DNA of 64,000 bases from Chitinophagales bacterium (GTDB lineage Bacteria > Bacteroidota > Bacteroidia > Chitinophagales > UBA10324). Both the position numbers and the translations under genes were made by a program. The stretch is from contig JACDDS010000013.1 of assembly GCA_013816805.1 (NCBI GenBank), positions 1 through 64,000 of the forward strand. The letters run 5' to 3'. Below, in pieces: positions 1 through 64,000 of the stretch; position 1 is the stretch's first letter, and the number at the start of each line of letters is the position of its first letter. Under the pieces are notes generated by a model. That model was not told the DNA's origin. It ran no database searches and worked only from the letters and a program-made list of their open reading frames with translations.

Positions 1-2
1 TT

Positions 3-3000
3 AACCCGAGTGCCAATGCAGGTACGATCAGTGGTGCCTCTTCAGTATGTGTGGGAACAACGACTACCTTAACCAGTAACGGGGACGGCGGCGGGACATG
101 GACCAGTGACAACACTGCCGTGGCTACTGTAGATGCAAACGGTGTAGTAATCGGAGTGGCTGCAGGAAACGCTACAATAACCTATAGTGTAACCAATACG
201 TGCGGAACAGCTTCTGCAACAAAATCAGTAACCGTTAATCCGAATGCAAATGCAGGTACCATCAGCGGTCCCGGATCAGTCTGTACCGGATCAACAACCA
301 CCTTAACCAGTAGCGGTGATGCCGGCGGAACATGGACCAGTAACAATACTTCTGCAGCTACTGTGGATGCAAACGGTGTGGTAACCGGAGTAACTGCCGG
401 AACTGCTACCATTACCTATAGCGTAACCAATACCTGCGGAACGGCTACAGCGACCAAGTCTGTAAATGTTAAACCGAATGCTAATGCAGGGACTGTGAAT
501 GGAATTACTCCACTTTGCCCCGGCCAGATAACCCAATATAGTAGTAATGGTGATGCCGGTGGAAGCTGGACCAGCAGCAACAGCAATGTGGCTACCGTAG
601 AAGCAAATGGAATGGTAACAGGGGTAGGATCAGGCAGTGCAATTATTACCTACAGCGTAACCAATTCCTGCGGAACGGTCACTGCAACACAATCCGTAAC
701 GGTTAACCCAAGTGCTTATGCAGGAACCATAAGCGGAAAATCATCAATATGTGAAGGTGATACTATTACGCTGTCATCTACTGGCGATGCAGGTGGGACA
801 TGGAGCAGCGACAATACCAGTGTGGCTAAAGTAAAGGCAAACACCGGAGTGGTAACAGGAGTAAATCCAGGCAGTGCTACCATTTCATATAATGTAACCA
901 ATTCCTGCGGAACGGCCACTGCTACTGAGGCAGTAACCGTTTCCCCAAATGCCAATGCAGGTACCATCAGCGGTGCTTCTTCTGTTTGCCTTGGAACAAC
1001 GATCGCCTTAATCAGCAGCGGTGATGCAGGCGGAACATGGACCAGTAGCAATACCTCTACAGCTACTGTGGATGCAAACGGTGTAGTAACCGGGGTAACT
1101 GCCGGAACTGCCACCATTACCTATAGCGTTACCAATACATGCGGAACAGCTTCTGCAACGAAATCAGTAACCGTTAATCCGAGTGCCAATGCAGGCACGA
1201 TCAGCGGTGCAGGATCAGTTTGCCCTGGAACAACGACTACCTTAACCAGCAGCGGTGATGCCGGCGGAACCTGGAGCAGCGATAATATAGCTGTTGCAAC
1301 GGTAGATGCGAACGGCATAGTGACCGGTATAAGTGGTGGTAACGCTACCATTAGCTATAGTGTAAGTAGCAGCTGTGGAACAGCGAGCGCTACCGAATCA
1401 GTAACGGTATTCCCCAATGCCAATGCAGGCACCATCAGTGGCGCCGGATCAGTATGTGCCGGAACAACAACCGCGTTAAGCAGCAGCGGTGATGCAGGCG
1501 GAACCTGGACAAGTAGTAATACAAATACAGCTACGGTGGATGCAAATGGAGTTGTGACTGGTGTAAATGCAGGCAATGCAACCATCACTTATAGCGTGAC
1601 CAATTCCTGCGGAACGGCAACTGCGACCAAGTCGGTAACCGTTAAACCAAATGCCAATGCAGGTACTATCAGCGGGGCTTCTTCAGTTTGTACCGGAACT
1701 ACTACCACACTTACCAGCAATGGAGATGGCGGAGGAACCTGGAGCAGTGACAACACAGCCGTGGCTACGGTAGATGCAAACGGCGTGGTAACCGGTGTGA
1801 GTTCAGGTAGCACAACGATTACCTATAGCGTCACCAATATGTGCGGAACGGCAAGTGCAACAAAGCCGGTCAATGTTGGCGCAACTGTGAACTATTATGC
1901 TGATTCCGATGTGGATGGCTTTGGAGATCCAAATGTTTCTCAGAATTCCTGTACGCAACCTGCAGGATATGTTACAGACAATACAGACTGTAACGATAAC
2001 GATGCATCTGTGCACGCTCCCCAAATCTTCTATGTAGATAATGACCTGGATGGATTTGGATCTACCACTTCTGCACTTATCTGTTCTAATACACCAACAG
2101 CTGGTTATTCTGCGAATAACAGCGATTGTAATGATAATGATGCTTCCATTCATGCACCTCAATCCTACTATACGGACTCTGACTTAGATGGATTTGGATC
2201 AACCACAGTAGCTTTTGCCTGTGCTTCCACTCCACCATCAGGTTATTCCACTAATAATACGGATTGCAACGATAATGACGCTTCCGTCAGTTCGTCTCTG
2301 TCTTATTACCTCGATAGTGACCTGGATGGTTTTGGTGCCGGATCTGTAGTGATGCTTTGCGCTTCAACTGCACCGACAGGTTATTCTAAAAAGAATACAG
2401 ATTGTAATGATAATGATGCCAGCGTCCATACGCAACAATCATTCTATGTAGATAATGACCTGGATACCTATGGTTCAACAACAAGTGCTTTGGTGTGTGC
2501 ATCTGCGCCTCCATCCGGTTATTCCTCTAACAATACTGATTGTAACGATAATGATGGATCGGTAAATGCTCCCCAGCAGTATTATGTAGATACTGACCAT
2601 GACGGTTATGGATCTACTACTACAGCAATGGTTTGTGCTTCTACTCCTCCAACCGGTTATTCATCAGATAATACAGACTGTAACGATGCCAATGCCAGTA
2701 CACATCCAAATGCTCCTGAGCAATGTAATGGTATCGATGACAACTGTAATGGACAAGTCGATGAGAATGTGACTACCATTACTTTTTATCAGGATTTAGA
2801 TAATGATGGATATGGAAATATAAATGTGACTTCTATCTCCTGTTTACAACCTGCTGGTTACGTACTGGATAACACTGATTGTAATGATAATGACGCAACC
2901 GTTCATAGCCCACAGACTTATTATGCAGATAATGATCAGGACGGATACGGTGCAGGGTTTGCTTCATCGTTGTGCTTTTCCACAGCACCTTCGGGCTATT

Positions 3001-5420
3001 CCACAAACAATACCGATTGCGACGATAATAATGCAACAGTTAATGCAACGCAATCTTACTACGTAGACATGGATCTGGATGGATTTGGATCTACTACTTC
3101 AGCGTTTCAATGTGCATCATCCCCGCCAGTTGGCTATTCCAATGATAATACTGACTGTAATGATAATGACGCTTCGGTACATACCGCACAGCCCTACTAT
3201 ACGGATACAGATCAGGATACTTATGGAGCAGGTTCGGTAGTTTCGCTATGCTCCTCAACGGCACCGACAGGTTATTCAACTAATAATACAGATTGTAATG
3301 ACAATGATGTGTCCGTACATACACAGCAATCTTATTTCGTGGATGCAGATCTGGATGGTTTTGGTTCAACGAATACCTCACTTGTCTGTGCTTCTGCTCC
3401 TCCTTCCGGCTACTCCAATGATAATACGGATTGTGATGATGCGGATGCTTCCAGGCATTCAGGTTTCCCATTCTATGCTGACACGGACGGTGATGGTTAC
3501 GGAACTGGATCTCCGCTAACTGTTTGTGCAGCAAACGGCACTACACCTCCTAATGGTTATTCAAATAACAATACGGATTGTAATCCGGGCGACAATACGA
3601 AATGGCAGAGCGCTTCCTTGTTCATTGATGCCGATGGTGATGGATATGATGCTGGCAGCTCCACAGTTTGTTACGGAGCAACCGTTCCAGCAGGATATTC
3701 CGCTACCACTTCGGGAACTGACTGTAACGATGCAGACAATACCAAATGGCAAAGTGCATCCCTGTATATTGATGCAGATGCTGACGGTTATGATGGAGGA
3801 AGCTCTACAGTCTGTTACGGAGCAACCATTCCTTCGGGATATTCTGCCACCACTGCGGGATCAGACTGTAATGACAATAATGCAACAGTGCATACCTCGC
3901 AGCCGTACTATGTAGATAACGACCACGATAGTTATGGTGCCGGCCCTCTTGTAATGCTCTGTGCTTCTTCGGCACCTTCAGGATATTCCGCTCTCAATAC
4001 GGATTGTGATGATTCGCGCTCTGATGCTTATCCCGGAGCACCTGAACAGTGCAACGGTCTGGATGACAATTGTAACGGACAGGTTGATGATGGAGTAACA
4101 GTAATCACTTTTTATGTTGATGCCGATCAGGATGGCTTTGGCTCTTCAACAGATCCAGGCATTTCATCATGCAGCAATCCTGGAGGGTATTCCACCAATA
4201 ATACAGATTGTAATGATGCAGATGCAAATGAATATCCCGGACAAACCTGGTACACAGATGCCGATAATGACGGGTACGGGTCTGGTTCCACAACCGTTCA
4301 GTGTTCACGTCCTGTAAATGGACACATAGCCGGCGAGCTAATAAGTACTTCCGGTGACTGTAACGATGGAGTTTCGGCAGTGAACCCCGGCGCAACGGAG
4401 GTCTGCAATGGTATTGACGATAATTGCAACAGCCAGGTGGACGAGGGATGCTCTTCGTTTATTTACTACAGGGATGCAGACAATGATACTTACGGTGATC
4501 CTGGTAATTCAATCACCAGTAATAATTCTACGCCGCCTTCCGGATATGTAGCAAATAGCGGAGATTGCAATGATTCTAATGCCGCTATAAACCCCGGAGC
4601 TACGGATGTATGCAATGGAATTGATGATAACTGCAACGGCCAGGTTGATGAAAATGCAATTGTTGCTACCGTGAACCCGACCAGTGTTACCTTCTGCAAT
4701 GGTCAAAGCGCAGTGCTTACTGCAAACAGTGGTGCAGGACTTACGTATCAATGGTACAAAGGTCAGAATCCATTGGGCGGACAAACCAATGCTACCCTTA
4801 CGATCACAAAGCATGGTAATTATTATGTGACAGAATCTAATGGTATCTGCACAGCTACATCAGCAACTGTAGTGGCAGTTAGAAACCCGGTGCATGCCGC
4901 GCAGATAACTGTGATCGGAAGTCTTGATATCTGCTCTTCCGGAAAAGTAACATTACGCGCCAGCGGTGGAACTTCTTTGACCTATCAATGGCTGAAAGGC
5001 TCAGTACCCATTTCAGGTGCAACCAAGCGTAACCTCACCGTTACTGCAACCGGTACCTATTCGGTAGTGGTTACTAATGAATACGGATGTCCGAACACTT
5101 CGGCACCAGTTACCGTAACTTCATGCAGAGAGCAGGATAGCCCAGTACCGCTCACTTCAAGTTCATTAAGCATCTACCCAAATCCAACGGATGGACACTT
5201 TATCATTGATCTTGAACTGAATGATAAACTGGATGGAGAGGTATTAGTGGAAATATTTAATGCGCTCGGTCAAATCATTTATGCTGATAAAGTGGGTATG
5301 ACGGATGGCTCCTTAAAACAGGAGGTGAAACTGGATGGTGCAAACCCTGCAGGAATGTATTTTGTAAGAGTAATAGCAGATGACAAATTGTACAACGGAC
5401 AGATCATCTATCAGAAATAG
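3..5420 (+). CDS. Giant T9SS-secreted repeat protein, 5' end outside window
   Basis: The frame is open from base 3, so the gene starts upstream of the window; the GTG at 51 is an internal valine codon. The visible 1806 residues comprise, in order, eight group 2 bacterial Ig-like (Big_2-type) units of about 78 residues, eighteen MopE-like units (Pfam 'putative metal-binding motif' type) of about 46-70 residues with the pattern Y-x-D-x-D-x-DG-[FY]-G ... DCNDND, two Cys-containing Ig-like modules with 'YQW.K' cores, and a type A T9SS sorting domain beginning 'SIYPNPTDGHF'. The sorting domain predicts export through the T9SS and attachment to, or release from, the cell surface. The Asp/Asn-dense repeats suggest divalent cation binding, by analogy with MopE and thrombospondin type 3-like calcium motifs; this is inference. 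An adhesin or matrix role is plausible but unproven. A hairpin terminator follows directly, and the next gene encodes a related modular protein. Confidence 0.93.
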   Translation, partial: NPSANAGTISGASSVCVGTTTTLTSNGDGGGTWTSDNTAVATVDANGVVIGVAAGNATITYSVTNTCGTASATKSVTVNPNANAGTISGPGSVCTGSTTTLTSSGDAGGTWTSNNTSAATVDANGVVTGVTAGTATITYSVTNTCGTATATKSVNVKPNANAGTVNGITPLCPGQITQYSSNGDAGGSWTSSNSNVATVEANGMVTGVGSGSAIITYSVTNSCGTVTATQSVTVNPSAYAGTISGKSSICEGDTITLSSTGDAGGTWSSDNTSVAKVKANTGVVTGVNPGSATISYNVTNSCGTATATEAVTVSPNANAGTISGASSVCLGTTIALISSGDAGGTWTSSNTSTATVDANGVVTGVTAGTATITYSVTNTCGTASATKSVTVNPSANAGTISGAGSVCPGTTTTLTSSGDAGGTWSSDNIAVATVDANGIVTGISGGNATISYSVSSSCGTASATESVTVFPNANAGTISGAGSVCAGTTTALSSSGDAGGTWTSSNTNTATVDANGVVTGVNAGNATITYSVTNSCGTATATKSVTVKPNANAGTISGASSVCTGTTTTLTSNGDGGGTWSSDNTAVATVDANGVVTGVSSGSTTITYSVTNMCGTASATKPVNVGATVNYYADSDVDGFGDPNVSQNSCTQPAGYVTDNTDCNDNDASVHAPQIFYVDNDLDGFGSTTSALICSNTPTAGYSANNSDCNDNDASIHAPQSYYTDSDLDGFGSTTVAFACASTPPSGYSTNNTDCNDNDASVSSSLSYYLDSDLDGFGAGSVVMLCASTAPTGYSKKNTDCNDNDASVHTQQSFYVDNDLDTYGSTTSALVCASAPPSGYSSNNTDCNDNDGSVNAPQQYYVDTDHDGYGSTTTAMVCASTPPTGYSSDNTDCNDANASTHPNAPEQCNGIDDNCNGQVDENVTTITFYQDLDNDGYGNINVTSISCLQPAGYVLDNTDCNDNDATVHSPQTYYADNDQDGYGAGFASSLCFSTAPSGYSTNNTDCDDNNATVNATQSYYVDMDLDGFGSTTSAFQCASSPPVGYSNDNTDCNDNDASVHTAQPYYTDTDQDTYGAGSVVSLCSSTAPTGYSTNNTDCNDNDVSVHTQQSYFVDADLDGFGSTNTSLVCASAPPSGYSNDNTDCDDADASRHSGFPFYADTDGDGYGTGSPLTVCAANGTTPPNGYSNNNTDCNPGDNTKWQSASLFIDADGDGYDAGSSTVCYGATVPAGYSATTSGTDCNDADNTKWQSASLYIDADADGYDGGSSTVCYGATIPSGYSATTAGSDCNDNNATVHTSQPYYVDNDHDSYGAGPLVMLCASSAPSGYSALNTDCDDSRSDAYPGAPEQCNGLDDNCNGQVDDGVTVITFYVDADQDGFGSSTDPGISSCSNPGGYSTNNTDCNDADANEYPGQTWYTDADNDGYGSGSTTVQCSRPVNGHIAGELISTSGDCNDGVSAVNPGATEVCNGIDDNCNSQVDEGCSSFIYYRDADNDTYGDPGNSITSNNSTPPSGYVANSGDCNDSNAAINPGATDVCNGIDDNCNGQVDENAIVATVNPTSVTFCNGQSAVLTANSGAGLTYQWYKGQNPLGGQTNATLTITKHGNYYVTESNGICTATSATVVAVRNPVHAAQITVIGSLDICSSGKVTLRASGGTSLTYQWLKGSVPISGATKRNLTVTATGTYSVVVTNEYGCPNTSAPVTVTSCREQDSPVPLTSSSLSIYPNPTDGHFIIDLELNDKLDGEVLVEIFNALGQIIYADKVGMTDGSLKQEVKLDGANPAGMYFVRVIADDKLYNGQIIYQK
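9..1877 (+). repeat. Eight tandem ~234-bp Big_2 coding repeats
   Basis: Unit starts, marked by the 'ANAGT' turn (usually NANAG or SANAG; the third and fourth units differ slightly), fall at 9, 243, 477, 711, 948, 1182, 1416 and 1650. The period is 234 bp, with one extra codon in the fourth unit. Adjacent units share long near-identical DNA stretches, for example around the 'GDAGGTW' and 'TVDANGVVTG' codons, so the array may change copy number by slippage or recombination. It is also a likely place for assembly collapse. Confidence 0.9.
1893..4659 (+). repeat. Eighteen tandem MopE-like metal-binding coding repeats
   Basis: There are two forms. Short units of about 46 residues end at DCNDND-[AS]-x-V-H. 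Long units of about 60-70 residues add a tail of the form CNG[IL]DDNCN[GS]QVD, and these are the 6th, 15th, 17th and 18th units. Long units therefore seem to punctuate runs of short ones. Each unit carries 5-8 Asp plus paired Cys residues, suggesting one cation site and one disulphide per unit (inference). Confidence 0.85.
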
Positions 5421-5433
5421 ATTTTAGACGGGT

Positions 5434-5470
5434 AATGAAAAAGCTCCCGGTTCACGGGAGCTTTTTCATT
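5434..5470 (+). terminator. Intrinsic terminator after the giant repeat gene
   Basis: A perfect 16-bp stem (5434-5449 pairing with 5455-5470) closes a 5-base loop. The A-run at the foot of the left arm becomes the T-run on the right arm, so the hairpin could work in both directions. It lies 13 bp after the stop codon. Confidence 0.8.
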
Positions 5471-5613
5471 TATCCTCACCTTTGTTCCATCTTACTCCTG
5501 AGTTACTTTTTTTGCCAGTATGTGCCCTTATTGAAACTGAATAAAGAAAAAAATTTTTTATTTCGAATATATATTTACATATTTATTATCCATTCCAAAA
5601 ATAATCCACCGCC

Positions 5614-8600
5614 ATGAGCACCTTTTACAATTTTATGCTAAGCCACTGTTTAAAAAAGGCAAAGCGCACCGTTCTCATCGGAATTTCTTTTATTTCGACT
5701 CTGTCTATCGTTAACGCTCAGCCCTGTTTGTACGGAACGCCTCAGGTTACCTGTAACCTCGCAGCACCAACAAAAGAAGGCAGCAGCATCACCTGCAATA
5801 TTGTAACCTCGGGTAATATTTTCAGGGTGAACGGAATGGTGGCTGGCGCTACTTATAGAGTTTCCAATTGCGGAAGCGGCTTTGACACCCAGATATCAAT
5901 ATTTCCAAAAGGCGGAGGCACTTCCCAGGCGTATAATGATGACAATGGCATCGCTTGTTCGGGTACTGCAGCGTCAATGGATTTCGTGCCGGTAATCACC
6001 GGAACGTACGACCTAAAGCTTACTAAATGGAATTGCCTTACGGATGGAATACCCGGAGCTCTTACGGTAACTCTGGAGCCACCTGCAAATCCCTGTAACG
6101 ATGTGGTTAAAATACCGGACTGTGGCATTTCCACAGGTCTAACGATCTTAAGCGGAAATGGCATTTACGATATACCCGTTACCACTTGCGGATTCAGCAC
6201 GCCGGGTAAAGAAAATATTTTTTCATTTACTGCGGCCACTACGGGAAATTATTCCTTAGATGTTAATTCCATTGAATCGGATGGAGGATATATTGATTTC
6301 ATGTACAAAGATGCCGCCATCGGTTGTAATGAAAGTGGCTGGTATTGCATCGGAGACCTCAACACTCCTGGAAATGTGGGTACTATCTCTATGACCGGGG
6401 GGACAAAATATTATATTTTACTGGATCCTGAATTTACTGCAGGAGCTACCTGCTCATTCACGATCAGCTGCTCCGCTTCAAAATTTGACCCATGCTCTGA
6501 TATAGGTTTCATTTCTTCCTGCAATGAAATGGTTACAGCAACCATACCGGAAGGAACAGGTATCTATAATACCACGTCTGCCTCTTGCTCAGCTGCGACA
6601 CCGGGAAAGGAGCAAATATTCTCCTTTAGTCCTGCTGTATCCGGCAATTATTCGATTAATACATCTGGTGTTTCAGGCGGATATTTCGATTTTTTATATA
6701 AGGAGGCAACGGTATGCTCTGACAGCAACTGGATCTGCATTGGAGCAACAGATACTGCAGGAAGATTCGGTCCTCTGACTATGATTGCAAATACAATTTA
6801 TTACATCCTTCTTGACCCTGAGTTTACCTCTGGCGGATCGTGCACATTCAGCATTCCCTGTTTGGGTCAGACGGTAATCAATGATAATGTCTGCAATCCT
6901 ATTATGCTGCAGGAAGGAAATAACGGGCCTTATTCAAACGAAGGAGCCTCCGTAGAATTAAACGAACCAGCTCCTCCGGACAGTGGCTGTAATGTTCTTA
7001 CCGGGTGGTGCGATTCCGTTTTGGAGCATACCATATGGTTCACCTTTACAGCGCCTTCATCGGGAAGGATAAGTCTTTCATCTGCTGGATTCGACACCCA
7101 ACTGGCTATCTGGCAAGCCGGCGATTGCAGTGATTTCTCCTCATTTTCATTAATCGCTGCAAATGATAATGACAGCCTATCAGGAAATTCGCTTCTTAAT
7201 CCGGTGAATTGCCTGGTGCCCGGGCGTGAATACTATGTTCAATTGGATGGCAAAAATGGGGATACCGGTGATGCGATTATTGGGCTTCAGTATCTGAATT
7301 CACCTGATGCAGGCTTTTCCGGACTTTTACCGGCATATTGCAGCATTGATTCTCCTTCCTTATTAGTGCCTGTAACTCCCGGAGGTATATTCAGTGGGCC
7401 AGGTATTGAAAATAATTTATTCAAACCAGCTCTTGCAAGTGCCGGAATCGATACTATCACGTACTCACTTAATTCCTGCTATAGTTCTTTTCAAACAACG
7501 CTCCTTAACGTTGCAGGAATTTGGTATAAAGACAATGATAATGATGGATATGGAAATCCGTCTATTTTCACTGAGTCATGCAACCGGCCTTTGAATTTTG
7601 TTTCCAATGATTCAGATTGCAATGATAATAACGGTGCAGTACACCCCGGAGCTATTGATAGCTGTACGAATAACATAGACGATAACTGTGATGGTGTTAC
7701 CGATAACGGATCCCAATTCACTTTTTATTCTGATGCCGATCAGGACGGCTATGGAAACAGTAGTGATACCATTCATTCCTGTGTGCCTTCACCTGGTTAT
7801 GTAAATGTGGCCGGCGACTGCGATGATGGTAATCCAGAAATAAATCCAGCTGCTCTGGAAGCGTGTAATGGTATTGACGATAACTGCAATGGCGAAACCG
7901 ACGAGGGGATAACTCTTGTATTTTATGCAGATTCGGATGGGGACGGGTATGGAAAGGGTACCTCATCAATACAGGGATGTATTGCACCCGAAGGATATGT
8001 GAGCGACAGCACGGATTGCAATGACAATGATTCAACAGCACATGCATTACAATTTTTTTATGCTGACCGTGATCATGATGGATTTGGAGGTGGCATAGGT
8101 CTCTCTGCATGTAAAGGAACTGCACCTACGGGTTTTACCACAGTGAATGGTGATTGCAACGACCGTTACAAAACGATTAATCCAAATGCTTTAGAACTCT
8201 GTAATGGAATTGATGATAACTGCAATGGAATTATAGACGACAGCAGTCAGAAAACATATTATATAGATAAAGACAGCGATCAGTTCGGAGATCCCGATTC
8301 ATCGATTCTTAGCTGCACGCCACAATCAGGTTATGCTGAGGTGGCAGGTGATTGTAATGATGGTGATGCTGGCATTAATCCTGATGCCGCTGAAACCTGC
8401 AATGGCATTGATGATAACTGCAATGGAACTATTGATGACAACAGTCAAAAGGTTTATTACCAGGATATGGATAGCGATAGCTACGGAAATTCTGATTCAT
8501 CATTTTTTGGCTGCACACCTCCGGCGGGTTATACTGAAGCATCAGGTGATTGCAATGACAACAACCCTGAAATGAACCCCGGAGTATCTGAAACATGCAA

Positions 8601-9666
8601 TGGTTTGGACGATAACTGTAACGGAATTACCGATGACAATGCGCTAAGTGCAACCATCACAGCACTTGGGCCTACCGATTTTTGCGCCCAGGGCTCGGTT
8701 GTCTTAAAGGCATCCCCTGCTGACTCCAGCTATACTTATTTATGGATCAGGGACAGTGTTATTCTTTCTTCGCATACCCGCGATTCTACCACAGCTAAAC
8801 GTTCCGGAATGTATTCCGTAATTATCTCTGACAGTAACTGTACCGATACGTCCGGCATTATTACAGTAAATGAGATTCCAAAACCGGTGGTGTCCATTAT
8901 GCCCTCCGGAACCCTTACGATCTGCCCAGGTATACCGGTTACATTAAGTGCTCTGACAGATGAAGCAGTAGCGTATCAGTGGAAAAAAGGAGGTACCGAT
9001 ATTGCCGGAGCTATTGATAGTGTTTATATCGTTCCTGAAGATAGTACCGGTAAATTTAAAGTGAGTATAACCACTTCAGAAGGATGCCACAATTCCAGCG
9101 ACTTCACGATTATCAGTCGGCTTGAAGGTCCTAAAAAAGCCGAGATTACTGTATTAAACGGTGGAAACCTCGATCTTTGCAGTGGTAATGTTCGCCTTCA
9201 ATCTAATGGAAGCAGCAGCCTTGTGTATCAATGGTATAAGAACGATATTTTGCTTGCAGGCGCAACGGGGAGGAGTCTTTATCCTAAAAAACCGGGAGAT
9301 TATAAAGTGCAGGTGACTTTAAAATCCGACAGCTGCAGCAGGTTTTCAGCGCCGGTTACGGTTACTTCTTCGTGCAGGCTTTCTGATGGTATAGATGATA
9401 ATATTTTAGGCTTAAGTATATTTCCCAACCCTGCTGATAATAAATTCACTATCAATCTACGCGAGCAAGGTGCTACTGACAGACCTGCAATCATGCAGAT
9501 GATTAACACGCTTGGGCAGGTGATTTACACCAGGACAGAAATGATTGTAAAAGGTAAATTAATCACTGAAATAAACTTAGAACCTACATTATCTTCCAAT
9601 ACTTACCTTGTTAAGATAATCACGGCTGAAAAGGTGTATACAGAGCAATTAATAATTCAGCATTAA
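5614..9666 (+). CDS. T9SS-secreted modular protein with PPC-like, MopE-like and Ig-like domains
   Basis: 1350 residues. ATG at 5614 gives an N-terminal signal peptide with a hydrophobic core at about residues 20-37 and cleavage after 'VNA'. The N-terminal 500 residues hold several repeated beta-sandwich modules that look like bacterial pre-peptidase C-terminal domains ('F.F......Y.L......F...Y', with 'YYILLDPEFT' occurring twice). A linker domain follows, then six MopE-like units, mostly of the long form with the CNG-DDNCNG tail (about residues 630-1010), three Ig-like modules with 'YQWKK/YQWYK' cores, and a type A T9SS sorting domain starting 'LSIFPNPADNKF'. It shares module types and order with the gene upstream, so the two probably arose by duplication and shuffling. 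Surface attachment or matrix function is inferred. No catalytic motif was seen. Confidence 0.9.
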   Translation: MSTFYNFMLSHCLKKAKRTVLIGISFISTLSIVNAQPCLYGTPQVTCNLAAPTKEGSSITCNIVTSGNIFRVNGMVAGATYRVSNCGSGFDTQISIFPKGGGTSQAYNDDNGIACSGTAASMDFVPVITGTYDLKLTKWNCLTDGIPGALTVTLEPPANPCNDVVKIPDCGISTGLTILSGNGIYDIPVTTCGFSTPGKENIFSFTAATTGNYSLDVNSIESDGGYIDFMYKDAAIGCNESGWYCIGDLNTPGNVGTISMTGGTKYYILLDPEFTAGATCSFTISCSASKFDPCSDIGFISSCNEMVTATIPEGTGIYNTTSASCSAATPGKEQIFSFSPAVSGNYSINTSGVSGGYFDFLYKEATVCSDSNWICIGATDTAGRFGPLTMIANTIYYILLDPEFTSGGSCTFSIPCLGQTVINDNVCNPIMLQEGNNGPYSNEGASVELNEPAPPDSGCNVLTGWCDSVLEHTIWFTFTAPSSGRISLSSAGFDTQLAIWQAGDCSDFSSFSLIAANDNDSLSGNSLLNPVNCLVPGREYYVQLDGKNGDTGDAIIGLQYLNSPDAGFSGLLPAYCSIDSPSLLVPVTPGGIFSGPGIENNLFKPALASAGIDTITYSLNSCYSSFQTTLLNVAGIWYKDNDNDGYGNPSIFTESCNRPLNFVSNDSDCNDNNGAVHPGAIDSCTNNIDDNCDGVTDNGSQFTFYSDADQDGYGNSSDTIHSCVPSPGYVNVAGDCDDGNPEINPAALEACNGIDDNCNGETDEGITLVFYADSDGDGYGKGTSSIQGCIAPEGYVSDSTDCNDNDSTAHALQFFYADRDHDGFGGGIGLSACKGTAPTGFTTVNGDCNDRYKTINPNALELCNGIDDNCNGIIDDSSQKTYYIDKDSDQFGDPDSSILSCTPQSGYAEVAGDCNDGDAGINPDAAETCNGIDDNCNGTIDDNSQKVYYQDMDSDSYGNSDSSFFGCTPPAGYTEASGDCNDNNPEMNPGVSETCNGLDDNCNGITDDNALSATITALGPTDFCAQGSVVLKASPADSSYTYLWIRDSVILSSHTRDSTTAKRSGMYSVIISDSNCTDTSGIITVNEIPKPVVSIMPSGTLTICPGIPVTLSALTDEAVAYQWKKGGTDIAGAIDSVYIVPEDSTGKFKVSITTSEGCHNSSDFTIISRLEGPKKAEITVLNGGNLDLCSGNVRLQSNGSSSLVYQWYKNDILLAGATGRSLYPKKPGDYKVQVTLKSDSCSRFSAPVTVTSSCRLSDGIDDNILGLSIFPNPADNKFTINLREQGATDRPAIMQMINTLGQVIYTRTEMIVKGKLITEINLEPTLSSNTYLVKIITAEKVYTEQLIIQH

Positions 9667-9721
9667 TAAGGTTCAAACAATGTTTTGTAAATTCATATCA
9701 ATTTATAAATCAGCTTAATCA

Positions 9722-10204
9722 ATGAAACAGTTTCTAATTTTTGTTCTTGTAGCATGGAGCGGCAGCGTTGCAGCACAATCCGGCGCGGTAATAAGCAAAG
9801 TTCGTTTTTGCGGTACCGAGTATGCAGTTCCTGCAGGCTGCACTGCCCAATCAGAATATGAGGTACGGTGCAGTTCTTATGCCATTCAATGGATACCTAC
9901 CTTGGAAAAAGCTTCTGTTTCTTTATCTGAAAAGCTGATTGCGAATACGGAGCAGCAGCAGGATCCATCCAAACGTTCCCTATACGAAAAAAAGCAGGTG
10001 AAAGTGCTTCTGGCAAATCAACCTGCTACTGCATGTTACCGGATAAATTATATGGGTCGGGATGGTAAGATGACCCATAAGCTAATAGCTTATGGCATTG
10101 TTTCCGGGCAATCAGTATGTGTGATACTTAGTTCTGAAAATGAATTAGATACTAATTCTGACATTCCCTCCTTCGCGGGAAAAATTATTCAATTTGTAAC
10201 TTAA
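9722..10204 (+). CDS. Small exported protein of unknown function
   Basis: 160 residues with a clear signal peptide (cleavage after 'VAAQ', about residue 19). The mature part has several cysteines (at 'RFCG', 'AGCTAQ', 'VRCSS', 'ACYRIN' and 'SVCVILS') and is otherwise featureless to me. It lies 55 bp after the T9SS repeat protein on the same strand and could be co-transcribed with it. It converges with the desaturase, with only 16 bp between the stop codons and no obvious terminator hairpin. It lacks a T9SS sorting domain, so periplasmic localisation is most likely. I do not recognise a family. Confidence 0.75.
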   Translation: MKQFLIFVLVAWSGSVAAQSGAVISKVRFCGTEYAVPAGCTAQSEYEVRCSSYAIQWIPTLEKASVSLSEKLIANTEQQQDPSKRSLYEKKQVKVLLANQPATACYRINYMGRDGKMTHKLIAYGIVSGQSVCVILSSENELDTNSDIPSFAGKIIQFVT

Positions 10205-10220
10205 ACACCGGATCGCCGAA

Positions 10221-11303
10221 TCAAGGTCTTGCACCCAGCTGTTTCAATACCCGGTAATGTGATTGTATCGCCCCGATAAAAGTAGGATGATAATTATACG
10301 GAATCTCATAGGTTTCTGCTGTTTGCTGAACAATTTTACTAATAGCAGGATAATGGATACTGCAAATCCTTGGAAAAAGGTGGTGCTCTATCTGGAAGTT
10401 TAGTCCGCCTACATACCAATTTATTATTTTGTTCTTCATAGCAAAATTGCTCGTAGTCTTCATCTGGTGAACAGCCCAGGTGTCTTTAATCTCTTCAGTG
10501 TCGTGATGATGATGCTCTGTGCCTTCTACCGTATGAGCCAGTTGAAATACAACCCCAAGTATTATTCCGGCAGTCATGTGCATGGTTAAAAAACCTATTA
10601 AAAACTGCCACCAGGTTACGTCAAGAACAAGCAAAGGAATTACAATCATATAGGCATAACAAATCACTTTAAAAATGATAAGCAACACAATTTCAGAAGA
10701 AGGATGCTTCTTATTTGTATATGGGCCTATTTTCTTCTGCATTAATTTTTTGAAATCCTTTAACAGAACCCAAAAAATAGTTGCAAATCCATATGCAAGA
10801 AATCCAATTATATGCTGAATGCGATGAATGGGTCTATGACGGGCGTGCTTCGAAAGGCGAATAAATGGTGCCACCTCGAGATCTTCATCTATTTCATAAA
10901 TGTTGGTGTAGGTATGATGGATAATATTGTGTGTAATGCTCCACACATAACGATTTCCGCCAATTAAGTTCATCACCAGTCCTAAGACATAATTTACGTT
11001 TTTGTTCTTTGAATAGGCACCATGAACAGCATCATGCGCAACTGAAAATCCAAGACCTGCGAGGCCCATTCCCATCACAAGGCACAATGCCCACATTCCC
11101 AGAAGAGGCAATTTCCCGGAAATGATTAAGCCATAGGCTCCAAATGTTACGAGTAATAATATAACGGTTTTAAAAACCATTGCTGCATTGGCATTTTCAG
11201 ACAAATTACGTTCTGCAAAATACCGGCTTACCCTAAGCTTTAGCTCCTGGTGAAAATTACCAGTAGTTTTTTCTTTACTGAAATAAATTTTAGCAGTTGT
11301 CAA
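10221..11303 (-). CDS. Membrane fatty acid desaturase (acyl-lipid/acyl-CoA type)
   Basis: 360 residues of the membrane-bound fatty acid desaturase family. All three histidine boxes that bind the di-iron centre are present: HDAVH at 90-94, HNIIHH at 125-130 and QIEHH at 304-308. The Q in the third box is typical of front-end (delta-5/delta-6-like) desaturases, but no fused cytochrome b5 domain precedes it, so another electron donor is needed. Four or more hydrophobic segments are visible (about 44-62, 66-86, 162-182, 205-226 and 232-256). It probably introduces double bonds into membrane acyl chains and adjusts fluidity. The start is a TTG: the frame is closed by a TAA seven codons upstream, with no ATG in between and the next ATG only at codon 42, beyond which the family's N-terminal helix would be lost. 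Confidence 0.93.
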   Translation of the reverse strand: MTTAKIYFSKEKTTGNFHQELKLRVSRYFAERNLSENANAAMVFKTVILLLVTFGAYGLIISGKLPLLGMWALCLVMGMGLAGLGFSVAHDAVHGAYSKNKNVNYVLGLVMNLIGGNRYVWSITHNIIHHTYTNIYEIDEDLEVAPFIRLSKHARHRPIHRIQHIIGFLAYGFATIFWVLLKDFKKLMQKKIGPYTNKKHPSSEIVLLIIFKVICYAYMIVIPLLVLDVTWWQFLIGFLTMHMTAGIILGVVFQLAHTVEGTEHHHHDTEEIKDTWAVHQMKTTSNFAMKNKIINWYVGGLNFQIEHHLFPRICSIHYPAISKIVQQTAETYEIPYNYHPTFIGAIQSHYRVLKQLGARP

Positions 11304-11534
11304 GTAAGTATGATGTGGTATTTAAGCTTGTTAAATTTCAATAATGTAATATAATATAAGCGTATTCGCAATATACAATAAAACCCGGATCTAAGCTGGA
11401 GTATGTATAAACACCTTTTAATCAAAAAGGTTACAACTTTTAACCCAGGATTCTAACTGTCTACCATTGAAGTCGATATCTGCATGATGAGCAAACAACG
11501 TCTTTTACAGTGTTTATTGTCCTGAACGTTGCCA

Positions 11535-11726
11535 TTACTGCCCTAATTGATAGCGGGAAATTTTAGTAATGGAATCTAACATTAATCTTCGCCTGGAATA
11601 ATCCTTTTCCTTTCTGAAATCCGAAAATAATCTCCATGACATTGCTACTGTATTGTCATCTAAATTCCAGATGCCTTCTTCTGTACCTCTATCTAAAACA
11701 GGCGAATACCATACTTCAAACTTCAT
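11535..11726 (-). CDS. Possible small protein of 63 residues
   Basis: A short ORF of ordinary composition with the sequence start 'MKFEVWYSPVL'. I chose the ATG at 11726 because a GGAGA lies six bases upstream; a TTG 13 codons earlier (11765) would give 76 residues. No family is recognised. It stands alone, with about 230 bases of gene-free DNA on the desaturase side (11304-11534), where I see nothing beyond AT-rich leader sequence. Confidence 0.35.
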   Translation of the reverse strand: MKFEVWYSPVLDRGTEEGIWNLDDNTVAMSWRLFSDFRKEKDYSRRRLMLDSITKISRYQLGQ

Positions 11727-11866
11727 CAAATCTCCATGGTGAATAAAAAAGACGGTTAGTTTCAATGTTATAATACCTCAATAACAAGATAGTTTTTTGC
11801 TTTGTTAATTTTAAAGATTATCGTTAATGATAGTTTATAAATCATGTTCAAATCATTATTATACCT

Positions 11867-12304
11867 TCACCGGTTTTTCCATTTAGCTGAACTCATCTCG
11901 AATTTTATTTCTACCTTTCCATAGTTACCAACTGCATCCCAACCACTTATCCGGTAAAAGAGTTCAGCCCTGGATCCCGGAGCAGTGCTTAGCCATACAT
12001 TCTGATCAGTGTGACTAAAATACCAATCCAGCATCAGTTCTTGCAACCTTTTTCCAATTCCCAATTTTTCAAATTCCGGAAGCACAAACAGGGCCCAGAT
12101 ATTATGGTTAACCAGGTCCACTATTGAAAAGCCAGCGATAGTATTATTTACTTCGCAAAGCCAGCCTTTCCCACGGCTAGTCAAATAATCCTTATAATCC
12201 TTTTCCTTTATTAAACCGGGGTCAGACAATACATTTTCATGGACAGACAGCCTCACCAACATAAGGTGCTTTATGTCTTCAATCTGAGCTTCCCTGAATA
12301 TCAT
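11867..12304 (-). CDS. GNAT family N-acetyltransferase
   Basis: About 145 residues with the Gcn5-related acetyltransferase fold. The acetyl-CoA binding motif A is visible as 'LFVLPEFEKLGIGKRLQ', containing the Q/R-x-x-G-x-G/A-like KLGIGK loop, followed by a C-terminal segment 'AELFYRISGW' typical of motif B. The ATG at 12304 ('MIFREAQIEDI') matches the usual start of the family; a GTG 14 codons upstream is possible but adds an atypical leader. The substrate cannot be told from sequence. It is followed upstream by a second, unrelated GNAT gene on the same strand, 73 bp away. Confidence 0.85.
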   Translation of the reverse strand: MIFREAQIEDIKHLMLVRLSVHENVLSDPGLIKEKDYKDYLTSRGKGWLCEVNNTIAGFSIVDLVNHNIWALFVLPEFEKLGIGKRLQELMLDWYFSHTDQNVWLSTAPGSRAELFYRISGWDAVGNYGKVEIKFEMSSAKWKNR

Positions 12305-12377
12305 TAATTCTTCGGAGTTATCAATCCTGATGGCGACTGCAGCCACAAATGCAATGTAAAGGTGTCAAAAACTAAAT

Positions 12378-12920
12378 TTAATGATCGGACGACCGAAGTG
12401 AATAGTAAATAGTTTCCTGATGCATCTCAGATCCATCCTCCCCCTTAAGAACGCGTGTAAACTTTTTTCTTTCCAGTACTTGAATTGATTTAACATTGTC
12501 CGGATGGAGCACAGCATCTATCATCTCAAGCTGCATCTCTTTAAACCCATATGCTATAACGCTGCCCATAGATTCCTGCATGAGTCCCTTGCCCTGAAAT
12601 TCGGGATGCAGTACATAACCAATTTCAGCTTTAGAATCTTCTAAAGATAAATTCCATAAACAAATTGTGCCGATTAACCTGCCGTTATTTTTTAAAGTGA
12701 TTCCCCAGTAAATACATTCATTATTTGCAATTCCATTATTTATTTTAACGATAAATCTTATAGCATCTTCCAAATTATTTGCCTTTGCTATATCCAGATA
12801 TTTTAAAATTCTTTCATCAGAACGAAGGACCAGAATTGCATGCTGATCACTCCCTTTAAGTTTTCTTAAGAGCAGTCTTTCGGAAGTAATCACTGGAAAC
12901 GGTTCAAAATTCAGCTTCAC
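12378..12920 (-). CDS. RimJ/RimL-type GNAT acetyltransferase
   Basis: 180 residues matching the Acetyltransf_3 (RimJ/RimL) branch: the start contains 'TSERLLLRKL', the middle 'AEIGYVLHPEFQGKGLMQE' is motif A with the QGKG acetyl-CoA loop (about residues 100-118), and 'NVKSIQVLERKKF' is the conserved C-terminal element. Members acetylate protein N-termini or small molecules; the target here is unknown. It starts with GTG at 12920. It shares strand with the other GNAT gene and may be co-transcribed with it. Confidence 0.88.
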   Translation of the reverse strand: MKLNFEPFPVITSERLLLRKLKGSDQHAILVLRSDERILKYLDIAKANNLEDAIRFIVKINNGIANNECIYWGITLKNNGRLIGTICLWNLSLEDSKAEIGYVLHPEFQGKGLMQESMGSVIAYGFKEMQLEMIDAVLHPDNVKSIQVLERKKFTRVLKGEDGSEMHQETIYYSLRSSDH

Positions 12921-13009
12921 TAGCTATATCCTAAATTGAAATTGTAGATTACTATTTATTGAATCCGGTTGTACCTATAACCAAACATGATAGTAAATGC
13001 CATCAAGGA

Positions 13010-13345
13010 TTAATCAGCCTTTGACAATCTGCCCTTTAACTGAAAGGGAGTATAAAAAGTTATATCGTCATTTCTCCTGTTGAAGTAATACAGGGAAGCA
13101 TCTTGTTCATTACGGTGAAGTACATACTCATCATCCGAAAGATAAGACAGCAGGGCCTCATAATTAAGATTGTAAACGATATCTGCATTTGCCCCTGATT
13201 CATCAACAGCAACCCTGTCCTTTAATTTTTTTCCGCTCTTAACTGCAAAAATTCTTACTTTCTTTTTACGCCCTTTATTTTTTTCATTTTCCTGAAGTGT
13301 TTTTTCTATCTTCTTAAACTCTAGGGTATTTCTTCTGATAAGCAT
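13010..13345 (-). CDS. Hypothetical protein, lysine-rich N-terminus
   Basis: 111 residues, ATG start. The first 45 residues are very basic (for example 'KNKGRKKKVRIF'), and the rest is a compact soluble-looking domain with 'DDEYVLHRNEQDASLYYF'. There is no signal peptide, membrane span or family I recognise. The basic tail could bind nucleic acid, which is only an inference. It lies 44 bp downstream of the methyltransferase gene on the same strand. Confidence 0.55.
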   Translation of the reverse strand: MLIRRNTLEFKKIEKTLQENEKNKGRKKKVRIFAVKSGKKLKDRVAVDESGANADIVYNLNYEALLSYLSDDEYVLHRNEQDASLYYFNRRNDDITFYTPFQLKGRLSKAD

Positions 13346-13389
13346 AAAAGCGATCTTATAGAAAAGACTTTGTTTAAGTTAACTAAGGC

Positions 13390-13947
13390 TTATTTAGTGC
13401 AGATGTAGATAAAAGCCGGGGGCATATTTATAGCAGCAAAATTTGTTTTTACATCCTTAAAAAGGTTTTTAAGCTTTCGCTGGCTCATTAATGAGTATTG
13501 AAACTGAATGAATAGCCCTCCATCTTTCAGCATCTGATGGGCACTTAAAATAATATTTTCACTTACTGTCTTAGGAAGCCGGATGAGAGGCACTGATGAA
13601 ATTATATAATCTGCCTTATCAATACCTTCTTCATGCAGGGTTTCAGTAAGAAGATCCGCAGAACGGTTATATATTGTAATGTCCTTTCTATCTCCGATTG
13701 TTGCTTTTAAATACTTAAAGAAATCCGGGTTAACCTCAAAAATAATCAGCCTGGTTTCCGGATTTTTTCTGCGAATAATTTCTTTTGTAATAATTCCATT
13801 TCCAGGACCGAATTCGACAATAATTCCGGCGGATTTGAAATTTACTTTTGCCAGCATTTTTCTAACCAGTGAGCGGGAACTCGGCAGTATAGCCCCAATT
13901 GTTGTTTCTCGTTTTAAAACCTCAGATACAAAATCAATTCTCTTCAC
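13390..13947 (-). CDS. Class I SAM-dependent methyltransferase, PmtA/KsgA-like
   Basis: 185 residues. The N-terminal 'GAILPSSRSLVRKML' followed by the SAM-binding motif I 'IVEFGPGNGIITKEI' (about residues 42-56), an acidic motif II 'LIIFEVNPDFF', and a later 'DYIISSVPL' in place of the motif IV NPPY/DPPF are all typical of the phospholipid N-methyltransferase (PmtA)/rRNA adenine dimethyltransferase-like family. Small size and absence of an RNA-binding C-terminal domain argue against KsgA. Substrate could be phosphatidylethanolamine or another lipid; this is inference. ATG start at 13947. Confidence 0.8.
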   Translation of the reverse strand: MKRIDFVSEVLKRETTIGAILPSSRSLVRKMLAKVNFKSAGIIVEFGPGNGIITKEIIRRKNPETRLIIFEVNPDFFKYLKATIGDRKDITIYNRSADLLTETLHEEGIDKADYIISSVPLIRLPKTVSENIILSAHQMLKDGGLFIQFQYSLMSQRKLKNLFKDVKTNFAAINMPPAFIYICTK

Positions 13948-14228
13948 AATTCAATTTTACACCCTGAATAATTATTGTTTTAAACGCAGTGTTTTGTATT
14001 TATAGGGTTTTCAAAGATAACCCACTTTCGGTATTTAGAATTATCTTTTATGAACACCATTATGTTACTTTCGGATCACCGCAGATTGTACAGTACCAGT
14101 TGTTAAAGTGATTGGTATTCAAAATTCAGGGCGTGTTTAATAAAGTAAATGTTTGCATTCCAAATACAGACTGACATCCGTAACTTACCCGTGGTTATAT
14201 TTATTCGAAATCATTTAATCATGTGATC

Positions 14229-14588
14229 ATGCTTTTTGAACATAAGTCAGAACCATTATTACCGCTCAATCAGTACTACTTCCGCGTTATACATTATCTC
14301 TTTTATTCTATTTGCCTGATTTCAGGTTCCCTGCTGATTGGAATATCAGGATACCATTTTTTGGGTCAGTTACCCTGGCTTGATTCTTTTGTAAATGCTT
14401 CTATGATACTGGGAGGCATGGGACCGGTAGACCCTATCAGAAGCGCTCCCGAAAAATGGTTTGCAGGTTTTTATGCGCTCTACAGCGGCATGGCTTTTCT
14501 ATCCACTTTTGCAGTCTTTCTTGCACCTGTGCTACATCGCTTCATGCACCGCCACCATTTGGAAGCTAAAGGGGGAAGTGATGCATAA
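14229..14588 (+). CDS. Small membrane protein resembling a 2-TM K+ channel with altered filter
   Basis: About 119 residues. The topology is TM1 (about residues 20-44, 'YLFYSICLISGSLLIGISGY'), a short amphipathic re-entrant stretch (50-70) and TM2 (about 77-105, 'FYALYSGMAFLSTFAVFLAP'), ending in a basic 'HRFMHRHH'. This is the layout of the pore domain of two-TM potassium channels, where an aromatic-rich pore helix is followed by TVGYG. Here the corresponding place reads 'ILGGMGPVDP', so the canonical filter is absent. It may be a degenerate or differently selective channel, or a non-channel relative. The start at ATG 14229 is preferred to an overlapping GTG six bases earlier. It precedes the NADH dehydrogenase gene by 80 bp on the same strand. 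Confidence 0.7.
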   Translation: MLFEHKSEPLLPLNQYYFRVIHYLFYSICLISGSLLIGISGYHFLGQLPWLDSFVNASMILGGMGPVDPIRSAPEKWFAGFYALYSGMAFLSTFAVFLAPVLHRFMHRHHLEAKGGSDA

Positions 14589-14668
14589 AGAAGTGATCTT
14601 TGTAGCGACTGGTAACTTCAGAATGCGATTATTGAAATATTACGCTTGATGCGCTATGACTTATTATT

Positions 14669-15937
14669 ATGACGGATAAAAAAAGAATAATTATTGTCGG
14701 TGGAGGTTTTGCAGGATTAACCCTTGCAAAAAAATTAAATAATACGGTGTATGAAATACTATTGATTGATAAAGTAAATTATCACCAGTTCCAGCCCTTA
14801 TTTTACCAGGTTACCACAGCGGCAATTGATCCTTCCAATGTCTCATTTCCTCTGCGCAGTATCTTTCATGATTCAAAAAATGTACGTATACGCCTTGCCG
14901 AGGTACAGCAAATTATTCCTGCTGAAAACAAAATAAAAACAACAATTGGCGATTTCACTTATGATTACCTGGTAGCTGCCACTGGTGCAGATACCAATTT
15001 TTTCGGGAATAAAGTGATGGAGGAAAAAACCTACCCGATGAAATCTACTGTAGAGGCGCTTTACCTCAGGTACCGTATTTTAAAAAATTTTGAAGATGCA
15101 CTCACAGCACCTGCGGAAGAATTGGAAGGATTAATGACTTACGTTATTGTAGGCGGTGGACCTACGGGAGTTGAGCTTTGCGGCGCCATAGCTGAAATGA
15201 GAAAAGCAGTGCTGCCGAAGGATTATCCTGATCTGGATTTTAAGAATATGAAAATAATCTTGCTGGAGGGTTCTCCAAAACTGTTAGGTTCCATGTCAGA
15301 ACAGTCCTCAGAAAAAGCAGAGCAATACCTGACAAAAATGGGAGTTCACGTATCGACAAGCACACGTGTAAAGGAATATGATGGAAAACTGATTTCATTG
15401 GAAAATGGAAACTCCATTAGAACAGATACGGTGATCTGGGCTGCAGGAATCCGGGGAAATGTATTGGAAGGAATAAATCCACAAATAGTAGTACGCGGTA
15501 ACCGCATTACGGTAGACCGGTGTAACAAAGTGGAAGGCTATTTAAATATTTTTGCATTAGGTGATCTGGCCTATATGGTCACTCCAAAGTATCCTAATGG
15601 TCATCCACAGGTGGCAAATGTGGCAATTAACCAGGCGAAATGCCTCGCAGATAATCTTAAAAAGTCATTGAAAAATAAACCATGGTTGCCATTTGAATAT
15701 AAGGATAAAGGCTCCATGGCCACAGTAGGCAAAAGAAAGGCTGTGGTTGACCTGTCATTTATTAAATTCCAGGGTTTATTCGCATGGTTTGTTTGGATGG
15801 GATTACATCTATTGCTGCTTATGGGAATGCGAAACAAAATATTTGTATTCATCGAATGGATCAACGCCTATTTCACTAATGACTCCACGCTCCGATTAAT
15901 ATTCAGGCCACTGGCTAATAAAAAGTACCAGCAATAA
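14669..15937 (+). CDS. ndh: Type II NADH dehydrogenase (NDH-2)
   Basis: 422 residues. A single-subunit, non-proton-pumping NADH:quinone oxidoreductase. The FAD Rossmann motif GGGFAG is at 11-16, the NADH Rossmann motif GGGPTG at 162-167, the FAD-contacting 'ALGD' at 296-299, and the quinone-site strand appears as 'HPQVANVAINQ' near 312-322, the place of the AQxAxQ motif. The C-terminal hydrophobic/amphipathic segment 'WFVWMGLHLLLLMGMRNK' fits monotopic membrane binding seen in the family. It feeds electrons from cytosolic NADH into the quinone pool. ATG start; upstream lies the channel-like membrane protein gene, but no functional link is known. Confidence 0.93.
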   Translation: MTDKKRIIIVGGGFAGLTLAKKLNNTVYEILLIDKVNYHQFQPLFYQVTTAAIDPSNVSFPLRSIFHDSKNVRIRLAEVQQIIPAENKIKTTIGDFTYDYLVAATGADTNFFGNKVMEEKTYPMKSTVEALYLRYRILKNFEDALTAPAEELEGLMTYVIVGGGPTGVELCGAIAEMRKAVLPKDYPDLDFKNMKIILLEGSPKLLGSMSEQSSEKAEQYLTKMGVHVSTSTRVKEYDGKLISLENGNSIRTDTVIWAAGIRGNVLEGINPQIVVRGNRITVDRCNKVEGYLNIFALGDLAYMVTPKYPNGHPQVANVAINQAKCLADNLKKSLKNKPWLPFEYKDKGSMATVGKRKAVVDLSFIKFQGLFAWFVWMGLHLLLLMGMRNKIFVFIEWINAYFTNDSTLRLIFRPLANKKYQQ

Positions 15938-16111
15938 TTCAGCTGCAGCTAATCCTTCAATTAAATAGTGATCGTATAACACCTGAATTTTGTCGTACAA
16001 ATTATCTCACCTATTTTTTTATAAAAATTATATTTTAAAGTTGATATTCTTATTTTTAAAAATTATGCTTTTTGTATATAAAAAAGTACATTCCAACATT
16101 AAACGCCTGTT

Positions 16112-18613
16112 ATGAAAAGACTGTATTATTCCTTTTTAGCCTATCTATTTTTTTTCTCAGGCATAAGTATTTATGCTCAGTCTACTACGCCTCTCATTAA
16201 ATGGCAGGAATGTATTGGCGGATCACTAAACGATGAAGCACGTAATATGAAATGTACTCCCGATGGCGGGTTCATTGTTACAGGATATACAGAATCGGAT
16301 GACGGTGATGTTACTTCGAACTTTGGCAAGGCCGATTATTGGGTAGTTAAATGTGATAATAAAGCGAAGCTGCAGTGGCAACAAAATTATGGCGGTAGTC
16401 TTAAAGATTGGGCTCGCTATATAGATTTTACCGTTGATAATGGTTTTGCAGTAATCGGCAACTCTGAATCAAAAGATATAGAAGTTACAAACAACCATGG
16501 CGCCGATGATTTCTGGATGATGAAATTAGACAGCAACGGAAACCTGCAGTTTGAAAAATCCCTTGGAGGTTCCGGGCAGGATTTTGGATATAGTATTCAT
16601 CAGACACAAGATAGCGGCTCTATCATTTTCGGAGGTACTGAATCCACTAATGGCCAAGTGACGGAAAACTACGGGGATGTTGACTATTGGGCCGTAAAGC
16701 TCAATGTGAGCGGAGACCTGATTTGGGAAAAAGCATATGGCGGCAGCATGCATGAAGAGGGAAGCTCACTTAGTATTACCAGTAATGGCGGATATATTAT
16801 TTCAGGATATTCTAATTCTACAGATGGGGATGTATCCGGTAACCATGGCAGCTACGATGTGTGGATCGTGAAAACTGATGCAGCCGGAAAAATTGATTGG
16901 AGTAAGTGCTACGGAGGCTCGCTTGATGATGGTGCGCGGGATATAGAACCCACCCCTGACGGTGGGTATGTTATTGCCGGTTATGCTTCATCTTCAGATG
17001 GAGATGTGACCAAAAATCAGGGAGGTAAAGACCTGTGGATTATAAAAATTGATGCAAGAGGAGAAATTATCTGGCAAAAAACTTATGGAGGATCAGCAAG
17101 CGATTATGCCTATTCAGTGAAATTAGATGCGGATGAAGATTTTTTAATTGCCGGGTACACTTTTTCTTCTGATGGAGACATTTCTGTAAATTATGGTGGA
17201 GCAGATGTTTGGGTGCTTAAAATCGATAAAGAAAATGGTAACATTATATGGCAGAAAACAATGGGTGGCAGCGGAGATGACACCGGACGTTCCTTATCGC
17301 AAAATACTTCCGGTGATTACATACTGGCAGGTATCACCGGGTCAAATAATCATGATGTTTTAGGACTGCATGGAAAAAATGATGCATGGGTGGTAAATCT
17401 GTGCATCCCCAATACATTTTATCTGGATGCAGATGGTGATGGTTATGGAACTCCCTCTGACACTCAAATGGTATGCACTAACGATCTACCTGCAGGATAT
17501 GTCGCCAACCATACAGATTGCAATGATAAAAAAGCAGGTATACATCCCGGCGCAGAGGAAACCTGTAATTCAGTGGATGATGATTGTAATGGGAAGGTCG
17601 ACGATGGAGTAATTGATGCGGTGGTTACGGCAGAAGGACCTACCCGGTTTTGTCGCCCTGATTCGGTTAAGCTGGTGGCCTCACTGGATAAGCAGAAATA
17701 TAGCTACCAATGGTTAAAAGACGGAAGTATATTACAGGGTGCTACAACAACAGTTTACTTCGCAGATAAAAGCGGAAGCTATGCAATTTCTATATCAGAA
17801 AATGGTTGCTCTGCCACTTCCAACACGGTGGAAGTAACCGCGAATTCAATTCCGGTTGCGACTCTTTCTCCATCAGAAAAAATAAAAGTGTGCCCTGGCA
17901 TTAAAGTAACGTTTACTGCAACGGAAGATCCTGGATACCTCTATCAATGGTATAAAAATGATAAAGCAATTTCCGGTGCAACTCGTTCAATGTACACAAC
18001 AAATAAAGAGGAAGAAGGATCTTATTCTGTGATTGTCACCAATAAAAATTTATGCAGTGCTGAATCACCGGCAACTGTATTAAACCGTTATGCGGATCCC
18101 GATGCTATCATTTCGCCGCAGGGAGATCTGGATATTTGCATCACCGGTAACGTACTATTGAAGGCGAATGCAGGATCAGGCTTTCGCTACCAGTGGATAA
18201 AGAATGGAGATGATATAGCAGGTGCAACAAAGAAAAGCTATACCGCAAAAAAGACAGGAATTTATGAAGTGTCGGTTACGAATTCTAATGATTGTACAAA
18301 TACGTCTTCTCCAGTAACTGTTTATTCCTCCTGTAAAATTGAGCAGCAGGAAAATTTAATCCCTCAGATCTCCATATTTCCAAACCCAAATAACGGATCA
18401 TTTATAGTTGCTGCAAAACAAATCGCATCACCGTATTCCGATATAAAAATTATAAATGTGTTAGGAAAAGCAATTTTTAATGAACATGTGGTGATAATAA
18501 ATAATGAGATTAACAAGGCAATTAACTTGCCACCAGTCGCAAGCGGGTTTTATCTTATAGAGTTAAATACCGGAAATCAGGTAATCACACAAATCTTCCT
18601 GGTAAAAAGATAG
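16112..18613 (+). CDS. T9SS-secreted seven-repeat propeller-like protein with MopE and Ig modules
   Basis: 833 residues. Signal peptide to about residue 22 (after 'IYAQ'). Residues 31-437 are seven repeats of about 58 residues with the consensus W-x-K-x-YGGS-x-x-D ... GGY-I-x-AGY-x-x-S-x-DGDV ... G-x-x-D-x-W-x-x-K-x-D, strongly suggesting a seven-bladed beta-propeller. One long MopE-like unit follows (FYLDADGDGYG ... CNSVDDDCNGKVDD, about 436-505), then three Ig-like modules with 'YQW' cores, and a type A T9SS sorting domain ('SIFPNPNNGSF'). The propeller presumably binds a ligand or sugar at the cell surface; no catalytic residue set is evident. The same Ig-like/sorting cassette occurs in the proteins at 3-5420 and 5614-9666. 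Confidence 0.9.
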   Translation: MKRLYYSFLAYLFFFSGISIYAQSTTPLIKWQECIGGSLNDEARNMKCTPDGGFIVTGYTESDDGDVTSNFGKADYWVVKCDNKAKLQWQQNYGGSLKDWARYIDFTVDNGFAVIGNSESKDIEVTNNHGADDFWMMKLDSNGNLQFEKSLGGSGQDFGYSIHQTQDSGSIIFGGTESTNGQVTENYGDVDYWAVKLNVSGDLIWEKAYGGSMHEEGSSLSITSNGGYIISGYSNSTDGDVSGNHGSYDVWIVKTDAAGKIDWSKCYGGSLDDGARDIEPTPDGGYVIAGYASSSDGDVTKNQGGKDLWIIKIDARGEIIWQKTYGGSASDYAYSVKLDADEDFLIAGYTFSSDGDISVNYGGADVWVLKIDKENGNIIWQKTMGGSGDDTGRSLSQNTSGDYILAGITGSNNHDVLGLHGKNDAWVVNLCIPNTFYLDADGDGYGTPSDTQMVCTNDLPAGYVANHTDCNDKKAGIHPGAEETCNSVDDDCNGKVDDGVIDAVVTAEGPTRFCRPDSVKLVASLDKQKYSYQWLKDGSILQGATTTVYFADKSGSYAISISENGCSATSNTVEVTANSIPVATLSPSEKIKVCPGIKVTFTATEDPGYLYQWYKNDKAISGATRSMYTTNKEEEGSYSVIVTNKNLCSAESPATVLNRYADPDAIISPQGDLDICITGNVLLKANAGSGFRYQWIKNGDDIAGATKKSYTAKKTGIYEVSVTNSNDCTNTSSPVTVYSSCKIEQQENLIPQISIFPNPNNGSFIVAAKQIASPYSDIKIINVLGKAIFNEHVVIINNEINKAINLPPVASGFYLIELNTGNQVITQIFLVKR
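16202..17420 (+). repeat. Seven ~174-bp propeller-blade coding repeats
   Basis: Each unit begins at a Trp (Phe in unit 3) preceding the GGS motif. The repeat count of seven and the regular 58-residue period fit a closed propeller. Units are diverged at DNA level, unlike the Big_2 array at the window start, so copy number should be stable. Confidence 0.8.
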
Positions 18614-18620
18614 TCCCTTC

Positions 18621-19030
18621 GTGCTTCTTTTAAAAGAACCGCGTAAGCAGATGCCCGATAAGTTAATTTTATTTTATTACCGCGGACCTGCTACCAGTAG
18701 TCTTTCGTACAAAAAATTTAAAGCAGAAGATTATCTCGACTATAGCTGGAACGGCTATTTATGGAACGTTTATAGTTCCGCAGGTTGTGGGGTTGAAAAG
18801 AATCAGCTGGCACCTGCAGCAATATGGATAATAATACTTCAGGTCAAACATCTGAAAATTTGGCTCAGCAAACTGTTACCGTTGGATATGGGGCTTACCT
18901 GTATTTTGATCTGACACAAAATAATGTGAATAATTATCTCTCTGCAGTTTCTACTGTATTATACAATGACAGAATGCGACTTGAAAATGGTTGTTTTCAA
19001 AGCTGGATTTTTAATAGAGACATTGAATAA
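18621..19030 (+). pseudogene. Possible broken ORF after the propeller gene
   Basis: Two overlapping short frames look like halves of one sequence: frame 3 from 18621 runs through 'WNVYSSAGCGVEKN', and frame 2 continues as 'ESAGTCSNMDNNTSGQ' to 'YGAYLYFDLTQNNV' and stops at 19030. A single frameshift near 18797-18805 would join them. The composition of the second part resembles a secreted beta-rich protein, but I recognise no family. This is weak evidence, and the stretch may simply be non-coding. Confidence 0.25.
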
Positions 19031-19060
19031 AGGTTTATGGTTGTTGATCTGTTTTAAAAA

Positions 19061-19089
19061 AAAGTCCCGCTGTTTTGCAACGGGACTTT
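19061..19089. terminator. Hairpin terminator between convergent genes
   Basis: A 9-bp perfect stem (19061-19069 with 19081-19089) around an 11-base loop; A-tract on the left and T's on the right, so it can serve the plus-strand region and the minus-strand gene ending at 19105. Confidence 0.75.
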
Positions 19090-19104
19090 GGCCTGATAAC
19101 AATT

Positions 19105-21291
19105 TTATTTATTAATAATCACCTTAGTCTGACTAATTATTTTTGACTTGTTATTTATAATCCGAAGGAAATACAGCCCTGATCCAAAGCTACTAGCGCT
19201 TATTATTTTACCGTTAAGTAAAGAAGCATCAACCTCACCGGAGGACCAAACCATTTTTCCAACTACATTGTATAAAACAGCTGTTACATTACTTTCCGCA
19301 GCAGGGTTAAATTCAATTCTGAAACTGTTGGCAGCGGGGTTAGGAACCGTAATTAACTGTAATTCGGCATACACATTTTCATTAGCTCCACGGGACTGAT
19401 TAATTGCAAAGGAGGATGATGTTGTAAATACTACACTATCCGTATAGGGGCTTGTAGCATTAATTCCATTTGCAGAATCTATTGCAGCCACTTCCCAGTC
19501 ATATGTTGTTGAAGGAGTAAGATTTTTTAAAGTATAGCTGCCTACATTACCTGTTGTTTTTTTCTTCGTCCATTTTGTGGTTCCATGTACCCGATATTGC
19601 ACTGAGTAATAATCAGAGCATGACACTGTAGTCCAGTTCAGCTTTGCTTTTGCAGATTGAATATTTGTTGTGGATGGGTTGGTAGGTATCGGCATCATAT
19701 CAACCGTTTTGCTTGTGCCAATAACTCCGCCGCTATTTGCTGTTGCATAATAGGATCCATCGGGAAGGTTTTTAAAGGTGGCACTCTTGTCTGTAACAAT
19801 AACGCTTCCGTAAGGTAAACCGAAGCGGTACAGTTGCACCGTATATGGTGAAATCCCGTTAGTAACTTTAAACGATATAGAATTTTTGGATGAGCAGCTT
19901 GCCAGCGTATCGTAAGATGTTACGGTAATCTTAGGTATTTCCAATTTTAAAACCCAGCTGTCATATCCGCCATTGCTTGTTACACCAGTAAGTGTGCCTG
20001 AATTAGAGGATTGCGAAAACCCTCCGATAATATAACCACCATCGTCACTTTGATTAACAGTAAAGAATTCATCATCATCACTTCCACCCAGCAGTTGCTG
20101 CCATTGAGTACTGCCATTGGCATTTAGCTTAATAAGCCATCCATCAAAAATACCATTATTGATAATACCTGTTAGGGTTCCTGAATTAGTGGACCTTGAA
20201 TAACCCGCCAGTATATAACCTCCGTCAGACGTTTGGAGACAGGAATAGAAATAATCATCATTGCTGCCACCCAATAATTTTTGCCAGGTTGTGTTACCAA
20301 TACCATCAAGTTTTATAACCCATCCATCATAACCGCCGTTATTGGTTAAACCTGTAAGTGTGCCGGAGTTGGAAGAAGAGCGAGAAGCAAGCGATGCTAT
20401 ATAACCACCGTCAGCAGTTTGTTGTATGGAATTTAAGTAATCTGTATTATCCCCGCCCAATAATTTTTGCCATACTGTATTGCCCGACGCATCTAACTTT
20501 ATAACCCATCCATCTTCGGCGCCATGGTTTGTTAAACCGGTAAGTGTTCCGGTATTGGAAGTGGAATTAGTATAACCGGTTATAATGTATCCGCCGTCGA
20601 TAGTTTGCTGACAGAGACGGAGGGCATCAACGTTATCGCCGCCAAGCAGCTTTTGCCATGTAGTACTTCCACTGCTGGTAAGCTTAATTACCCATCCATC
20701 AAAAGGACCTCCATGATTAGTAATACCGGTAAGCGTTCCAGTGTTGGAAGATTCAGATTGGCCTGCTACAAGATAGCTTCCATCCACTGCCTGAGTAACG
20801 CCGTATAAATAATCATTGTTGACACCACCAAACAGTTTTTGCCAAGTGGTATTTCCATTTCCATCAAGCTTAACAACCCAACCATCCATTCCTCCGTTAT
20901 TAGTAATACCGGTAAGGGTCCCTGAATTAGAAGAATTAGTATAGCCTTCTGCAATATAGCCACCATCTGCAGTCTGTTTTATTCCCCAGAATTCATCATC
21001 ACCGGATCCTCCAAGCAGTTTTTGCCATTGAGTATTGCCATTGGCATCCAGTTTTCTTACCCACCCGTCAATTCCACCATTGTTTGTAATGCCAATTAAG
21101 GTTCCTGAATTAGATGAAGAAGAATAACCAGCTGTAATATAGCCTTCATCCGAAGTTTGCTGAATATTAAAGCCATAGCCATAATCGCTATTAATGCCGC
21201 CTTGCAATGTTTGCCATTGTGTTAAGGGTTGCGCTGTAACAATGAGGCTGTACATTAAAAGAACAAAAGCGAGTGTAAGAAACTTTTTCAT
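19105..21291 (-). CDS. T9SS-secreted seven-repeat propeller-like protein with fibronectin type III domain
   Basis: 728 residues, ATG start, signal peptide cleaved after about 'VTAQ' (residue 20). Residues 25 to about 460 are seven repeats of about 62 residues, consensus WQKLLGGS-x-x-D ... Q-T-x-DGGYI-x-AGY-x-x-S-x-SGTLTG-x-x-N-x-G-x-x-DGW-x-x-KLD. The repeats share the Trp-GG-DGGYI-GY-DGW-KLD skeleton with the plus-strand protein at 16112-18613, but replace its DGDV turn with SGTLTG. After the propeller come an Ig-like domain (about 460-530), a fibronectin type III domain ('KLNWTTVSCSDYYSVQYR ... TPSTTYDWEV') and a type A T9SS sorting domain ('TVPNPAANSFRIEF'). Surface or extracellular location is expected; ligand unknown. 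Confidence 0.9.
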   Translation of the reverse strand: MKKFLTLAFVLLMYSLIVTAQPLTQWQTLQGGINSDYGYGFNIQQTSDEGYITAGYSSSSNSGTLIGITNNGGIDGWVRKLDANGNTQWQKLLGGSGDDEFWGIKQTADGGYIAEGYTNSSNSGTLTGITNNGGMDGWVVKLDGNGNTTWQKLFGGVNNDYLYGVTQAVDGSYLVAGQSESSNTGTLTGITNHGGPFDGWVIKLTSSGSTTWQKLLGGDNVDALRLCQQTIDGGYIITGYTNSTSNTGTLTGLTNHGAEDGWVIKLDASGNTVWQKLLGGDNTDYLNSIQQTADGGYIASLASRSSSNSGTLTGLTNNGGYDGWVIKLDGIGNTTWQKLLGGSNDDYFYSCLQTSDGGYILAGYSRSTNSGTLTGIINNGIFDGWLIKLNANGSTQWQQLLGGSDDDEFFTVNQSDDGGYIIGGFSQSSNSGTLTGVTSNGGYDSWVLKLEIPKITVTSYDTLASCSSKNSISFKVTNGISPYTVQLYRFGLPYGSVIVTDKSATFKNLPDGSYYATANSGGVIGTSKTVDMMPIPTNPSTTNIQSAKAKLNWTTVSCSDYYSVQYRVHGTTKWTKKKTTGNVGSYTLKNLTPSTTYDWEVAAIDSANGINATSPYTDSVVFTTSSSFAINQSRGANENVYAELQLITVPNPAANSFRIEFNPAAESNVTAVLYNVVGKMVWSSGEVDASLLNGKIISASSFGSGLYFLRIINNKSKIISQTKVIINK
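19930..21219 (-). repeat. Seven ~186-bp propeller-blade coding repeats
   Basis: Units begin at 'WQ' before the LLGG motif. Neighbouring units share the stretches coding for 'SGTLTG' and 'DGWVIKLD', so they are less diverged than the blades of the convergent gene. Confidence 0.8.
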
Positions 21292-21411
21292 AAAGTATAG
21301 TTTTAATTTGTATGGACGAGATTAAATTCAGTTTGTAAAATTTCACTATTGCCATGCAGCAAACAATACTTAATTTGTATTAGTGAATTTCATTTTTAAT
21401 TTTCTCGTTTA

Positions 21412-24400
21412 ATGTGCTTTTCGAAAAAAATAATACTACTGACAGGAATTTTTTTTTCGCAATATTTTGTATCAGCCCAGAATACGGGGATACTGTCATT
21501 TAAAAGATGCCCTGTAAAAACACTTAATTACGAGCAAGGTCTTCTTAACAATGGCACTACCAATATTATTACTGATGCATTAGGTTTTACATGGATATCT
21601 ACGCGAACCGGAATGCAACGCTACAATGGATATATTTTTGAAAAGATAAAGCCGGTTGTTGGCAAAGACACTATCACCATCAATTATCCGGTGTTTTTTT
21701 TCAAATTGAAAAATGGTAATATCTGGATTAGTTATAAACAAGGTGTTTTAGCATTTGATCCGCAAAAAAATTGTTTTAAAAAAATTATATCTCTTCAAAA
21801 CACTGATAACTTAAACTTTACTCTGGTTCCTTTAAAACAAACCACAGCAGGAATTTGGTGCATGCAGCAGAAAAAGGGCTTCGTTATTTATAATATGAGC
21901 GGAGCAGCAATCAGAACTTTTTCTGAAAGGAATATTGCATCTATTGACGCCATTCTTCATCAACAGGAAATTTTGATTAATTCAAATATTGCAACCAACA
22001 ACAATTTTATATTTTATTCCGCTGGCAAAAACCGGATCTTAAAAATAAACACTCAAACACGTCAATACAATTACATTAATTATACAGAAAATATTCTGCG
22101 AATAGCCTGTACCGAAAATAACTTGTATATAATTTCAAACCCCGGACTATCGTGCATGAATATTGAGCAGGAAAAAATCACGAAGAAGATTTCGATTGCC
22201 AAATTGATCAATGAAAATATAACGTACACTTCACTTGTTTGCAATAATAAAGATCAATTATTAATAAGCTTTAACAGGCATCTGTATGAGTTTGATACTG
22301 CTTTAAATTATCAAAAGGAATTTACAAGTCTTAACGGAGATCCAGTTGTTCCGGTTGGATTTATACGGATTATTTATGCTGATAAATTCAAACGAATATG
22401 GCTATTAACCAATGATGATATTAAGCGCATTCAAAACGTTGATATTCCCTTTGAGCATTTTATTTATTCAACTGAAAAAAACAATTTTATAAGAAGCCTT
22501 TATTACGATGAACAGCAGCATGTGTTGTTAGCAGGGCTTTACAACAGCGGCATTCAATTGTACGATACCCTTGGAAATGCTTTATGGCAAAAGCCTGTTG
22601 TTACCGAAAATGCAAAAGATATAAATGCAATTGAAAAATTAACCACTGAAAATTATCTGGTTGAAACTATTGGCAGAGGCTGGTACATTTTAAATACCAG
22701 GTTAAAACAAATCCAGCCATTTCCTTTGAATAATTTGCATAAGAATGAAGTAAATCTTCATGCTGTAAATTTTGTAAATAATCTTCAGCGTATTAATGAT
22801 AGCACGATTTTTATTGCTACAAAATCAAATGTTTTGAGCTGTGTTTTTAAAAACCGATCAATTCAATCAGTTCAGCCTTTATTGCCAGGAAGTTATAATT
22901 CAACAAATGAAATAAATTGTTTTATTTATACAAAAAACAACGCTCTGTGGGTTGGTACTGTAAAAGGAATAATTTACGAACTTGATAAAAATGGTAAGCT
23001 AAAAATTTTGCATATCCCACAGAATTTTCAAATAAGAAGTTTTGCAGAGGATGCACACCACAATATTTGGATTGGAACTGACCAGGGGTTGTATGTTTAC
23101 TCTTCTTCAGGTGAATTGAAAAAAAAATTTACAACAGAAACAGGTTTGCTGAATGATTGCATTTATGCATTGTTGCCTGTTGAAAACAAAGCCGCGGTTT
23201 TTGCAAGCAGCAATCTTGGCCTATCGTATATTTCTTTTAATGAGGGGATTAAAAATTATACAAAAGAATCAGGCTTGCAGGAAAATGAGTTTAATACAGG
23301 GTCTGCAATCAAAACATCGCATGGAAAATTTTATTTTGGCGGAGTGAACGGCATTACTGCATTTTACCCTTCTGCACTTTCACAAATACGGGACACACCT
23401 GTCTTAAATATTACAAAAATAGTAGTGAATGATTCATTGTATAATTCTTTGACAGGTGTATCGGGAGGAGATACGATTAACCTAAATTACTTTCAAAATC
23501 ATGTACAGCTTGATTTTGCAGCGTTAGGGCTTTTTAACACAAATGAATATGAATATAAGTATCGCTTAAAAGAATTTGAAGATGGTTGGCAAACTACGAA
23601 CCAGCCCACCGGTATAAAATATGTACTTCAGCCAGGAAAATATTTATTTGAAATTAATTGCAGACCGATACTTTCATCCCAAACTGTTTTCAGCAAAACA
23701 ATCAACATTTTTATTTCGCCTCCATGGTGGCAAACATGGTGGTTCCGGCTGGCAGCAATTACCTTATCAATTGCAATTATTGTGTTCCTTGTTCAGCTGT
23801 ATAATCGCTGGAAATATTTAAAAAAGATTCGAACATTGCAATTCCAACAAGGTATACAACAAGAGCGTGAGCGAATCAGCCGTGACTTGCATGATAACCT
23901 GGGTGCATATGCTGCAGCCATTGCATCCAATGTTTCCTCCATACAATTTTCACAAGATCGAAATGATGAACAGGTATTCTATCAGCTTAAAAATAACTCT
24001 CAGTCTATTATCAACCAGTTGAACGATACTATCTGGGCCTTGAATAAAGAAGAAATTACAATTACTGCAATCAGTGATAGGTTTAAAATATTCCTTCAAA
24101 AGATTCAGCCAAATTATCCCGATATACATATTGTAGTAGAAGAAGATGTTATAACCGATCTGATGCTTTCTCCGTCCAATGCATTGCATTTATTCAGAAT
24201 AATGCAGGAAGGAGTTAACAATGCCATACGCCACAGCAATTGCTTAAATATCATTATAATGATAATTTGCGGCTCTTCATGGAAAGTGATTATTAAAGAT
24301 GATGGAAAAGGATTTTTACATTTTAACGAAAAAGTAATAAGCGGAAATGGTTTAAAAAACATACAGCTAAGGGGTGAAAAGGCAGGCTGGAAAATAATTT

Positions 24401-24459
24401 GGGAAGACGCTTCTCCAAAAGGAACGCTATTAATGATAAGTAGCAATAATGATTCGTAA
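21412..24459 (+). CDS. Sensor histidine kinase with periplasmic Reg_prop/Y_Y_Y sensor, NarL-class
   Basis: 1015 residues. Signal peptide at 1-22, then a large periplasmic region of two-component-regulator-propeller blades (for example 'GFTWISTRTGMQRYNG' and 'NIWIGTDQGLYVYSSSG'), a Y_Y_Y domain (about 665-760, 'YEYKYRLKEFEDGWQTT'), one transmembrane helix (about 775-800), a HisKA_3 dimerisation domain with phospho-acceptor His827 in 'RDLHDN', and a C-terminal GHKL ATPase domain ('DDGKGF', later 'GNGLKNI'). The architecture is that of Bacteroidota HTCS-like sensors, but without the fused response regulator: the regulator is a separate NarL-type protein encoded at 25751. It probably senses an extracellular ligand and phosphorylates that regulator; ligand unknown. 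Confidence 0.92.
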   Translation: MCFSKKIILLTGIFFSQYFVSAQNTGILSFKRCPVKTLNYEQGLLNNGTTNIITDALGFTWISTRTGMQRYNGYIFEKIKPVVGKDTITINYPVFFFKLKNGNIWISYKQGVLAFDPQKNCFKKIISLQNTDNLNFTLVPLKQTTAGIWCMQQKKGFVIYNMSGAAIRTFSERNIASIDAILHQQEILINSNIATNNNFIFYSAGKNRILKINTQTRQYNYINYTENILRIACTENNLYIISNPGLSCMNIEQEKITKKISIAKLINENITYTSLVCNNKDQLLISFNRHLYEFDTALNYQKEFTSLNGDPVVPVGFIRIIYADKFKRIWLLTNDDIKRIQNVDIPFEHFIYSTEKNNFIRSLYYDEQQHVLLAGLYNSGIQLYDTLGNALWQKPVVTENAKDINAIEKLTTENYLVETIGRGWYILNTRLKQIQPFPLNNLHKNEVNLHAVNFVNNLQRINDSTIFIATKSNVLSCVFKNRSIQSVQPLLPGSYNSTNEINCFIYTKNNALWVGTVKGIIYELDKNGKLKILHIPQNFQIRSFAEDAHHNIWIGTDQGLYVYSSSGELKKKFTTETGLLNDCIYALLPVENKAAVFASSNLGLSYISFNEGIKNYTKESGLQENEFNTGSAIKTSHGKFYFGGVNGITAFYPSALSQIRDTPVLNITKIVVNDSLYNSLTGVSGGDTINLNYFQNHVQLDFAALGLFNTNEYEYKYRLKEFEDGWQTTNQPTGIKYVLQPGKYLFEINCRPILSSQTVFSKTINIFISPPWWQTWWFRLAAITLSIAIIVFLVQLYNRWKYLKKIRTLQFQQGIQQERERISRDLHDNLGAYAAAIASNVSSIQFSQDRNDEQVFYQLKNNSQSIINQLNDTIWALNKEEITITAISDRFKIFLQKIQPNYPDIHIVVEEDVITDLMLSPSNALHLFRIMQEGVNNAIRHSNCLNIIIMIICGSSWKVIIKDDGKGFLHFNEKVISGNGLKNIQLRGEKAGWKIIWEDASPKGTLLMISSNNDS

Positions 24460-24500
24460 CGGAGGTCAACGCACAATCATCAATATTAACGTGACGATAA

Positions 24501-24508
24501 TATTTTTG
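24501..24508 (+). promoter_or_regulatory. Candidate Bacteroidota -7 element upstream of the Ca2+/H+ antiporter
   Basis: TATTTTTG matches the TAnnTTTG consensus and lies 33 bp before the ATG at 24542. I see no good TTG at the expected -33 spacing, so support is partial. If real, the antiporter can be expressed separately from the kinase gene. Confidence 0.3.
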
Positions 24509-24541
24509 CTGTAACCTCTTTACAGGGAATGAAACAATGAA

Positions 24542-25603
24542 ATGAAAAAAAAAGAAAAAATTAAAATTTTTATTGCTGCAATTGTTACTTCAGTTGCAGG
24601 CGTATTGCATTACAGCCATGCAAATGCAGTGTTAGGGTTTATAATCACTGCAGCAGCCCTTGCAATGGTGGCAGTGATCGTTGGAGATGCTACCAGCCAG
24701 CTTGGAAAACGCCTGGGTCCCGGGGTCACTGGTATTTTACAATCTGCCCTTGGCAATCTGCCGGAATTATTTGTCTGCATTTTTGCGCTGAAAGCGGGGC
24801 TTGATAAAGTGGTGCAGGCTGCGTTAATCGGATCTATTCTTGGCAATTCCCTGTTAGTACTTGGGCTGGCTCTTCTTATTGGTGGTATTAAAAACGGAAC
24901 CCAGCGTTTTATCTCCGAACCTCCTAAGATGATTGCTACCCTGATGATTCTGGCATTTGCTGCTCTTGCCATTCCCACATTAACCAAGATGTTGCACACT
25001 TCTGCAGAATCTCATATTAACCCGCTGGATACTTATGTGGCACTCGTTTTACTGGTCCTATTCGGGGCTAGTACCTATTTTTTTTTAAAGGGTGACCAGG
25101 CAGTGGTTTCAGCCGATCCGCAGCAAGATGCACATAGCTCTGCATGGTCACTTAGCTTAACAATTAGTGTATTGACAGCAGCCGGTGCCGCGGCTGCTTT
25201 TGTTTCCGATTGGTTTGTAGGTGCGCTTCATCCTGCCATGCAGACTTTGGGCATCAACGATACATTTGCCGGTCTTGTAATAGTAGCCTTAGCAGGTAAT
25301 TCGATTGAAAACCTGGTTGGGATACAGCTCGCGTACCGGAATAAATCCGATTATGCAGTAAGTGTTATTATGAATAGTTCACTCCAAATAGCTCTTGGGT
25401 TATTCCCATTACTTGTATTACTTTCTTTTTTTCTGGGGGGTGCCATTTTATCTTTTGTACTGCCTCCTCTCCTTCTTGCTTGTCTGGCGCTGGCAGTAAT
25501 TGTAAATGCATTTATCGTTTTTGATGGTGAATCCATCTGGCTTGAGGGCCTGGCTCTTGTAGGATTATACTGCCTGATTGCCGCAGCATTTTGGTGGGGA
25601 TAG
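24542..25603 (+). CDS. Calcium/proton antiporter (CaCA superfamily, CAX-type)
   Basis: 353 residues, ten or eleven hydrophobic segments. The two inverted alpha repeats that form the ion pathway are visible: alpha-1 with GNLPE at 71-75 and GSILGNSLLVLG at 97-108; alpha-2 with AGNSIEN at 251-257 and MNSSLQIALG at 277-286. The acidic residues Glu75 and Glu256 are the expected cation-coordinating positions. The family exchanges cytosolic Ca2+ for H+. It sits between a sensor kinase and its probable response regulator, 82 bp after the first and 147 bp before the second, so the signalling pair might control it. Confidence 0.92.
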   Translation: MKKKEKIKIFIAAIVTSVAGVLHYSHANAVLGFIITAAALAMVAVIVGDATSQLGKRLGPGVTGILQSALGNLPELFVCIFALKAGLDKVVQAALIGSILGNSLLVLGLALLIGGIKNGTQRFISEPPKMIATLMILAFAALAIPTLTKMLHTSAESHINPLDTYVALVLLVLFGASTYFFLKGDQAVVSADPQQDAHSSAWSLSLTISVLTAAGAAAAFVSDWFVGALHPAMQTLGINDTFAGLVIVALAGNSIENLVGIQLAYRNKSDYAVSVIMNSSLQIALGLFPLLVLLSFFLGGAILSFVLPPLLLACLALAVIVNAFIVFDGESIWLEGLALVGLYCLIAAAFWWG

Positions 25604-25750
25604 TAATTTCTTAGATTAATTAAGAATACACAGCTTCATAAGCTTTTAGAAAATTCCATACAACTTTAATATAAATGCTGAATTGAAAACTCTTACACTA
25701 CTATAAATTAATTATTGTGTATTATATATCTATGAGTAACCTTTGCAGCT

Positions 25751-26437
25751 ATGCTTAAAAATCCGGTTACACGTATTGCTTTGGTGGAAGATAATGCGGT
25801 TAACAGAAATACTTTTCAGCAAAAAGCACAACAAAATGCAGATTGGAAAATCGTTTTTGTTGCCACAAATGGTGAAGAGTGCCTGGAAGAATTAAAGGGC
25901 GCGCCGCTTCATATTTTACCTGAGGTGATCTTTATGGATTTGGAAATGCCGGGCCTGAACGGTATTCAAACTATTGCTTCAGGCAAAACACTATATCCGC
26001 AAATTCATTTTATTGTTTTGACTGTTTTTGATGACGATGAAAAAATTTTTGAAGCTATTAAGGCAGGTGCTTCAGGTTACCTGTTAAAGCATGAAAATGC
26101 TTCTTCTTTAATGGATGCTGTGAAAAATGTTCTTGAATCGGGAGGTGCTCCAATGAGCCCGGCCATTGCGCGAAAAGCCCTGCAAATGCTGAGTAAATCT
26201 TCACAAAGAAAAAATTACAAAGAATCTTTTTCAATCCCGGAAACAATCAGTGAAAGGGAAAAAGAGATTTTGCAGTATACAGTTAGTGGCCTGGATGCAA
26301 AACGCACTGCCGATATTTTAAAAATAAGTGTATTTACAGTCCGCAAGCATATAGCAAATATTTATGAGAAACTGCATGTGCAGTCAAAAGCGCAGGTTAT
26401 TAGTCTCGCTCACAATAACCGGTGGTTTAATGTATAA
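25751..26437 (+). CDS. NarL/LuxR-family response regulator
   Basis: 228 residues. N-terminal receiver domain with acidic pair Glu13-Asp14, phospho-acceptor Asp63 in 'FMDLEMPGLNG', Thr91 and Lys113; C-terminal GerE/LuxR HTH with 'SEREKEILQY' and 'SVFTVRKHIANIYEKL' (about 165-225). It is the natural partner for the HisKA_3 kinase at 21412-24459, as both belong to the NarL class and no other kinase of that class is nearby. DNA target unknown. Confidence 0.92.
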   Translation: MLKNPVTRIALVEDNAVNRNTFQQKAQQNADWKIVFVATNGEECLEELKGAPLHILPEVIFMDLEMPGLNGIQTIASGKTLYPQIHFIVLTVFDDDEKIFEAIKAGASGYLLKHENASSLMDAVKNVLESGGAPMSPAIARKALQMLSKSSQRKNYKESFSIPETISEREKEILQYTVSGLDAKRTADILKISVFTVRKHIANIYEKLHVQSKAQVISLAHNNRWFNV

Positions 26438-26591
26438 TTAATAGACTGGTCTGTCTGGATAATTATCAATTAAAAACCATTGATCTATTAACTTTATTTC
26501 CCGTTCAGCGGTGCATTTTACCGATTCATCGTTTACAATTCCCGTTCATCTAAATTGTGTTCTGCAAAATTTTTTTAGCTATAGAAACCTT

Positions 26592-26599
26592 TACTTTTG
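26592..26599 (+). promoter_or_regulatory. Candidate -7 element for the cupredoxin gene
   Basis: TACTTTTG matches TAnnTTTG and lies 45 bp before the preferred ATG (26645), predicting a leader of about 40 bases. The -33 region at the normal spacing is a T-run rather than a clear TTG. Confidence 0.4.
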
Positions 26600-26644
26600 A
26601 CGCCAAGATCTATTCCTAATCCCCCTAAAAAAATTATATCTCTC

Positions 26645-27739
26645 ATGAAAACAATTTACAAAAGAATTTTAAAAATCAGCTCCACAGTTGTGCTGCTGTT
26701 CCTGTTCGCACTTGCTTCTAAAGCAACAATACAAATAGTTACCGTTCAGAATTTTTCTTTCTCACCCAGCAGCTTTACTGTTAATCTCGGTGATACCGTT
26801 AAGTGGGTATGGGTTGATGGCGGTCATACTACCACCTCTACTTCTATTCCTGCTGGTGCCACGTCATGGGATAGTCAAATCAATTCCGGAAATACTACCT
26901 TCAAATACGTTCCGTCCGTAGTAGGTACTTACAATTACCATTGTGCCATCCATCCTACTACTATGATAGGGAGCTTTTCGGTAGTGTGTGCCACACCGGA
27001 TATTTCAATATCTGCTGATGGACCTAAAACTTTTTGCTCAGGCGGATCAGTTACCCTATCTCAAAGTGCTGGTGGTAATTTTACAAGCTATCAATGGCAG
27101 AATAACGGATCCAATATTGCCGGGGCAACCAATAATTCCTTGACGGTAACTAAAAAAGGTGACTACACATTAGTGGTAACCAACAGTTGCGGTGCTCAAA
27201 ACACTTCTAATTCTATTAACGTTACAGTCAATAAATTACCAAAGGCTGATGTTACTCCTTCCGGACCAATAACTATCTGCCCTCCACAAACAGTTACGCT
27301 TTCCGTTACCACTACATCAGGAGCTACTTATCAGTGGTATAAAAACAACAATCCGATTGCAGGGGCTACAAATCCAACCTTAGATGTAAGTAAGGCTGGC
27401 AACTATACAGTAACCGTAATAAAAACGTCTACCGGATGCAGCAAAACTTCTAAAAAGGTAGTCGTTTCATCAGCATGTAAGGATGAATCTGTTAATCCTT
27501 TAACAGAGACTATTGGATATCCAAATCCTACCTCAGATTTCATGAACCTTAATATCCAATCATTGGATCATCCTGATGTGATTAACGTTTACGATCTTAG
27601 CGGAAAATTAATTACCTCTTACCAGGTGATAAATACTGAAATTAAAGTGGGTGAAAACCTGCTGCCGGGTATTTATCTTGTTAAAATTGAGAAGAATAAT
27701 ACAGTGCTGCAAACGGTTAAGCTGGTTAAGACGAAATAA
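26645..27739 (+). CDS. T9SS-secreted cupredoxin with Ig-like modules
   Basis: 364 residues. Signal peptide 1-28 (after 'SKAT'). Residues 29-115 form a plastocyanin/azurin-type cupredoxin with all four type 1 copper ligands: His61 in 'GGHTTT', Cys100, His103 and Met107 in 'YHCAIHPTTM'. Two Ig-like modules with 'YQWQN' and 'YQWYK' cores follow (about 118-280), then a type A T9SS sorting domain ('GYPNPTSDFM'). A single-electron carrier anchored outside the outer membrane is implied, which could serve extracellular electron transfer, copper handling or redox of an exported enzyme; these are inferences. The ATG at 26645 is chosen over a TTG at 26597 because it begins a standard signal peptide and leaves room for the promoter. 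Confidence 0.9.
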   Translation: MKTIYKRILKISSTVVLLFLFALASKATIQIVTVQNFSFSPSSFTVNLGDTVKWVWVDGGHTTTSTSIPAGATSWDSQINSGNTTFKYVPSVVGTYNYHCAIHPTTMIGSFSVVCATPDISISADGPKTFCSGGSVTLSQSAGGNFTSYQWQNNGSNIAGATNNSLTVTKKGDYTLVVTNSCGAQNTSNSINVTVNKLPKADVTPSGPITICPPQTVTLSVTTTSGATYQWYKNNNPIAGATNPTLDVSKAGNYTVTVIKTSTGCSKTSKKVVVSSACKDESVNPLTETIGYPNPTSDFMNLNIQSLDHPDVINVYDLSGKLITSYQVINTEIKVGENLLPGIYLVKIEKNNTVLQTVKLVKTK

Positions 27740-27760
27740 AAAAATATATTTTTTCCATGG

Positions 27761-27782
27761 AAGGCGCATGTAAGTGCGCCTT
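27761..27782. terminator. Hairpin terminator between convergent genes
   Basis: An 8-bp stem (27761-27768 with 27775-27782), GC-rich core GGCGC, six-base loop, then T-rich sequence. It separates the cupredoxin gene from the minus-strand gene ending at 27794. Confidence 0.7.
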
Positions 27783-27793
27783 TTATATAATCA

Positions 27794-28375
27794 TCATCTC
27801 TTCGTACTAAATGAGAGCAATGTTCTTGTAGAAAAATTTTGCGACCCTGAATAGCAATCTTCTGTTCTTTCCCGAAGAATACCTATATACTTTGCAATAA
27901 TGGTGTACCCGTCGCACCTGTCTGAAATTTTATAACATCCTTCTGATTTCCATTTCATTTCAGGACATTCAATTTTTGATATGGTTTTTTGTACCACAAC
28001 GTCTCCTCCCTGCACATAATTGAATGTGGTGGCATCATTTGTAAGAAAAAAAACGGGTGACGAAAACCTTGCACGATTGCGCTGAGTGCCTACCTGGTAT
28101 ATGGTGTCATGCTGTATATACCATTCTTTTCCGTCGCTGAATTTAAATACCTTTTTTCCTTCCCACGTTTCTTCACTCACAATTTTTAACGTGTCGTGCC
28201 GGATTTGCAACTGTCCTTCCTGTACCACAGAATCCAGATATACCCAGAAATTCCCCACAGCGAGGGGCATTATCGGATTGGAGGTTTGTGAACCTGCAAC
28301 CTGGTTACAGGTATTTTTTTCACTTACTATTGAAGTGATTATAAACATGCTCAGATATAGCAGGGTAATTCTCAT
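27794..28375 (-). CDS. Exported protein of unknown function
   Basis: 193 residues with an N-terminal hydrophobic signal (1-18). The segment 'MPLAVGNFWVYLDS' is a motif seen in many Bacteroidota exported proteins of unknown role that begin with 'P...G..W.Y'. Several Cys residues occur in the second half ('IECPEMKW', 'GCYKISDRCDG', 'DCYSG'). No lipobox is clear. It is divergent from the rRNA methyltransferase gene, with 39 bp between the starts. ATG start at 28375. Confidence 0.65.
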   Translation of the reverse strand: MRITLLYLSMFIITSIVSEKNTCNQVAGSQTSNPIMPLAVGNFWVYLDSVVQEGQLQIRHDTLKIVSEETWEGKKVFKFSDGKEWYIQHDTIYQVGTQRNRARFSSPVFFLTNDATTFNYVQGGDVVVQKTISKIECPEMKWKSEGCYKISDRCDGYTIIAKYIGILRERTEDCYSGSQNFSTRTLLSFSTKR

Positions 28376-28414
28376 GAAATTTAATTTGCTTTGTGAAATT
28401 CTATCTAAAAGTAA

Positions 28415-29590
28415 ATGGACTTAAAAAAGGCTGTTTTAAACAAAGGAAAGCATTTACGCATTATCAATGGTCATCCCTGGATTTATGCAAATGAGATAGC
28501 CTCGCTTAGCGCAACACCTGAACCTGGAGAAATAGTAGATGTGGTCGACATCAAAAACCATTTCATCGGAAGAGGTTTTTATAATGAAAAATCACAAATA
28601 ACCATTCGGCTTTTGACGAGAAATCAAAATGAACAGATTGATGAAGCGTTTTTTCGCCGGAAAATAAAAAGCTGTATTGCATACAGAAAGCAATTAGGTT
28701 ACAATGAAAATTTTCGACTGGTTTTTGGAGAAGGCGATTTTATTCCGGCTCTTGTTATCGATAAGTTCGGGCCTTACTTTGTACTGCAGGCACTGGCTTT
28801 AGGAATTGACAAATGGAAAGAGGTAATAGCTAAGATTATAAAAGAAGAATTTCCGGTTCAGGGTATTTATGAACGTAATGATGTACCAGTTAGAAAACTG
28901 GAAGGATTGGAGGAACAAAAAGGATTTCTCTCAGAAACCTTTAACACTAAAATTGAGATAACCGAGAACGGTGTCAGGCTTATGATGGATATTGAAAACG
29001 GTCAAAAGACCGGATTTTTCCTCGATCAAAAAGACAACCGGGAAGCATTGAAATATATTTCCGGTGGCGCAGAGGTGCTGGATTGTTTTTGTTATACAGG
29101 ATCATTTTCGCTTTTTGCCTTAAAATTTGGGGCTCATAAAGTTATTGGCTTAGATGCCTCAGAAAGCGCCATAAGCCAGGCCAGGGAAAATGCTTTGCTG
29201 AATAATTTCAGCAATTGTGAATTTAAAGTTGCGAATGCATTCGACCAGTTACCACTGTGGGTTAAAGAACACAAAATTTTTGATGTTGTGATACTTGACC
29301 CCCCAGCTTTTACAAAAAACCGCTCAGGTATAGAATCAGCAATACGGGGATATAAAGAGATTAATCTGCGTGCGATGAGACTGATCCGCAGCGGAGGATT
29401 TTTGGTTACTTTTTCCTGTTCTCATTTCATAGACCCTTCCATGTTTTTTGAATTAGTCTCACAGGCGGCGGCAGATGCAGGAAAAACAATTCGTCAGGTT
29501 AGCTACCTTTCTCAGTCTAAAGATCACCCGATAGTGTGGAATATTGATGAGACAAATTATTTAAAGGGATTTGTTTTACAGATACTCTAA
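28415..29590 (+). CDS. rlmI: 23S rRNA (cytosine-C5)-methyltransferase, RlmI family
   Basis: 391 residues: N-terminal PUA domain (1-75, including 'HPWIYANEI'), a central EEHEE-type domain (about 76-175), and a C-terminal Rossmann methyltransferase with motif I 'VLDCFCYTGSFSLFAL', and motif IV 'LDPPAF' (Asp295 to Phe299). The motif order and length match RlmI/YccW, which makes m5C1962 in E. coli 23S rRNA; the exact target in this organism is inferred. The catalytic Cys of the later motif is seen in 'FSCSHF'. ATG start. Confidence 0.88.
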   Translation: MDLKKAVLNKGKHLRIINGHPWIYANEIASLSATPEPGEIVDVVDIKNHFIGRGFYNEKSQITIRLLTRNQNEQIDEAFFRRKIKSCIAYRKQLGYNENFRLVFGEGDFIPALVIDKFGPYFVLQALALGIDKWKEVIAKIIKEEFPVQGIYERNDVPVRKLEGLEEQKGFLSETFNTKIEITENGVRLMMDIENGQKTGFFLDQKDNREALKYISGGAEVLDCFCYTGSFSLFALKFGAHKVIGLDASESAISQARENALLNNFSNCEFKVANAFDQLPLWVKEHKIFDVVILDPPAFTKNRSGIESAIRGYKEINLRAMRLIRSGGFLVTFSCSHFIDPSMFFELVSQAAADAGKTIRQVSYLSQSKDHPIVWNIDETNYLKGFVLQIL

Positions 29591-29626
29591 CCTGAAAACA
29601 TTACAGCTTACATATCAAAGAGCTGA

Positions 29627-29752
29627 CAGCAGATGTGTGGGGCAAGCATCAATAAAGATCGAGACGTACGAAGTTTTGCAAATGGTATTTACTTTGTAGA
29701 GGTTACAGATTCAGACAAAGAGACGAAAGGGAAATTAGTTATTGCACGATAA
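29627..29752 (+). pseudogene. Orphan 3' fragment of a T9SS sorting domain
   Basis: Between rlmI and the prenyl synthase gene, an open frame of 41 codons after a stop (an ATG lies at 29633) encodes 'SFANGIYFVEVTDSD' and ends '...KGKLVIAR'. This is the characteristic last 25 residues of a type A sorting domain (G-x-Y-x-V-x-V ... K-L-x-x-x). The YPNP half and any passenger domain are missing, so it is most likely the stump of a deleted secreted-protein gene. The rest of the 224-bp gap shows nothing else. Confidence 0.55.
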
Positions 29753-29814
29753 GAATGTATTGATTGCAGGAACCAGCAAGTTTACCCTTCCAGTCGTTTT
29801 GAATCTTTAATGGA

Positions 29815-30798
29815 TTACTTATCCCTGCGGATAAGATCATGCGCTAAACCATTCAAATATTTTTTTTCATTGTCACCAATATTCACAAATTGTAAATGCT
29901 GAAGTGCCGCTTCAAAGTGGTTCTGCATTTTTTTTTCTGTAGTTTTTTCTATGTTGAGATCATAAAAAATGCTCAATACCGCTTTTATTTTTTCTTCTGA
30001 ATTCCTCTGTTGTTCACTATACAACTGTAATAAACTTTGCCTCGTATGCTCATCAGCAATGTTAAGCGACTCTACAAACAAAAAAGTTTTTTTATTTTGA
30101 ATGATGTCTCCTCCTTTTTGTTTTCCCACTTTCTGCGTCTCGCCAAAACTATCCAGCCAGTCATCTCTCAATTGAAAAGCAATACCTAATTCCAACCCAA
30201 AATTATAGAGATGATCAGCATCTGCAAGCAAAGCATTTCCAATAATGGCTCCCAGCTTTAAAGAACTGGCGAGCAGGGTAGCTGTTTTTAATTTAATCAT
30301 CCTCAAATATTCTTCAGCTTTTATAACCTGCGCAGATTCGAAATTCATATCCATTTGCTGCCCTTCACAAACCTTGATTGCACATTCGTTGAACAAAGAA
30401 ATTACCAGTGCAAGCTGCGAACTGTTTACGTTGACCAGGTACCGATAAGCATATACCAGCATAGCATCGCCTGAAAGGAGTGCACTCGTTTCAGTGTATT
30501 TTTGATGAACCGTAGAATGTCCCCTTCTCAGAGGTGCACGATCCATAATATCATCATGTATTAAGGTGAAATTGTGAAATAATTCAATGGCAATTGCCTG
30601 CGAAATGGCTTCTTCAGCAGCCTTTCCAAAAAGTTCACAAGCCATAAGTAACATGATGGGCCTGATTCTTTTGCCCGTGAGTTGAAGTATGTAATTGAAC
30701 GGATCATATAGTTCTTTGGGATAACCCGAAAAGCTCTGCTTATTTAATGAGCTATTGAATAAAGCTTCGAGCTCTGCTACAGTCCTTCTGTTTATCAC
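29815..30798 (-). CDS. Polyprenyl diphosphate synthase (short- or medium-chain)
   Basis: 327 residues of the trans-isoprenyl diphosphate synthase family. First Asp-rich motif DDIMD at 82-86 followed by RRG, second motif DDWLD at 212-216, and the 'MIKLKTATL' segment that helps bind diphosphate (168-176). It condenses isopentenyl diphosphate with an allylic diphosphate, giving FPP/GGPP or a quinone side chain; product length cannot be judged securely. The start codon is GTG at 30798. It is last in a minus-strand series with RNase R 75 bp upstream. Confidence 0.92.
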   Translation of the reverse strand: MINRRTVAELEALFNSSLNKQSFSGYPKELYDPFNYILQLTGKRIRPIMLLMACELFGKAAEEAISQAIAIELFHNFTLIHDDIMDRAPLRRGHSTVHQKYTETSALLSGDAMLVYAYRYLVNVNSSQLALVISLFNECAIKVCEGQQMDMNFESAQVIKAEEYLRMIKLKTATLLASSLKLGAIIGNALLADADHLYNFGLELGIAFQLRDDWLDSFGETQKVGKQKGGDIIQNKKTFLFVESLNIADEHTRQSLLQLYSEQQRNSEEKIKAVLSIFYDLNIEKTTEKKMQNHFEAALQHLQFVNIGDNEKKYLNGLAHDLIRRDK

Positions 30799-30873
30799 TT
30801 ATTGTACCCTTAAGGTTTCTGTTGAAACATGGATTAATTCACAGGATAATCCATAGAATAAAATCTATAATTT

Positions 30874-33018
30874 TTAGTCATCTGCAAATGCAAAATCTAT
30901 TGTTCGCTTACTTAAATTAGTACCAATTAAACGGACATTCACTTTGTCGCCCAGCTGAAATTTTTTACCGGTGCGCATACCTTTGATGCAGTGCTTTTTT
31001 TGATCGTATACAAAGAAATCACTGTGAATTGATTCCAGCCGTATCAGCCCTTCGCAAAAAGAGTCTTCCGTTAATACAAAAATTCCCCAATCTGTTACGC
31101 CGGAAATGATACCGGCGAAAACTTCCCCTGTATGGCTTTCCATAAACTCAACCTGTTTCAGCTTTACAGAAGTGCGCTCTGCCTCAGCCGCACCACGTTC
31201 CATTTCCGAGGAATGGTTGCATCGCTGTTCTAAGTTATGCTCAGCAACCTTATCACCGCTCAGAACTTTTTCAAGTATACGGTGCGCCATCATATCAGGG
31301 TAGCGGCGAATTGGGGATGTAAAGTGGGTGTAGTAATCGAAAGCCAAACCATAGTGACCAATGTTCTTTGTGGAATAAATTGCCTTTGCCATGGTACGGA
31401 TTGCAAGTGATTCCAGCATGTACTGCTCAGGCTTACCGTGAAGCTTTACCATCATTTTATTGATGGAATGAGCTATATGCCTGGGAGTTGTAAAGTTTAG
31501 CTTATACCCGAATAACATAGCGAACTCAGCAAAATCCTTTAACTTCTCATCATCAGGCAAATCGTGAATCCGGTAAACAAACGGTATTTCCCGGCCTTTC
31601 CGCAGACCAATAAATTCTGCCACTTTCCTGTTTGCAAGCAGCATAAATTCTTCTATCAGTAAATGGGTATCTTTTCTTTCCTTAACAAAAACTTCAACCG
31701 GGCGTGCCTGATCGTCGAGGCGAAACTTCACTTCTACCGTATCGAAATTTATAGCACCATTTTTAAATCTTCGCTGGCGAAGCTGTTTGGCAATTGTATT
31801 TAAAATCTTTAATGGCTCACTTAAAAGATCTCTTTTGCCTTCCAAAATTTCATGTGCGCCTTCATAGCTGAATCGCCGGTTTGAATGAATAATGGTCTTT
31901 CCCATCCATTGGTCCTTAACCTCTCCGTTTTCATCCATTACTACTACAACGGAAAAACAAAGCTTATCAGCCTCTGGTGAGAGTGAGCATACACCGTTCG
32001 ATAATTTTTCAGGAAGCATGGGAACACAACGGTCTACCAGGTAAACGGAGGTAGTACGAAGCGCTGCTTCCTTCTCTAACTGCGTGTTGGGTTTTATATA
32101 GTGGGTAACATCGGCAATGTGTATTCCTATTTCAAACATACCATCATTCAGTATTCTGAATGAAAGGGCATCGTCAAAATCTTTTGCATCTTCAGGATCA
32201 ATAGTAAAGGTGGTTACATCTCTGAAATCCCTGCGATTAGCAATTTCTTCGGGGTCTATTTCAATTTTGAGATCCTGCGATTCATGCAATACCTCTTTAG
32301 GAAATTCTAAACGAAATCCGCTTTCAAGTAAAATCGCCTGCATTTCCGTTTCATTTGCGCCGACCTTACCTAATACCTTTACCACCTCTGCCGTTGGGTG
32401 CGGCATGTGATCCTGCCAATCTATCATTTTCACTACTACTTTGTCACCGATGTTCGCATTTCCTAATTTATCCGGGGGTATTAAAAAATTTACATCGATC
32501 TTTTTATCAGGAATAAACAAGTGCTGCCTGTTTATAGATTGAATAACTCCTATAAAAGTATCGGTGGCTCTTTTTGTTATTTTCAGAACCTTTCCTTCGG
32601 GTCCCTTCTTCCTTCTGCGCGTGATCATCACCCTTACGCTATCACCATCCAGGGCTGTTTTCTGGTTACGGCGATCTATCCATATATCTTTTTCACTATC
32701 AGGTGAAATCACATATGCATGTCCGCTCGATATCATGTCAATCACACCTTCCATAATATCTTCCCTGTATTCATTTTCAGATTCTCCATTTTCCTTTAGT
32801 TCGCGGGCAACATATTGAAATTGAGTTCCACGCGGCTGAAGAAATCCTTCTTCCAACAGCTGCTGCACGGCTGCATGCAGCTCATCTTTATCAAAGCGTT
32901 TAAACTTCTTTTTTAATTGCTTAAATGAAAAAAATTTACCAGGCTCCTGCAATAAGTAATCTGCAATGGCATTCTGTGCAGTGGATACTTTTGAACTATT
33001 ATTTTTATTTGAAGACAT
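30874..33018 (-). CDS. rnr: Ribonuclease R
   Basis: 714 residues. N-terminal winged-helix-like segment (10-70), cold-shock domains (about 85-215), RNB catalytic domain with the metal-binding cluster 'TIDPEDAKDFDDALS' (Asp274, Asp277, Asp280, Asp282 and Asp283), and a C-terminal S1 domain (about 630-712, 'GIISGVTDWGIFVLTEDS'). It is a 3'-5' exoribonuclease able to unwind structured RNA, acting in rRNA and mRNA decay. ATG start. It lies 32 bp after the ABC ATPase gene on the same strand, suggesting co-transcription. Confidence 0.95.
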   Translation of the reverse strand: MSSNKNNSSKVSTAQNAIADYLLQEPGKFFSFKQLKKKFKRFDKDELHAAVQQLLEEGFLQPRGTQFQYVARELKENGESENEYREDIMEGVIDMISSGHAYVISPDSEKDIWIDRRNQKTALDGDSVRVMITRRRKKGPEGKVLKITKRATDTFIGVIQSINRQHLFIPDKKIDVNFLIPPDKLGNANIGDKVVVKMIDWQDHMPHPTAEVVKVLGKVGANETEMQAILLESGFRLEFPKEVLHESQDLKIEIDPEEIANRRDFRDVTTFTIDPEDAKDFDDALSFRILNDGMFEIGIHIADVTHYIKPNTQLEKEAALRTTSVYLVDRCVPMLPEKLSNGVCSLSPEADKLCFSVVVVMDENGEVKDQWMGKTIIHSNRRFSYEGAHEILEGKRDLLSEPLKILNTIAKQLRQRRFKNGAINFDTVEVKFRLDDQARPVEVFVKERKDTHLLIEEFMLLANRKVAEFIGLRKGREIPFVYRIHDLPDDEKLKDFAEFAMLFGYKLNFTTPRHIAHSINKMMVKLHGKPEQYMLESLAIRTMAKAIYSTKNIGHYGLAFDYYTHFTSPIRRYPDMMAHRILEKVLSGDKVAEHNLEQRCNHSSEMERGAAEAERTSVKLKQVEFMESHTGEVFAGIISGVTDWGIFVLTEDSFCEGLIRLESIHSDFFVYDQKKHCIKGMRTGKKFQLGDKVNVRLIGTNLSKRTIDFAFADD

Positions 33019-33050
33019 ACTTTTTACTTCTTAAAGCGCTTGCATAAATT

Positions 33051-34853
33051 TTAATTATCCATTGACTTATTTCTGAATGCTGCCTTTTCCCTGATACCAG
33101 CTAAATCTCCCTTTGGAATAGCATTGATTAATGTACGTGTATATTCACTTGCGGGATGAAAATATACCTCATCTGCCTTTCCTTCTTCAATAATTTTGCC
33201 GCCTTTCATTACCAAAATTCTGTCACTCATAAATTTTACAACTGAAAGGTCGTGTGAAATAAAAATATAGGTAAAATTAAATTCTTCCCGAAGATGAATC
33301 AATAAATTCAACACCTGGGCCTGGATAGAAACATCGAGCGCCGAAACTGATTCATCACAAACAATAAATTTCGGATTTAATGCAAGGGCCCTCGCAATAC
33401 AAATGCGCTGCCGTTGACCACCTGAAAATTCATGTGGAAAACGATTAAAAAAGTCTGAATGCAGGTTCACTTTATCCATTAAATCCAATGCCCGCTCCCT
33501 GCATTCTTTACCACTGTTATATAACCTATGTACTATCATAGGCTCCATAATAGCATAACCTGCAGTTAAACGCGGATTAAGAGAGGAATAGGGATCCTGA
33601 AAGATAACCTGCAGATGCCTCCGAATATTACGCATTGCAGTATTATTTAACTGCACCAAATTACTTCCCTCAAACATTACCGTACCCGTGGTTGGTTTAA
33701 TCAGCTGCAGTATGGAAAGCCCCAGTGTAGTCTTTCCGGATCCTGATTCACCAACCAGGCCAAGGGTTTCGCCGGGAAAAACATTAAAGGAAACGTCATC
33801 CACGGCTTTTATTTCTTTGGTTGCTTTTCCAAAAAGATTTCTTCGAACAGGAAAATGAGTTCTGATATTTATAACTGATAGAATTGGCTGCTTTAATTGA
33901 AGGTGTTGCAAACGATGCTCTGTTTCTTCATAGGATATTTCGTTTTTGTTAAAAGAATCATTTACTGAAAGCGGTATTTCTCTCACCTGCCCTGACTCTG
34001 TTTCCTCCATAAAATCATTAATCACCGGAAGTCTCCGCAACCTCTTTTGGAGAGGCGGCCTGCATGCAATCAATCCTTTAGTATAGGGATGCCGGGGCTC
34101 TGAAAAAATCTTCTCAACATTACCCTCTTCAACAATTTTCCCTTTATACATTACCACCACACGGTTTGCAATTTCCGCAACCACTCCAAGATCATGAGTA
34201 ATAAAAAGCATGCTCATATTATTTTCTGTACGTAATTGATCCATCAATTCCAGTATACGGGCCTGAACGGTAACATCGAGTGCGGTGGTAGGTTCATCGG
34301 CGATGAGTATAGAAGGATTGCAGCTCATAGCCATTGCAATCATAACACGCTGCTTTTGACCCCCGCTTAGCTGATGGGGGTAGGAGTTAAAAATCCGCCC
34401 AGGATCATCAAACTTAACCTTTTTAAAAAGACCAAATGTCATTTCTTTAGCCTCCTGCTTATCCTTTTTTAGATGCAAAAGAATTGTTTCAGCTACCTGT
34501 TTCCCACAGGTTAACAATGGATTAAGAGAAGTCATTGGTTCCTGGAAAATCATGGCGATTTCCTTTCCCCGGTATTTCCGCATATCCTTTTCAGGAAGCG
34601 ATAGTAAGTCAATGGGCGCGTGATCCTTTGCTTTAAATAAAATTTCGCCTCCTGTAATTTTGCCGGGGGAAGCTAACAGCTGCAGAATAGAAAGCGCAGT
34701 CACCGATTTACCTGAACCGGACTCTCCTACTATTCCAACAGTTTCGCCGGTATTCAGCGAGAAACTAATGTTGTTTACAGCAATAGTATGATCTGAATAA
34801 GTAGTAAAATGTGTTTGAAGGTTTCGAACGCTTAATATTTGTTCAATATGCAA
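33051..34853 (-). CDS. Fused double ATPase of an oligopeptide/dipeptide-type ABC transporter
   Basis: 600 residues made of two complete ABC domains, as in YejF/GsiA. First half: Walker A GESGSGKS at 43-50, signature LSGGQ at 162-166, Walker B 'ILIADEP'. Second half: Walker A GESGSGKT at 368-375, signature FSGGQ at 476-480, Walker B 'FIVCDES'. Both halves have the oligo_HPY-type tail ('HPYTKGLIACRPP' and 'SEYTRTLINAIPKG'). A variable linker at 270-320 separates them. No permease or binding-protein gene is adjacent, so partners must be elsewhere. The start is TTG at 34853, because a stop lies two codons upstream. Confidence 0.93.
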   Translation of the reverse strand: MHIEQILSVRNLQTHFTTYSDHTIAVNNISFSLNTGETVGIVGESGSGKSVTALSILQLLASPGKITGGEILFKAKDHAPIDLLSLPEKDMRKYRGKEIAMIFQEPMTSLNPLLTCGKQVAETILLHLKKDKQEAKEMTFGLFKKVKFDDPGRIFNSYPHQLSGGQKQRVMIAMAMSCNPSILIADEPTTALDVTVQARILELMDQLRTENNMSMLFITHDLGVVAEIANRVVVMYKGKIVEEGNVEKIFSEPRHPYTKGLIACRPPLQKRLRRLPVINDFMEETESGQVREIPLSVNDSFNKNEISYEETEHRLQHLQLKQPILSVINIRTHFPVRRNLFGKATKEIKAVDDVSFNVFPGETLGLVGESGSGKTTLGLSILQLIKPTTGTVMFEGSNLVQLNNTAMRNIRRHLQVIFQDPYSSLNPRLTAGYAIMEPMIVHRLYNSGKECRERALDLMDKVNLHSDFFNRFPHEFSGGQRQRICIARALALNPKFIVCDESVSALDVSIQAQVLNLLIHLREEFNFTYIFISHDLSVVKFMSDRILVMKGGKIIEEGKADEVYFHPASEYTRTLINAIPKGDLAGIREKAAFRNKSMDN

Positions 34854-35067
34854 AGTTTATTTTTCGGGATAAAAATAATGTATACTAAGTAAACTGTAAT
34901 TTCATTAAAGTTCCATTTAAATACAATGATGCTAATGAATACAAGCATACAATTCCAAATTTATATTGCAGAGAATAGCACCTTATTACAAATTAACTTA
35001 TTATTATTTTTTGATTTTTCGGTATCATATTTGCCAAAGCAAAACTTTCTAAACTAAATTAAGCACC

Positions 35068-36012
35068 ATGGATGACTCACGCTTAAATCAACCTGACCCA
35101 GGGAAGCAGAATAACCGGATTATACTATTATGGGTACTCGTAGCTTTGCTGATTGGTATTAATATTTTTATGTATGTAAAGTTTGCTAAGAAAAGCACCG
35201 AAACTCAGCAGCTTACTGAAGAAGTGAACTCGGATAGTATTCGAATTGCTGATCTTGATACAAAATATAATGAATCACTGGTGAGCATTGAATCATACAG
35301 GGGTCAGAATGCAAAGCTGGATAGCATGATTTCAGTAAAGGAAAAACAATTAGTGAGCTATAAAGCTAACATTGATCAGCTTAAACGAAGCATGCGGATT
35401 AGTGCAGCAGATTATAAAAAACAACTGGATCAATTACAAGGAGTACAGACGGATCTGGAAGCACAGGTTCAGCAATTAAAAGATCAGAATCAATTACTTA
35501 TTACTAAAAATGATTCTTTAGGCAGATCGCTGGCAGGGCAAATTTCTACTAATTCACAATTGTCAACTACAAACCAGGCTCTTTCAAAAAAGGTTTCCAT
35601 TGCTTCTCTGTTAAAACCTACTTCTATTTCTGCTGAAGGTATACGCATGAAATCCAATGGAAAAGAAGACGAAACGAATAATGCTAAGAAGGTTGAAAAA
35701 ATTAAAGTATGTTTTAGTGTTCCTGAAAGCCAGGTTGCAGATGCCGGGCAAAAAACGTTTATGATTAGAATTATAAGCCCAGAAGGAGTAACTCTCGCAG
35801 TTCAAAGCGCTGGTTCCGGAACTTTTAAAATGGCTGATACTGATGAAGAGCGGCAGTACTCAACTTCTACTACCATGGAGTATGATCAAACTGCAAAAAG
35901 TAATGTTTGCACTTATTGGCAACAAACCACTCCTTTTGCAAAAGGCTCTTACACAGCTGAAATTTACCAGGATGGTTACCTGGTGGGAAATACCAAAATG
36001 CAATTAAAATAA
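35068..36012 (+). CDS. Membrane-anchored coiled-coil protein with beta-rich C-terminal domain
   Basis: 314 residues. A short polar N-terminus, one transmembrane helix (about 19-41, 'ILLWVLVALLIGINIFMYV'), a long heptad-like region (about 45-180, rich in L, Q, K and E), and a globular beta-rich domain (190-314) with 'VCFSVPESQVADAGQKTF' and 'YTAEIYQDGYLVGN'. This layout is a recurring Bacteroidota family without assigned function that I recognise only as such. The C-terminal part is probably periplasmic. Preceded by 214 bp with no recognisable feature; followed by a strong terminator. Confidence 0.75.
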   Translation: MDDSRLNQPDPGKQNNRIILLWVLVALLIGINIFMYVKFAKKSTETQQLTEEVNSDSIRIADLDTKYNESLVSIESYRGQNAKLDSMISVKEKQLVSYKANIDQLKRSMRISAADYKKQLDQLQGVQTDLEAQVQQLKDQNQLLITKNDSLGRSLAGQISTNSQLSTTNQALSKKVSIASLLKPTSISAEGIRMKSNGKEDETNNAKKVEKIKVCFSVPESQVADAGQKTFMIRIISPEGVTLAVQSAGSGTFKMADTDEERQYSTSTTMEYDQTAKSNVCTYWQQTTPFAKGSYTAEIYQDGYLVGNTKMQLK

Positions 36013-36023
36013 GTCTGAATTCT

Positions 36024-36066
36024 AAATAAAAGGCGCGACAAACCATTGTTGCGCCTTTTTATTTTG
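36024..36066. terminator. Hairpin terminator
   Basis: Stem arms at 36028-36036 and 36051-36059 (AAAAGGCGC with its complement), extended inward by four pairs after one G-T wobble, around a four-base loop, then a T-run. It lies 12 bp after the coiled-coil gene and upstream of the stop of the convergent barrel gene. Confidence 0.8.
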
Positions 36067-36099
36067 ATCAATTAGTCCAATCATATATTTTCTGTACCA

Positions 36100-39000
36100 T
36101 TAGAATATTGCTCTCACCTGTGCATTCCCGGTATTAATAAATTTCCCTACTCCTGTCTTTCTGCCCTGATAGCTTAATGAAAGTTCAATGAATGAAGATA
36201 TCTTCCTGTCGAAGGTTACATTCACTACATAATTTTTACCGGGTTGTAATCCTTCAAGCATTGCATACTGAACAGGTGTATTGGATGGTCCATGATATTC
36301 GATATTGGAAAAAGTACCTTCTACGTCAATAACACTTTTTGATAGCACATTATATTTAACTCCTAAGGAAAAATTGTTATTATCAGACCGTTCTCCATTT
36401 TCTCCACCAATATTTTTACTTTTTTGAAATCCGTAAGTCAGTGATAACCTGAAAATATTACTGGGCTGATAAATTATCTGGGGAGTAGCGAGATATTCCT
36501 GTATGGCATAATCACTTTGAGAAAAGAGCTCTATCACATATCCTTTTTTAATGGCATCAGACTTTCCGATAAATGAAAATTTCCTGCTCAAATTCCACCG
36601 TAGCCTGATACCATAATCCTGCAGGGAACGTATTTCTATACCATTAGTAAGTAAAGTTTTAGAATAATTATTTGTGTATGTAAAGTCTAACCCGTATTTA
36701 GGATTACCCCTGTTAAAATAAAGAAATCCCGATAACAATGAACCTGTAGAGACAAGAAGGCTATCAGCAACCCGCAAAATAACCGGGTTAAATTGAGAGC
36801 CGAAATTTCCCGGCAATGTTTTTTTATTTAGCTGCAGTGTCAGTAAGGCAGAGAAGCGACTGAGAAATTGTTCTAATCCTTTCGGCTCTTTCCACAATGA
36901 GGCTGGATTAATGGAAAGGGATTCATTAAAAATATTTGAATAAACCTCGATATAAATATTAGTGGGAATAGAAATCCGTATATAGTTCGCATCATTTTGA
37001 AAAGTGGCTATCTCAAACTCATTGATTTGCTGTATGCCATCCTGATTATAATCAATCCAAATGTAGAGGCCTTGGCCATCCGGAACTTTTGTGTAAACAT
37101 ATTCTGTTTTTTGTTGCTGTGCGGACCCTAACTCATACAATGTATTTGATGTAATGAATCCCTTTTTAGCCTGTAAGTCATAGGTTAGCCTTCCCAAAAT
37201 TGACTGATCTGGTTTTTGTTGTGTTATTAAAGTATCTGCAATTTTTAATTTCCTGTAGGTAATGTTTAGCCTTAGTATGCTGTTTGGGTTACTAAGGAAT
37301 TCAGCTCCAACATTAGCTGTATTGCCAATAGTAGCTTTACCAAAACCTTTCACCTGTGGTGTATAATCTACTCTGGAACCATAATCTGCCCTCCACCTAA
37401 TCTTGTTAGAATCACTGCTGTGGACATAAAACCTGCCTTCATTCCAGTAAAAACTCGAGAATAAAAGTGTATCTGCAGCACGCGAAGAAATCCGGTTGTT
37501 CTCCTGTTGACCATGTACACCCACTGTAATGCCATGTAATGATTTCAAACTTTGTGATAAATCTATGGTGGGCCTGAAAAAGTGTGTTTGCAGCTGGCTG
37601 GTTCTGGAGGTAAGATAACTGGCAAAAATCAATGCAGTAAATCCGTGTGTTGTAAAGCTGGAGTTAACCGAATTATTAAACCCCATATAAGCTGACTGCC
37701 GGTTAAAGAGAGAAAAGGCATACTGCACGTTCGCAATTTTTGACCGCTGAAGATTTGCATTCAACAATGCATAATGCTCATTGGTGTTAATGGTATCAAT
37801 ACCAATATTCCAATCCCTTTCAAATTCAACAGTGCGATAACGCTCAATCGGATTAAAATTTATCCCTTTAAACTCATAAGTGGCATTTACAAAAAGCTCC
37901 GTATGGTTTAATTTATTGATATCAATTTGCTGATGATATCCCAAATGTGAAGCCACTCCTGTATTATTATTATTGCTAACAACAGAAAAGGTATTCAGAT
38001 CATGATTTGAAAAAGCACCTTCCCAGGTAAATTGCGTTTTTTCATTTAGTGAATAGTTAGTGCCGATAGTGACAAGTTGCGTTTTCTGTGGCGGAATAAG
38101 CGGAATTACCGGTTCATAATTTCCCTGCACAATACCGTTTAACGGCTGTACCCAATGGTACACCCTGCCGTTAGCCAGGTTAGAGGATAGAATATAATTA
38201 CCATGTCCGGATCCTACATAAGAAAAGTTTAAGGCATATTTAGCACTATCCGGATTTGTTGAATAAACATAAATACGGTAATTAAGCGAATCGATCTTTT
38301 TATATAGAATCCTATCAGCGGTAAATGCCACACTATCCACGCTGGGTATATACGCTGCAGTCAGATTATCTCCAGCCTGTGATAAAATGATCTTGTCTGA
38401 ATCCGTTAGTTCCTGTGAAAGCGGTTGATTTTTTGCATCCTGCTCAGAGTAAAAATTAAATTTTACATTCCATTTTTTATCCTGAAATTCCTGATTTATG
38501 TAAGCAATAGACCGGAAATAATTTTTATCGGAATATTGAAATTCAACCGAAATACGTTTATCCTTTGTGATTAACCTTGTGGGTGTGAATGAGATTTCTC
38601 CCGAATTATAATCTATAATATAGTCCGCATCGGCGCCCCGGTGAACCAGCACTCCATCGATAAATACGCGTTCTGTACCGGCAAGAATTATGATATATGT
38701 TTCTCCATTTACACCGGTTAAACGATAAGGACCTTGATTGCCCTCCTGACCTAAAAATTCGTTACGGGCATATTTACCTTTTGAAACGGCAATACTAGCC
38801 GCTGTTTTTAAATTCCAATCTCCCGTTTTATATGCAGTATTTAGATCAGCACCCTGCAATTTCTTATAGAAATTCATAAAGTAGCTTTCAGGTCGCGGCA
38901 ATTCATAATCGCCTACAATAAGTGAAGAGCGGTTTTTTTTCAATTGAATAAATATCTTGTCGAAATCCTGGATCTGCTGTGTGTTTCCATCCGGCTGAAT

Positions 39001-39561
39001 GGGAATATTATTGTCGGACAAAGCGCCAAGAACTTCCACATCGCCCGCTAGTTTTCCCTGCAGTTGAAGATTAAAATTTGAATTTACCACTACATCCTGA
39101 TTATTGCCGAAAGATATTCCACGGGAGAAACTTCCGTTATAATCCATAGTGCCCAAATCTAATTTATCACCACCGAGCTCTGCTGCAGAATAGATGATAG
39201 GTAACCGGGCAAGACTGTCTCGTTTATTAAATTGGTTGAAGTCTTTATGAAATCTGTTAATAGTGAAGTTATATGGAAAGGCTTTATACGAAATGGTGAT
39301 GGTATCGGTCTTCGGTTTAGTTTTCCATATTAACAGCTGATTAGAATAATTAATCAAATAGCTGGTTGATGGAATGGTATCCTGCGTAAGCTTTATCATC
39401 ACAACAACAGAGCCTGGAAAAAAAGTGATTGAATCGATCTTTATAGTATCCGTATTGACATAAAACGTTTTAGACCGCAAATTTGAAAATTGCTGAGCTA
39501 TCACACTTGTAGAAGAGAAAATGAATACAGACAGTACAGTATGTAAGAAAAAATTCCTCAA
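36100..39561 (-). CDS. Large outer-membrane beta-barrel protein, unknown function
   Basis: 1153 residues with a signal peptide (1-22, after 'SVIAQ'). The region 137-235 includes 'GSFSRGISFGNNQDVVVN', 'LNLQLQGKLAGDVEVLGAL' and 'QQIQDFDKIFIQLKK', phrases shared (from memory) with SprA, the T9SS translocon, and related Bacteroidota proteins. Another segment, 'YIIDYNSGEISFTPTRLI' (about 315-333), is also typical of that group. The last 700 residues alternate polar and hydrophobic residues with many aromatics and end in Phe, as in transmembrane barrels. It is half the length of SprA, so it may be a truncated-type paralogue or a distinct channel. Its link to secretion of the nearby T9SS substrates is speculation. 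Confidence 0.7.
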   Translation of the reverse strand: MRNFFLHTVLSVFIFSSTSVIAQQFSNLRSKTFYVNTDTIKIDSITFFPGSVVVMIKLTQDTIPSTSYLINYSNQLLIWKTKPKTDTITISYKAFPYNFTINRFHKDFNQFNKRDSLARLPIIYSAAELGGDKLDLGTMDYNGSFSRGISFGNNQDVVVNSNFNLQLQGKLAGDVEVLGALSDNNIPIQPDGNTQQIQDFDKIFIQLKKNRSSLIVGDYELPRPESYFMNFYKKLQGADLNTAYKTGDWNLKTAASIAVSKGKYARNEFLGQEGNQGPYRLTGVNGETYIIILAGTERVFIDGVLVHRGADADYIIDYNSGEISFTPTRLITKDKRISVEFQYSDKNYFRSIAYINQEFQDKKWNVKFNFYSEQDAKNQPLSQELTDSDKIILSQAGDNLTAAYIPSVDSVAFTADRILYKKIDSLNYRIYVYSTNPDSAKYALNFSYVGSGHGNYILSSNLANGRVYHWVQPLNGIVQGNYEPVIPLIPPQKTQLVTIGTNYSLNEKTQFTWEGAFSNHDLNTFSVVSNNNNTGVASHLGYHQQIDINKLNHTELFVNATYEFKGINFNPIERYRTVEFERDWNIGIDTINTNEHYALLNANLQRSKIANVQYAFSLFNRQSAYMGFNNSVNSSFTTHGFTALIFASYLTSRTSQLQTHFFRPTIDLSQSLKSLHGITVGVHGQQENNRISSRAADTLLFSSFYWNEGRFYVHSSDSNKIRWRADYGSRVDYTPQVKGFGKATIGNTANVGAEFLSNPNSILRLNITYRKLKIADTLITQQKPDQSILGRLTYDLQAKKGFITSNTLYELGSAQQQKTEYVYTKVPDGQGLYIWIDYNQDGIQQINEFEIATFQNDANYIRISIPTNIYIEVYSNIFNESLSINPASLWKEPKGLEQFLSRFSALLTLQLNKKTLPGNFGSQFNPVILRVADSLLVSTGSLLSGFLYFNRGNPKYGLDFTYTNNYSKTLLTNGIEIRSLQDYGIRLRWNLSRKFSFIGKSDAIKKGYVIELFSQSDYAIQEYLATPQIIYQPSNIFRLSLTYGFQKSKNIGGENGERSDNNNFSLGVKYNVLSKSVIDVEGTFSNIEYHGPSNTPVQYAMLEGLQPGKNYVVNVTFDRKISSFIELSLSYQGRKTGVGKFINTGNAQVRAIF

Positions 39562-39738
39562 CGGTGTGTTAATGGAGTGAAACCCAATGTCAATACCACC
39601 TTACCAGCGGAAAGAATAAAGTTAAATTACTAATTGCAGCCTGACAGTAACGATATATATGAGGAGAAATTATAGCACAATTATCTGTTTAGTCTGCCGG
39701 GTTGCTATTTAGGGATTATGCTTTTGCTTACTTAAAAT

Positions 39739-40440
39739 TTAATTGTTATTCACCATTAAACGATAGCCGTTTCCATGAATATTTACAATTTCAACCCGGG
39801 AATCCTGCTTTAAATACTTTCGAAGCTTTACAATATAAACATCCATGCTTCGCGCTGTAAAGAAATTGTCTTCATCCCAAATCATCCGAAGCGCTTCCTG
39901 CCTGGGAACTACATCATTAATATGCACGCATAAAAGCCGAAGCAACTCTGCTTCTTTAGGGGATAGTTTTTGTTCAATGTCGTTTTGCTTTAAACACCGT
40001 ATTTTATAATTAAAAAAGTACGATCCGACTACGAATTCTGTTGGCAGGTCTTCAGGTTCCTGAACCTTATGCTTTCGCTTTAAGATTGCACGTATTTTAT
40101 AGAGCAATACCTCAGAATCAAAGGGCTTTGTTATGTAATCATCAGCACCAATGCGGTAACCCTCCACTACATCCGCTTTTAATGTTTTGGCTGTAAGAAA
40201 TATAAATGGAATTTCAGGAGTGCTTCTCCTGATTTCCCGGGCCAGAGTAAATCCATCCATCTCAGGCATCATAACATCGAGCAGGCAAAGATCAAAGTCT
40301 CTTTTTCTGGATGTATTCAGGCCTGACATGCCATTATTACAAAGGGTCACATCGAAATTATGGAGCTCCAGGTAATCGCGTAAAACAGTTCCAAAATTAG
40401 GATCGTCTTCAGCTAATAGTATTCTCGATTTTTTCTCCAT
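39739..40440 (-). CDS. OmpR-family response regulator, RprY-like
   Basis: 233 residues from the ATG at 40440. Receiver domain with Asp12/Asp13 region 'LAEDDPNF', phospho-acceptor Asp55 in 'LLDVMMPEMDG', Thr83 and Lys105; C-terminal winged helix ('SPKEAELLRLL', 'FFTARSMDVYIVKLRKYL', 'NIHGNGYRL'). The reading frame overlaps the 3' end of the kinase gene by 32 bases, implying translational coupling. A longer start inside the kinase gene would add an unlikely 19-residue leader. Confidence 0.92.
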   Translation of the reverse strand: MEKKSRILLAEDDPNFGTVLRDYLELHNFDVTLCNNGMSGLNTSRKRDFDLCLLDVMMPEMDGFTLAREIRRSTPEIPFIFLTAKTLKADVVEGYRIGADDYITKPFDSEVLLYKIRAILKRKHKVQEPEDLPTEFVVGSYFFNYKIRCLKQNDIEQKLSPKEAELLRLLCVHINDVVPRQEALRMIWDEDNFFTARSMDVYIVKLRKYLKQDSRVEIVNIHGNGYRLMVNNN

Positions 40441-42016
40441 ATTGAAATGTTTGCTGATGACCCACTGGTAAATAAATCTCAAAACGGCTTCCCTCACCAG
40501 GATTGCTGTCTACTTTTATATTCCCGTTATGTTTATCTATAATGGATTTTACATAGGAAAGGCCAAGACCAAACCCTTTCACGTTATGAATATTTCCGCT
40601 GGGCTCTCGAAAAAACTTTTCAAAAATTTTTCGCTGCGTCTCCGCATTCATACCCATTCCTCTATCTTCCACAGTTATAAGGATGCCATTCTTTTCATTT
40701 CGGCTTGTAATGGTAATTTCAGGCAGTTGTACCGAAAACTTATTTGCATTATCAAGCAGGTTAAAAATGACATTTGTTAAGTGCATCTCATCGGCAACAA
40801 TGTTATAATCCTGTGCATTTAAATCGAGGATTATTCGTCCCTGGCGGTTTTCAACCTGCAGCCGCAATGCGTCCACCACGCCTCTGATCAGTTCATGAAC
40901 ATCCACTAATTGTTCATTCATATCAAAACTCTCTTTATCGAGCAAAGCCATCTGTAAAATATTCTCGACCTGAGAGTTCATACGCTTATTTTCCCTGCTG
41001 ATGATTGCAGTGTAATGACGGATACGATCGTGATTTGCCAGCACCTTAGGATTGTTAATAGCGTCCACCGCTACGGAGATAGTCGCTATTGGTGTTTTAA
41101 ACTCATGAGACATATTATTGATGAAATCTGTTTTGATTTCACTTAGCTTCTTCTGTTTTAAGATAACATAAATGGCAAAGCCAAAGGTCCCGATGATCAA
41201 CAAAGAGAATATAATTGAAAGCATCAGCATCCACCACAGGGAGCGGATAAAATAGGGTCTTGTATCATTAAAGTGTATCAGCAATTGATCGTTACGCATT
41301 ATTATATCGTTCGGAAATAAGTTTGCTCTGTAAGAAGTGTTTATCATTTCTGCCTGAAAAGAATCAGAAGCGATGGGCAGTATAATTCTGTTGTTTCTTC
41401 CCTGTACTACAGCAAATTGAAATGGCAGGTATATTCCTTTATCTGCAAGTTCCTGCTTAATTATCGGATAAAGCGAATCAATATTTACACGCTGCTCAAT
41501 AGGCGTATTACCACTTGACCAATCAATCACTAATTGGTGAATTACATTATACAGCTGATCCGACTTTAATTTAATACGATTGTTTATTGAATCATTTATC
41601 TGCCGATCGTTTTTTCTAACAGGCGTCGCACCTGCAATTTCAGAATTTTCAAAATATTCATGGTTTGAACTGCTATCATTACCTGCACGCAGTTCTCCAA
41701 AAGTGGAATTAAGTAATAATCGTTCTTCATCCCGGAACAGAGACTTTTCCCCTGATTGATTGAACGGATCAACAGCAGAATCATTTACGATAACTTCGTT
41801 ATAGCTGTTGTTTTTAGTACGCTGATTTATAAATGAAAGCGCTTCCCTCGTTTCAAGACGTTCTGCTACACGTGCTAAAACTTCCTTCACATCACGATGA
41901 AAATCCTCGCGTTTGCTCTTCCAGGCACTATTTATCCAAAGCGCCTGCAAAATGATAATACTGACGAGTGAGAAAGAAAGCAGAAAAATGATGCCTGAAA
42001 TAAATCTCCTTTTCAC
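40409..42016 (-). CDS. Sensor histidine kinase partner of the RprY-like regulator
   Basis: 535 residues. TM1 at about 8-28, a periplasmic domain of about 230 residues, TM2 at 258-287, HisKA domain with phospho-acceptor His304 in 'MSHEFKTPIATI', and a HATPase_c domain with N box 'NLLDNANKFS', 'EDRGMGM' (G1) and 'GFGLGLSYV' (G2). The arrangement and downstream regulator resemble RprX/RprY of Bacteroides. GTG start at 42016. The stimulus is unknown. Confidence 0.92.
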   Translation of the reverse strand: MKRRFISGIIFLLSFSLVSIIILQALWINSAWKSKREDFHRDVKEVLARVAERLETREALSFINQRTKNNSYNEVIVNDSAVDPFNQSGEKSLFRDEERLLLNSTFGELRAGNDSSSNHEYFENSEIAGATPVRKNDRQINDSINNRIKLKSDQLYNVIHQLVIDWSSGNTPIEQRVNIDSLYPIIKQELADKGIYLPFQFAVVQGRNNRIILPIASDSFQAEMINTSYRANLFPNDIIMRNDQLLIHFNDTRPYFIRSLWWMLMLSIIFSLLIIGTFGFAIYVILKQKKLSEIKTDFINNMSHEFKTPIATISVAVDAINNPKVLANHDRIRHYTAIISRENKRMNSQVENILQMALLDKESFDMNEQLVDVHELIRGVVDALRLQVENRQGRIILDLNAQDYNIVADEMHLTNVIFNLLDNANKFSVQLPEITITSRNEKNGILITVEDRGMGMNAETQRKIFEKFFREPSGNIHNVKGFGLGLSYVKSIIDKHNGNIKVDSNPGEGSRFEIYLPVGHQQTFQYGEKIENTIS

Positions 42017-42178
42017 TTTGTAAATTTAGCACTTCGATGCCGTACACTGTATATTTAACTTGTTTTTAACTAACACAGGGAACGCTGTTATCTTCAAATC
42101 TGAACGGAATTAATTATCCGTTACATCTTAAAAGATATTTATTTAATGGGCTGGAAATTTATTTAAAACAAATAAGTT

Positions 42179-42958
42179 ATGAAGGGTAAATTTATTTTTC
42201 TCACGTTCGCTATACTTATACAAACAACTCTTTCTTTTTCTCAGAGTTCATCACCATTTTTCATAAGCGAAAAGCGGGATATTCCAATCAGCATAATGAG
42301 CGGAATTGTTTTTGGTTTGGGAACCTATTCCGACCTGCGCCACAAGAAGCATTGGATGACAGAGGCGGAATTTGAATCGCTGAACCGCCTTAAGGTTTGC
42401 GGAGATACATGCGCCTTATTAAGTGAATCAGTGCTTGCTGACAGGGTCAGTGACGGACTTTTATTTGGAAGCATACTTATGGCTTTAGAAATCGGCCTGC
42501 TTGCATTGCCATCTATAACTCACGATGAAACGGCTAGGGGAACAAATGCGGTTATGATCTTACAAACTTTCGCAATTAACCAGGGAGTAACCGATCTTTT
42601 TAAAAATTATTTATTGCATCCAAGGCCTTTCAGTTATTACCGCAGCCAATATCCTACCTATTCCGACATGATGGCGCAAAGCAATTTTGGCGACGCCAAC
42701 CGTTCTTTTTTTTCAGGTCATACTTCTACAACTGCAGCTTTTTCATTCCTTACTGCGGATATGCTGAGTTCACAATCATCCAGGCAATCGGACAAAATTC
42801 TTATTTGGTCCGCAGGAATATTGGTCCCTGCAGTTACCGGCTATTTGCGGGTAAAGGCCAAAAAACATTTTCCTGTTGACGTAGTAGCGGGCTATGTTAC
42901 CGGTGCGGCCATCGGGTTCGGTGTTGCAGAATTTCATAAAAAATCAATCCTGCACTAA
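42179..42958 (+). CDS. Exported/membrane PAP2-family phosphatase
   Basis: 259 residues with a signal peptide (1-22) and several hydrophobic helices. The three phosphatase motifs are present: Lys142 to Arg149-Pro150 ('KNYLLHPRP'), the Ser179-Gly180-His181 motif in 'FFSGHTS', and Arg224 to His230 and Asp234 in 'RVKAKKHFPVD'. Substrates of this family include undecaprenyl diphosphate, phosphatidic acid and lipid A; the signal peptide suggests the active site faces the periplasm. Divergent from the kinase gene, 162 bp apart. Confidence 0.88.
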   Translation: MKGKFIFLTFAILIQTTLSFSQSSSPFFISEKRDIPISIMSGIVFGLGTYSDLRHKKHWMTEAEFESLNRLKVCGDTCALLSESVLADRVSDGLLFGSILMALEIGLLALPSITHDETARGTNAVMILQTFAINQGVTDLFKNYLLHPRPFSYYRSQYPTYSDMMAQSNFGDANRSFFSGHTSTTAAFSFLTADMLSSQSSRQSDKILIWSAGILVPAVTGYLRVKAKKHFPVDVVAGYVTGAAIGFGVAEFHKKSILH

Positions 42959-42962
42959 CGAT

Positions 42963-43109
42963 ATGCCGCAACCAGTTGTTGGTCCTGTCGTAGTTACTAT
43001 CAGTAAAACAGATGCAGAAATGAAGTTTAAATTCAGAAAGAAGTATACGAACGGGGTGGATCAAAAACATCCAATAAAAAAGGCTGCTCTTGATTATGAA
43101 GCCCGATAG
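42963..43109 (+). CDS. Doubtful 48-residue ORF
   Basis: An ATG five bases after the PAP2 stop opens a 48-codon frame ('MPQPVVGPVVVTISKT ... ALDYEAR') ending just before the YjbR gene. Basic C-terminal half; no family recognised. It may be a real small gene in a run of three, or noise. Confidence 0.25.
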   Translation: MPQPVVGPVVVTISKTDAEMKFKFRKKYTNGVDQKHPIKKAALDYEAR

Positions 43110-43148
43110 TGTATGGTGAAAAATAACCGAAGCAGCAAAACTCTTGAA

Positions 43149-43484
43149 ATGATTGACACGGAAACATTCAGAGAAATTGCTCTTTCCTTTCCAGGAACGG
43201 AAGAAAAGCCTCATTTTGAACGGGCTGCCTTTAAAGTGATAAAAAGAAGAATATTTGCAACGCTGCATGAAGCAAGTGAAACAGCGAATATCGTATTATC
43301 AATAGATGACCAGCAAGTCTTCTGCACTTTCGGCAAAGATGCTGTTTATCCTGTTCCGAATAAATTCGGACTGCATGGCTGGACAACTTTTAACTTGAAG
43401 AAGGTATCCAGGGAACTGGTATCAGATGCTTTATATACGGCTTATAAGGAAGTCTTTAAAACTAAGCGGAAAAATAAAGGTTAA
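43149..43484 (+). CDS. MmcQ/YjbR family protein
   Basis: 111 residues from ATG 43149 ('MIDTETFREIALSFPGTEE'), matching the usual start of the family; an ATG 12 codons upstream (43113) is possible. Conserved features are 'FPGTEEKPHFERAAFKV', 'RIFATL' and the ending 'GWTTFNLKKVSRELVSDAL'. The family has a CyaY-like fold with DNA-binding proposed for some members; no firm function is known. Confidence 0.85.
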   Translation: MIDTETFREIALSFPGTEEKPHFERAAFKVIKRRIFATLHEASETANIVLSIDDQQVFCTFGKDAVYPVPNKFGLHGWTTFNLKKVSRELVSDALYTAYKEVFKTKRKNKG

Positions 43485-43586
43485 AAATATCAACAGTTAC
43501 AGATATACATATGGCGTGCAATTCAAATAATGTAGATGCTACTTTGATAGACAAATCAGTTCGTTAAATACTTCTGTAAAATAAAA

Positions 43587-43609
43587 AGCCGCCTGTTGAT
43601 CAGGCGGCT
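43587..43609 (-). terminator. Terminator of the HEIGH metalloprotease gene
   Basis: A 9-bp GC-rich stem (43587-43595 with 43601-43609), five-base loop, followed on the minus strand by a T-run (the AAAAA at 43583-43587). It lies 24 bp after the stop at 43633. Confidence 0.8.
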
Positions 43610-43632
43610 AAGAAAAAAGTACACAATAGTTG

Positions 43633-44448
43633 TTAGTACAAGTAATTTAAAGCAGTCTTATCATTTGAATTGAATGGACGGTTTTGATTTGAACTAATAC
43701 AGGCAAGCATGAATGAACCGGCATCGGGACCAGATGGCGTGCCGGGGATAAGAATTGCTCCAACGTTGCTGGCTCCTTCGTTTGAATAAGCACCGCCACA
43801 GCTATAGCTGCGATCCATATAATCAGTATGACGGAAGCCAATACAATGCCCGATCTCATGAACGAGAATAGTAGCAATATAATTAGTAAATGTGGATGAA
43901 CCATCACCACTTCCAAGAGACTGGGAATTTATCAATACCTGGCTATAAGGTGCTCCGGAACTGGTAGGAAAGCCGGAAGAAGCAAGATAACTACCATGGC
44001 CCTTTGAAATACTAATAGCAGCACCTGAAGTTACTTTTGTCATGGTTATGGTAAGATTTTCTGCATTGTACCGTCTTATGGCCTCATCCAGTGCAGGGCC
44101 ATATGAGGAAGGAAGCTTTGAATCAATGCTGACCGTAATATTCCTCGGTAAACCAGTTACAAGATTGGTGGTTCGGTACTGCTCATTGTTTGCAATTCTT
44201 AACAACTGCTGATCAGGAGTACTGTTCAAAAGCTCTTCGGTTAAAACGATATCACCCTCTACTAAATACCCTTGTTCAACTATTTGAACATCATCAGTAC
44301 CAAATCCAAGGTTGTGAATTTTGTTAAGTGTTTCCTGTGATATCCTGGTCTGCTGAACCTGTGATATTTGCTGTGAATCTTTTTGACAACCAATGAGCGT
44401 TAAGGAAGCCAGGGCTGCAACGGTTAGCATTTTAGTAAAAATTTTCAT
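43633..44448 (-). CDS. Secreted zincin lipoprotein with HEIGH motif (M57-like)
   Basis: 271 residues. A lipoprotein signal with lipobox 'LIGC' (Cys21), so likely membrane-anchored. The zinc-protease motif is complete: HEIGHCIGFRH, with His197, Glu198, His201 and His207 (HExxHxxGxxH). The following 'YMDRSYSCGG' and the short size match the 'dual-action HEIGH metallopeptidase' family described in Bacteroidota. It probably cleaves proteins at the cell surface or in the periplasm. No pro-domain other than residues 22-100 is visible. Own terminator downstream; ATG start. Confidence 0.9.
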   Translation of the reverse strand: MKIFTKMLTVAALASLTLIGCQKDSQQISQVQQTRISQETLNKIHNLGFGTDDVQIVEQGYLVEGDIVLTEELLNSTPDQQLLRIANNEQYRTTNLVTGLPRNITVSIDSKLPSSYGPALDEAIRRYNAENLTITMTKVTSGAAISISKGHGSYLASSGFPTSSGAPYSQVLINSQSLGSGDGSSTFTNYIATILVHEIGHCIGFRHTDYMDRSYSCGGAYSNEGASNVGAILIPGTPSGPDAGSFMLACISSNQNRPFNSNDKTALNYLY

Positions 44449-44646
44449 TAATCAATTGTTTTAAAAGGTTAGAAATTTGTGATTAGGCTATTTATTCTTC
44501 AACTAAGTAAACCCAAATCATTAAATTAAAAAAATTTATTTTACTTTGAATGTTGTGAAATTCAGGCAACTACCAGGAATAATTAATAGCTATTGGCTGC
44601 AGAATTCAATAGTTTTAATAATCAACCATAATAAACCCTACAGGAC

Positions 44647-47286
44647 TTGTTAAAAATAGAAAGTAAAGCCAGCATTTTCATAATGCTTTTTATTTGCTGT
44701 TTTTTTTATAATGGTTATACCCAGTCGATCCCTGAAGCAGAAAAGGAAAAGCTTTCACCCCTGATAAATGAAAAGTTAACATCAGCTGACCCGGAAAAAA
44801 AAACGGTATTTATTATAGTTGCAAAGGATTCAGCAATGTTTTTAAATTTCCTTGCAATTAAAAGTTTACCCGTTAAAATTATCCGGCATTATGGTCCGGG
44901 CAATATTTTTTTGGTTAACGCAAAATGGAGTGACATAAAAAACAAGCTTCTAAATTCTGATCTGGTATCTTTTATAGATGAAGTTAGAAAGCCTGAAGAA
45001 GAATTGGCAGTAAGTGGCTTTGACCTGGGAGTGAATAAAGTAAATGTTGTACACAATGAATTTCCCGAATATACGGGCGCCGGCGCTGTGGTTTCTGTAA
45101 TGGAAAATAAAATGGACACCGCCGATATTGATTTCGAAGGACGGTTTCAATCCACATATTTATCCTCCCCAATTTATAGTTCGCACGCAAGCATTATGGC
45201 AACTATGATTGCCGGAGCCGGTAATACATTTTTTGAATCTAAAGGAGCTGCATTGGGATCTACAATAACATCTTCCAGCTTTGCAACATTATTGCCGGAT
45301 GCGGATGCTGCGTACCAGGAATTTAATATCTCGGTGCAGAACCATTCATACGGTACTGGAATTGAAAATTTTTATGGCGCTGATGCAGCCGCTTATGATT
45401 TAAGTGCAATAAATAATTATGCTCTCATGCATATTTTCTCAGCGGGGAATTCAGGTACTTTAACTGACACAATTGGTAATTATCATGGAGTTACCAATTA
45501 TGCAAATATTACCGGCAGCTTTAAAATGGCAAAGAACATTATTACTGTTGGGGCTACGGATTCTTTTGGCCTTGTTGTGCCATTAAGCTCAAAAGGCCCC
45601 GCGTATGATGGACGTGTAAAGCCTGAGCTTGTTGCTTTTGGTCAGGACGGTAGCTCCGGAGCCGCCGCTATAGTTTCAGGCACCGCATTATTATTGCAGC
45701 AAGCATATAAAGAAAATCACAGTGGGGCGCTTCCAGCTTCCGCATTGGTAAAAGCAGTTCTGATTAACAGTGCCAATGATGTGGAAACAAAAAATATAGA
45801 TTATAAATCTGGTTATGGAAGCCTAAACAGTTATAAGGCTATGATAACATTACTGGCTGAAAATTATTTTAGTGGCAGCGCAGCCAACAAGGGATTGGTA
45901 AGTTATAGTCTTCATGTGCCCGAAAATACTGGACAACTTAAAATGACGTTGGTATGGAATGATCCGGCTGCTGCACCTAATGCTAGTAAAGCATTAATAA
46001 ATGACCTGGATATGGAATTACAATTGCCTGAAGCTTCGCAAATCTGGGAGCCCTGGTTATTAAATACTTTTCCAAATCCCGATTCATTAGCATTATTGCC
46101 CTCCAGGGGAAGAGATAGCCTGAATAACGTAGAACAAATCACAATAGAAAATCCGAAAGCAGGAGATTATATAATTAATGTATCCGGGTTTAATGTTGCC
46201 ACATCCCTTCAGCAATTTTTTGTTGCATTCCAAATGGATTCAGCATCTGAATTTAAATGGTATTATCCCGGCAGGCTCGATAACGTTTTTTCAGGTGACG
46301 CTAATATAATAAGATGGGAACCTGATTTTTTGGCGACCATGGGTGAGCTTTCATTTAGTAATGACGGCGTAATCTGGAAAGACATTAACGATTCTGTTGA
46401 TCTTACCAGGGGATATCTTAAATGGTTGGTGCCCGATACTTTTTCTCGCGGTATACTCCGGATGAATATTAATGGCCAGTATTTCTACTCAGATACCTTT
46501 ACAATATCGTTGCCACTCAGAACTTTTGTAGGATTTAATTGCACCGATTCTTTTATGTTTTACTGGAATAAAGTTCCGGGTATTTTAAATTACGAATGTT
46601 ATCACCTTGGTAACAGATACATGGAACCTTTTGCTTTAACCAGGGATACAACCATAATATTGGATAAGGCAAACAACCCTTCTACCCATTATGCGGTAGC
46701 TCCTCTTTTAGAAAATAAAGTAGGCCTTAGAAGCTACGCTTTTGACTATAATACGCAAGGTGTGGCTTGTTACATTAAAACATTTTCTGCAGCCCTCATT
46801 GATGGCTCTTCCGTAGAAATTAATCTTTTGCTGGGAACCATATTGGAGATAGTTAAAATTACCTGGGAAAAATATACTCCTGCAGGATACCTGCCGCTCC
46901 AGGCAATAGTATCTCTCTCGGGCCTGGAATATTCTTACCTGGATGGAACACCAGGTCAGGGCGAGAATGTATACCGGGCAGCTATTGAATTAAGTAATGG
47001 ACAAACGATTTATAGCCAACCTGAATCAGTTTACTATTTGAACAATAATGTCTACGTAATCTATCCCGACCCTGCACTTCGAAGCGGGACCATAAATATT
47101 ATTTCCAGAGAGGTTAATGACGCTGTTGCAGAAATAATTAATTCAAGCGGGGAAATGATCATGCGGCTAAAACTCGATGATATCCTGGTTTCAATACCTA
47201 CCGATAAACTCAACAATGGTTTATACATGATACACATTACGAATGGTAAAGCAAGCAATGAACTGCTGAAATTAGTGGTTTATTAA
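44647..47286 (+). CDS. Subtilase-fold (S8) T9SS-secreted protein, catalytic Asp replaced
   Basis: 879 residues, TTG start at 44647, because a TAA lies five codons upstream and the first ATG falls inside the signal peptide. Signal peptide 1-25 ('YTQ'). Residues 145-390 follow the S8 fold: the strand that normally carries the catalytic Asp reads 'VVSVMENKMDTADIDF', with Glu153 in its place; His180 sits in 'SSHASIMAT'; oxyanion Asn268 in 'SAGNSG'; and Ser337 in 'GSSGAAAIVSGTALLL', the place of GTSMAAP. A P-domain-like beta region (about 400-535) and an Ig-like stretch follow, and a type A T9SS sorting domain ends the protein ('YPDPALRSG'). It is either a pseudo-protease or an enzyme using Glu. 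Confidence 0.85.
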   Translation: MLKIESKASIFIMLFICCFFYNGYTQSIPEAEKEKLSPLINEKLTSADPEKKTVFIIVAKDSAMFLNFLAIKSLPVKIIRHYGPGNIFLVNAKWSDIKNKLLNSDLVSFIDEVRKPEEELAVSGFDLGVNKVNVVHNEFPEYTGAGAVVSVMENKMDTADIDFEGRFQSTYLSSPIYSSHASIMATMIAGAGNTFFESKGAALGSTITSSSFATLLPDADAAYQEFNISVQNHSYGTGIENFYGADAAAYDLSAINNYALMHIFSAGNSGTLTDTIGNYHGVTNYANITGSFKMAKNIITVGATDSFGLVVPLSSKGPAYDGRVKPELVAFGQDGSSGAAAIVSGTALLLQQAYKENHSGALPASALVKAVLINSANDVETKNIDYKSGYGSLNSYKAMITLLAENYFSGSAANKGLVSYSLHVPENTGQLKMTLVWNDPAAAPNASKALINDLDMELQLPEASQIWEPWLLNTFPNPDSLALLPSRGRDSLNNVEQITIENPKAGDYIINVSGFNVATSLQQFFVAFQMDSASEFKWYYPGRLDNVFSGDANIIRWEPDFLATMGELSFSNDGVIWKDINDSVDLTRGYLKWLVPDTFSRGILRMNINGQYFYSDTFTISLPLRTFVGFNCTDSFMFYWNKVPGILNYECYHLGNRYMEPFALTRDTTIILDKANNPSTHYAVAPLLENKVGLRSYAFDYNTQGVACYIKTFSAALIDGSSVEINLLLGTILEIVKITWEKYTPAGYLPLQAIVSLSGLEYSYLDGTPGQGENVYRAAIELSNGQTIYSQPESVYYLNNNVYVIYPDPALRSGTINIISREVNDAVAEIINSSGEMIMRLKLDDILVSIPTDKLNNGLYMIHITNGKASNELLKLVVY

Positions 47287-47647
47287 ATATTAATTTCTAT
47301 AAAATTCATTGCAGATGTTTCGTCCAAAACTTATGTTTTAATCAGGTCTGCTTATCCTATCTTGTAAATGAAGTCAATTAACTTTCAAAATAAGCAAGCT
47401 TAATTAGGTTGGCAGGATTAGCTTTACACCGATTCTATCGGACACTATTCAGCGCTAACAAGCTATGCTCTTATTTTAAAATTGGGAAGAGAGTTATCTA
47501 TTGAAACACATGTAATCTCATCTTAAAGATCTTTTTCGCACGACAATTTATTCATTAATCTATATTAAAATTTTGTAATGTAAATGAGTGAATAATTATA
47601 TTCTTTATCTTGTATAAATTTCTTAGCAATTATTAAGACTGTATAAA
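47287..47647 (+). other. Gene-free stretch
   Basis: 361 bp, AT-rich, with stops in all frames. I see no RNA gene, terminator hairpin or repeat. Confidence 0.6.
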
Positions 47648-47914
47648 ATGAAAAAAAAAAAATTTTTAATTCTGATAGCTGGTTTTGAAATTGCAGGTTA
47701 TTCATGCAAAAAGCCTGATTTTTCTCAGTCCAATCCAACGGCTCCGCTCATCTCGTGCCCCGTTAAAGAATATAAAGACGGAAGATATTGGCAGACCATT
47801 ATATGGTCTAATATTACTTGTGAGGAATGCAAGGCAAAAAGCGGAACCCATACAACGCATGACACACAATTTAATATTGACTATACTATCCGGGATTCAT
47901 CATGGTGTGAATAA
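47648..47914 (+). CDS. Small cysteine-containing lipoprotein
   Basis: 88 residues. A basic start followed by a hydrophobic run and 'AGYSC' (Cys20), which fits a lipobox weakly. The mature part has five cysteines, including the C-x-x-C pair in 'ITCEECKAK' and one near the end ('SSWCE'). No family recognised. A second, overlapping frame (47685-47933) is a shadow. Confidence 0.55.
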   Translation: MKKKKFLILIAGFEIAGYSCKKPDFSQSNPTAPLISCPVKEYKDGRYWQTIIWSNITCEECKAKSGTHTTHDTQFNIDYTIRDSSWCE

Positions 47915-47976
47915 GGAGATAAGCCATGTGTGATTCAACTTTAACTAAAACAGCTATTTTGCTTGTCAATAGTTCT

Positions 47977-47984
47977 TACTTTTG
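47977..47984 (+). promoter_or_regulatory. Candidate -7 element for the CADD-like gene
   Basis: TACTTTTG matches TAnnTTTG, 22 bp before the ATG at 48007. A TTTG at 47958-47961 lies upstream at a spacing of 15, slightly shorter than usual. Confidence 0.35.
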
Positions 47985-48006
47985 TTTCTTAATCTAAATT
48001 TTTATT

Positions 48007-48702
48007 ATGTTTTCCGAAATAAAATTCACAGAAAAAATAAATTCCATTATTGAAAGTAAAAGCCTTTTAGATCATCCGTTTTATCAAAAATGGAATGAAG
48101 GAACGCTTTCTAAAGAAATGCTTTGTGAATATGCTAAACAGTACTATCATTTTGTAAAACATTTTCCGCGTTTTGTAAGCGCAGTTCACTCCAATTGTGA
48201 TGACATCGGCGCAAGGAAAATATTAATGGAAAACCTGGCCGATGAGGAAGGATTTAAAACAGGAACCGATAATCACCCTCAATTATGGATGAACTTTGCA
48301 GCCAGCTTAGGCCTCACGGCCGAAGAGGTGAAAGCAACTCAGCCCCTGAAAGAAACAGAACAACTGGTGCAGCAGATGTATGAGCTCACCTCATCATCTT
48401 TTTACATTACAGGGCTATCCGCTTTGTATGCCTATGAATTCCAGGTACCTGAAATTTCTAAAACCAAAATTAAGGGACTTAAGGACTTTTACGGAATAAA
48501 TTCAGAGAAAGCTATTGAATTTTTTAGTGTTCATGAAGAAGCAGATGTGGTTCATTCAAGAGATGAAATTAATATTATCCTGAGGGAAACGAGAACAGAG
48601 GAAAGTCAAAATGCAGTATTGAATGGAGCTGAGAAATCAGCCACAGCTATGTGGGTTTTTCTTGATGGAATTTATAACAATTATTGCACTGCATCAGCCT
48701 GA
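48007..48702 (+). CDS. CADD-family protein, probable self-sacrificing p-aminobenzoate synthase
   Basis: 231 residues with the all-helical heme-oxygenase/TenA-like fold. The metal-ligand pattern of the CADD group of heme-oxygenase-like dimetal oxidases is present: Glu80/81 with His90 ('DEEGFKTGTDNHPQLW'), Glu144 in 'YAYEF', and His176, Asp180 and His183 in 'VHEEADVVHS'. Chlamydial CADD makes p-aminobenzoate from one of its own tyrosines, bypassing PabABC; here Tyr26 ('HPFYQKW') and Lys154 fall near the implicated positions (alignment by eye). A role in folate synthesis follows. TenA thiaminase is the main alternative, but the length and His-x3-Asp-x2-His spacing favour CADD. Confidence 0.82.
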   Translation: MFSEIKFTEKINSIIESKSLLDHPFYQKWNEGTLSKEMLCEYAKQYYHFVKHFPRFVSAVHSNCDDIGARKILMENLADEEGFKTGTDNHPQLWMNFAASLGLTAEEVKATQPLKETEQLVQQMYELTSSSFYITGLSALYAYEFQVPEISKTKIKGLKDFYGINSEKAIEFFSVHEEADVVHSRDEINIILRETRTEESQNAVLNGAEKSATAMWVFLDGIYNNYCTASA

Positions 48703-49082
48703 TGAATATAAACTAACATTTAGGAACAGATGTCCATCTAATTTATCTTGGGTTAACAGATTAGACCCATGCTCTTAAGCTTACATTGCTGGGCATATTT
48801 ATTACCATGCATTTGTTGGGACGAAGCACTCCTGAATTCCGGCCTGCTGATGCCGTTCGCATTAAAAAGGAAGCAATGACAACACACCGAATATCTCAAG
48901 CTTCTTAGCAATAAATATTAGCTGAGTTTTGACAATAGATTTGTCGCATTCACCTCCCTATATTGACGCATTCGTACAGCTTAAAAACCTGATATTGATA
49001 TCATCTTTGCATTATTCTATTAAAAAATAATAGGATGTCCAACTCTAAAACATTTATAACCTTAATTTCAAACAACAATTTT
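48703..49082 (+). other. Gene-free stretch
   Basis: 380 bp. Only a 33-codon ORF (near 48807-48908) is present, with no supporting feature. A near-match to the -7 consensus (CATCTTTG) lies near 49006-49013, before the VOC gene. Nothing else seen. Confidence 0.5.
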
Positions 49083-49583
49083 ATGGCAACAATGCAAAAG
49101 ATTACATTGAATCTATGGTTTGATAAACAAGCCGAAGAAGCAGTAAATTTTTACACTTCTGTTTTTAAGAATTCAAGCATTATCAGAACAACGCGGTATG
49201 GTAAAGAGGGATATGAGATTCATAAAATGCCTGAAGGAACAATCATGACCATTGAATTTGAGCTGGAAGGTCAAAAATTTATTGCACTGAATGGAGGCCC
49301 GGTATTCACATTTAATGAAGCAATATCTTTTATTGTGAATTGCGAGAACCAGGACGAAGTGGATTATTATTGGGATAAACTTTGTGAAGGCGGAGATAAA
49401 AAGGCGCAGCAGTGCGGCTGGCTGAAAGATAAATTCGGATTGTCATGGCAGGTCGCCCCTACCCTACTGCCCGAACTGCTTTCAGACAGCGATCATAAAA
49501 AATCGGAACGTGTTATGAAAGTAATGCTTCAAATGAAAAAACTGGACGTCCATGCACTCCGTCAGGCATATGAAGGAAACTGA
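49083..49583 (+). CDS. VOC-family (PhnB/3-dmu-9_3-mt-like) protein
   Basis: 166 residues from ATG 49083, where the family's typical start 'MQKITLNLWFDKQAEEAVNFY' begins nearby; an ATG at 49035 would add an unlikely 16-residue leader. Two beta-alpha-beta-beta-beta units are seen; conserved phrases are 'FKNSSIIRTTRYG', 'EGQKFIALNGGP', 'SFIVNCENQDEVDYYWDKL' and 'CGWLKDKFGLSWQVAP'. The family lies in the glyoxalase/bleomycin-resistance superfamily; the biochemical role is not established. Confidence 0.88.
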   Translation: MATMQKITLNLWFDKQAEEAVNFYTSVFKNSSIIRTTRYGKEGYEIHKMPEGTIMTIEFELEGQKFIALNGGPVFTFNEAISFIVNCENQDEVDYYWDKLCEGGDKKAQQCGWLKDKFGLSWQVAPTLLPELLSDSDHKKSERVMKVMLQMKKLDVHALRQAYEGN

Positions 49584-49654
49584 TAAATGAGAATCCTTCA
49601 AATTCGAATTCATTATTATGACTCCAATAGGTAAATAATCATCAGCATGTATGG

Positions 49655-49933
49655 ATGTGTATGCTGTTGCGTATGGATAATCATCACCAAAGAAGCGCAA
49701 CCATATTGATTTCCAGAAATAATATAGATAAAATTGAAACCATAAATAAACCGATTGCCGGAACAGGGGTAATTCACATAGCCCTTATAAAGGGTCTGGA
49801 AAGTCCCAATCTTGCTGTTTATCTAAAAGAACCTTCTACCATCACAAAGGCTTTTGGTATCAAAAAAGTTGGTAGCATCCTTTTAGTGAAAGTGGATAAA
49901 GTAAAAAATTTTATAGAAGCGTTTGAAAATTGA
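49655..49933 (+). CDS. Short protein, possibly a truncated remnant
   Basis: 92 residues. The part from about residue 18 ('ILISRNNIDKIETINKP') to the end ('VGSILLVKVDKVKNFIEAF') looks like the C-terminal, PH-like half of small membrane proteins in which a hydrophobic N-terminal half precedes it. That half is missing, so it may be a 5'-truncated relic. Function unknown. Confidence 0.4.
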   Translation: MCMLLRMDNHHQRSATILISRNNIDKIETINKPIAGTGVIHIALIKGLESPNLAVYLKEPSTITKAFGIKKVGSILLVKVDKVKNFIEAFEN

Positions 49934-50259
49934 ACCAGGAATTCGTAACAGCTCGTGGATTAGTCTTTCATTATGTAAAGATTGATAATCCATTTAAACA
50001 CAAAAGCTGAAAAAGCTTTCAATCCTTTGTATCATTCTGATTGTTTTTCAGAAATCAAACTTGCTGCCCACACTTCATTATTTTCCTGTTACTACTATTT
50101 TATTTATTTCAGCCGAATGTCCGTTGCTGAGTTTGCAGAAATAGATTCGGGAGTTACTGTCGCAGCATTCCAGTTGACCTGGATAGTCTCCATTGGATAC
50201 ATTTCTTTTTAGCACGATATTATTTTCTTGAAACAGATAATTAAAATTTTATTATAAAC
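49934..50259 (+). other. Gene-free stretch
   Basis: 326 bp with one 76-codon ORF (49982-50212), rich in aromatic and hydrophobic residues ('SCYYYFIYFSRM', 'AAFQLTWIVSIGYISF'), perhaps a fragment of a membrane protein. I could not tie it to a family. The rest is AT-rich. Confidence 0.4.
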
Positions 50260-50290
50260 TTGTATATTATATGTAGGATTAGTATATTTG
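50260..50290 (+). promoter_or_regulatory. Bacteroidota-type promoter of the SRPBCC-MarR pair
   Basis: TTG at 50260-50262, a 20-base spacer, and TATATTTG at 50283-50290 match both elements of the primary sigma-factor consensus in Bacteroidota. The predicted leader to the ATG at 50329 is about 30 bases. This is the best promoter match I saw in the window. Confidence 0.6.
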
Positions 50291-50328
50291 CAATTACAAT
50301 AATTAATTAGAATAAAAATAAAAAAAAT

Positions 50329-50748
50329 ATGTGGACTAAAACTCATTTTCTCGTTACTAAAGAGGCAACCAAGGAACAAATGTGGAAGCTATTTTCAGAT
50401 GTCAATAACTGGCACCGGTGGGACTCCGGGATTGAATATGCAAAAATGGACGGCAAGTTTGAAAAAGGCAACCATTTCCTCCTGAAGCTTAAGGGTGGTC
50501 CTAAGGTAAATATTGAATTGGTAGAAACTATCGAGAACAGGAAGTTTGTTGACTTAACAAAATTTCCTCTTGCTAAAATGTACGGTGAGCATACCTTTGA
50601 AAATACTCCGGCTGGCTTGAAAATTACCACAACAATGAAGGTAAAAGGAATTCTAAGCTTCTTATGGGTTAAGCTTGTTGCCAGTGGCATTGCCAATGCA
50701 TTGCCCGAAGAAATGCAACAGCAGGTAAAATTTGCAAGTCAACTTTAA
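50329..50748 (+). CDS. SRPBCC-domain protein (polyketide cyclase/START-like)
   Basis: 139 residues. A helix-grip fold is suggested by 'KEQMWKLFSDVNNWHRWDSGIEYAKMDG' in two parts ('EQMWKLFSDVNNWHRWD' then 'GIEYAKMDG'), typical of SRPBCC proteins annotated as polyketide cyclase/dehydrase. It probably binds a small hydrophobic ligand. The MarR gene begins four bases after its stop, so the two form an operon; a ligand-binding protein next to a MarR regulator suggests a shared response to a small molecule (inference). Confidence 0.85.
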   Translation: MWTKTHFLVTKEATKEQMWKLFSDVNNWHRWDSGIEYAKMDGKFEKGNHFLLKLKGGPKVNIELVETIENRKFVDLTKFPLAKMYGEHTFENTPAGLKITTTMKVKGILSFLWVKLVASGIANALPEEMQQQVKFASQL

Positions 50749-50752
50749 TTTG

Positions 50753-51205
50753 ATGAAACACAATGTGGAAGCTTTCAGCTTTGAAAAAGCGGAAGACAGT
50801 ACCGGTTTTTTACTTTGGCAGGTAACCAACCTTTGGCAACGGGAGATTAAAAAAGCGCTTGAGAAATTCGGATTAACTCATTCTCAGTTTGTTTTGCTTG
50901 CGAGCACATTCTGGCTTTCACAGCACCAGGCAGATGTAACCCAGATCAACCTTTCAGCCCACACTAAAATTGACCCGATGACTACCTCAAAAGTGTTGCG
51001 GACGCTACAGACCAAAGGACTGCTCCAACGAAAAGAGCACCATTCTGATACCAGGGCAAAAACTGTTGAGCTAACGGAGAATGGAAAGAAAATCACGCGT
51101 GAATCTGTTAAAACCGTTGAGAAATTTGACATGCTTTTTTTTTCACCCCTTGCTAATAAAATATCCGCGTTTAACAATAAATTGTCATTGTTATTGTCAC
51201 AGTAG
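50753..51205 (+). CDS. MarR-family transcriptional regulator
   Basis: 150 residues from ATG 50753 (a TTG seven codons earlier lies inside the SRPBCC gene). The MarR winged helix-turn-helix is visible: 'THSQFVLLASTFWL', recognition part 'KIDPMTTSKVLRTLQTKGLLQRKEH' given as 'MTTSKVLRTLQTKGLL', and wing 'HSDTRAKTVELTENG' with the conserved D-x-R. Such regulators are usually repressors of an adjacent operon relieved by aromatic ligands; autoregulation of this operon through the promoter at 50260-50290 is likely but no operator was identified. Confidence 0.9.
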   Translation: MKHNVEAFSFEKAEDSTGFLLWQVTNLWQREIKKALEKFGLTHSQFVLLASTFWLSQHQADVTQINLSAHTKIDPMTTSKVLRTLQTKGLLQRKEHHSDTRAKTVELTENGKKITRESVKTVEKFDMLFFSPLANKISAFNNKLSLLLSQ

Positions 51206-51369
51206 ATAACAGATAACTGAAACAAATTTTTCCTTTAAGCGACGTATTAAAACAACCTTTTACTCTTTCTGTTGTTATACTTTAAAATTTCAACGTCCTA
51301 CCTGCAATTGTTGAATCCTTTTTGTAAATCTATTTGTAAGTACTCACTTTAATTAATAACAACGATACC

Positions 51370-52512
51370 ATGCGAGAAATCCAAAAAATAATTACAATCA
51401 CCTTTACTTTTATCACTACACTATCCTTATTTTTTCAATCATGCAACAACATGAACAGCAGGAACAACACCGACAGTTCGTCTGTTGCTGTGGCTGATAC
51501 ATCTCCCAAAACATCCGGAGATTTAATGCCAATGAATCCCAAACCAGATTGGGGCAAAGGCATGACAGACCAAATGGCTGTAATAATTGAAAAATTAAAA
51601 AGCTTTAATGCTCCGCCTATCGTTACTTTATCTGCACAGGAAGCCCGGAAACAACCCTCACCTGCTGACGCTGCCATGGCGGTTATGAAAGAACATAATT
51701 TACCGGAGCCAGCTAATAATGTAGATACAATGGGTAAAGATATTCCGGTACCTGGCGGGCAGATTCATCTCCGTATTTATACCCCTAAAACAGGAAAGGA
51801 TTCTTATCCTGTTGTTGTTTATTACCATGGCGGAGGCTGGGTAATTGCAGATCTGAATACCTACAATGCTTCTGCCCAGGGATTGGCAAACCAGGTAGAA
51901 GCGGTAGTAGTATCAGTAGCTTACAGACAAGCTCCTGAACATAAATTTCCGACAGCTCATAAAGACAGTTATGCCGCGTATGAATGGACATTAAAAAATG
52001 CAGCTTCTATAAAGGGGGATCCAAAAAGAATTGCCGTAGTAGGTGAAAGTGCAGGCGGTAATTTGGCGGCGGCTGTAAGTATGATGGCAAGGGATAAAAA
52101 AGTACAACTTCCTGTTTACGAAGTATTAGTATATCCTATTGCAAATTATGATTTTAATTCTCCTTCTTATCAGGAAAGTGACAGCACTAAACCCCTTAAT
52201 ACTGCAATGATGAAATGGTTTTGCGATAAATATTTAAATAGTCCTTCTGATGGTAAAAACCCAACCATTTCATTGGTAAATGCAAACCTTAAAGGTTTAC
52301 CGTCCACCACGATTATAGCAGCACAATATGATCCATTACGAAGTGAAGGGGAAATGCTTGCCGATAACTTGAAAAAGGCAGGCGTTAATACTAATTATAA
52401 ATTATACGCTGGAACAACCCATGAATTTTTCGGTATGGCAGCTGTAGTTCCAGAGGCTAAGGATGCGGAGGCTATGGCTGCCTCGGATTTGAAAAGCGCA
52501 TTTAATAAATAG
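51370..52512 (+). CDS. Exported alpha/beta hydrolase, HSL-type esterase
   Basis: 380 residues. Signal peptide with 'FQSC' (Cys25), probably a lipoprotein. Catalytic fold of the hormone-sensitive lipase group: oxyanion-hole HGGGW at 153-157, nucleophile Ser227 in GESAGG, Asp321 in 'QYDPLRSEGE' and His351 in 'GTTHEFFG'. It should hydrolyse short-chain or carboxylic esters in the periplasm or at the outer membrane. Residues 26-110 are a low-complexity linker and cap region. ATG start at 51370; the next gene is convergent. Confidence 0.92.
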   Translation: MREIQKIITITFTFITTLSLFFQSCNNMNSRNNTDSSSVAVADTSPKTSGDLMPMNPKPDWGKGMTDQMAVIIEKLKSFNAPPIVTLSAQEARKQPSPADAAMAVMKEHNLPEPANNVDTMGKDIPVPGGQIHLRIYTPKTGKDSYPVVVYYHGGGWVIADLNTYNASAQGLANQVEAVVVSVAYRQAPEHKFPTAHKDSYAAYEWTLKNAASIKGDPKRIAVVGESAGGNLAAAVSMMARDKKVQLPVYEVLVYPIANYDFNSPSYQESDSTKPLNTAMMKWFCDKYLNSPSDGKNPTISLVNANLKGLPSTTIIAAQYDPLRSEGEMLADNLKKAGVNTNYKLYAGTTHEFFGMAAVVPEAKDAEAMAASDLKSAFNK

Positions 52513-52573
52513 ATAAGCTATACGGAACACAAAATATGTTCAAGTATACACTGAAAAAAAAAAGAAGGGAATG

Positions 52574-55192
52574 TTATACTTCTACTTCTTCTTTTTTCAT
52601 ATTTCCAAATTCAAACTCTCCATTCCTTCCTTTTGTCACCATAATTTCATTGTCGCTGCTCACATCACCAGCAAGAATTTTCTTAGATAACTCATTCACA
52701 ATATCCTTTTGAATAACACGCTTAAGAGGACGCGCACCATATTGCGGATCGAAACCTTCGGCAGCAAGTTGCTGAACCACTTCTTCTGAAAACCCGATCC
52801 GGATATTATTTTTCATGAGCATGTTCTCTAAGTGCTTGAGCTGAACGCGCACGATCTCTCCGATTTCATCTTCCATCAATGGTGTAAAGAGAATGATGTC
52901 GTCAATACGGTTGAGAAATTCAGGCCGTACGGATCTTTTAAGTTGCTCCATAACCTCCAGCTTGGTAGTTTCCATAACCGCCATCTTAGTGTGTGCATTC
53001 ACTCCTGCAAAATTTCTTTGAATGATCTCTGCACCGAAGTTTGACGTCATGATAATAATGGTATTTTTAAAATTCACTACACGTCCTTTATTATCCGTCA
53101 ATCGTCCATCATCTAATACCTGCAATAAAATATTAAAAACATCCGGATGTGCTTTTTCAAATTCATCGAGCAGAATTACCGAGTACGGTTTCCTGCGAAC
53201 GGCTTCTGTTAATTGCCCGCCTTCATCATAACCAACATAACCAGGAGGGGCACCAATCAGCCTTGAAACAGCATGCCGTTCCTGGTATTCACTCATGTCA
53301 ATCCGCACCATTAAAGAATCATCATTGAACATTACTTCTGCCAATGCTTTAGCGAGTTCTGTTTTACCAACGCCGGTAGTCCCCAGGAAAATAAAAGAGC
53401 CTATCGGTTTTTTGGGATCGCTCAAGCCTGCACGGTTCCTGCGTATGGCATCACTCACCGCAGCAATTGCTTCCTCCTGACCGATAACACGTTTGTGTAA
53501 TTCCTCTTCAAGGCGCAGCAGCTTTTCCCTCTCACTTTGCAGCATCCGGCTAACCGGAATGCCTGTCCACTTTGAAACTATTTCTGCAATATCTTCGGCA
53601 TCGACCTCTTCTTTTAGCATGCGACTGCCTTTGTTCAGCTCATTCAGCTGCTCTTCAAATTGCTTCAGCTGCTGTTCGGCTTCGCGGATTTTTCCGTACC
53701 GCAATTCGGCAACCTTGCCATAGTCCCCTATCCTTTCAGCCTGCTCTGCCTGAAGCTTAAAATCTTCGATTGAAAGCTTTGTGTCCTGGACATTATCGGC
53801 GATGTCTTTTTCCTGTTGCCACTTCGCTTTTAATTCATTACGATCATCGGTCAGATTTGCGATTTCCTTATTGAGGTCATCGAGCTTCTTTTTGTCCTGT
53901 TCGCGTTTAATAGCTTCACGCTCAATCTCAAGCTGACGAATTTTCCTTTCTATCTCATCCAATTCTTCCGGTACGGAGTCTATCTGCAACCGCAGCTTTG
54001 CGGCTGCTTCATCAATAAGGTCAATAGCTTTATCAGGAAGAAAACGATCGCTGATGTACTTGGAAGATAGTTCGACAGCAGCTATGATCGCTTCATCTTT
54101 AATCCGAACCTTATGGTGCGTTTCATAACGCTCTTTTAATCCCCTGAGGATGGAAATTGCATCTTCTTCATTGGGTTCATCGATGATTACTTTTTGAAAA
54201 CGGCGTTCAAGAGCTTTGTCTTTCTCGAAGAATTTCTGATATTCATTTAAGGTGGTAGCACCGATAGTCCGCAGTTCACCTCGTGCAAGTGCGGGCTTAA
54301 GGATATTGGCAGCATCCATAGCTCCTTCAGTTGCGCCGGCACCTACCAGGGTGTGAATTTCATCGATAAACAAAATGATCTGGCCATTACTTTCTGTTAC
54401 TTCTTTGATTACAGCTTTTAACCGTTCCTCAAATTCTCCACGAAATTTTGCACCAGCCACCAAAGCACCTGTATCAAGCGCAAAAATGCTTTTCGTCTTC
54501 AGGTTTTCGGGAATGTCGCCGTTTACTATGCGGTGAGCGATGCCTTCCGCAATTGCTGTTTTACCAACGCCCGGTTCACCAACGAGGATGGGATTATTTT
54601 TTGTTCTGCGTGAAAGGATATGAAGCACACGCCGAATCTCTTCATCACGACCAATCACCGGATCTAACTTACCTCTTTGGGCAAGCTCATTAAGGTTACG
54701 TGCATATTTATTCAATGCGTTATAGGTTGATTCCGCATTCTGATCAGTTACCTTTCTTCCCTTTCGTAATTCAGCTATAGCAAGTTTTAATTCTTTCTCA
54801 TTGACTCCGGCATCTTTTAAAATTTTGGACACCTGATCTGTTCCGCTCAGCAAAGCCAGCAGCAGATGCTCTACAGAAACAAACTCATCCTTAAATTCCT
54901 TTAAATACGATTGTGCCTTAAGCAGCACCTGGTTCGCATCATTAGATAAATACTGCTGCTGCGATCCGCTTACTTTAGGCAATTTTGAAAGCAATTCGCT
55001 GAGGCGGGTTTCCAGCGGGCCCGTGTTTACGCCGATTTTTTTTAATAGGAAGCCAACCACATTTTCATCAGCAAGCAGAAGTCCCTTTAATAAGTGAGAC
55101 GTTTCGATCTGTGAACTTTGATTGGCGAAGGCTAGCTCCTGCGCTTTCTGAACAGCATCCTGACTTTTTATCGTGAAGTTGTTAAGGTTCAT
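52574..55192 (-). CDS. clpB: ATP-dependent disaggregase ClpB
   Basis: 872 residues. N-terminal Clp_N double repeat (about 1-145), first AAA+ module with Walker A GEPGVGKT at 205-212 and '[14 protein letters not shown]', the long middle coiled-coil (about 405-525) that distinguishes ClpB from ClpA/ClpC, and second AAA+ module with GTTGVGKT at 604-611. It rescues aggregated proteins together with DnaK after heat stress. No ClpP-interaction loop is expected or seen. ATG start at 55192; a candidate promoter lies about 65 bp upstream. The acidic C-terminus ('KKEEVEV') is slightly extended. Confidence 0.97.
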
Positions 55193-55257
55193 AAATTTAA
55201 ATTGAGATTGTCAGCAAAAATCGGAATCAATACTGTTGTCAGATTAATTGCTTGCTT

Positions 55258-55289
55258 CAAAAATATTTCAGTGCACAATTGAGCATCAA
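55258..55289 (-). promoter_or_regulatory. Candidate promoter of clpB
   Basis: On the minus strand, TTG (55289-55287), a 21-base spacer and TATTTTTG (55265-55258) match the Bacteroidota TTG/TAnnTTTG pattern. This predicts transcription starting near 55251 and a leader of about 60 bases. No CIRCE or heat-shock operator was seen. Confidence 0.5.
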
Positions 55290-55461
55290 GAATTTCACCA
55301 ACTTAAATAGAAGGATTTTTCGTGACAATTTTACTCAGAATCAGAGAAAATGATGACGACGTTGCGGACTGATTAATTTATCTGGAAATTTTGGCGGTAA
55401 GTAACACAAAAACTATTTGAACTTAAAAGATAATCTTATCTTAATATTTCTATGACTGACC

Positions 55462-57663
55462 ATGGTTCCTGATCCTGAAAATACAGGCTTTATACTCGCG
55501 GCTGACTTTATAAATAATACCTCACAATCACTCTTTCTTACCGGGAAAGCGGGGTCAGGAAAAACTACGTTCCTGCGTTTCATCAAAGAATATACTTCTA
55601 AAAATACAGTGGTAGTGGCTCCCACAGGAGTTGCCGCAATAAATGCAGGAGGTGTTACGATCCATTCTTTTTTTCAATTGCCACCAGGAAACTTTTTAAT
55701 TGAATCTTCAGAACAGCAGCTTCCTGCAAATTTTTTTAACAGGAACACGCTTTTCAAAACTCTGCGGATCAGTAGAGAAAAACGCGAGTTGATAGAAGAG
55801 CTTGAATTACTTATTATCGACGAGATAAGCATGGTGCGCTGCGACTTGTTGGATGCAGTTGATACCGTGCTCAAGTCGGTTCGGAAGAAGCACGATCAGC
55901 CTTTCGGTGGCGTACAGCTTTTGTTTATAGGAGATCTTTTTCAATTACCACCGGTCATAAATGAGCGGGAATGGAGAATCTTAAGTAATACATATGAAGG
56001 GCCTTATTTTTTTCACTCACAAGTAATAAAACATAAGTTTCCCCTGTATATAGAATTAAAAAAAATCTACCGTCAAAAAGAAGAGGTATTTATCGGCTTA
56101 TTAAACCGTGTTCGGAACAACAATATTTCAGAAGAAGATATTCAGCTATTAAACAGTCGGTACCGGAGCATTTTGAATCAGCATGAGCAGGAAAACTATA
56201 TACTTCTCACCACTCATAATTATAAGGCTGACCAGGTAAACAATACACGATTGCATGCGCTGCAGGGAAAGATTTATGAATTTCCGGCAGAAGTGCAGGG
56301 CGAATTTGGTGATCACAATGCTCCTGCTGACAGGATACTTAGGCTCAAGCAAGGCGCTCAGGTAATGTTTATTAAAAATGATTCCGGTGAAGAAAGAAAG
56401 TACTACAATGGAAAGCTTGGAGTGATAAAATCCATTGCAGATGGAAAGATAACCGTGAGCTTTCCGGAAGAAGGTCGGGATCTTATCCTTCAACAGGAAA
56501 CATGGAGAAATATCCGCTATAATTATGATAAAGAAAAAGACAGAATCGATGAAGAAGCACTTGGCACGTATAAGCAATATCCGATACGTCTCGCCTGGGC
56601 CGTTACCATTCATAAAAGCCAGGGACTCACTTTTGATAAAGTAATTATTGATGCTGGTGAATCCTTCGCACCAGGGCAGGTATATGTGGCATTGAGCCGT
56701 TGCACTACTCTGGAAGGAATTATTCTTTACTCAAAAATCAGGGACAGCAATATTTTAAATGATTTACGCATCCATGCATTCGCAAATGCTGAAAGCAGCC
56801 TTGAAGAATTGCAGCAACAGCTGAAATCTGAAAAAAATCAATACTGGTCAATGAGGCTCATTGATACCTTTGATTTTAAAAAAATACTTGAGGCTATTGC
56901 AGACTTTCGGTCATCTCTCGCTGGAAAAAAACTTCCTGACGAACAGGCAGCCATTTCACTTTGCAGTACATTAACTGCAAATGCTGGCCTTCAACAGGAA
57001 ATTGCAATGAAGTTTAAGAACCAGCTTCATAAAATCCTTATTGAGGCAATGAAGAATAGTAACAATGAACCATTGAAAGACAGAACGGCAAAGGCCATCA
57101 TCTATTTTTGCGATGCATGTTTAAAAGAACTATTGCAACCTATCGAACAATATTTGTTGTCATTAAAAGGAAAGCCAAAGGTCAGGAAACATACAAAGGA
57201 TGTTAAAAATTTGTCCGACAGCATTCTTAAGGTAATGAGGCGAATGCAGCAAGCAAAATTTGGTGAAGTAGCTTTTGTAAGCTCATCTAATCAATTGCAG
57301 TCACAGTCTGAAAGAATATCAATTGCTGCAAAGCAGATTGGGATGAAAGCTGAAAAAGGAAGCAGTATCCGTGAGAGCCTTAAAATGTTTTTAGATGAAA
57401 AAAGTATCGAAGAAATTGCCCGAACACGAAACCTCACCATTGGTACTATAGAAAGTCATTTGGTTTCATGCATTAAAACGGGTGAATTGAATTTATTCCG
57501 GTTTTTAAAGGCAAATCGTATCGATGCCATTATGGATTTAGTGCAAAATGGAAAAGAACTCTCTCTATATAGTATTAAGCTGAAACTGCCTTCGGATTAT
57601 TCCTTTAATGAAATACGCGCGGTGCTAAACCATATAGAATGGATGGAAAAAAACAAGTTGTAA
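55462..57663 (+). CDS. PIF1-like superfamily 1B helicase with C-terminal HTH domain
   Basis: 733 residues. The N-terminal helicase core has Walker A GKAGSGKT at 28-35, motif Ia 'VVAPTGVAAINAGGVTIHS', Walker B 'LLIIDEISMV' (IIDE at 118-121), and a UvrD_C_2-like end with 'AWAVTIHKSQGLTFDKV' and 'GQVYVALSR' (motif VI). The C-terminal part holds an HTH_40-like segment ('SIEEIARTRNLTIGTIESHL', about 650-670) as in the C-terminus of RecQ-like helicases. It probably unwinds DNA during recombination or replication restart. ATG start at 55462; 56-bp gap to queG on the same strand. Confidence 0.9.
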   Translation: MVPDPENTGFILAADFINNTSQSLFLTGKAGSGKTTFLRFIKEYTSKNTVVVAPTGVAAINAGGVTIHSFFQLPPGNFLIESSEQQLPANFFNRNTLFKTLRISREKRELIEELELLIIDEISMVRCDLLDAVDTVLKSVRKKHDQPFGGVQLLFIGDLFQLPPVINEREWRILSNTYEGPYFFHSQVIKHKFPLYIELKKIYRQKEEVFIGLLNRVRNNNISEEDIQLLNSRYRSILNQHEQENYILLTTHNYKADQVNNTRLHALQGKIYEFPAEVQGEFGDHNAPADRILRLKQGAQVMFIKNDSGEERKYYNGKLGVIKSIADGKITVSFPEEGRDLILQQETWRNIRYNYDKEKDRIDEEALGTYKQYPIRLAWAVTIHKSQGLTFDKVIIDAGESFAPGQVYVALSRCTTLEGIILYSKIRDSNILNDLRIHAFANAESSLEELQQQLKSEKNQYWSMRLIDTFDFKKILEAIADFRSSLAGKKLPDEQAAISLCSTLTANAGLQQEIAMKFKNQLHKILIEAMKNSNNEPLKDRTAKAIIYFCDACLKELLQPIEQYLLSLKGKPKVRKHTKDVKNLSDSILKVMRRMQQAKFGEVAFVSSSNQLQSQSERISIAAKQIGMKAEKGSSIRESLKMFLDEKSIEEIARTRNLTIGTIESHLVSCIKTGELNLFRFLKANRIDAIMDLVQNGKELSLYSIKLKLPSDYSFNEIRAVLNHIEWMEKNKL

Positions 57664-57718
57664 AATTGCGTCTGGTATTTTAGAAAATATGCAAGACCAA
57701 GCCTCTAAATTGAACTGA

Positions 57719-58654
57719 TTGAATAAAATTACTTCCACTATTTTAATCAAATCTGAAGCCAGCCGGCTCGGCTTTAATTATTGCGGCATATCCAAAGCGG
57801 AGCATTTAGAGGAGGAGGCAAGACGGCTCGAAATGTGGCTTAACAAGGGTATGCATGGGAAAATGAAATACATGGAAAATCACTTTGATTTGCGTGTCGA
57901 TCCAACCAGGCTTGTTCCCGGTGCAAAATCAGTGATTTCGCTTCTTTATAATTACTATAACAATGAAACCTTACTTGATAAAGAAGAACCAAAAATTTCG
58001 AAATATGCTTTTGGTAAAGATTACCACTTTGTAATCAAAGAAAAACTTTACCAGCTATTTGAATCGATCAAAGAAAAAATTGGAGCAATCAACGGCAGGG
58101 TCTTCGTGGATTCAGGACCTGTACTGGAAAGGGCATGGGCGGAAAAAAGCGGGCTGGGCTGGATCGGCCGCAATGGAAATCTTATTAATAAAGAAAGCGG
58201 CTCCTTTTATTTTCCAGCGGAAATCATCCTGGACCTTGAGCTGGAATACGATTCCCCGGTTAAAGATTATTGCGGCAGCTGCACAAGGTGCGTGGATGCC
58301 TGCCCTACTGATGCGATATTTGGAGATAAGGGAGTGGATGGAAGTAAGTGTATCTCCTATTTCACCATTGAATTGCGTGATCAGATTCCTGATGAAATGC
58401 ATGAAAAATTTAAAGGCTGGATGTTCGGCTGCGACATCTGCCAGGATGTTTGCCCCTGGAACCGTTTTGCAAAACAGCATGAAGAAAAGCAATTTTTGCC
58501 TTCAGCAGAATTACTTGGAATGAAAAAAAATAATTGGGAAGAATTGACTGAAGAAGTTTTCCAATCTGTATTTAAAGACTCTCCACTCAGGCGCGCAAAA
58601 TTCGAGGGAATAAAACGAAATGTGAGATTTTTAAATCTTGAAAAAGTGAAGTAG
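57719..58654 (+). CDS. queG: Epoxyqueuosine reductase QueG
   Basis: 311 residues. It carries out the last step of queuosine synthesis in tRNA, reducing epoxyqueuosine with cobalamin and two [4Fe-4S] clusters. Visible are the catalytic Asp131 in '[10 protein letters not shown]', the cluster motif C185-x2-C188-x2-C191-x3-C195 ('[11 protein letters not shown]'), Cys211, and the second motif C238-x2-C241-x3-C245 ('CDICQDVCP'). The start is a TTG at 57719 that gives the normal N-terminus. The C-terminal 44 codons have a diverged second copy at 60911-61051. Confidence 0.95.
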
Positions 58655-58734
58655 TCAATACTTAACTATTAGGCTTAGCCTTAAAGAGCTAGTCAATTAA
58701 TAATACGCATCAAACTTCTTTCCTCCACTGTTTC

Positions 58735-58860
58735 GCCCTCCGAAGGTTGGGGGCGGTGGTTATGATTTCCGCCGTTCCTCTTCGAGAGACACGGCGGGGG
58801 TTAAGAGACGAACCCGGCATAAGTGCATCAGAGCATCTGCTGCCCGCCTCTTTTAATCTG
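58735..58860. repeat. GC-rich palindromic intergenic element
   Basis: A patch much richer in GC than its surroundings, right after queG. It contains nested inverted repeats: CCGCCG (58769-58774) pairing with CGGCGG (58792-58797), and inside it CTCT/AGAG (58778-58781 with 58785-58788) around a TCG loop. It is probably a short mobile or dispersed repeat, but the window holds no second copy that I can see. Confidence 0.45.
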
Positions 58861-58941
58861 CAAGATCACTTCACTATTACTGCTATTTTTATTTTTTGAT
58901 TAATCATTTTTTTTTATTTTTAACTATTATATCATTAATTC

Positions 58942-59518
58942 ATGAAACAGTTTACTCTTCTCAACTACCTGTTAATTGCAGCGCTAATTCTTAAAATTTA
59001 AAATTCTTATGCCCAGGTGAATATTAATCTTTATAAAGATGAGGCACGGGCACCTCCTTTAACTGGAATCCTGTTCCATCAGGATGGACCGTAAGCTTTA
59101 ACTCTTCAGGGAACCAAATGACGGTTACGAATATAACCCAGGCAATAACAAAAACAGTTTATGTTTCAGCGTCCTATTCCGGCATGAATGCCAGCACCAG
59201 CCTTATTGTAGAATTTAACGATTGTAGTGGCGGCGGCGGTTGCAGCCCGTGTAAAACTGAAGCGAAGGATCGCAACCTCTTACGGGCATAAGGGTTTATC
59301 CTAATCCTGCTTCCGGCTCATTGCATTACATTCTGCCGCACGATAGTAATAAATGGCAGCTTGAGCTATACAATTTAGTAGGCCAAAAATTCTTATCCGA
59401 AAAGGCTATAGAAAATGAGGGAACACTTAATGTAAATAACGTGCCTGCCGGAATTTATCAGCTCCGATATTTTGAAGGCAGCTATTCGAGGTCAACTTTA
59501 ATTTCTATCATTCATTAA
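58942..59518 (+). pseudogene. Broken T9SS-secreted protein gene
   Basis: ATG at 58942 starts a signal peptide ('LLNYLLIAALILKI') interrupted by TAA at 58999-59001, then continues 'NSYAQVNIN'. A frameshift near 59060-59070 moves into 'WNPVPSGWTVSFNSSG ... SASYSGMNAST', which reaches another stop after 'NDCSGGGGCSPCKTEAK'. A second frameshift near 59288 enters the sorting domain 'RVYPNPASGSLHYIL', ending at 59518 ('LISIIH'). One nonsense codon and two frameshifts leave no functional product. The decay is fresh enough for all three parts to be readable. Confidence 0.75.
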
Positions 59519-59526
59519 GCACTCAT

Positions 59527-60129
59527 ATGGCATTTATGAAATCCTGTAAATCCATTGTTTTTGCTTTTGCCTGTATTGTTCCAATTTGTCTTTCTGCGCA
59601 ACAGACTCACTCATTAGGCATTCACATTGGTAAATCAAAATACTCGGATTGGAAAGGAATGCACCAGTTTGAATTTGGAATCGATTATGAATATATAACC
59701 AGGCAAAATATTATTATTCATCCTTTATTTAATTACTATAGCGGTGGAATACTCAACATTATGCCTTTTGCTCCCAACTCTGACTTGATTATTGGAGATG
59801 AAGCCTCTGAAGTAGGTTTGGGTGCGGGCTATCAGTTAAGGCCAATGATGCATTCTTGTATTTTAGTGAAGCCTCACATTGATTTCTTATATCACACCCT
59901 GAACGAAGATTTTGTGCTGGTAGCAGGTTTTCACTCCGGTGGTTGGTATGAGATTATATTCGGTGGAAAACAATACAAAAGCTTTGGAACTGCTTTGGCT
60001 TTGGATGTCGAGTATCCATTAAGCAAAAGATTTTCACTCAGCCTTTATGGTAGTCAAAAAATTTTCTTTACCGGACCGAACTCTTTTTCTATTGGGGCAA
60101 AAGTTAATGTGTTATTCTATATGCAATGA
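59527..60129 (+). CDS. Small outer-membrane beta-barrel protein (first of tandem pair)
   Basis: 200 residues, signal peptide 1-24 (after 'LSAQ'). The rest alternates hydrophobic and polar residues in about eight or ten strands: 'SLGIHIGKSKYSDWKG', 'FEFGIDYEYIT', 'GLGAGYQL', 'FGTALALDVEYPL' and 'GPNSFSIGAKVNVLFYMQ', ending in an aromatic strand. It begins 9 bp after the broken T9SS gene and overlaps the next gene by four bases (ATGA), so the pair is an operon of paralogues (shared 'SDW.G', 'GPNSFS.G'). Function unknown. Confidence 0.7.
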   Translation: MAFMKSCKSIVFAFACIVPICLSAQQTHSLGIHIGKSKYSDWKGMHQFEFGIDYEYITRQNIIIHPLFNYYSGGILNIMPFAPNSDLIIGDEASEVGLGAGYQLRPMMHSCILVKPHIDFLYHTLNEDFVLVAGFHSGGWYEIIFGGKQYKSFGTALALDVEYPLSKRFSLSLYGSQKIFFTGPNSFSIGAKVNVLFYMQ

Positions 60130-60803
60130 GGAACGTCACTATATTATTTTCCGGCTTACTTCTGATAAGCAGCCTTTATAGTAAAGCGCAGCTTTCAAAT
60201 ACCATTTTTACCCATATTGCCCTCGTGGATTTTTCTGACTGGTCGGGTAATTATAGTGTAGAAACCGGTCTGGATTATCGTTATTCATTTAAGCCGAAAA
60301 TTACTGCAGAAGGTAATTTCAATTACTACCATACTGATATTTCGGACGTTGTTTTAAACGGCATTCCTAATAATGGTGCAGTTTATAACAGAACCATTTC
60401 AGAGATAAGCATAGATGGCGGCTATGCTTTCACATTAAAAAATAAATGCCTGCAAATTATTCCTTCTGCAGGATTAACGTATCGTTTCCGTCATGATGAT
60501 TATGTACAGAATAACCGCGTAGATTCTTTTATAAACCTGCCCTATCCTCCATTTATCCCGGGCACAATTAAATCTAAAGACTTAGGCTGGATGGCGGGCT
60601 TAAACATAGATTACCACATCACTCAGTGGCTTCTTTTAGGTATTTATGGAAACCGAAAGCGCTATGATGCAGGCCCTAATTCTTTTTCAATGGGCTTACG
60701 GGGGGCATTTCTTTTTAACTTCATTTATTTTCTCCCGCAGCTTCACTTTACGCCAAACTCTGGCGCAGCAAGGAAGCTGCGAATGGATTCAGCAGGTCCT
60801 TAA
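60126..60803 (+). CDS. Small outer-membrane beta-barrel protein (second of tandem pair), altered 3' end
   Basis: 225 residues, signal peptide 1-22 ('SKAQ'). Paralogue of the preceding protein: 'FSDWSGNYSVETGLDYRY' and 'GPNSFSMGLRGAFLFNF' correspond to 'YSDWKGMHQFEFGIDYEY' and 'GPNSFSIGAKVNVLFYMQ'. The sibling stops right after that last strand, but this protein runs on for about 25 residues ('LPQLHFTPNSGAARKLRM ...') that are basic and not barrel-like. The extension begins where the inverted-repeat segment at 60737-60894 starts, so the natural stop was probably lost through an insertion or deletion there. Confidence 0.65.
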   Translation: MRNVTILFSGLLLISSLYSKAQLSNTIFTHIALVDFSDWSGNYSVETGLDYRYSFKPKITAEGNFNYYHTDISDVVLNGIPNNGAVYNRTISEISIDGGYAFTLKNKCLQIIPSAGLTYRFRHDDYVQNNRVDSFINLPYPPFIPGTIKSKDLGWMAGLNIDYHITQWLLLGIYGNRKRYDAGPNSFSMGLRGAFLFNFIYFLPQLHFTPNSGAARKLRMDSAGP

Positions 60804-60894
60804 ATTAAATAAGAATTCCTCCTGTCGGAGTGCGCTATTTCTGGTTTCGCAACTTCCTCCGCTCACCCTGATCAACTCAGCACAGTGAAGCTGC
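60737..60894. repeat. ~158-bp segment with 10-bp inverted-repeat ends, MITE-like
   Basis: GCAGCTTCAC at 60737-60746 is the exact inverse complement of GTGAAGCTGC at 60885-60894. A further GGAAGCTGC near the left end pairs with the left arm. The enclosed DNA has no ORF of its own, is GC-richer than its flanks, overlaps the 3' end of the second barrel gene and stops 14 bp before the queG 3' fragment. No target-site duplication could be confirmed. Confidence 0.4.
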
Positions 60895-60907
60895 CAGGAG
60901 ATCAATC

Positions 60908-61051
60908 GGAATGAAAAAAAATGACTGGGAAGATTTGACTGAAGAGATTTTTCAATCTGTATTTAAGGACTCGCCATTGAAGCGAACAAGATTTGAAGGA
61001 ATAAAACGAAACCTGAAATTCTTAGATACAGCGGAGATAATAGAAACGTAA
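60908..61051 (+). pseudogene. Diverged copy of the queG 3' end
   Basis: The 46 codons from ATG 60911 to the stop at 61049-61051 ('MKKNDWEDLTEEIFQSVF ... GIKRN') align without gaps to the last codons of queG (58520-58654); 30 of the first 38 residues are identical by my count, and the DNA agrees from GGAATGAAAAAAAAT onwards. Upstream of GGA the two loci share nothing. The fragment lacks every catalytic or cluster residue. It is a stump left by integration, recombination or duplication, too diverged for a recent event. The 168 bp to miaE hold no feature. Confidence 0.85.
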
Positions 61052-61219
61052 TTTTTAATTTCAGCTGTTGATTTATCTATATAAGCATCAGAAAAATATT
61101 ATAAAAGAAATTCTCACACAAAACTTTTATGCTTCGGCAATTGGTTTATGATCACAATCGAGACATAAACATTCCGGGATGAAGAAAAATGTTATAGTAA
61201 CGGCCATTCTAAACTTTTT

Positions 61220-61801
61220 TCAGTGAATACGTTCTCCTTTAATTTCCAGCGATTCCATAATTTCTTTTTCCGTTTCCAGCATTTCTTTCCATCGTTCATT
61301 TACGACTGGTTCTGGCATATACCTTTTTGCAAGCTCCATAAACAAAGTATAATGTCCCGCCTCTGATTCCATAAACTGCCGGTAAAACTTCCGTAATTCT
61401 GGCTCAGATAAGCCTTCAGAGAGTAAGCGAAAACGTTCGCAGCTTCTGGCTTCTATAAGTGCAGATACCAAAAGCTTGTCCATGAGCTGCTGCTCAATAG
61501 GGCCACCGCCCCGAATAAGCTTGCGCAACTGATTCACATATTCATCTTTGCGCTGCCTGCCTAATTTTAAGTTTCTTTTCTTTATTTCCGCTAGTACCAT
61601 CCGGAAATGACCCCACTCCTCAGTGACAATGGGAGAAAGCTTTTCAACCAGTTCTGTATAATCCGGGTAATTCTGAATCAGTGAAATACAGGTAGAAGTT
61701 GCCTTCTGCTCACAGTAGGCATGGTCTGTAAGGATATCCGAAAGGGATAATGCTGCAAGATCTGCCCATCGCGGATCGGTTGGTAATTGAAGTCTGAACA
61801 T
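61220..61801 (-). CDS. miaE: tRNA 2-methylthio-N6-isopentenyladenosine hydroxylase MiaE-like
   Basis: 193 residues, all-helical ferritin-like fold. Di-iron ligands can be read as Glu31 ('HAYCEQKA'), Glu62 and His65 ('EEWGH'), Glu117 ('IEARSCERF') and Glu147-x2-His150 ('ESEAGH'). MiaE hydroxylates the isopentenyl group of ms2i6A37 in tRNA. With queG and tilS it is one of three tRNA-modification genes in the last 7 kb, though they do not form one operon. ATG start at 61801. Confidence 0.92.
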   Translation of the reverse strand: MFRLQLPTDPRWADLAALSLSDILTDHAYCEQKATSTCISLIQNYPDYTELVEKLSPIVTEEWGHFRMVLAEIKKRNLKLGRQRKDEYVNQLRKLIRGGGPIEQQLMDKLLVSALIEARSCERFRLLSEGLSEPELRKFYRQFMESEAGHYTLFMELAKRYMPEPVVNERWKEMLETEKEIMESLEIKGERIH

Positions 61802-61913
61802 AGAATGAAGTTATCGGTTATTTTAAATCAGCAATGACTCAATACCGTGTTTTAAATTTGCTCTGCAATTTACTTTTAATGGCTCCGTTCCCCGTTTCAT
61901 TATCTTTCCCTGC

Positions 61914-62900
61914 GTGAAAATTCTTATCATTCGCTTCTCCTCTATTGGTGATATTGTACTCACCACACCGGTAGTTCGCTGTCTGAAAAAACAACTTCCA
62001 TCTTCAGAAATTCATTATCTCACCAAACCTTCTTACAACAGTATTATAAAAAATAATCCTTACATCAATAAAACACACTACCTGAATGAGCGGTTAAGCG
62101 ACACTATTACTGAGTTAAGAAATGAAAAGTATGATCTGATAATAGACCTGCATAATAATTTTAGAACCTGGCTCATAAAAATGCAACTGGGTGTAAAATC
62201 TATAGCATTTAATAAATTGAATTTTGAAAAATGGATTTATGTAACCTTTAAATGGAATGTGCTTCCGGATATCCATATTGTTGACCGCTACCTGGAGACA
62301 GTGCGCTACCTCGGAGTAAAAAATGATGGCGAAGGGCTTGATTATTTTTTGTCGGCGCAAGATGTGGTAAGCTTGGAAAGTTTGCCGCTTACCCACCTGC
62401 ACGGATTTATTGCAGTGGTAATTGGTGCAAAACACATTACCAAGAGATTGCCTCTTGATAAATTGAAAAACCTTTGCAGGTTACTTGCTTATCCTGTTGT
62501 CCTGCTGGGTGGGCCGGAAGATAAGGACCAGGGTGATATTATTGCGGGGGAAGAACCTTTAAAAATATTCAACGGATGTGGGAAGTTTACCCTTAATCAA
62601 TCTGCCTTTTTAATAAAAACGTCACTCTCTGTGATTACCCATGATACAGGTCTAATGCATATTGCGGCTGCCTTTAGAAAAAAAATCATTTCAATCTGGG
62701 GGAATACGGTACCGGAATTTGGAATGTACCCTTATGTAAGAGGAGTAAATAGACCTCTCTCAAAAATGGTGGAAATAGAAAAACTGTATTGCAGGCCCTG
62801 TTCTAAAATAGGCTATAAAAGGTGTCCCGAAGGGCATTTCAAATGCATGAATTTAATCGATGAAAGACGCATACCGGAGCTATTAAAAACTTTACAATAA
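61914..62900 (+). CDS. Glycosyltransferase family 9 (ADP-heptose:LPS heptosyltransferase-like)
   Basis: 328 residues in GT-B form. The start 'KILIIRFSSIGDIVLTTPV' holds the conserved S-x-G-D acceptor-side motif, and the C-terminal half has 'VITHDTGLMHIAAAFRKK' (nucleotide-sugar site) and 'SIWGNTVPEFGMYPY'. A Cys-rich patch 'YCRPCSKIGYKRCPEGHFKCM' occurs near the end ('LYCRPCSKIG' then 'RCPEGHFKCM'), seen in many Bacteroidota members. It probably adds a heptose or related sugar to lipopolysaccharide core. The start is GTG at 61914. It converges with the DUF4294 gene, 9 bp apart. Confidence 0.9.
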   Translation: MKILIIRFSSIGDIVLTTPVVRCLKKQLPSSEIHYLTKPSYNSIIKNNPYINKTHYLNERLSDTITELRNEKYDLIIDLHNNFRTWLIKMQLGVKSIAFNKLNFEKWIYVTFKWNVLPDIHIVDRYLETVRYLGVKNDGEGLDYFLSAQDVVSLESLPLTHLHGFIAVVIGAKHITKRLPLDKLKNLCRLLAYPVVLLGGPEDKDQGDIIAGEEPLKIFNGCGKFTLNQSAFLIKTSLSVITHDTGLMHIAAAFRKKIISIWGNTVPEFGMYPYVRGVNRPLSKMVEIEKLYCRPCSKIGYKRCPEGHFKCMNLIDERRIPELLKTLQ

Positions 62901-62909
62901 TCTGAAATA

Positions 62910-63479
62910 CTAGTAGTTTCCCTCCAGTGATTCAACGATCAATTCCAGATCGCGGTTTTCCTGCGGATCGTAAACATCACGTAAGCTATAACCGAAAAAT
63001 TGACTCATCTTATTCCAGTAAAATGCAGATATTGGGTTCTTGTATTCTTTTATAAGGTTATAAACACTAATGCCGGTTTGCCTTGCGACCAATTTCGTCA
63101 GTATTTGCCCCTGTGAGACGGTGAGGTCTTTTAAGTCTTTTTCATATAAATCATCCAGCTCGGTTTCTTTTTGCTTTATATATCTTTTGCGATCGCGCTT
63201 GTGGTCCATAGATTTAATTTCGATGTTTATTTCATTGAAAATTGTACCGGCCCTTTGAGCATAAGGATATACGATCATTACATTTCTCTTTAAATTATTG
63301 AAACGGGCTTGTTCAAGCGCATTAGCAAATGTTCTTTTAGATACTACTACCACTTCAGGCAATTGAAAGGTTGGAAAAGTATCGTTGTTCACGATCATGG
63401 CAGGCATTAAGGCACTGGTCTGAGCGATCATGTATGCCGGCAAAGTGACTACTAACATTAAAAGAAAAAGCTTCTTCAC
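62910..63479 (-). CDS. DUF4294 exported protein
   Basis: 189 residues with a signal peptide (1-19, 'MIAQ'). The central region ('LKRNVMIVYPYAQRAGTIF') and the C-terminal half ('QILTKLVARQTGISVYNLI ... FFGYSLRDVYDP') match the DUF4294 family, restricted to Bacteroidota as far as I recall and without known function. Periplasmic location is likely. ATG start at 63479. Confidence 0.88.
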   Translation of the reverse strand: MKKLFLLMLVVTLPAYMIAQTSALMPAMIVNNDTFPTFQLPEVVVVSKRTFANALEQARFNNLKRNVMIVYPYAQRAGTIFNEINIEIKSMDHKRDRKRYIKQKETELDDLYEKDLKDLTVSQGQILTKLVARQTGISVYNLIKEYKNPISAFYWNKMSQFFGYSLRDVYDPQENRDLELIVESLEGNY

Positions 63480-63662
63480 ATTCGTTTGAATAGAAACGTT
63501 TTCAAGTAAAAATTATTCCTGCACATACCTTTGCAAAATTATTACACCACTTTAAGATTAACCGCTAACAATAAGTCCTTATTATTAGTTTGGCACTGAT
63601 GAGTTCAATTGGGACAATCATTGATAACATCCTTGAGGAAATTTAACTTTATTGCAGCATTC

Positions 63663-64000
63663 ATGACTGCAAACAAGATGCAAGAAAAAGAAAAACTAGC
63701 TGCCTTTATCAACGAACATTCTCTTTTTCAACCAAAAACTCCCGTGTTACTTGGGGTTAGCGGCGGCATCGATTCTACAACTATGTGTTATCTGTTCCGG
63801 GAATGCGGATTTAATTTTGGAATTGCACACATAAATTTTCAATTACGTGGATATGAATCCGATGAAGATGAAAAGTTTGTCACTGAATTAGCTCAACAAT
63901 TCAGGGTTGCATTTTTTACAGAACGATTTGATACAGCATTATTTGCCAAAGAAAATAAAATCTCCATCCAGATGGCAGCCCGCACATTGCGTTATGGCTG
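63663..64000 (+). CDS. tilS: tRNA(Ile)-lysidine synthase TilS, 3' end outside window
   Basis: The open frame runs off the window end after 112 codons. The PP-loop ATP-binding motif SGGIDS is at 33-38 ('LLGVSGGIDSTTMCYLF'), followed by 'AHINFQLRG' and 'ISIQMAARTLRYG', characteristic of TilS. The enzyme attaches lysine to C34 of tRNA-Ile(CAU) and is normally essential. Start at ATG 63663 is taken, but the in-frame ATG at 63678 is equally possible. Upstream 183 bp show no clear promoter. Confidence 0.93.
   Translation, partial: MTANKMQEKEKLAAFINEHSLFQPKTPVLLGVSGGIDSTTMCYLFRECGFNFGIAHINFQLRGYESDEDEKFVTELAQQFRVAFFTERFDTALFAKENKISIQMAARTLRYG

Follow-up and report, generated by a model that had tools for sequence, protein, structure and literature searches.

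Within the window, the 64,000-nucleotide stretch of Chitinophagales DNA analysed here, the reading frame at 48007-48702 on the forward strand was intact, running from an ATG start to a TGA stop and encoding a protein of 231 amino acids (Table 1). A profile search matched this protein to NCBIfam TIGR04305 (fol_rel_CADD) at 279.7 bits (E 1.4e-83), above the curated cut-off of 200 bits, and comparison of the frame with that of L123, its closest measurable relative, indicated purifying selection (dN 0.29; dS 2.5, near saturation). Its best sequence matches in the PDB were CT610 (1rcw) and a 4-aminobenzoate synthase (9pj4), both at about 175 bits (E ~1e-50); the CT610 8va9 set was also near 1e-50, and the matches that followed were weaker by about 40 orders of magnitude. 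An AlphaFold2 model (pLDDT 95.9, pTM 0.92) had CADD (1rcw) as its best match in the PDB, with a Z score of 32.2 and an rmsd of 1.2 over 214 residues at 39% identity. The original prediction of a CADD-type homologue at this position, for which a structural comparison with CADD had been proposed as a check, was therefore borne out by both profile and fold. PqqC, TenA, BesC and UndA of the HDO superfamily share with the window protein the fold and a general dimetal site, but differ in having small-molecule substrates and, where a model exists, in profile scores far under the cut-off (for BesC, NF042919, 55.3 bits against 500). A PQQ synthase of the PqqC type, or a thiaminase II of the TenA type, wrongly taken for CADD would fit the common heme-oxygenase-like fold, the weak scores against the PqqC (TIGR02111, 60.4 bits) and TenA (TIGR04306, 30.3 bits) profiles, and the place of PqqC as runner-up in the structural search (Z 28.3). 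However, cut-offs for these two profiles are 240 and 130 bits, and CADD matched the model with a smaller rmsd than PqqC and at over double its 15% identity. Membership in either family was rejected, with next to no probability left to it, and the clear grouping with TenA/PqqC that would have counted against the original prediction was not seen. A shared fold by itself would not settle function, and the residue set weighs more.

Table 1. Coordinates of the CADD-family gene, its key codons and the compact CADD-like genes found elsewhere in the order
Feature	Position	Strand	Basis
ORF, CADD-family (TIGR04305) predicted self-sacrificing p-aminobenzoate synthase	48007..48702	+	Profile, alignment, fold
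Tyr26 codon, predicted sacrificial tyrosine (NePabS Tyr25, CADD Tyr27)	48082..48084	+	Alignments; role PMC11965152
Tyr42 and Tyr46 (NePabS Tyr41, essential; Tyr45, proposed radical relay)	48130..48144	+	Alignments; roles PMC11965152
Metal ligands Glu80 (48244-48246) and His90 (48274-48276)	48244..48276	+	Alignment
Trp94 (NePabS Trp99, proposed radical relay)	48286..48288	+	Alignments; role PMC11965152
Tyr143 (CADD Tyr141, NePabS Phe148; affects metal choice) and ligand Glu144	48433..48438	+	Alignment; role PMC11965152
Lys154 codon, predicted sacrificial amine donor (NePabS Lys159, CADD Lys152)	48466..48468	+	Alignments; role PMC11965152
Phe172 (48520-48522; CADD Tyr170, NePabS Phe177) and ligands His176, Asp180, His183	48520..48555	+	Alignment
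Compact CADD-like genes (outside the window)	L026:1318-1899, L025:1318-1899, L027:1306-1905, L028:1474-2064		
Compact CADD-like genes (outside the window)	L029:1489-2064, L034:1486-2070, L023:1492-2043, L024:1501-2052		

To assess residue conservation, 28 proteins of the CADD family, drawn from many phyla, were aligned. The six metal-binding residues (E80, H90, E144, H176, D180 and H183; three histidines and three carboxylates) were invariant in all 28 rows, as were Tyr26 and Lys154, which aligned with the sacrificial residues of CT610 and 9pj4, and Y42, Y46 and W94. The original prediction had correctly placed Glu144, the His176-x3-Asp180-x2-His183 spacing and candidate Tyr26 and Lys154, and had overlooked E80, H90, Y42, Y46 and W94, all of which proved equally invariant. 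Self-sacrificing p-aminobenzoate (pABA) chemistry is carried out by characterised relatives (PMC11965152; review PMC13108848), in which the residues consumed are Tyr25 and Lys159 of NePabS and Tyr27 and Lys152 of CADD; in NePabS, Tyr41 is essential, and Tyr45 and Trp99 are likely radical relays (PMC11965152). By analogy with these enzymes, the dimetal centre of the window protein would activate O2, and an oxidising hole would move via the aromatic residues Y143, W94 and Y46 to Tyr26, the CA-CB bond of which would be cleaved to leave a glycine behind. The freed ring would then be oxidised to a carboxylate using oxygen that derives from O2, with the amine supplied by Lys154, yielding one pABA per protein molecule for use by the dihydropteroate synthase FolP. 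The same analogy with characterised enzymes underlies the predicted pABA-making activity of the window protein, its proposed catalysis, its putative metals and its presumed role in vivo. An enzyme destroyed by making a single product molecule looks wasteful beside the catalytic PabABC pathway.

Metal preference in this family is set by two positions, NePabS Phe148/CADD Tyr141 and NePabS Phe177/CADD Tyr170, and the F148Y variant of NePabS was active with Fe/Fe as well as with Mn/Fe (PMC11965152). The metal-adjacent pair of the window protein was Tyr143/Phe172, half CADD and half NePabS. Since Tyr143 resembles CADD and Phe172 resembles NePabS, the combination present in the variant that takes both metal sets, the window enzyme may be metal-tolerant, accepting either Fe/Fe or Mn/Fe.

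The genome to which the window belongs is 3.57 Mb in 31 contigs, with an estimated completeness of 100 and contamination of 0.33%. A search for pabA, pabB and pabC, suggested alongside the original prediction, returned no pabABC set, only TrpE and IlvE. Absence of PabB and PabC was judged from profile searches of the genome: the single chorismate-binding (PF00425) protein scored best as TrpE, carried the motif PIAGT and was encoded inside a complete trpEGDCFBA operon, and the single class-IV aminotransferase (PF01063) was IlvE, the branched-chain aminotransferase, so neither PabB (a PF00425 protein with P[IM]KGT) nor a PabC-level aminotransferase (best score 44.9 bits, with the cut-off at 176.85) was found. 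The lysine of P[IM]KGT is taken to be one that PabB needs. TrpE and TrpG might nonetheless also make aminodeoxychorismate, with IlvE giving the lyase activity and CADD being accessory, and TrpG-type amidotransferases can indeed serve both synthases (NCBIfam subfamily trpG_papA). Against this, the TrpE motif was PIAGT, unlike the P[IM]KGT present in all PabB proteins recovered from relatives, and no aminotransferase approached the PabC level; we consider such dual use highly unlikely. Of the folate genes, folP, encoding the dihydropteroate synthase that consumes pABA, was the one looked at and was present, so pABA is needed for folate here. Folate genes adjoining the window gene were looked for and none were found. 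With PabB and PabC absent, folP kept and the sacrificial Tyr and Lys kept, the suggestion that this organism may make folate without PabABC gained support, and the window gene very likely codes for a self-sacrificing pABA synthase like CADD and NePabS; no other source of pABA was found in the genome. As a separate observation, MenF isochorismate synthase was not found either, TrpE being the only PF00425 protein (G000:C20; L002, L004); any menaquinone made would have to come by a different route, for instance futalosine.

Among the 16 genomes of the family, CADD was present in this genome only, and the other 15 all had a TIGR00553 match (PabB homologue) and no CADD. Eight of those 15 proteins were read and all had the PabB motif; the match in G004 was a fragment only. 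Because CADD stands cleanly in the place of PabB/PabC in this ordinary-sized genome while all same-family relatives carry PabB homologues, the probable displacement is directly testable. This was also the only one of 396 genomes of the order to exceed the TIGR04305 cut-off, as did 27 of 375 genomes in a sample of the phylum. CADD proteins in genomes of this phylum were identical to those of named Ignavibacteria and Bacteroidetes MAGs, which puts the host of the window in Bacteroidota in the broad GTDB sense. For sixteen of the 26 other phylum carriers TIGR00553 gave no match at all; a further seven were counted as having none since they were absent among the matches listed. Of the 26 other CADD carriers in this GTDB phylum sample, about 23 thus had no PabB/TrpE-type match, compared with at most 7 of ~338 non-carriers (Fisher p ~3e-27, a value that ignores the shared ancestry of the genomes). 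The mutual exclusion of CADD and PabB is not absolute: G661 combined CADD with a PabB-level TIGR00553 match (6.2e-89), and G656 and G678 combined it with weaker matches.

Compact, divergent CADD-like proteins of 184-200 amino acids, traced from weak TIGR04305 matches (70-108 bits, under the cut-off of 200), occurred in seven of the order's genomes (G018, G038, G050, G194, G240 with two copies, G290 and G374); a search for this family on plasmids found nothing. They keep HPFYxxW, the Tyr41 equivalent, HxxxW and an AFExQQP...K stretch with the sacrificial Lys, so that both sacrificial residues (Tyr and Lys) are retained, together with the relay Trp and the Tyr that is essential in NePabS (Tyr41). 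In six compact proteins the last metal ligand was changed from His to Glu followed by Pro (H-x2-D-x2-E-P), while in one branch (L023, L024, L118 and L119) it was still His, and the metal-adjacent pair was Phe/Tyr, the reverse of the Tyr/Phe in the window protein. A model of L026 (pLDDT 95.4) also had CADD as its best match (Z 24.0, rmsd 2.1), with the metal-bearing helix broken at the changed ligand. All seven compact carriers were without PabB and kept folP; four had a PIAGT TrpE as their only PF00425 protein and three had no PF00425 protein. The PabB motif was present in congeners without the compact gene, four of genus g76 and three of g132; one further g132 congener, G306, had neither. In family f20 (132 genomes, counted by hand), all four carriers were PabB-less, an outcome with a chance probability of ~6e-6 to 6e-5. 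The compact proteins support a general association of PabB loss with the sacrificial pair; we lean towards regarding them as another form of self-sacrificing pABA synthase, one in which the metal site differs. With CADD as Tyr/Tyr, NePabS as Phe/Phe, the window protein as Tyr/Phe and the compact family as Phe/Tyr, there is a complete natural set for the question of Mn/Fe versus Fe/Fe. The second copy in G240 (L034) lay between two genes of the class I/II aminotransferase fold (PF00155), possibly in a biosynthetic cluster that uses pABA.

The order also contained full-length CADD-like oxidases (L016-L020 and L022) in which the sacrificial Tyr was missing, mostly with HPFL in place of HPFY. These formed a separate clade, their host genomes mostly had PabB-level matches, and they are a useful negative control for the link between sacrificial residues and PabB loss. 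Four genomes of the order (G184, G258, G306 and G386) were PabB-less and had neither CADD nor a compact relative; because such genomes exist, PabB loss alone is no proof of replacement. PabB calls in many genomes of the order are by score only. The window's host might likewise be a pABA/folate auxotroph salvaging pABA, its CADD homologue having drifted to another oxidase function, and these four genomes, as well as the want of folate neighbours around the window gene, are in keeping with this. This is improbable, however, as the pABA-specific Tyr26, Tyr42 and Lys154 stayed invariant while most of the sequence diverged, PabB loss tracked proteins that keep the sacrificial residues and not the Tyr-less oxidases, and folP was retained. 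Two further genomes of the order (G067 and G077) and two of the phylum (G486 and G563) also had no PabB-level match and no CADD or compact gene; PabB-less, CADD-less genomes could belong to auxotrophs or use yet another pABA route.

The nearest homologues of the window protein were in Ignavibacteria MAGs (L120-L128), at 64-66% identity, and shared with it an EEG[FY]KT insert, seen in the window protein as three additional residues (FKT) in the Glu80-His90 loop. A tree set the window protein among these homologues, with no firm support for its exact neighbour. Gene neighbourhoods differed: no gene order was common to the window flanks and the Ignavibacteria loci, and no folate genes were found around the examined homologue loci, those of Ignavibacteria included, which instead carried a CoA-binding protein beside the CADD gene. 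Closest homologues in Ignavibacteria could also mean that the contig came from a contaminating organism akin to Ignavibacteria, the genome itself being without CADD. Yet the tetranucleotide signature of window positions 40-60 kb correlated with the trp-operon contig of its own genome at r 0.74, compared with 0.26-0.52 for the Ignavibacteria loci, and neither the flanking gene order nor the low estimated contamination fits a foreign contig. Contamination was rejected as exceedingly unlikely. Because the nearest relatives of the gene lie in Ignavibacteria, the simplest reading is that it probably arrived by horizontal transfer, from that group or a relative, the donor not being fixed, with PabB lost afterwards. 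When the window ORFs were compared with 800 kb from G005, another genome of the family, only nine matches at ~40% identity were obtained, too diverged for the insertion site to be recognised.

Among known systems, CADD/CT610 of Chlamydia trachomatis shares with the window protein the fold, the six metal ligands, the sacrificial Tyr and Lys, and the Tyr at CADD Tyr141; at 39% identity, the window protein differs in having Phe172 for Tyr170 and an insert of three residues between Glu80 and His90. The CT610 gene clusters with folABKP (PMC1971073), whereas the window gene has no such linkage to folate genes. NePabS (NE1434) of Nitrosomonas europaea resembles it in the residue set, the Phe at Phe177 and a free-living host (PMC11965152), but has Phe148 where the window protein has Tyr143, making the latter a mixed Tyr/Phe pair. 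A GTDB scan recovered 382 related loci in many phyla, and the best 80 of the 382 included cyanobacteria, Kapabacteria, Marinimicrobia, Myxococcota and marine archaea; putative homologues have been reported in Wolbachia, Rickettsia, Chloroflexi, Sphingomonas and Nitrosomonas (PMC11965152). The original prediction was right to place the homologue outside Chlamydia, but as a novelty this fails, given these loci and the characterised N. europaea enzyme (PMC11965152). Earlier publications already describe the family, its chemistry and a member from a free-living bacterium; the clean replacement of PabB/PabC, the natural Tyr143/Phe172 pair and the compact divergent family in the order are new. Annotation from pabABC only would wrongly label such organisms as pABA auxotrophs. 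Among the archaeal loci, L151:5992-6681 and L190:5980-6678, from Marine Group III/Poseidoniia, were CADD-proper genes with all key residues, each adjoining a gene of the Fe-ADH family.
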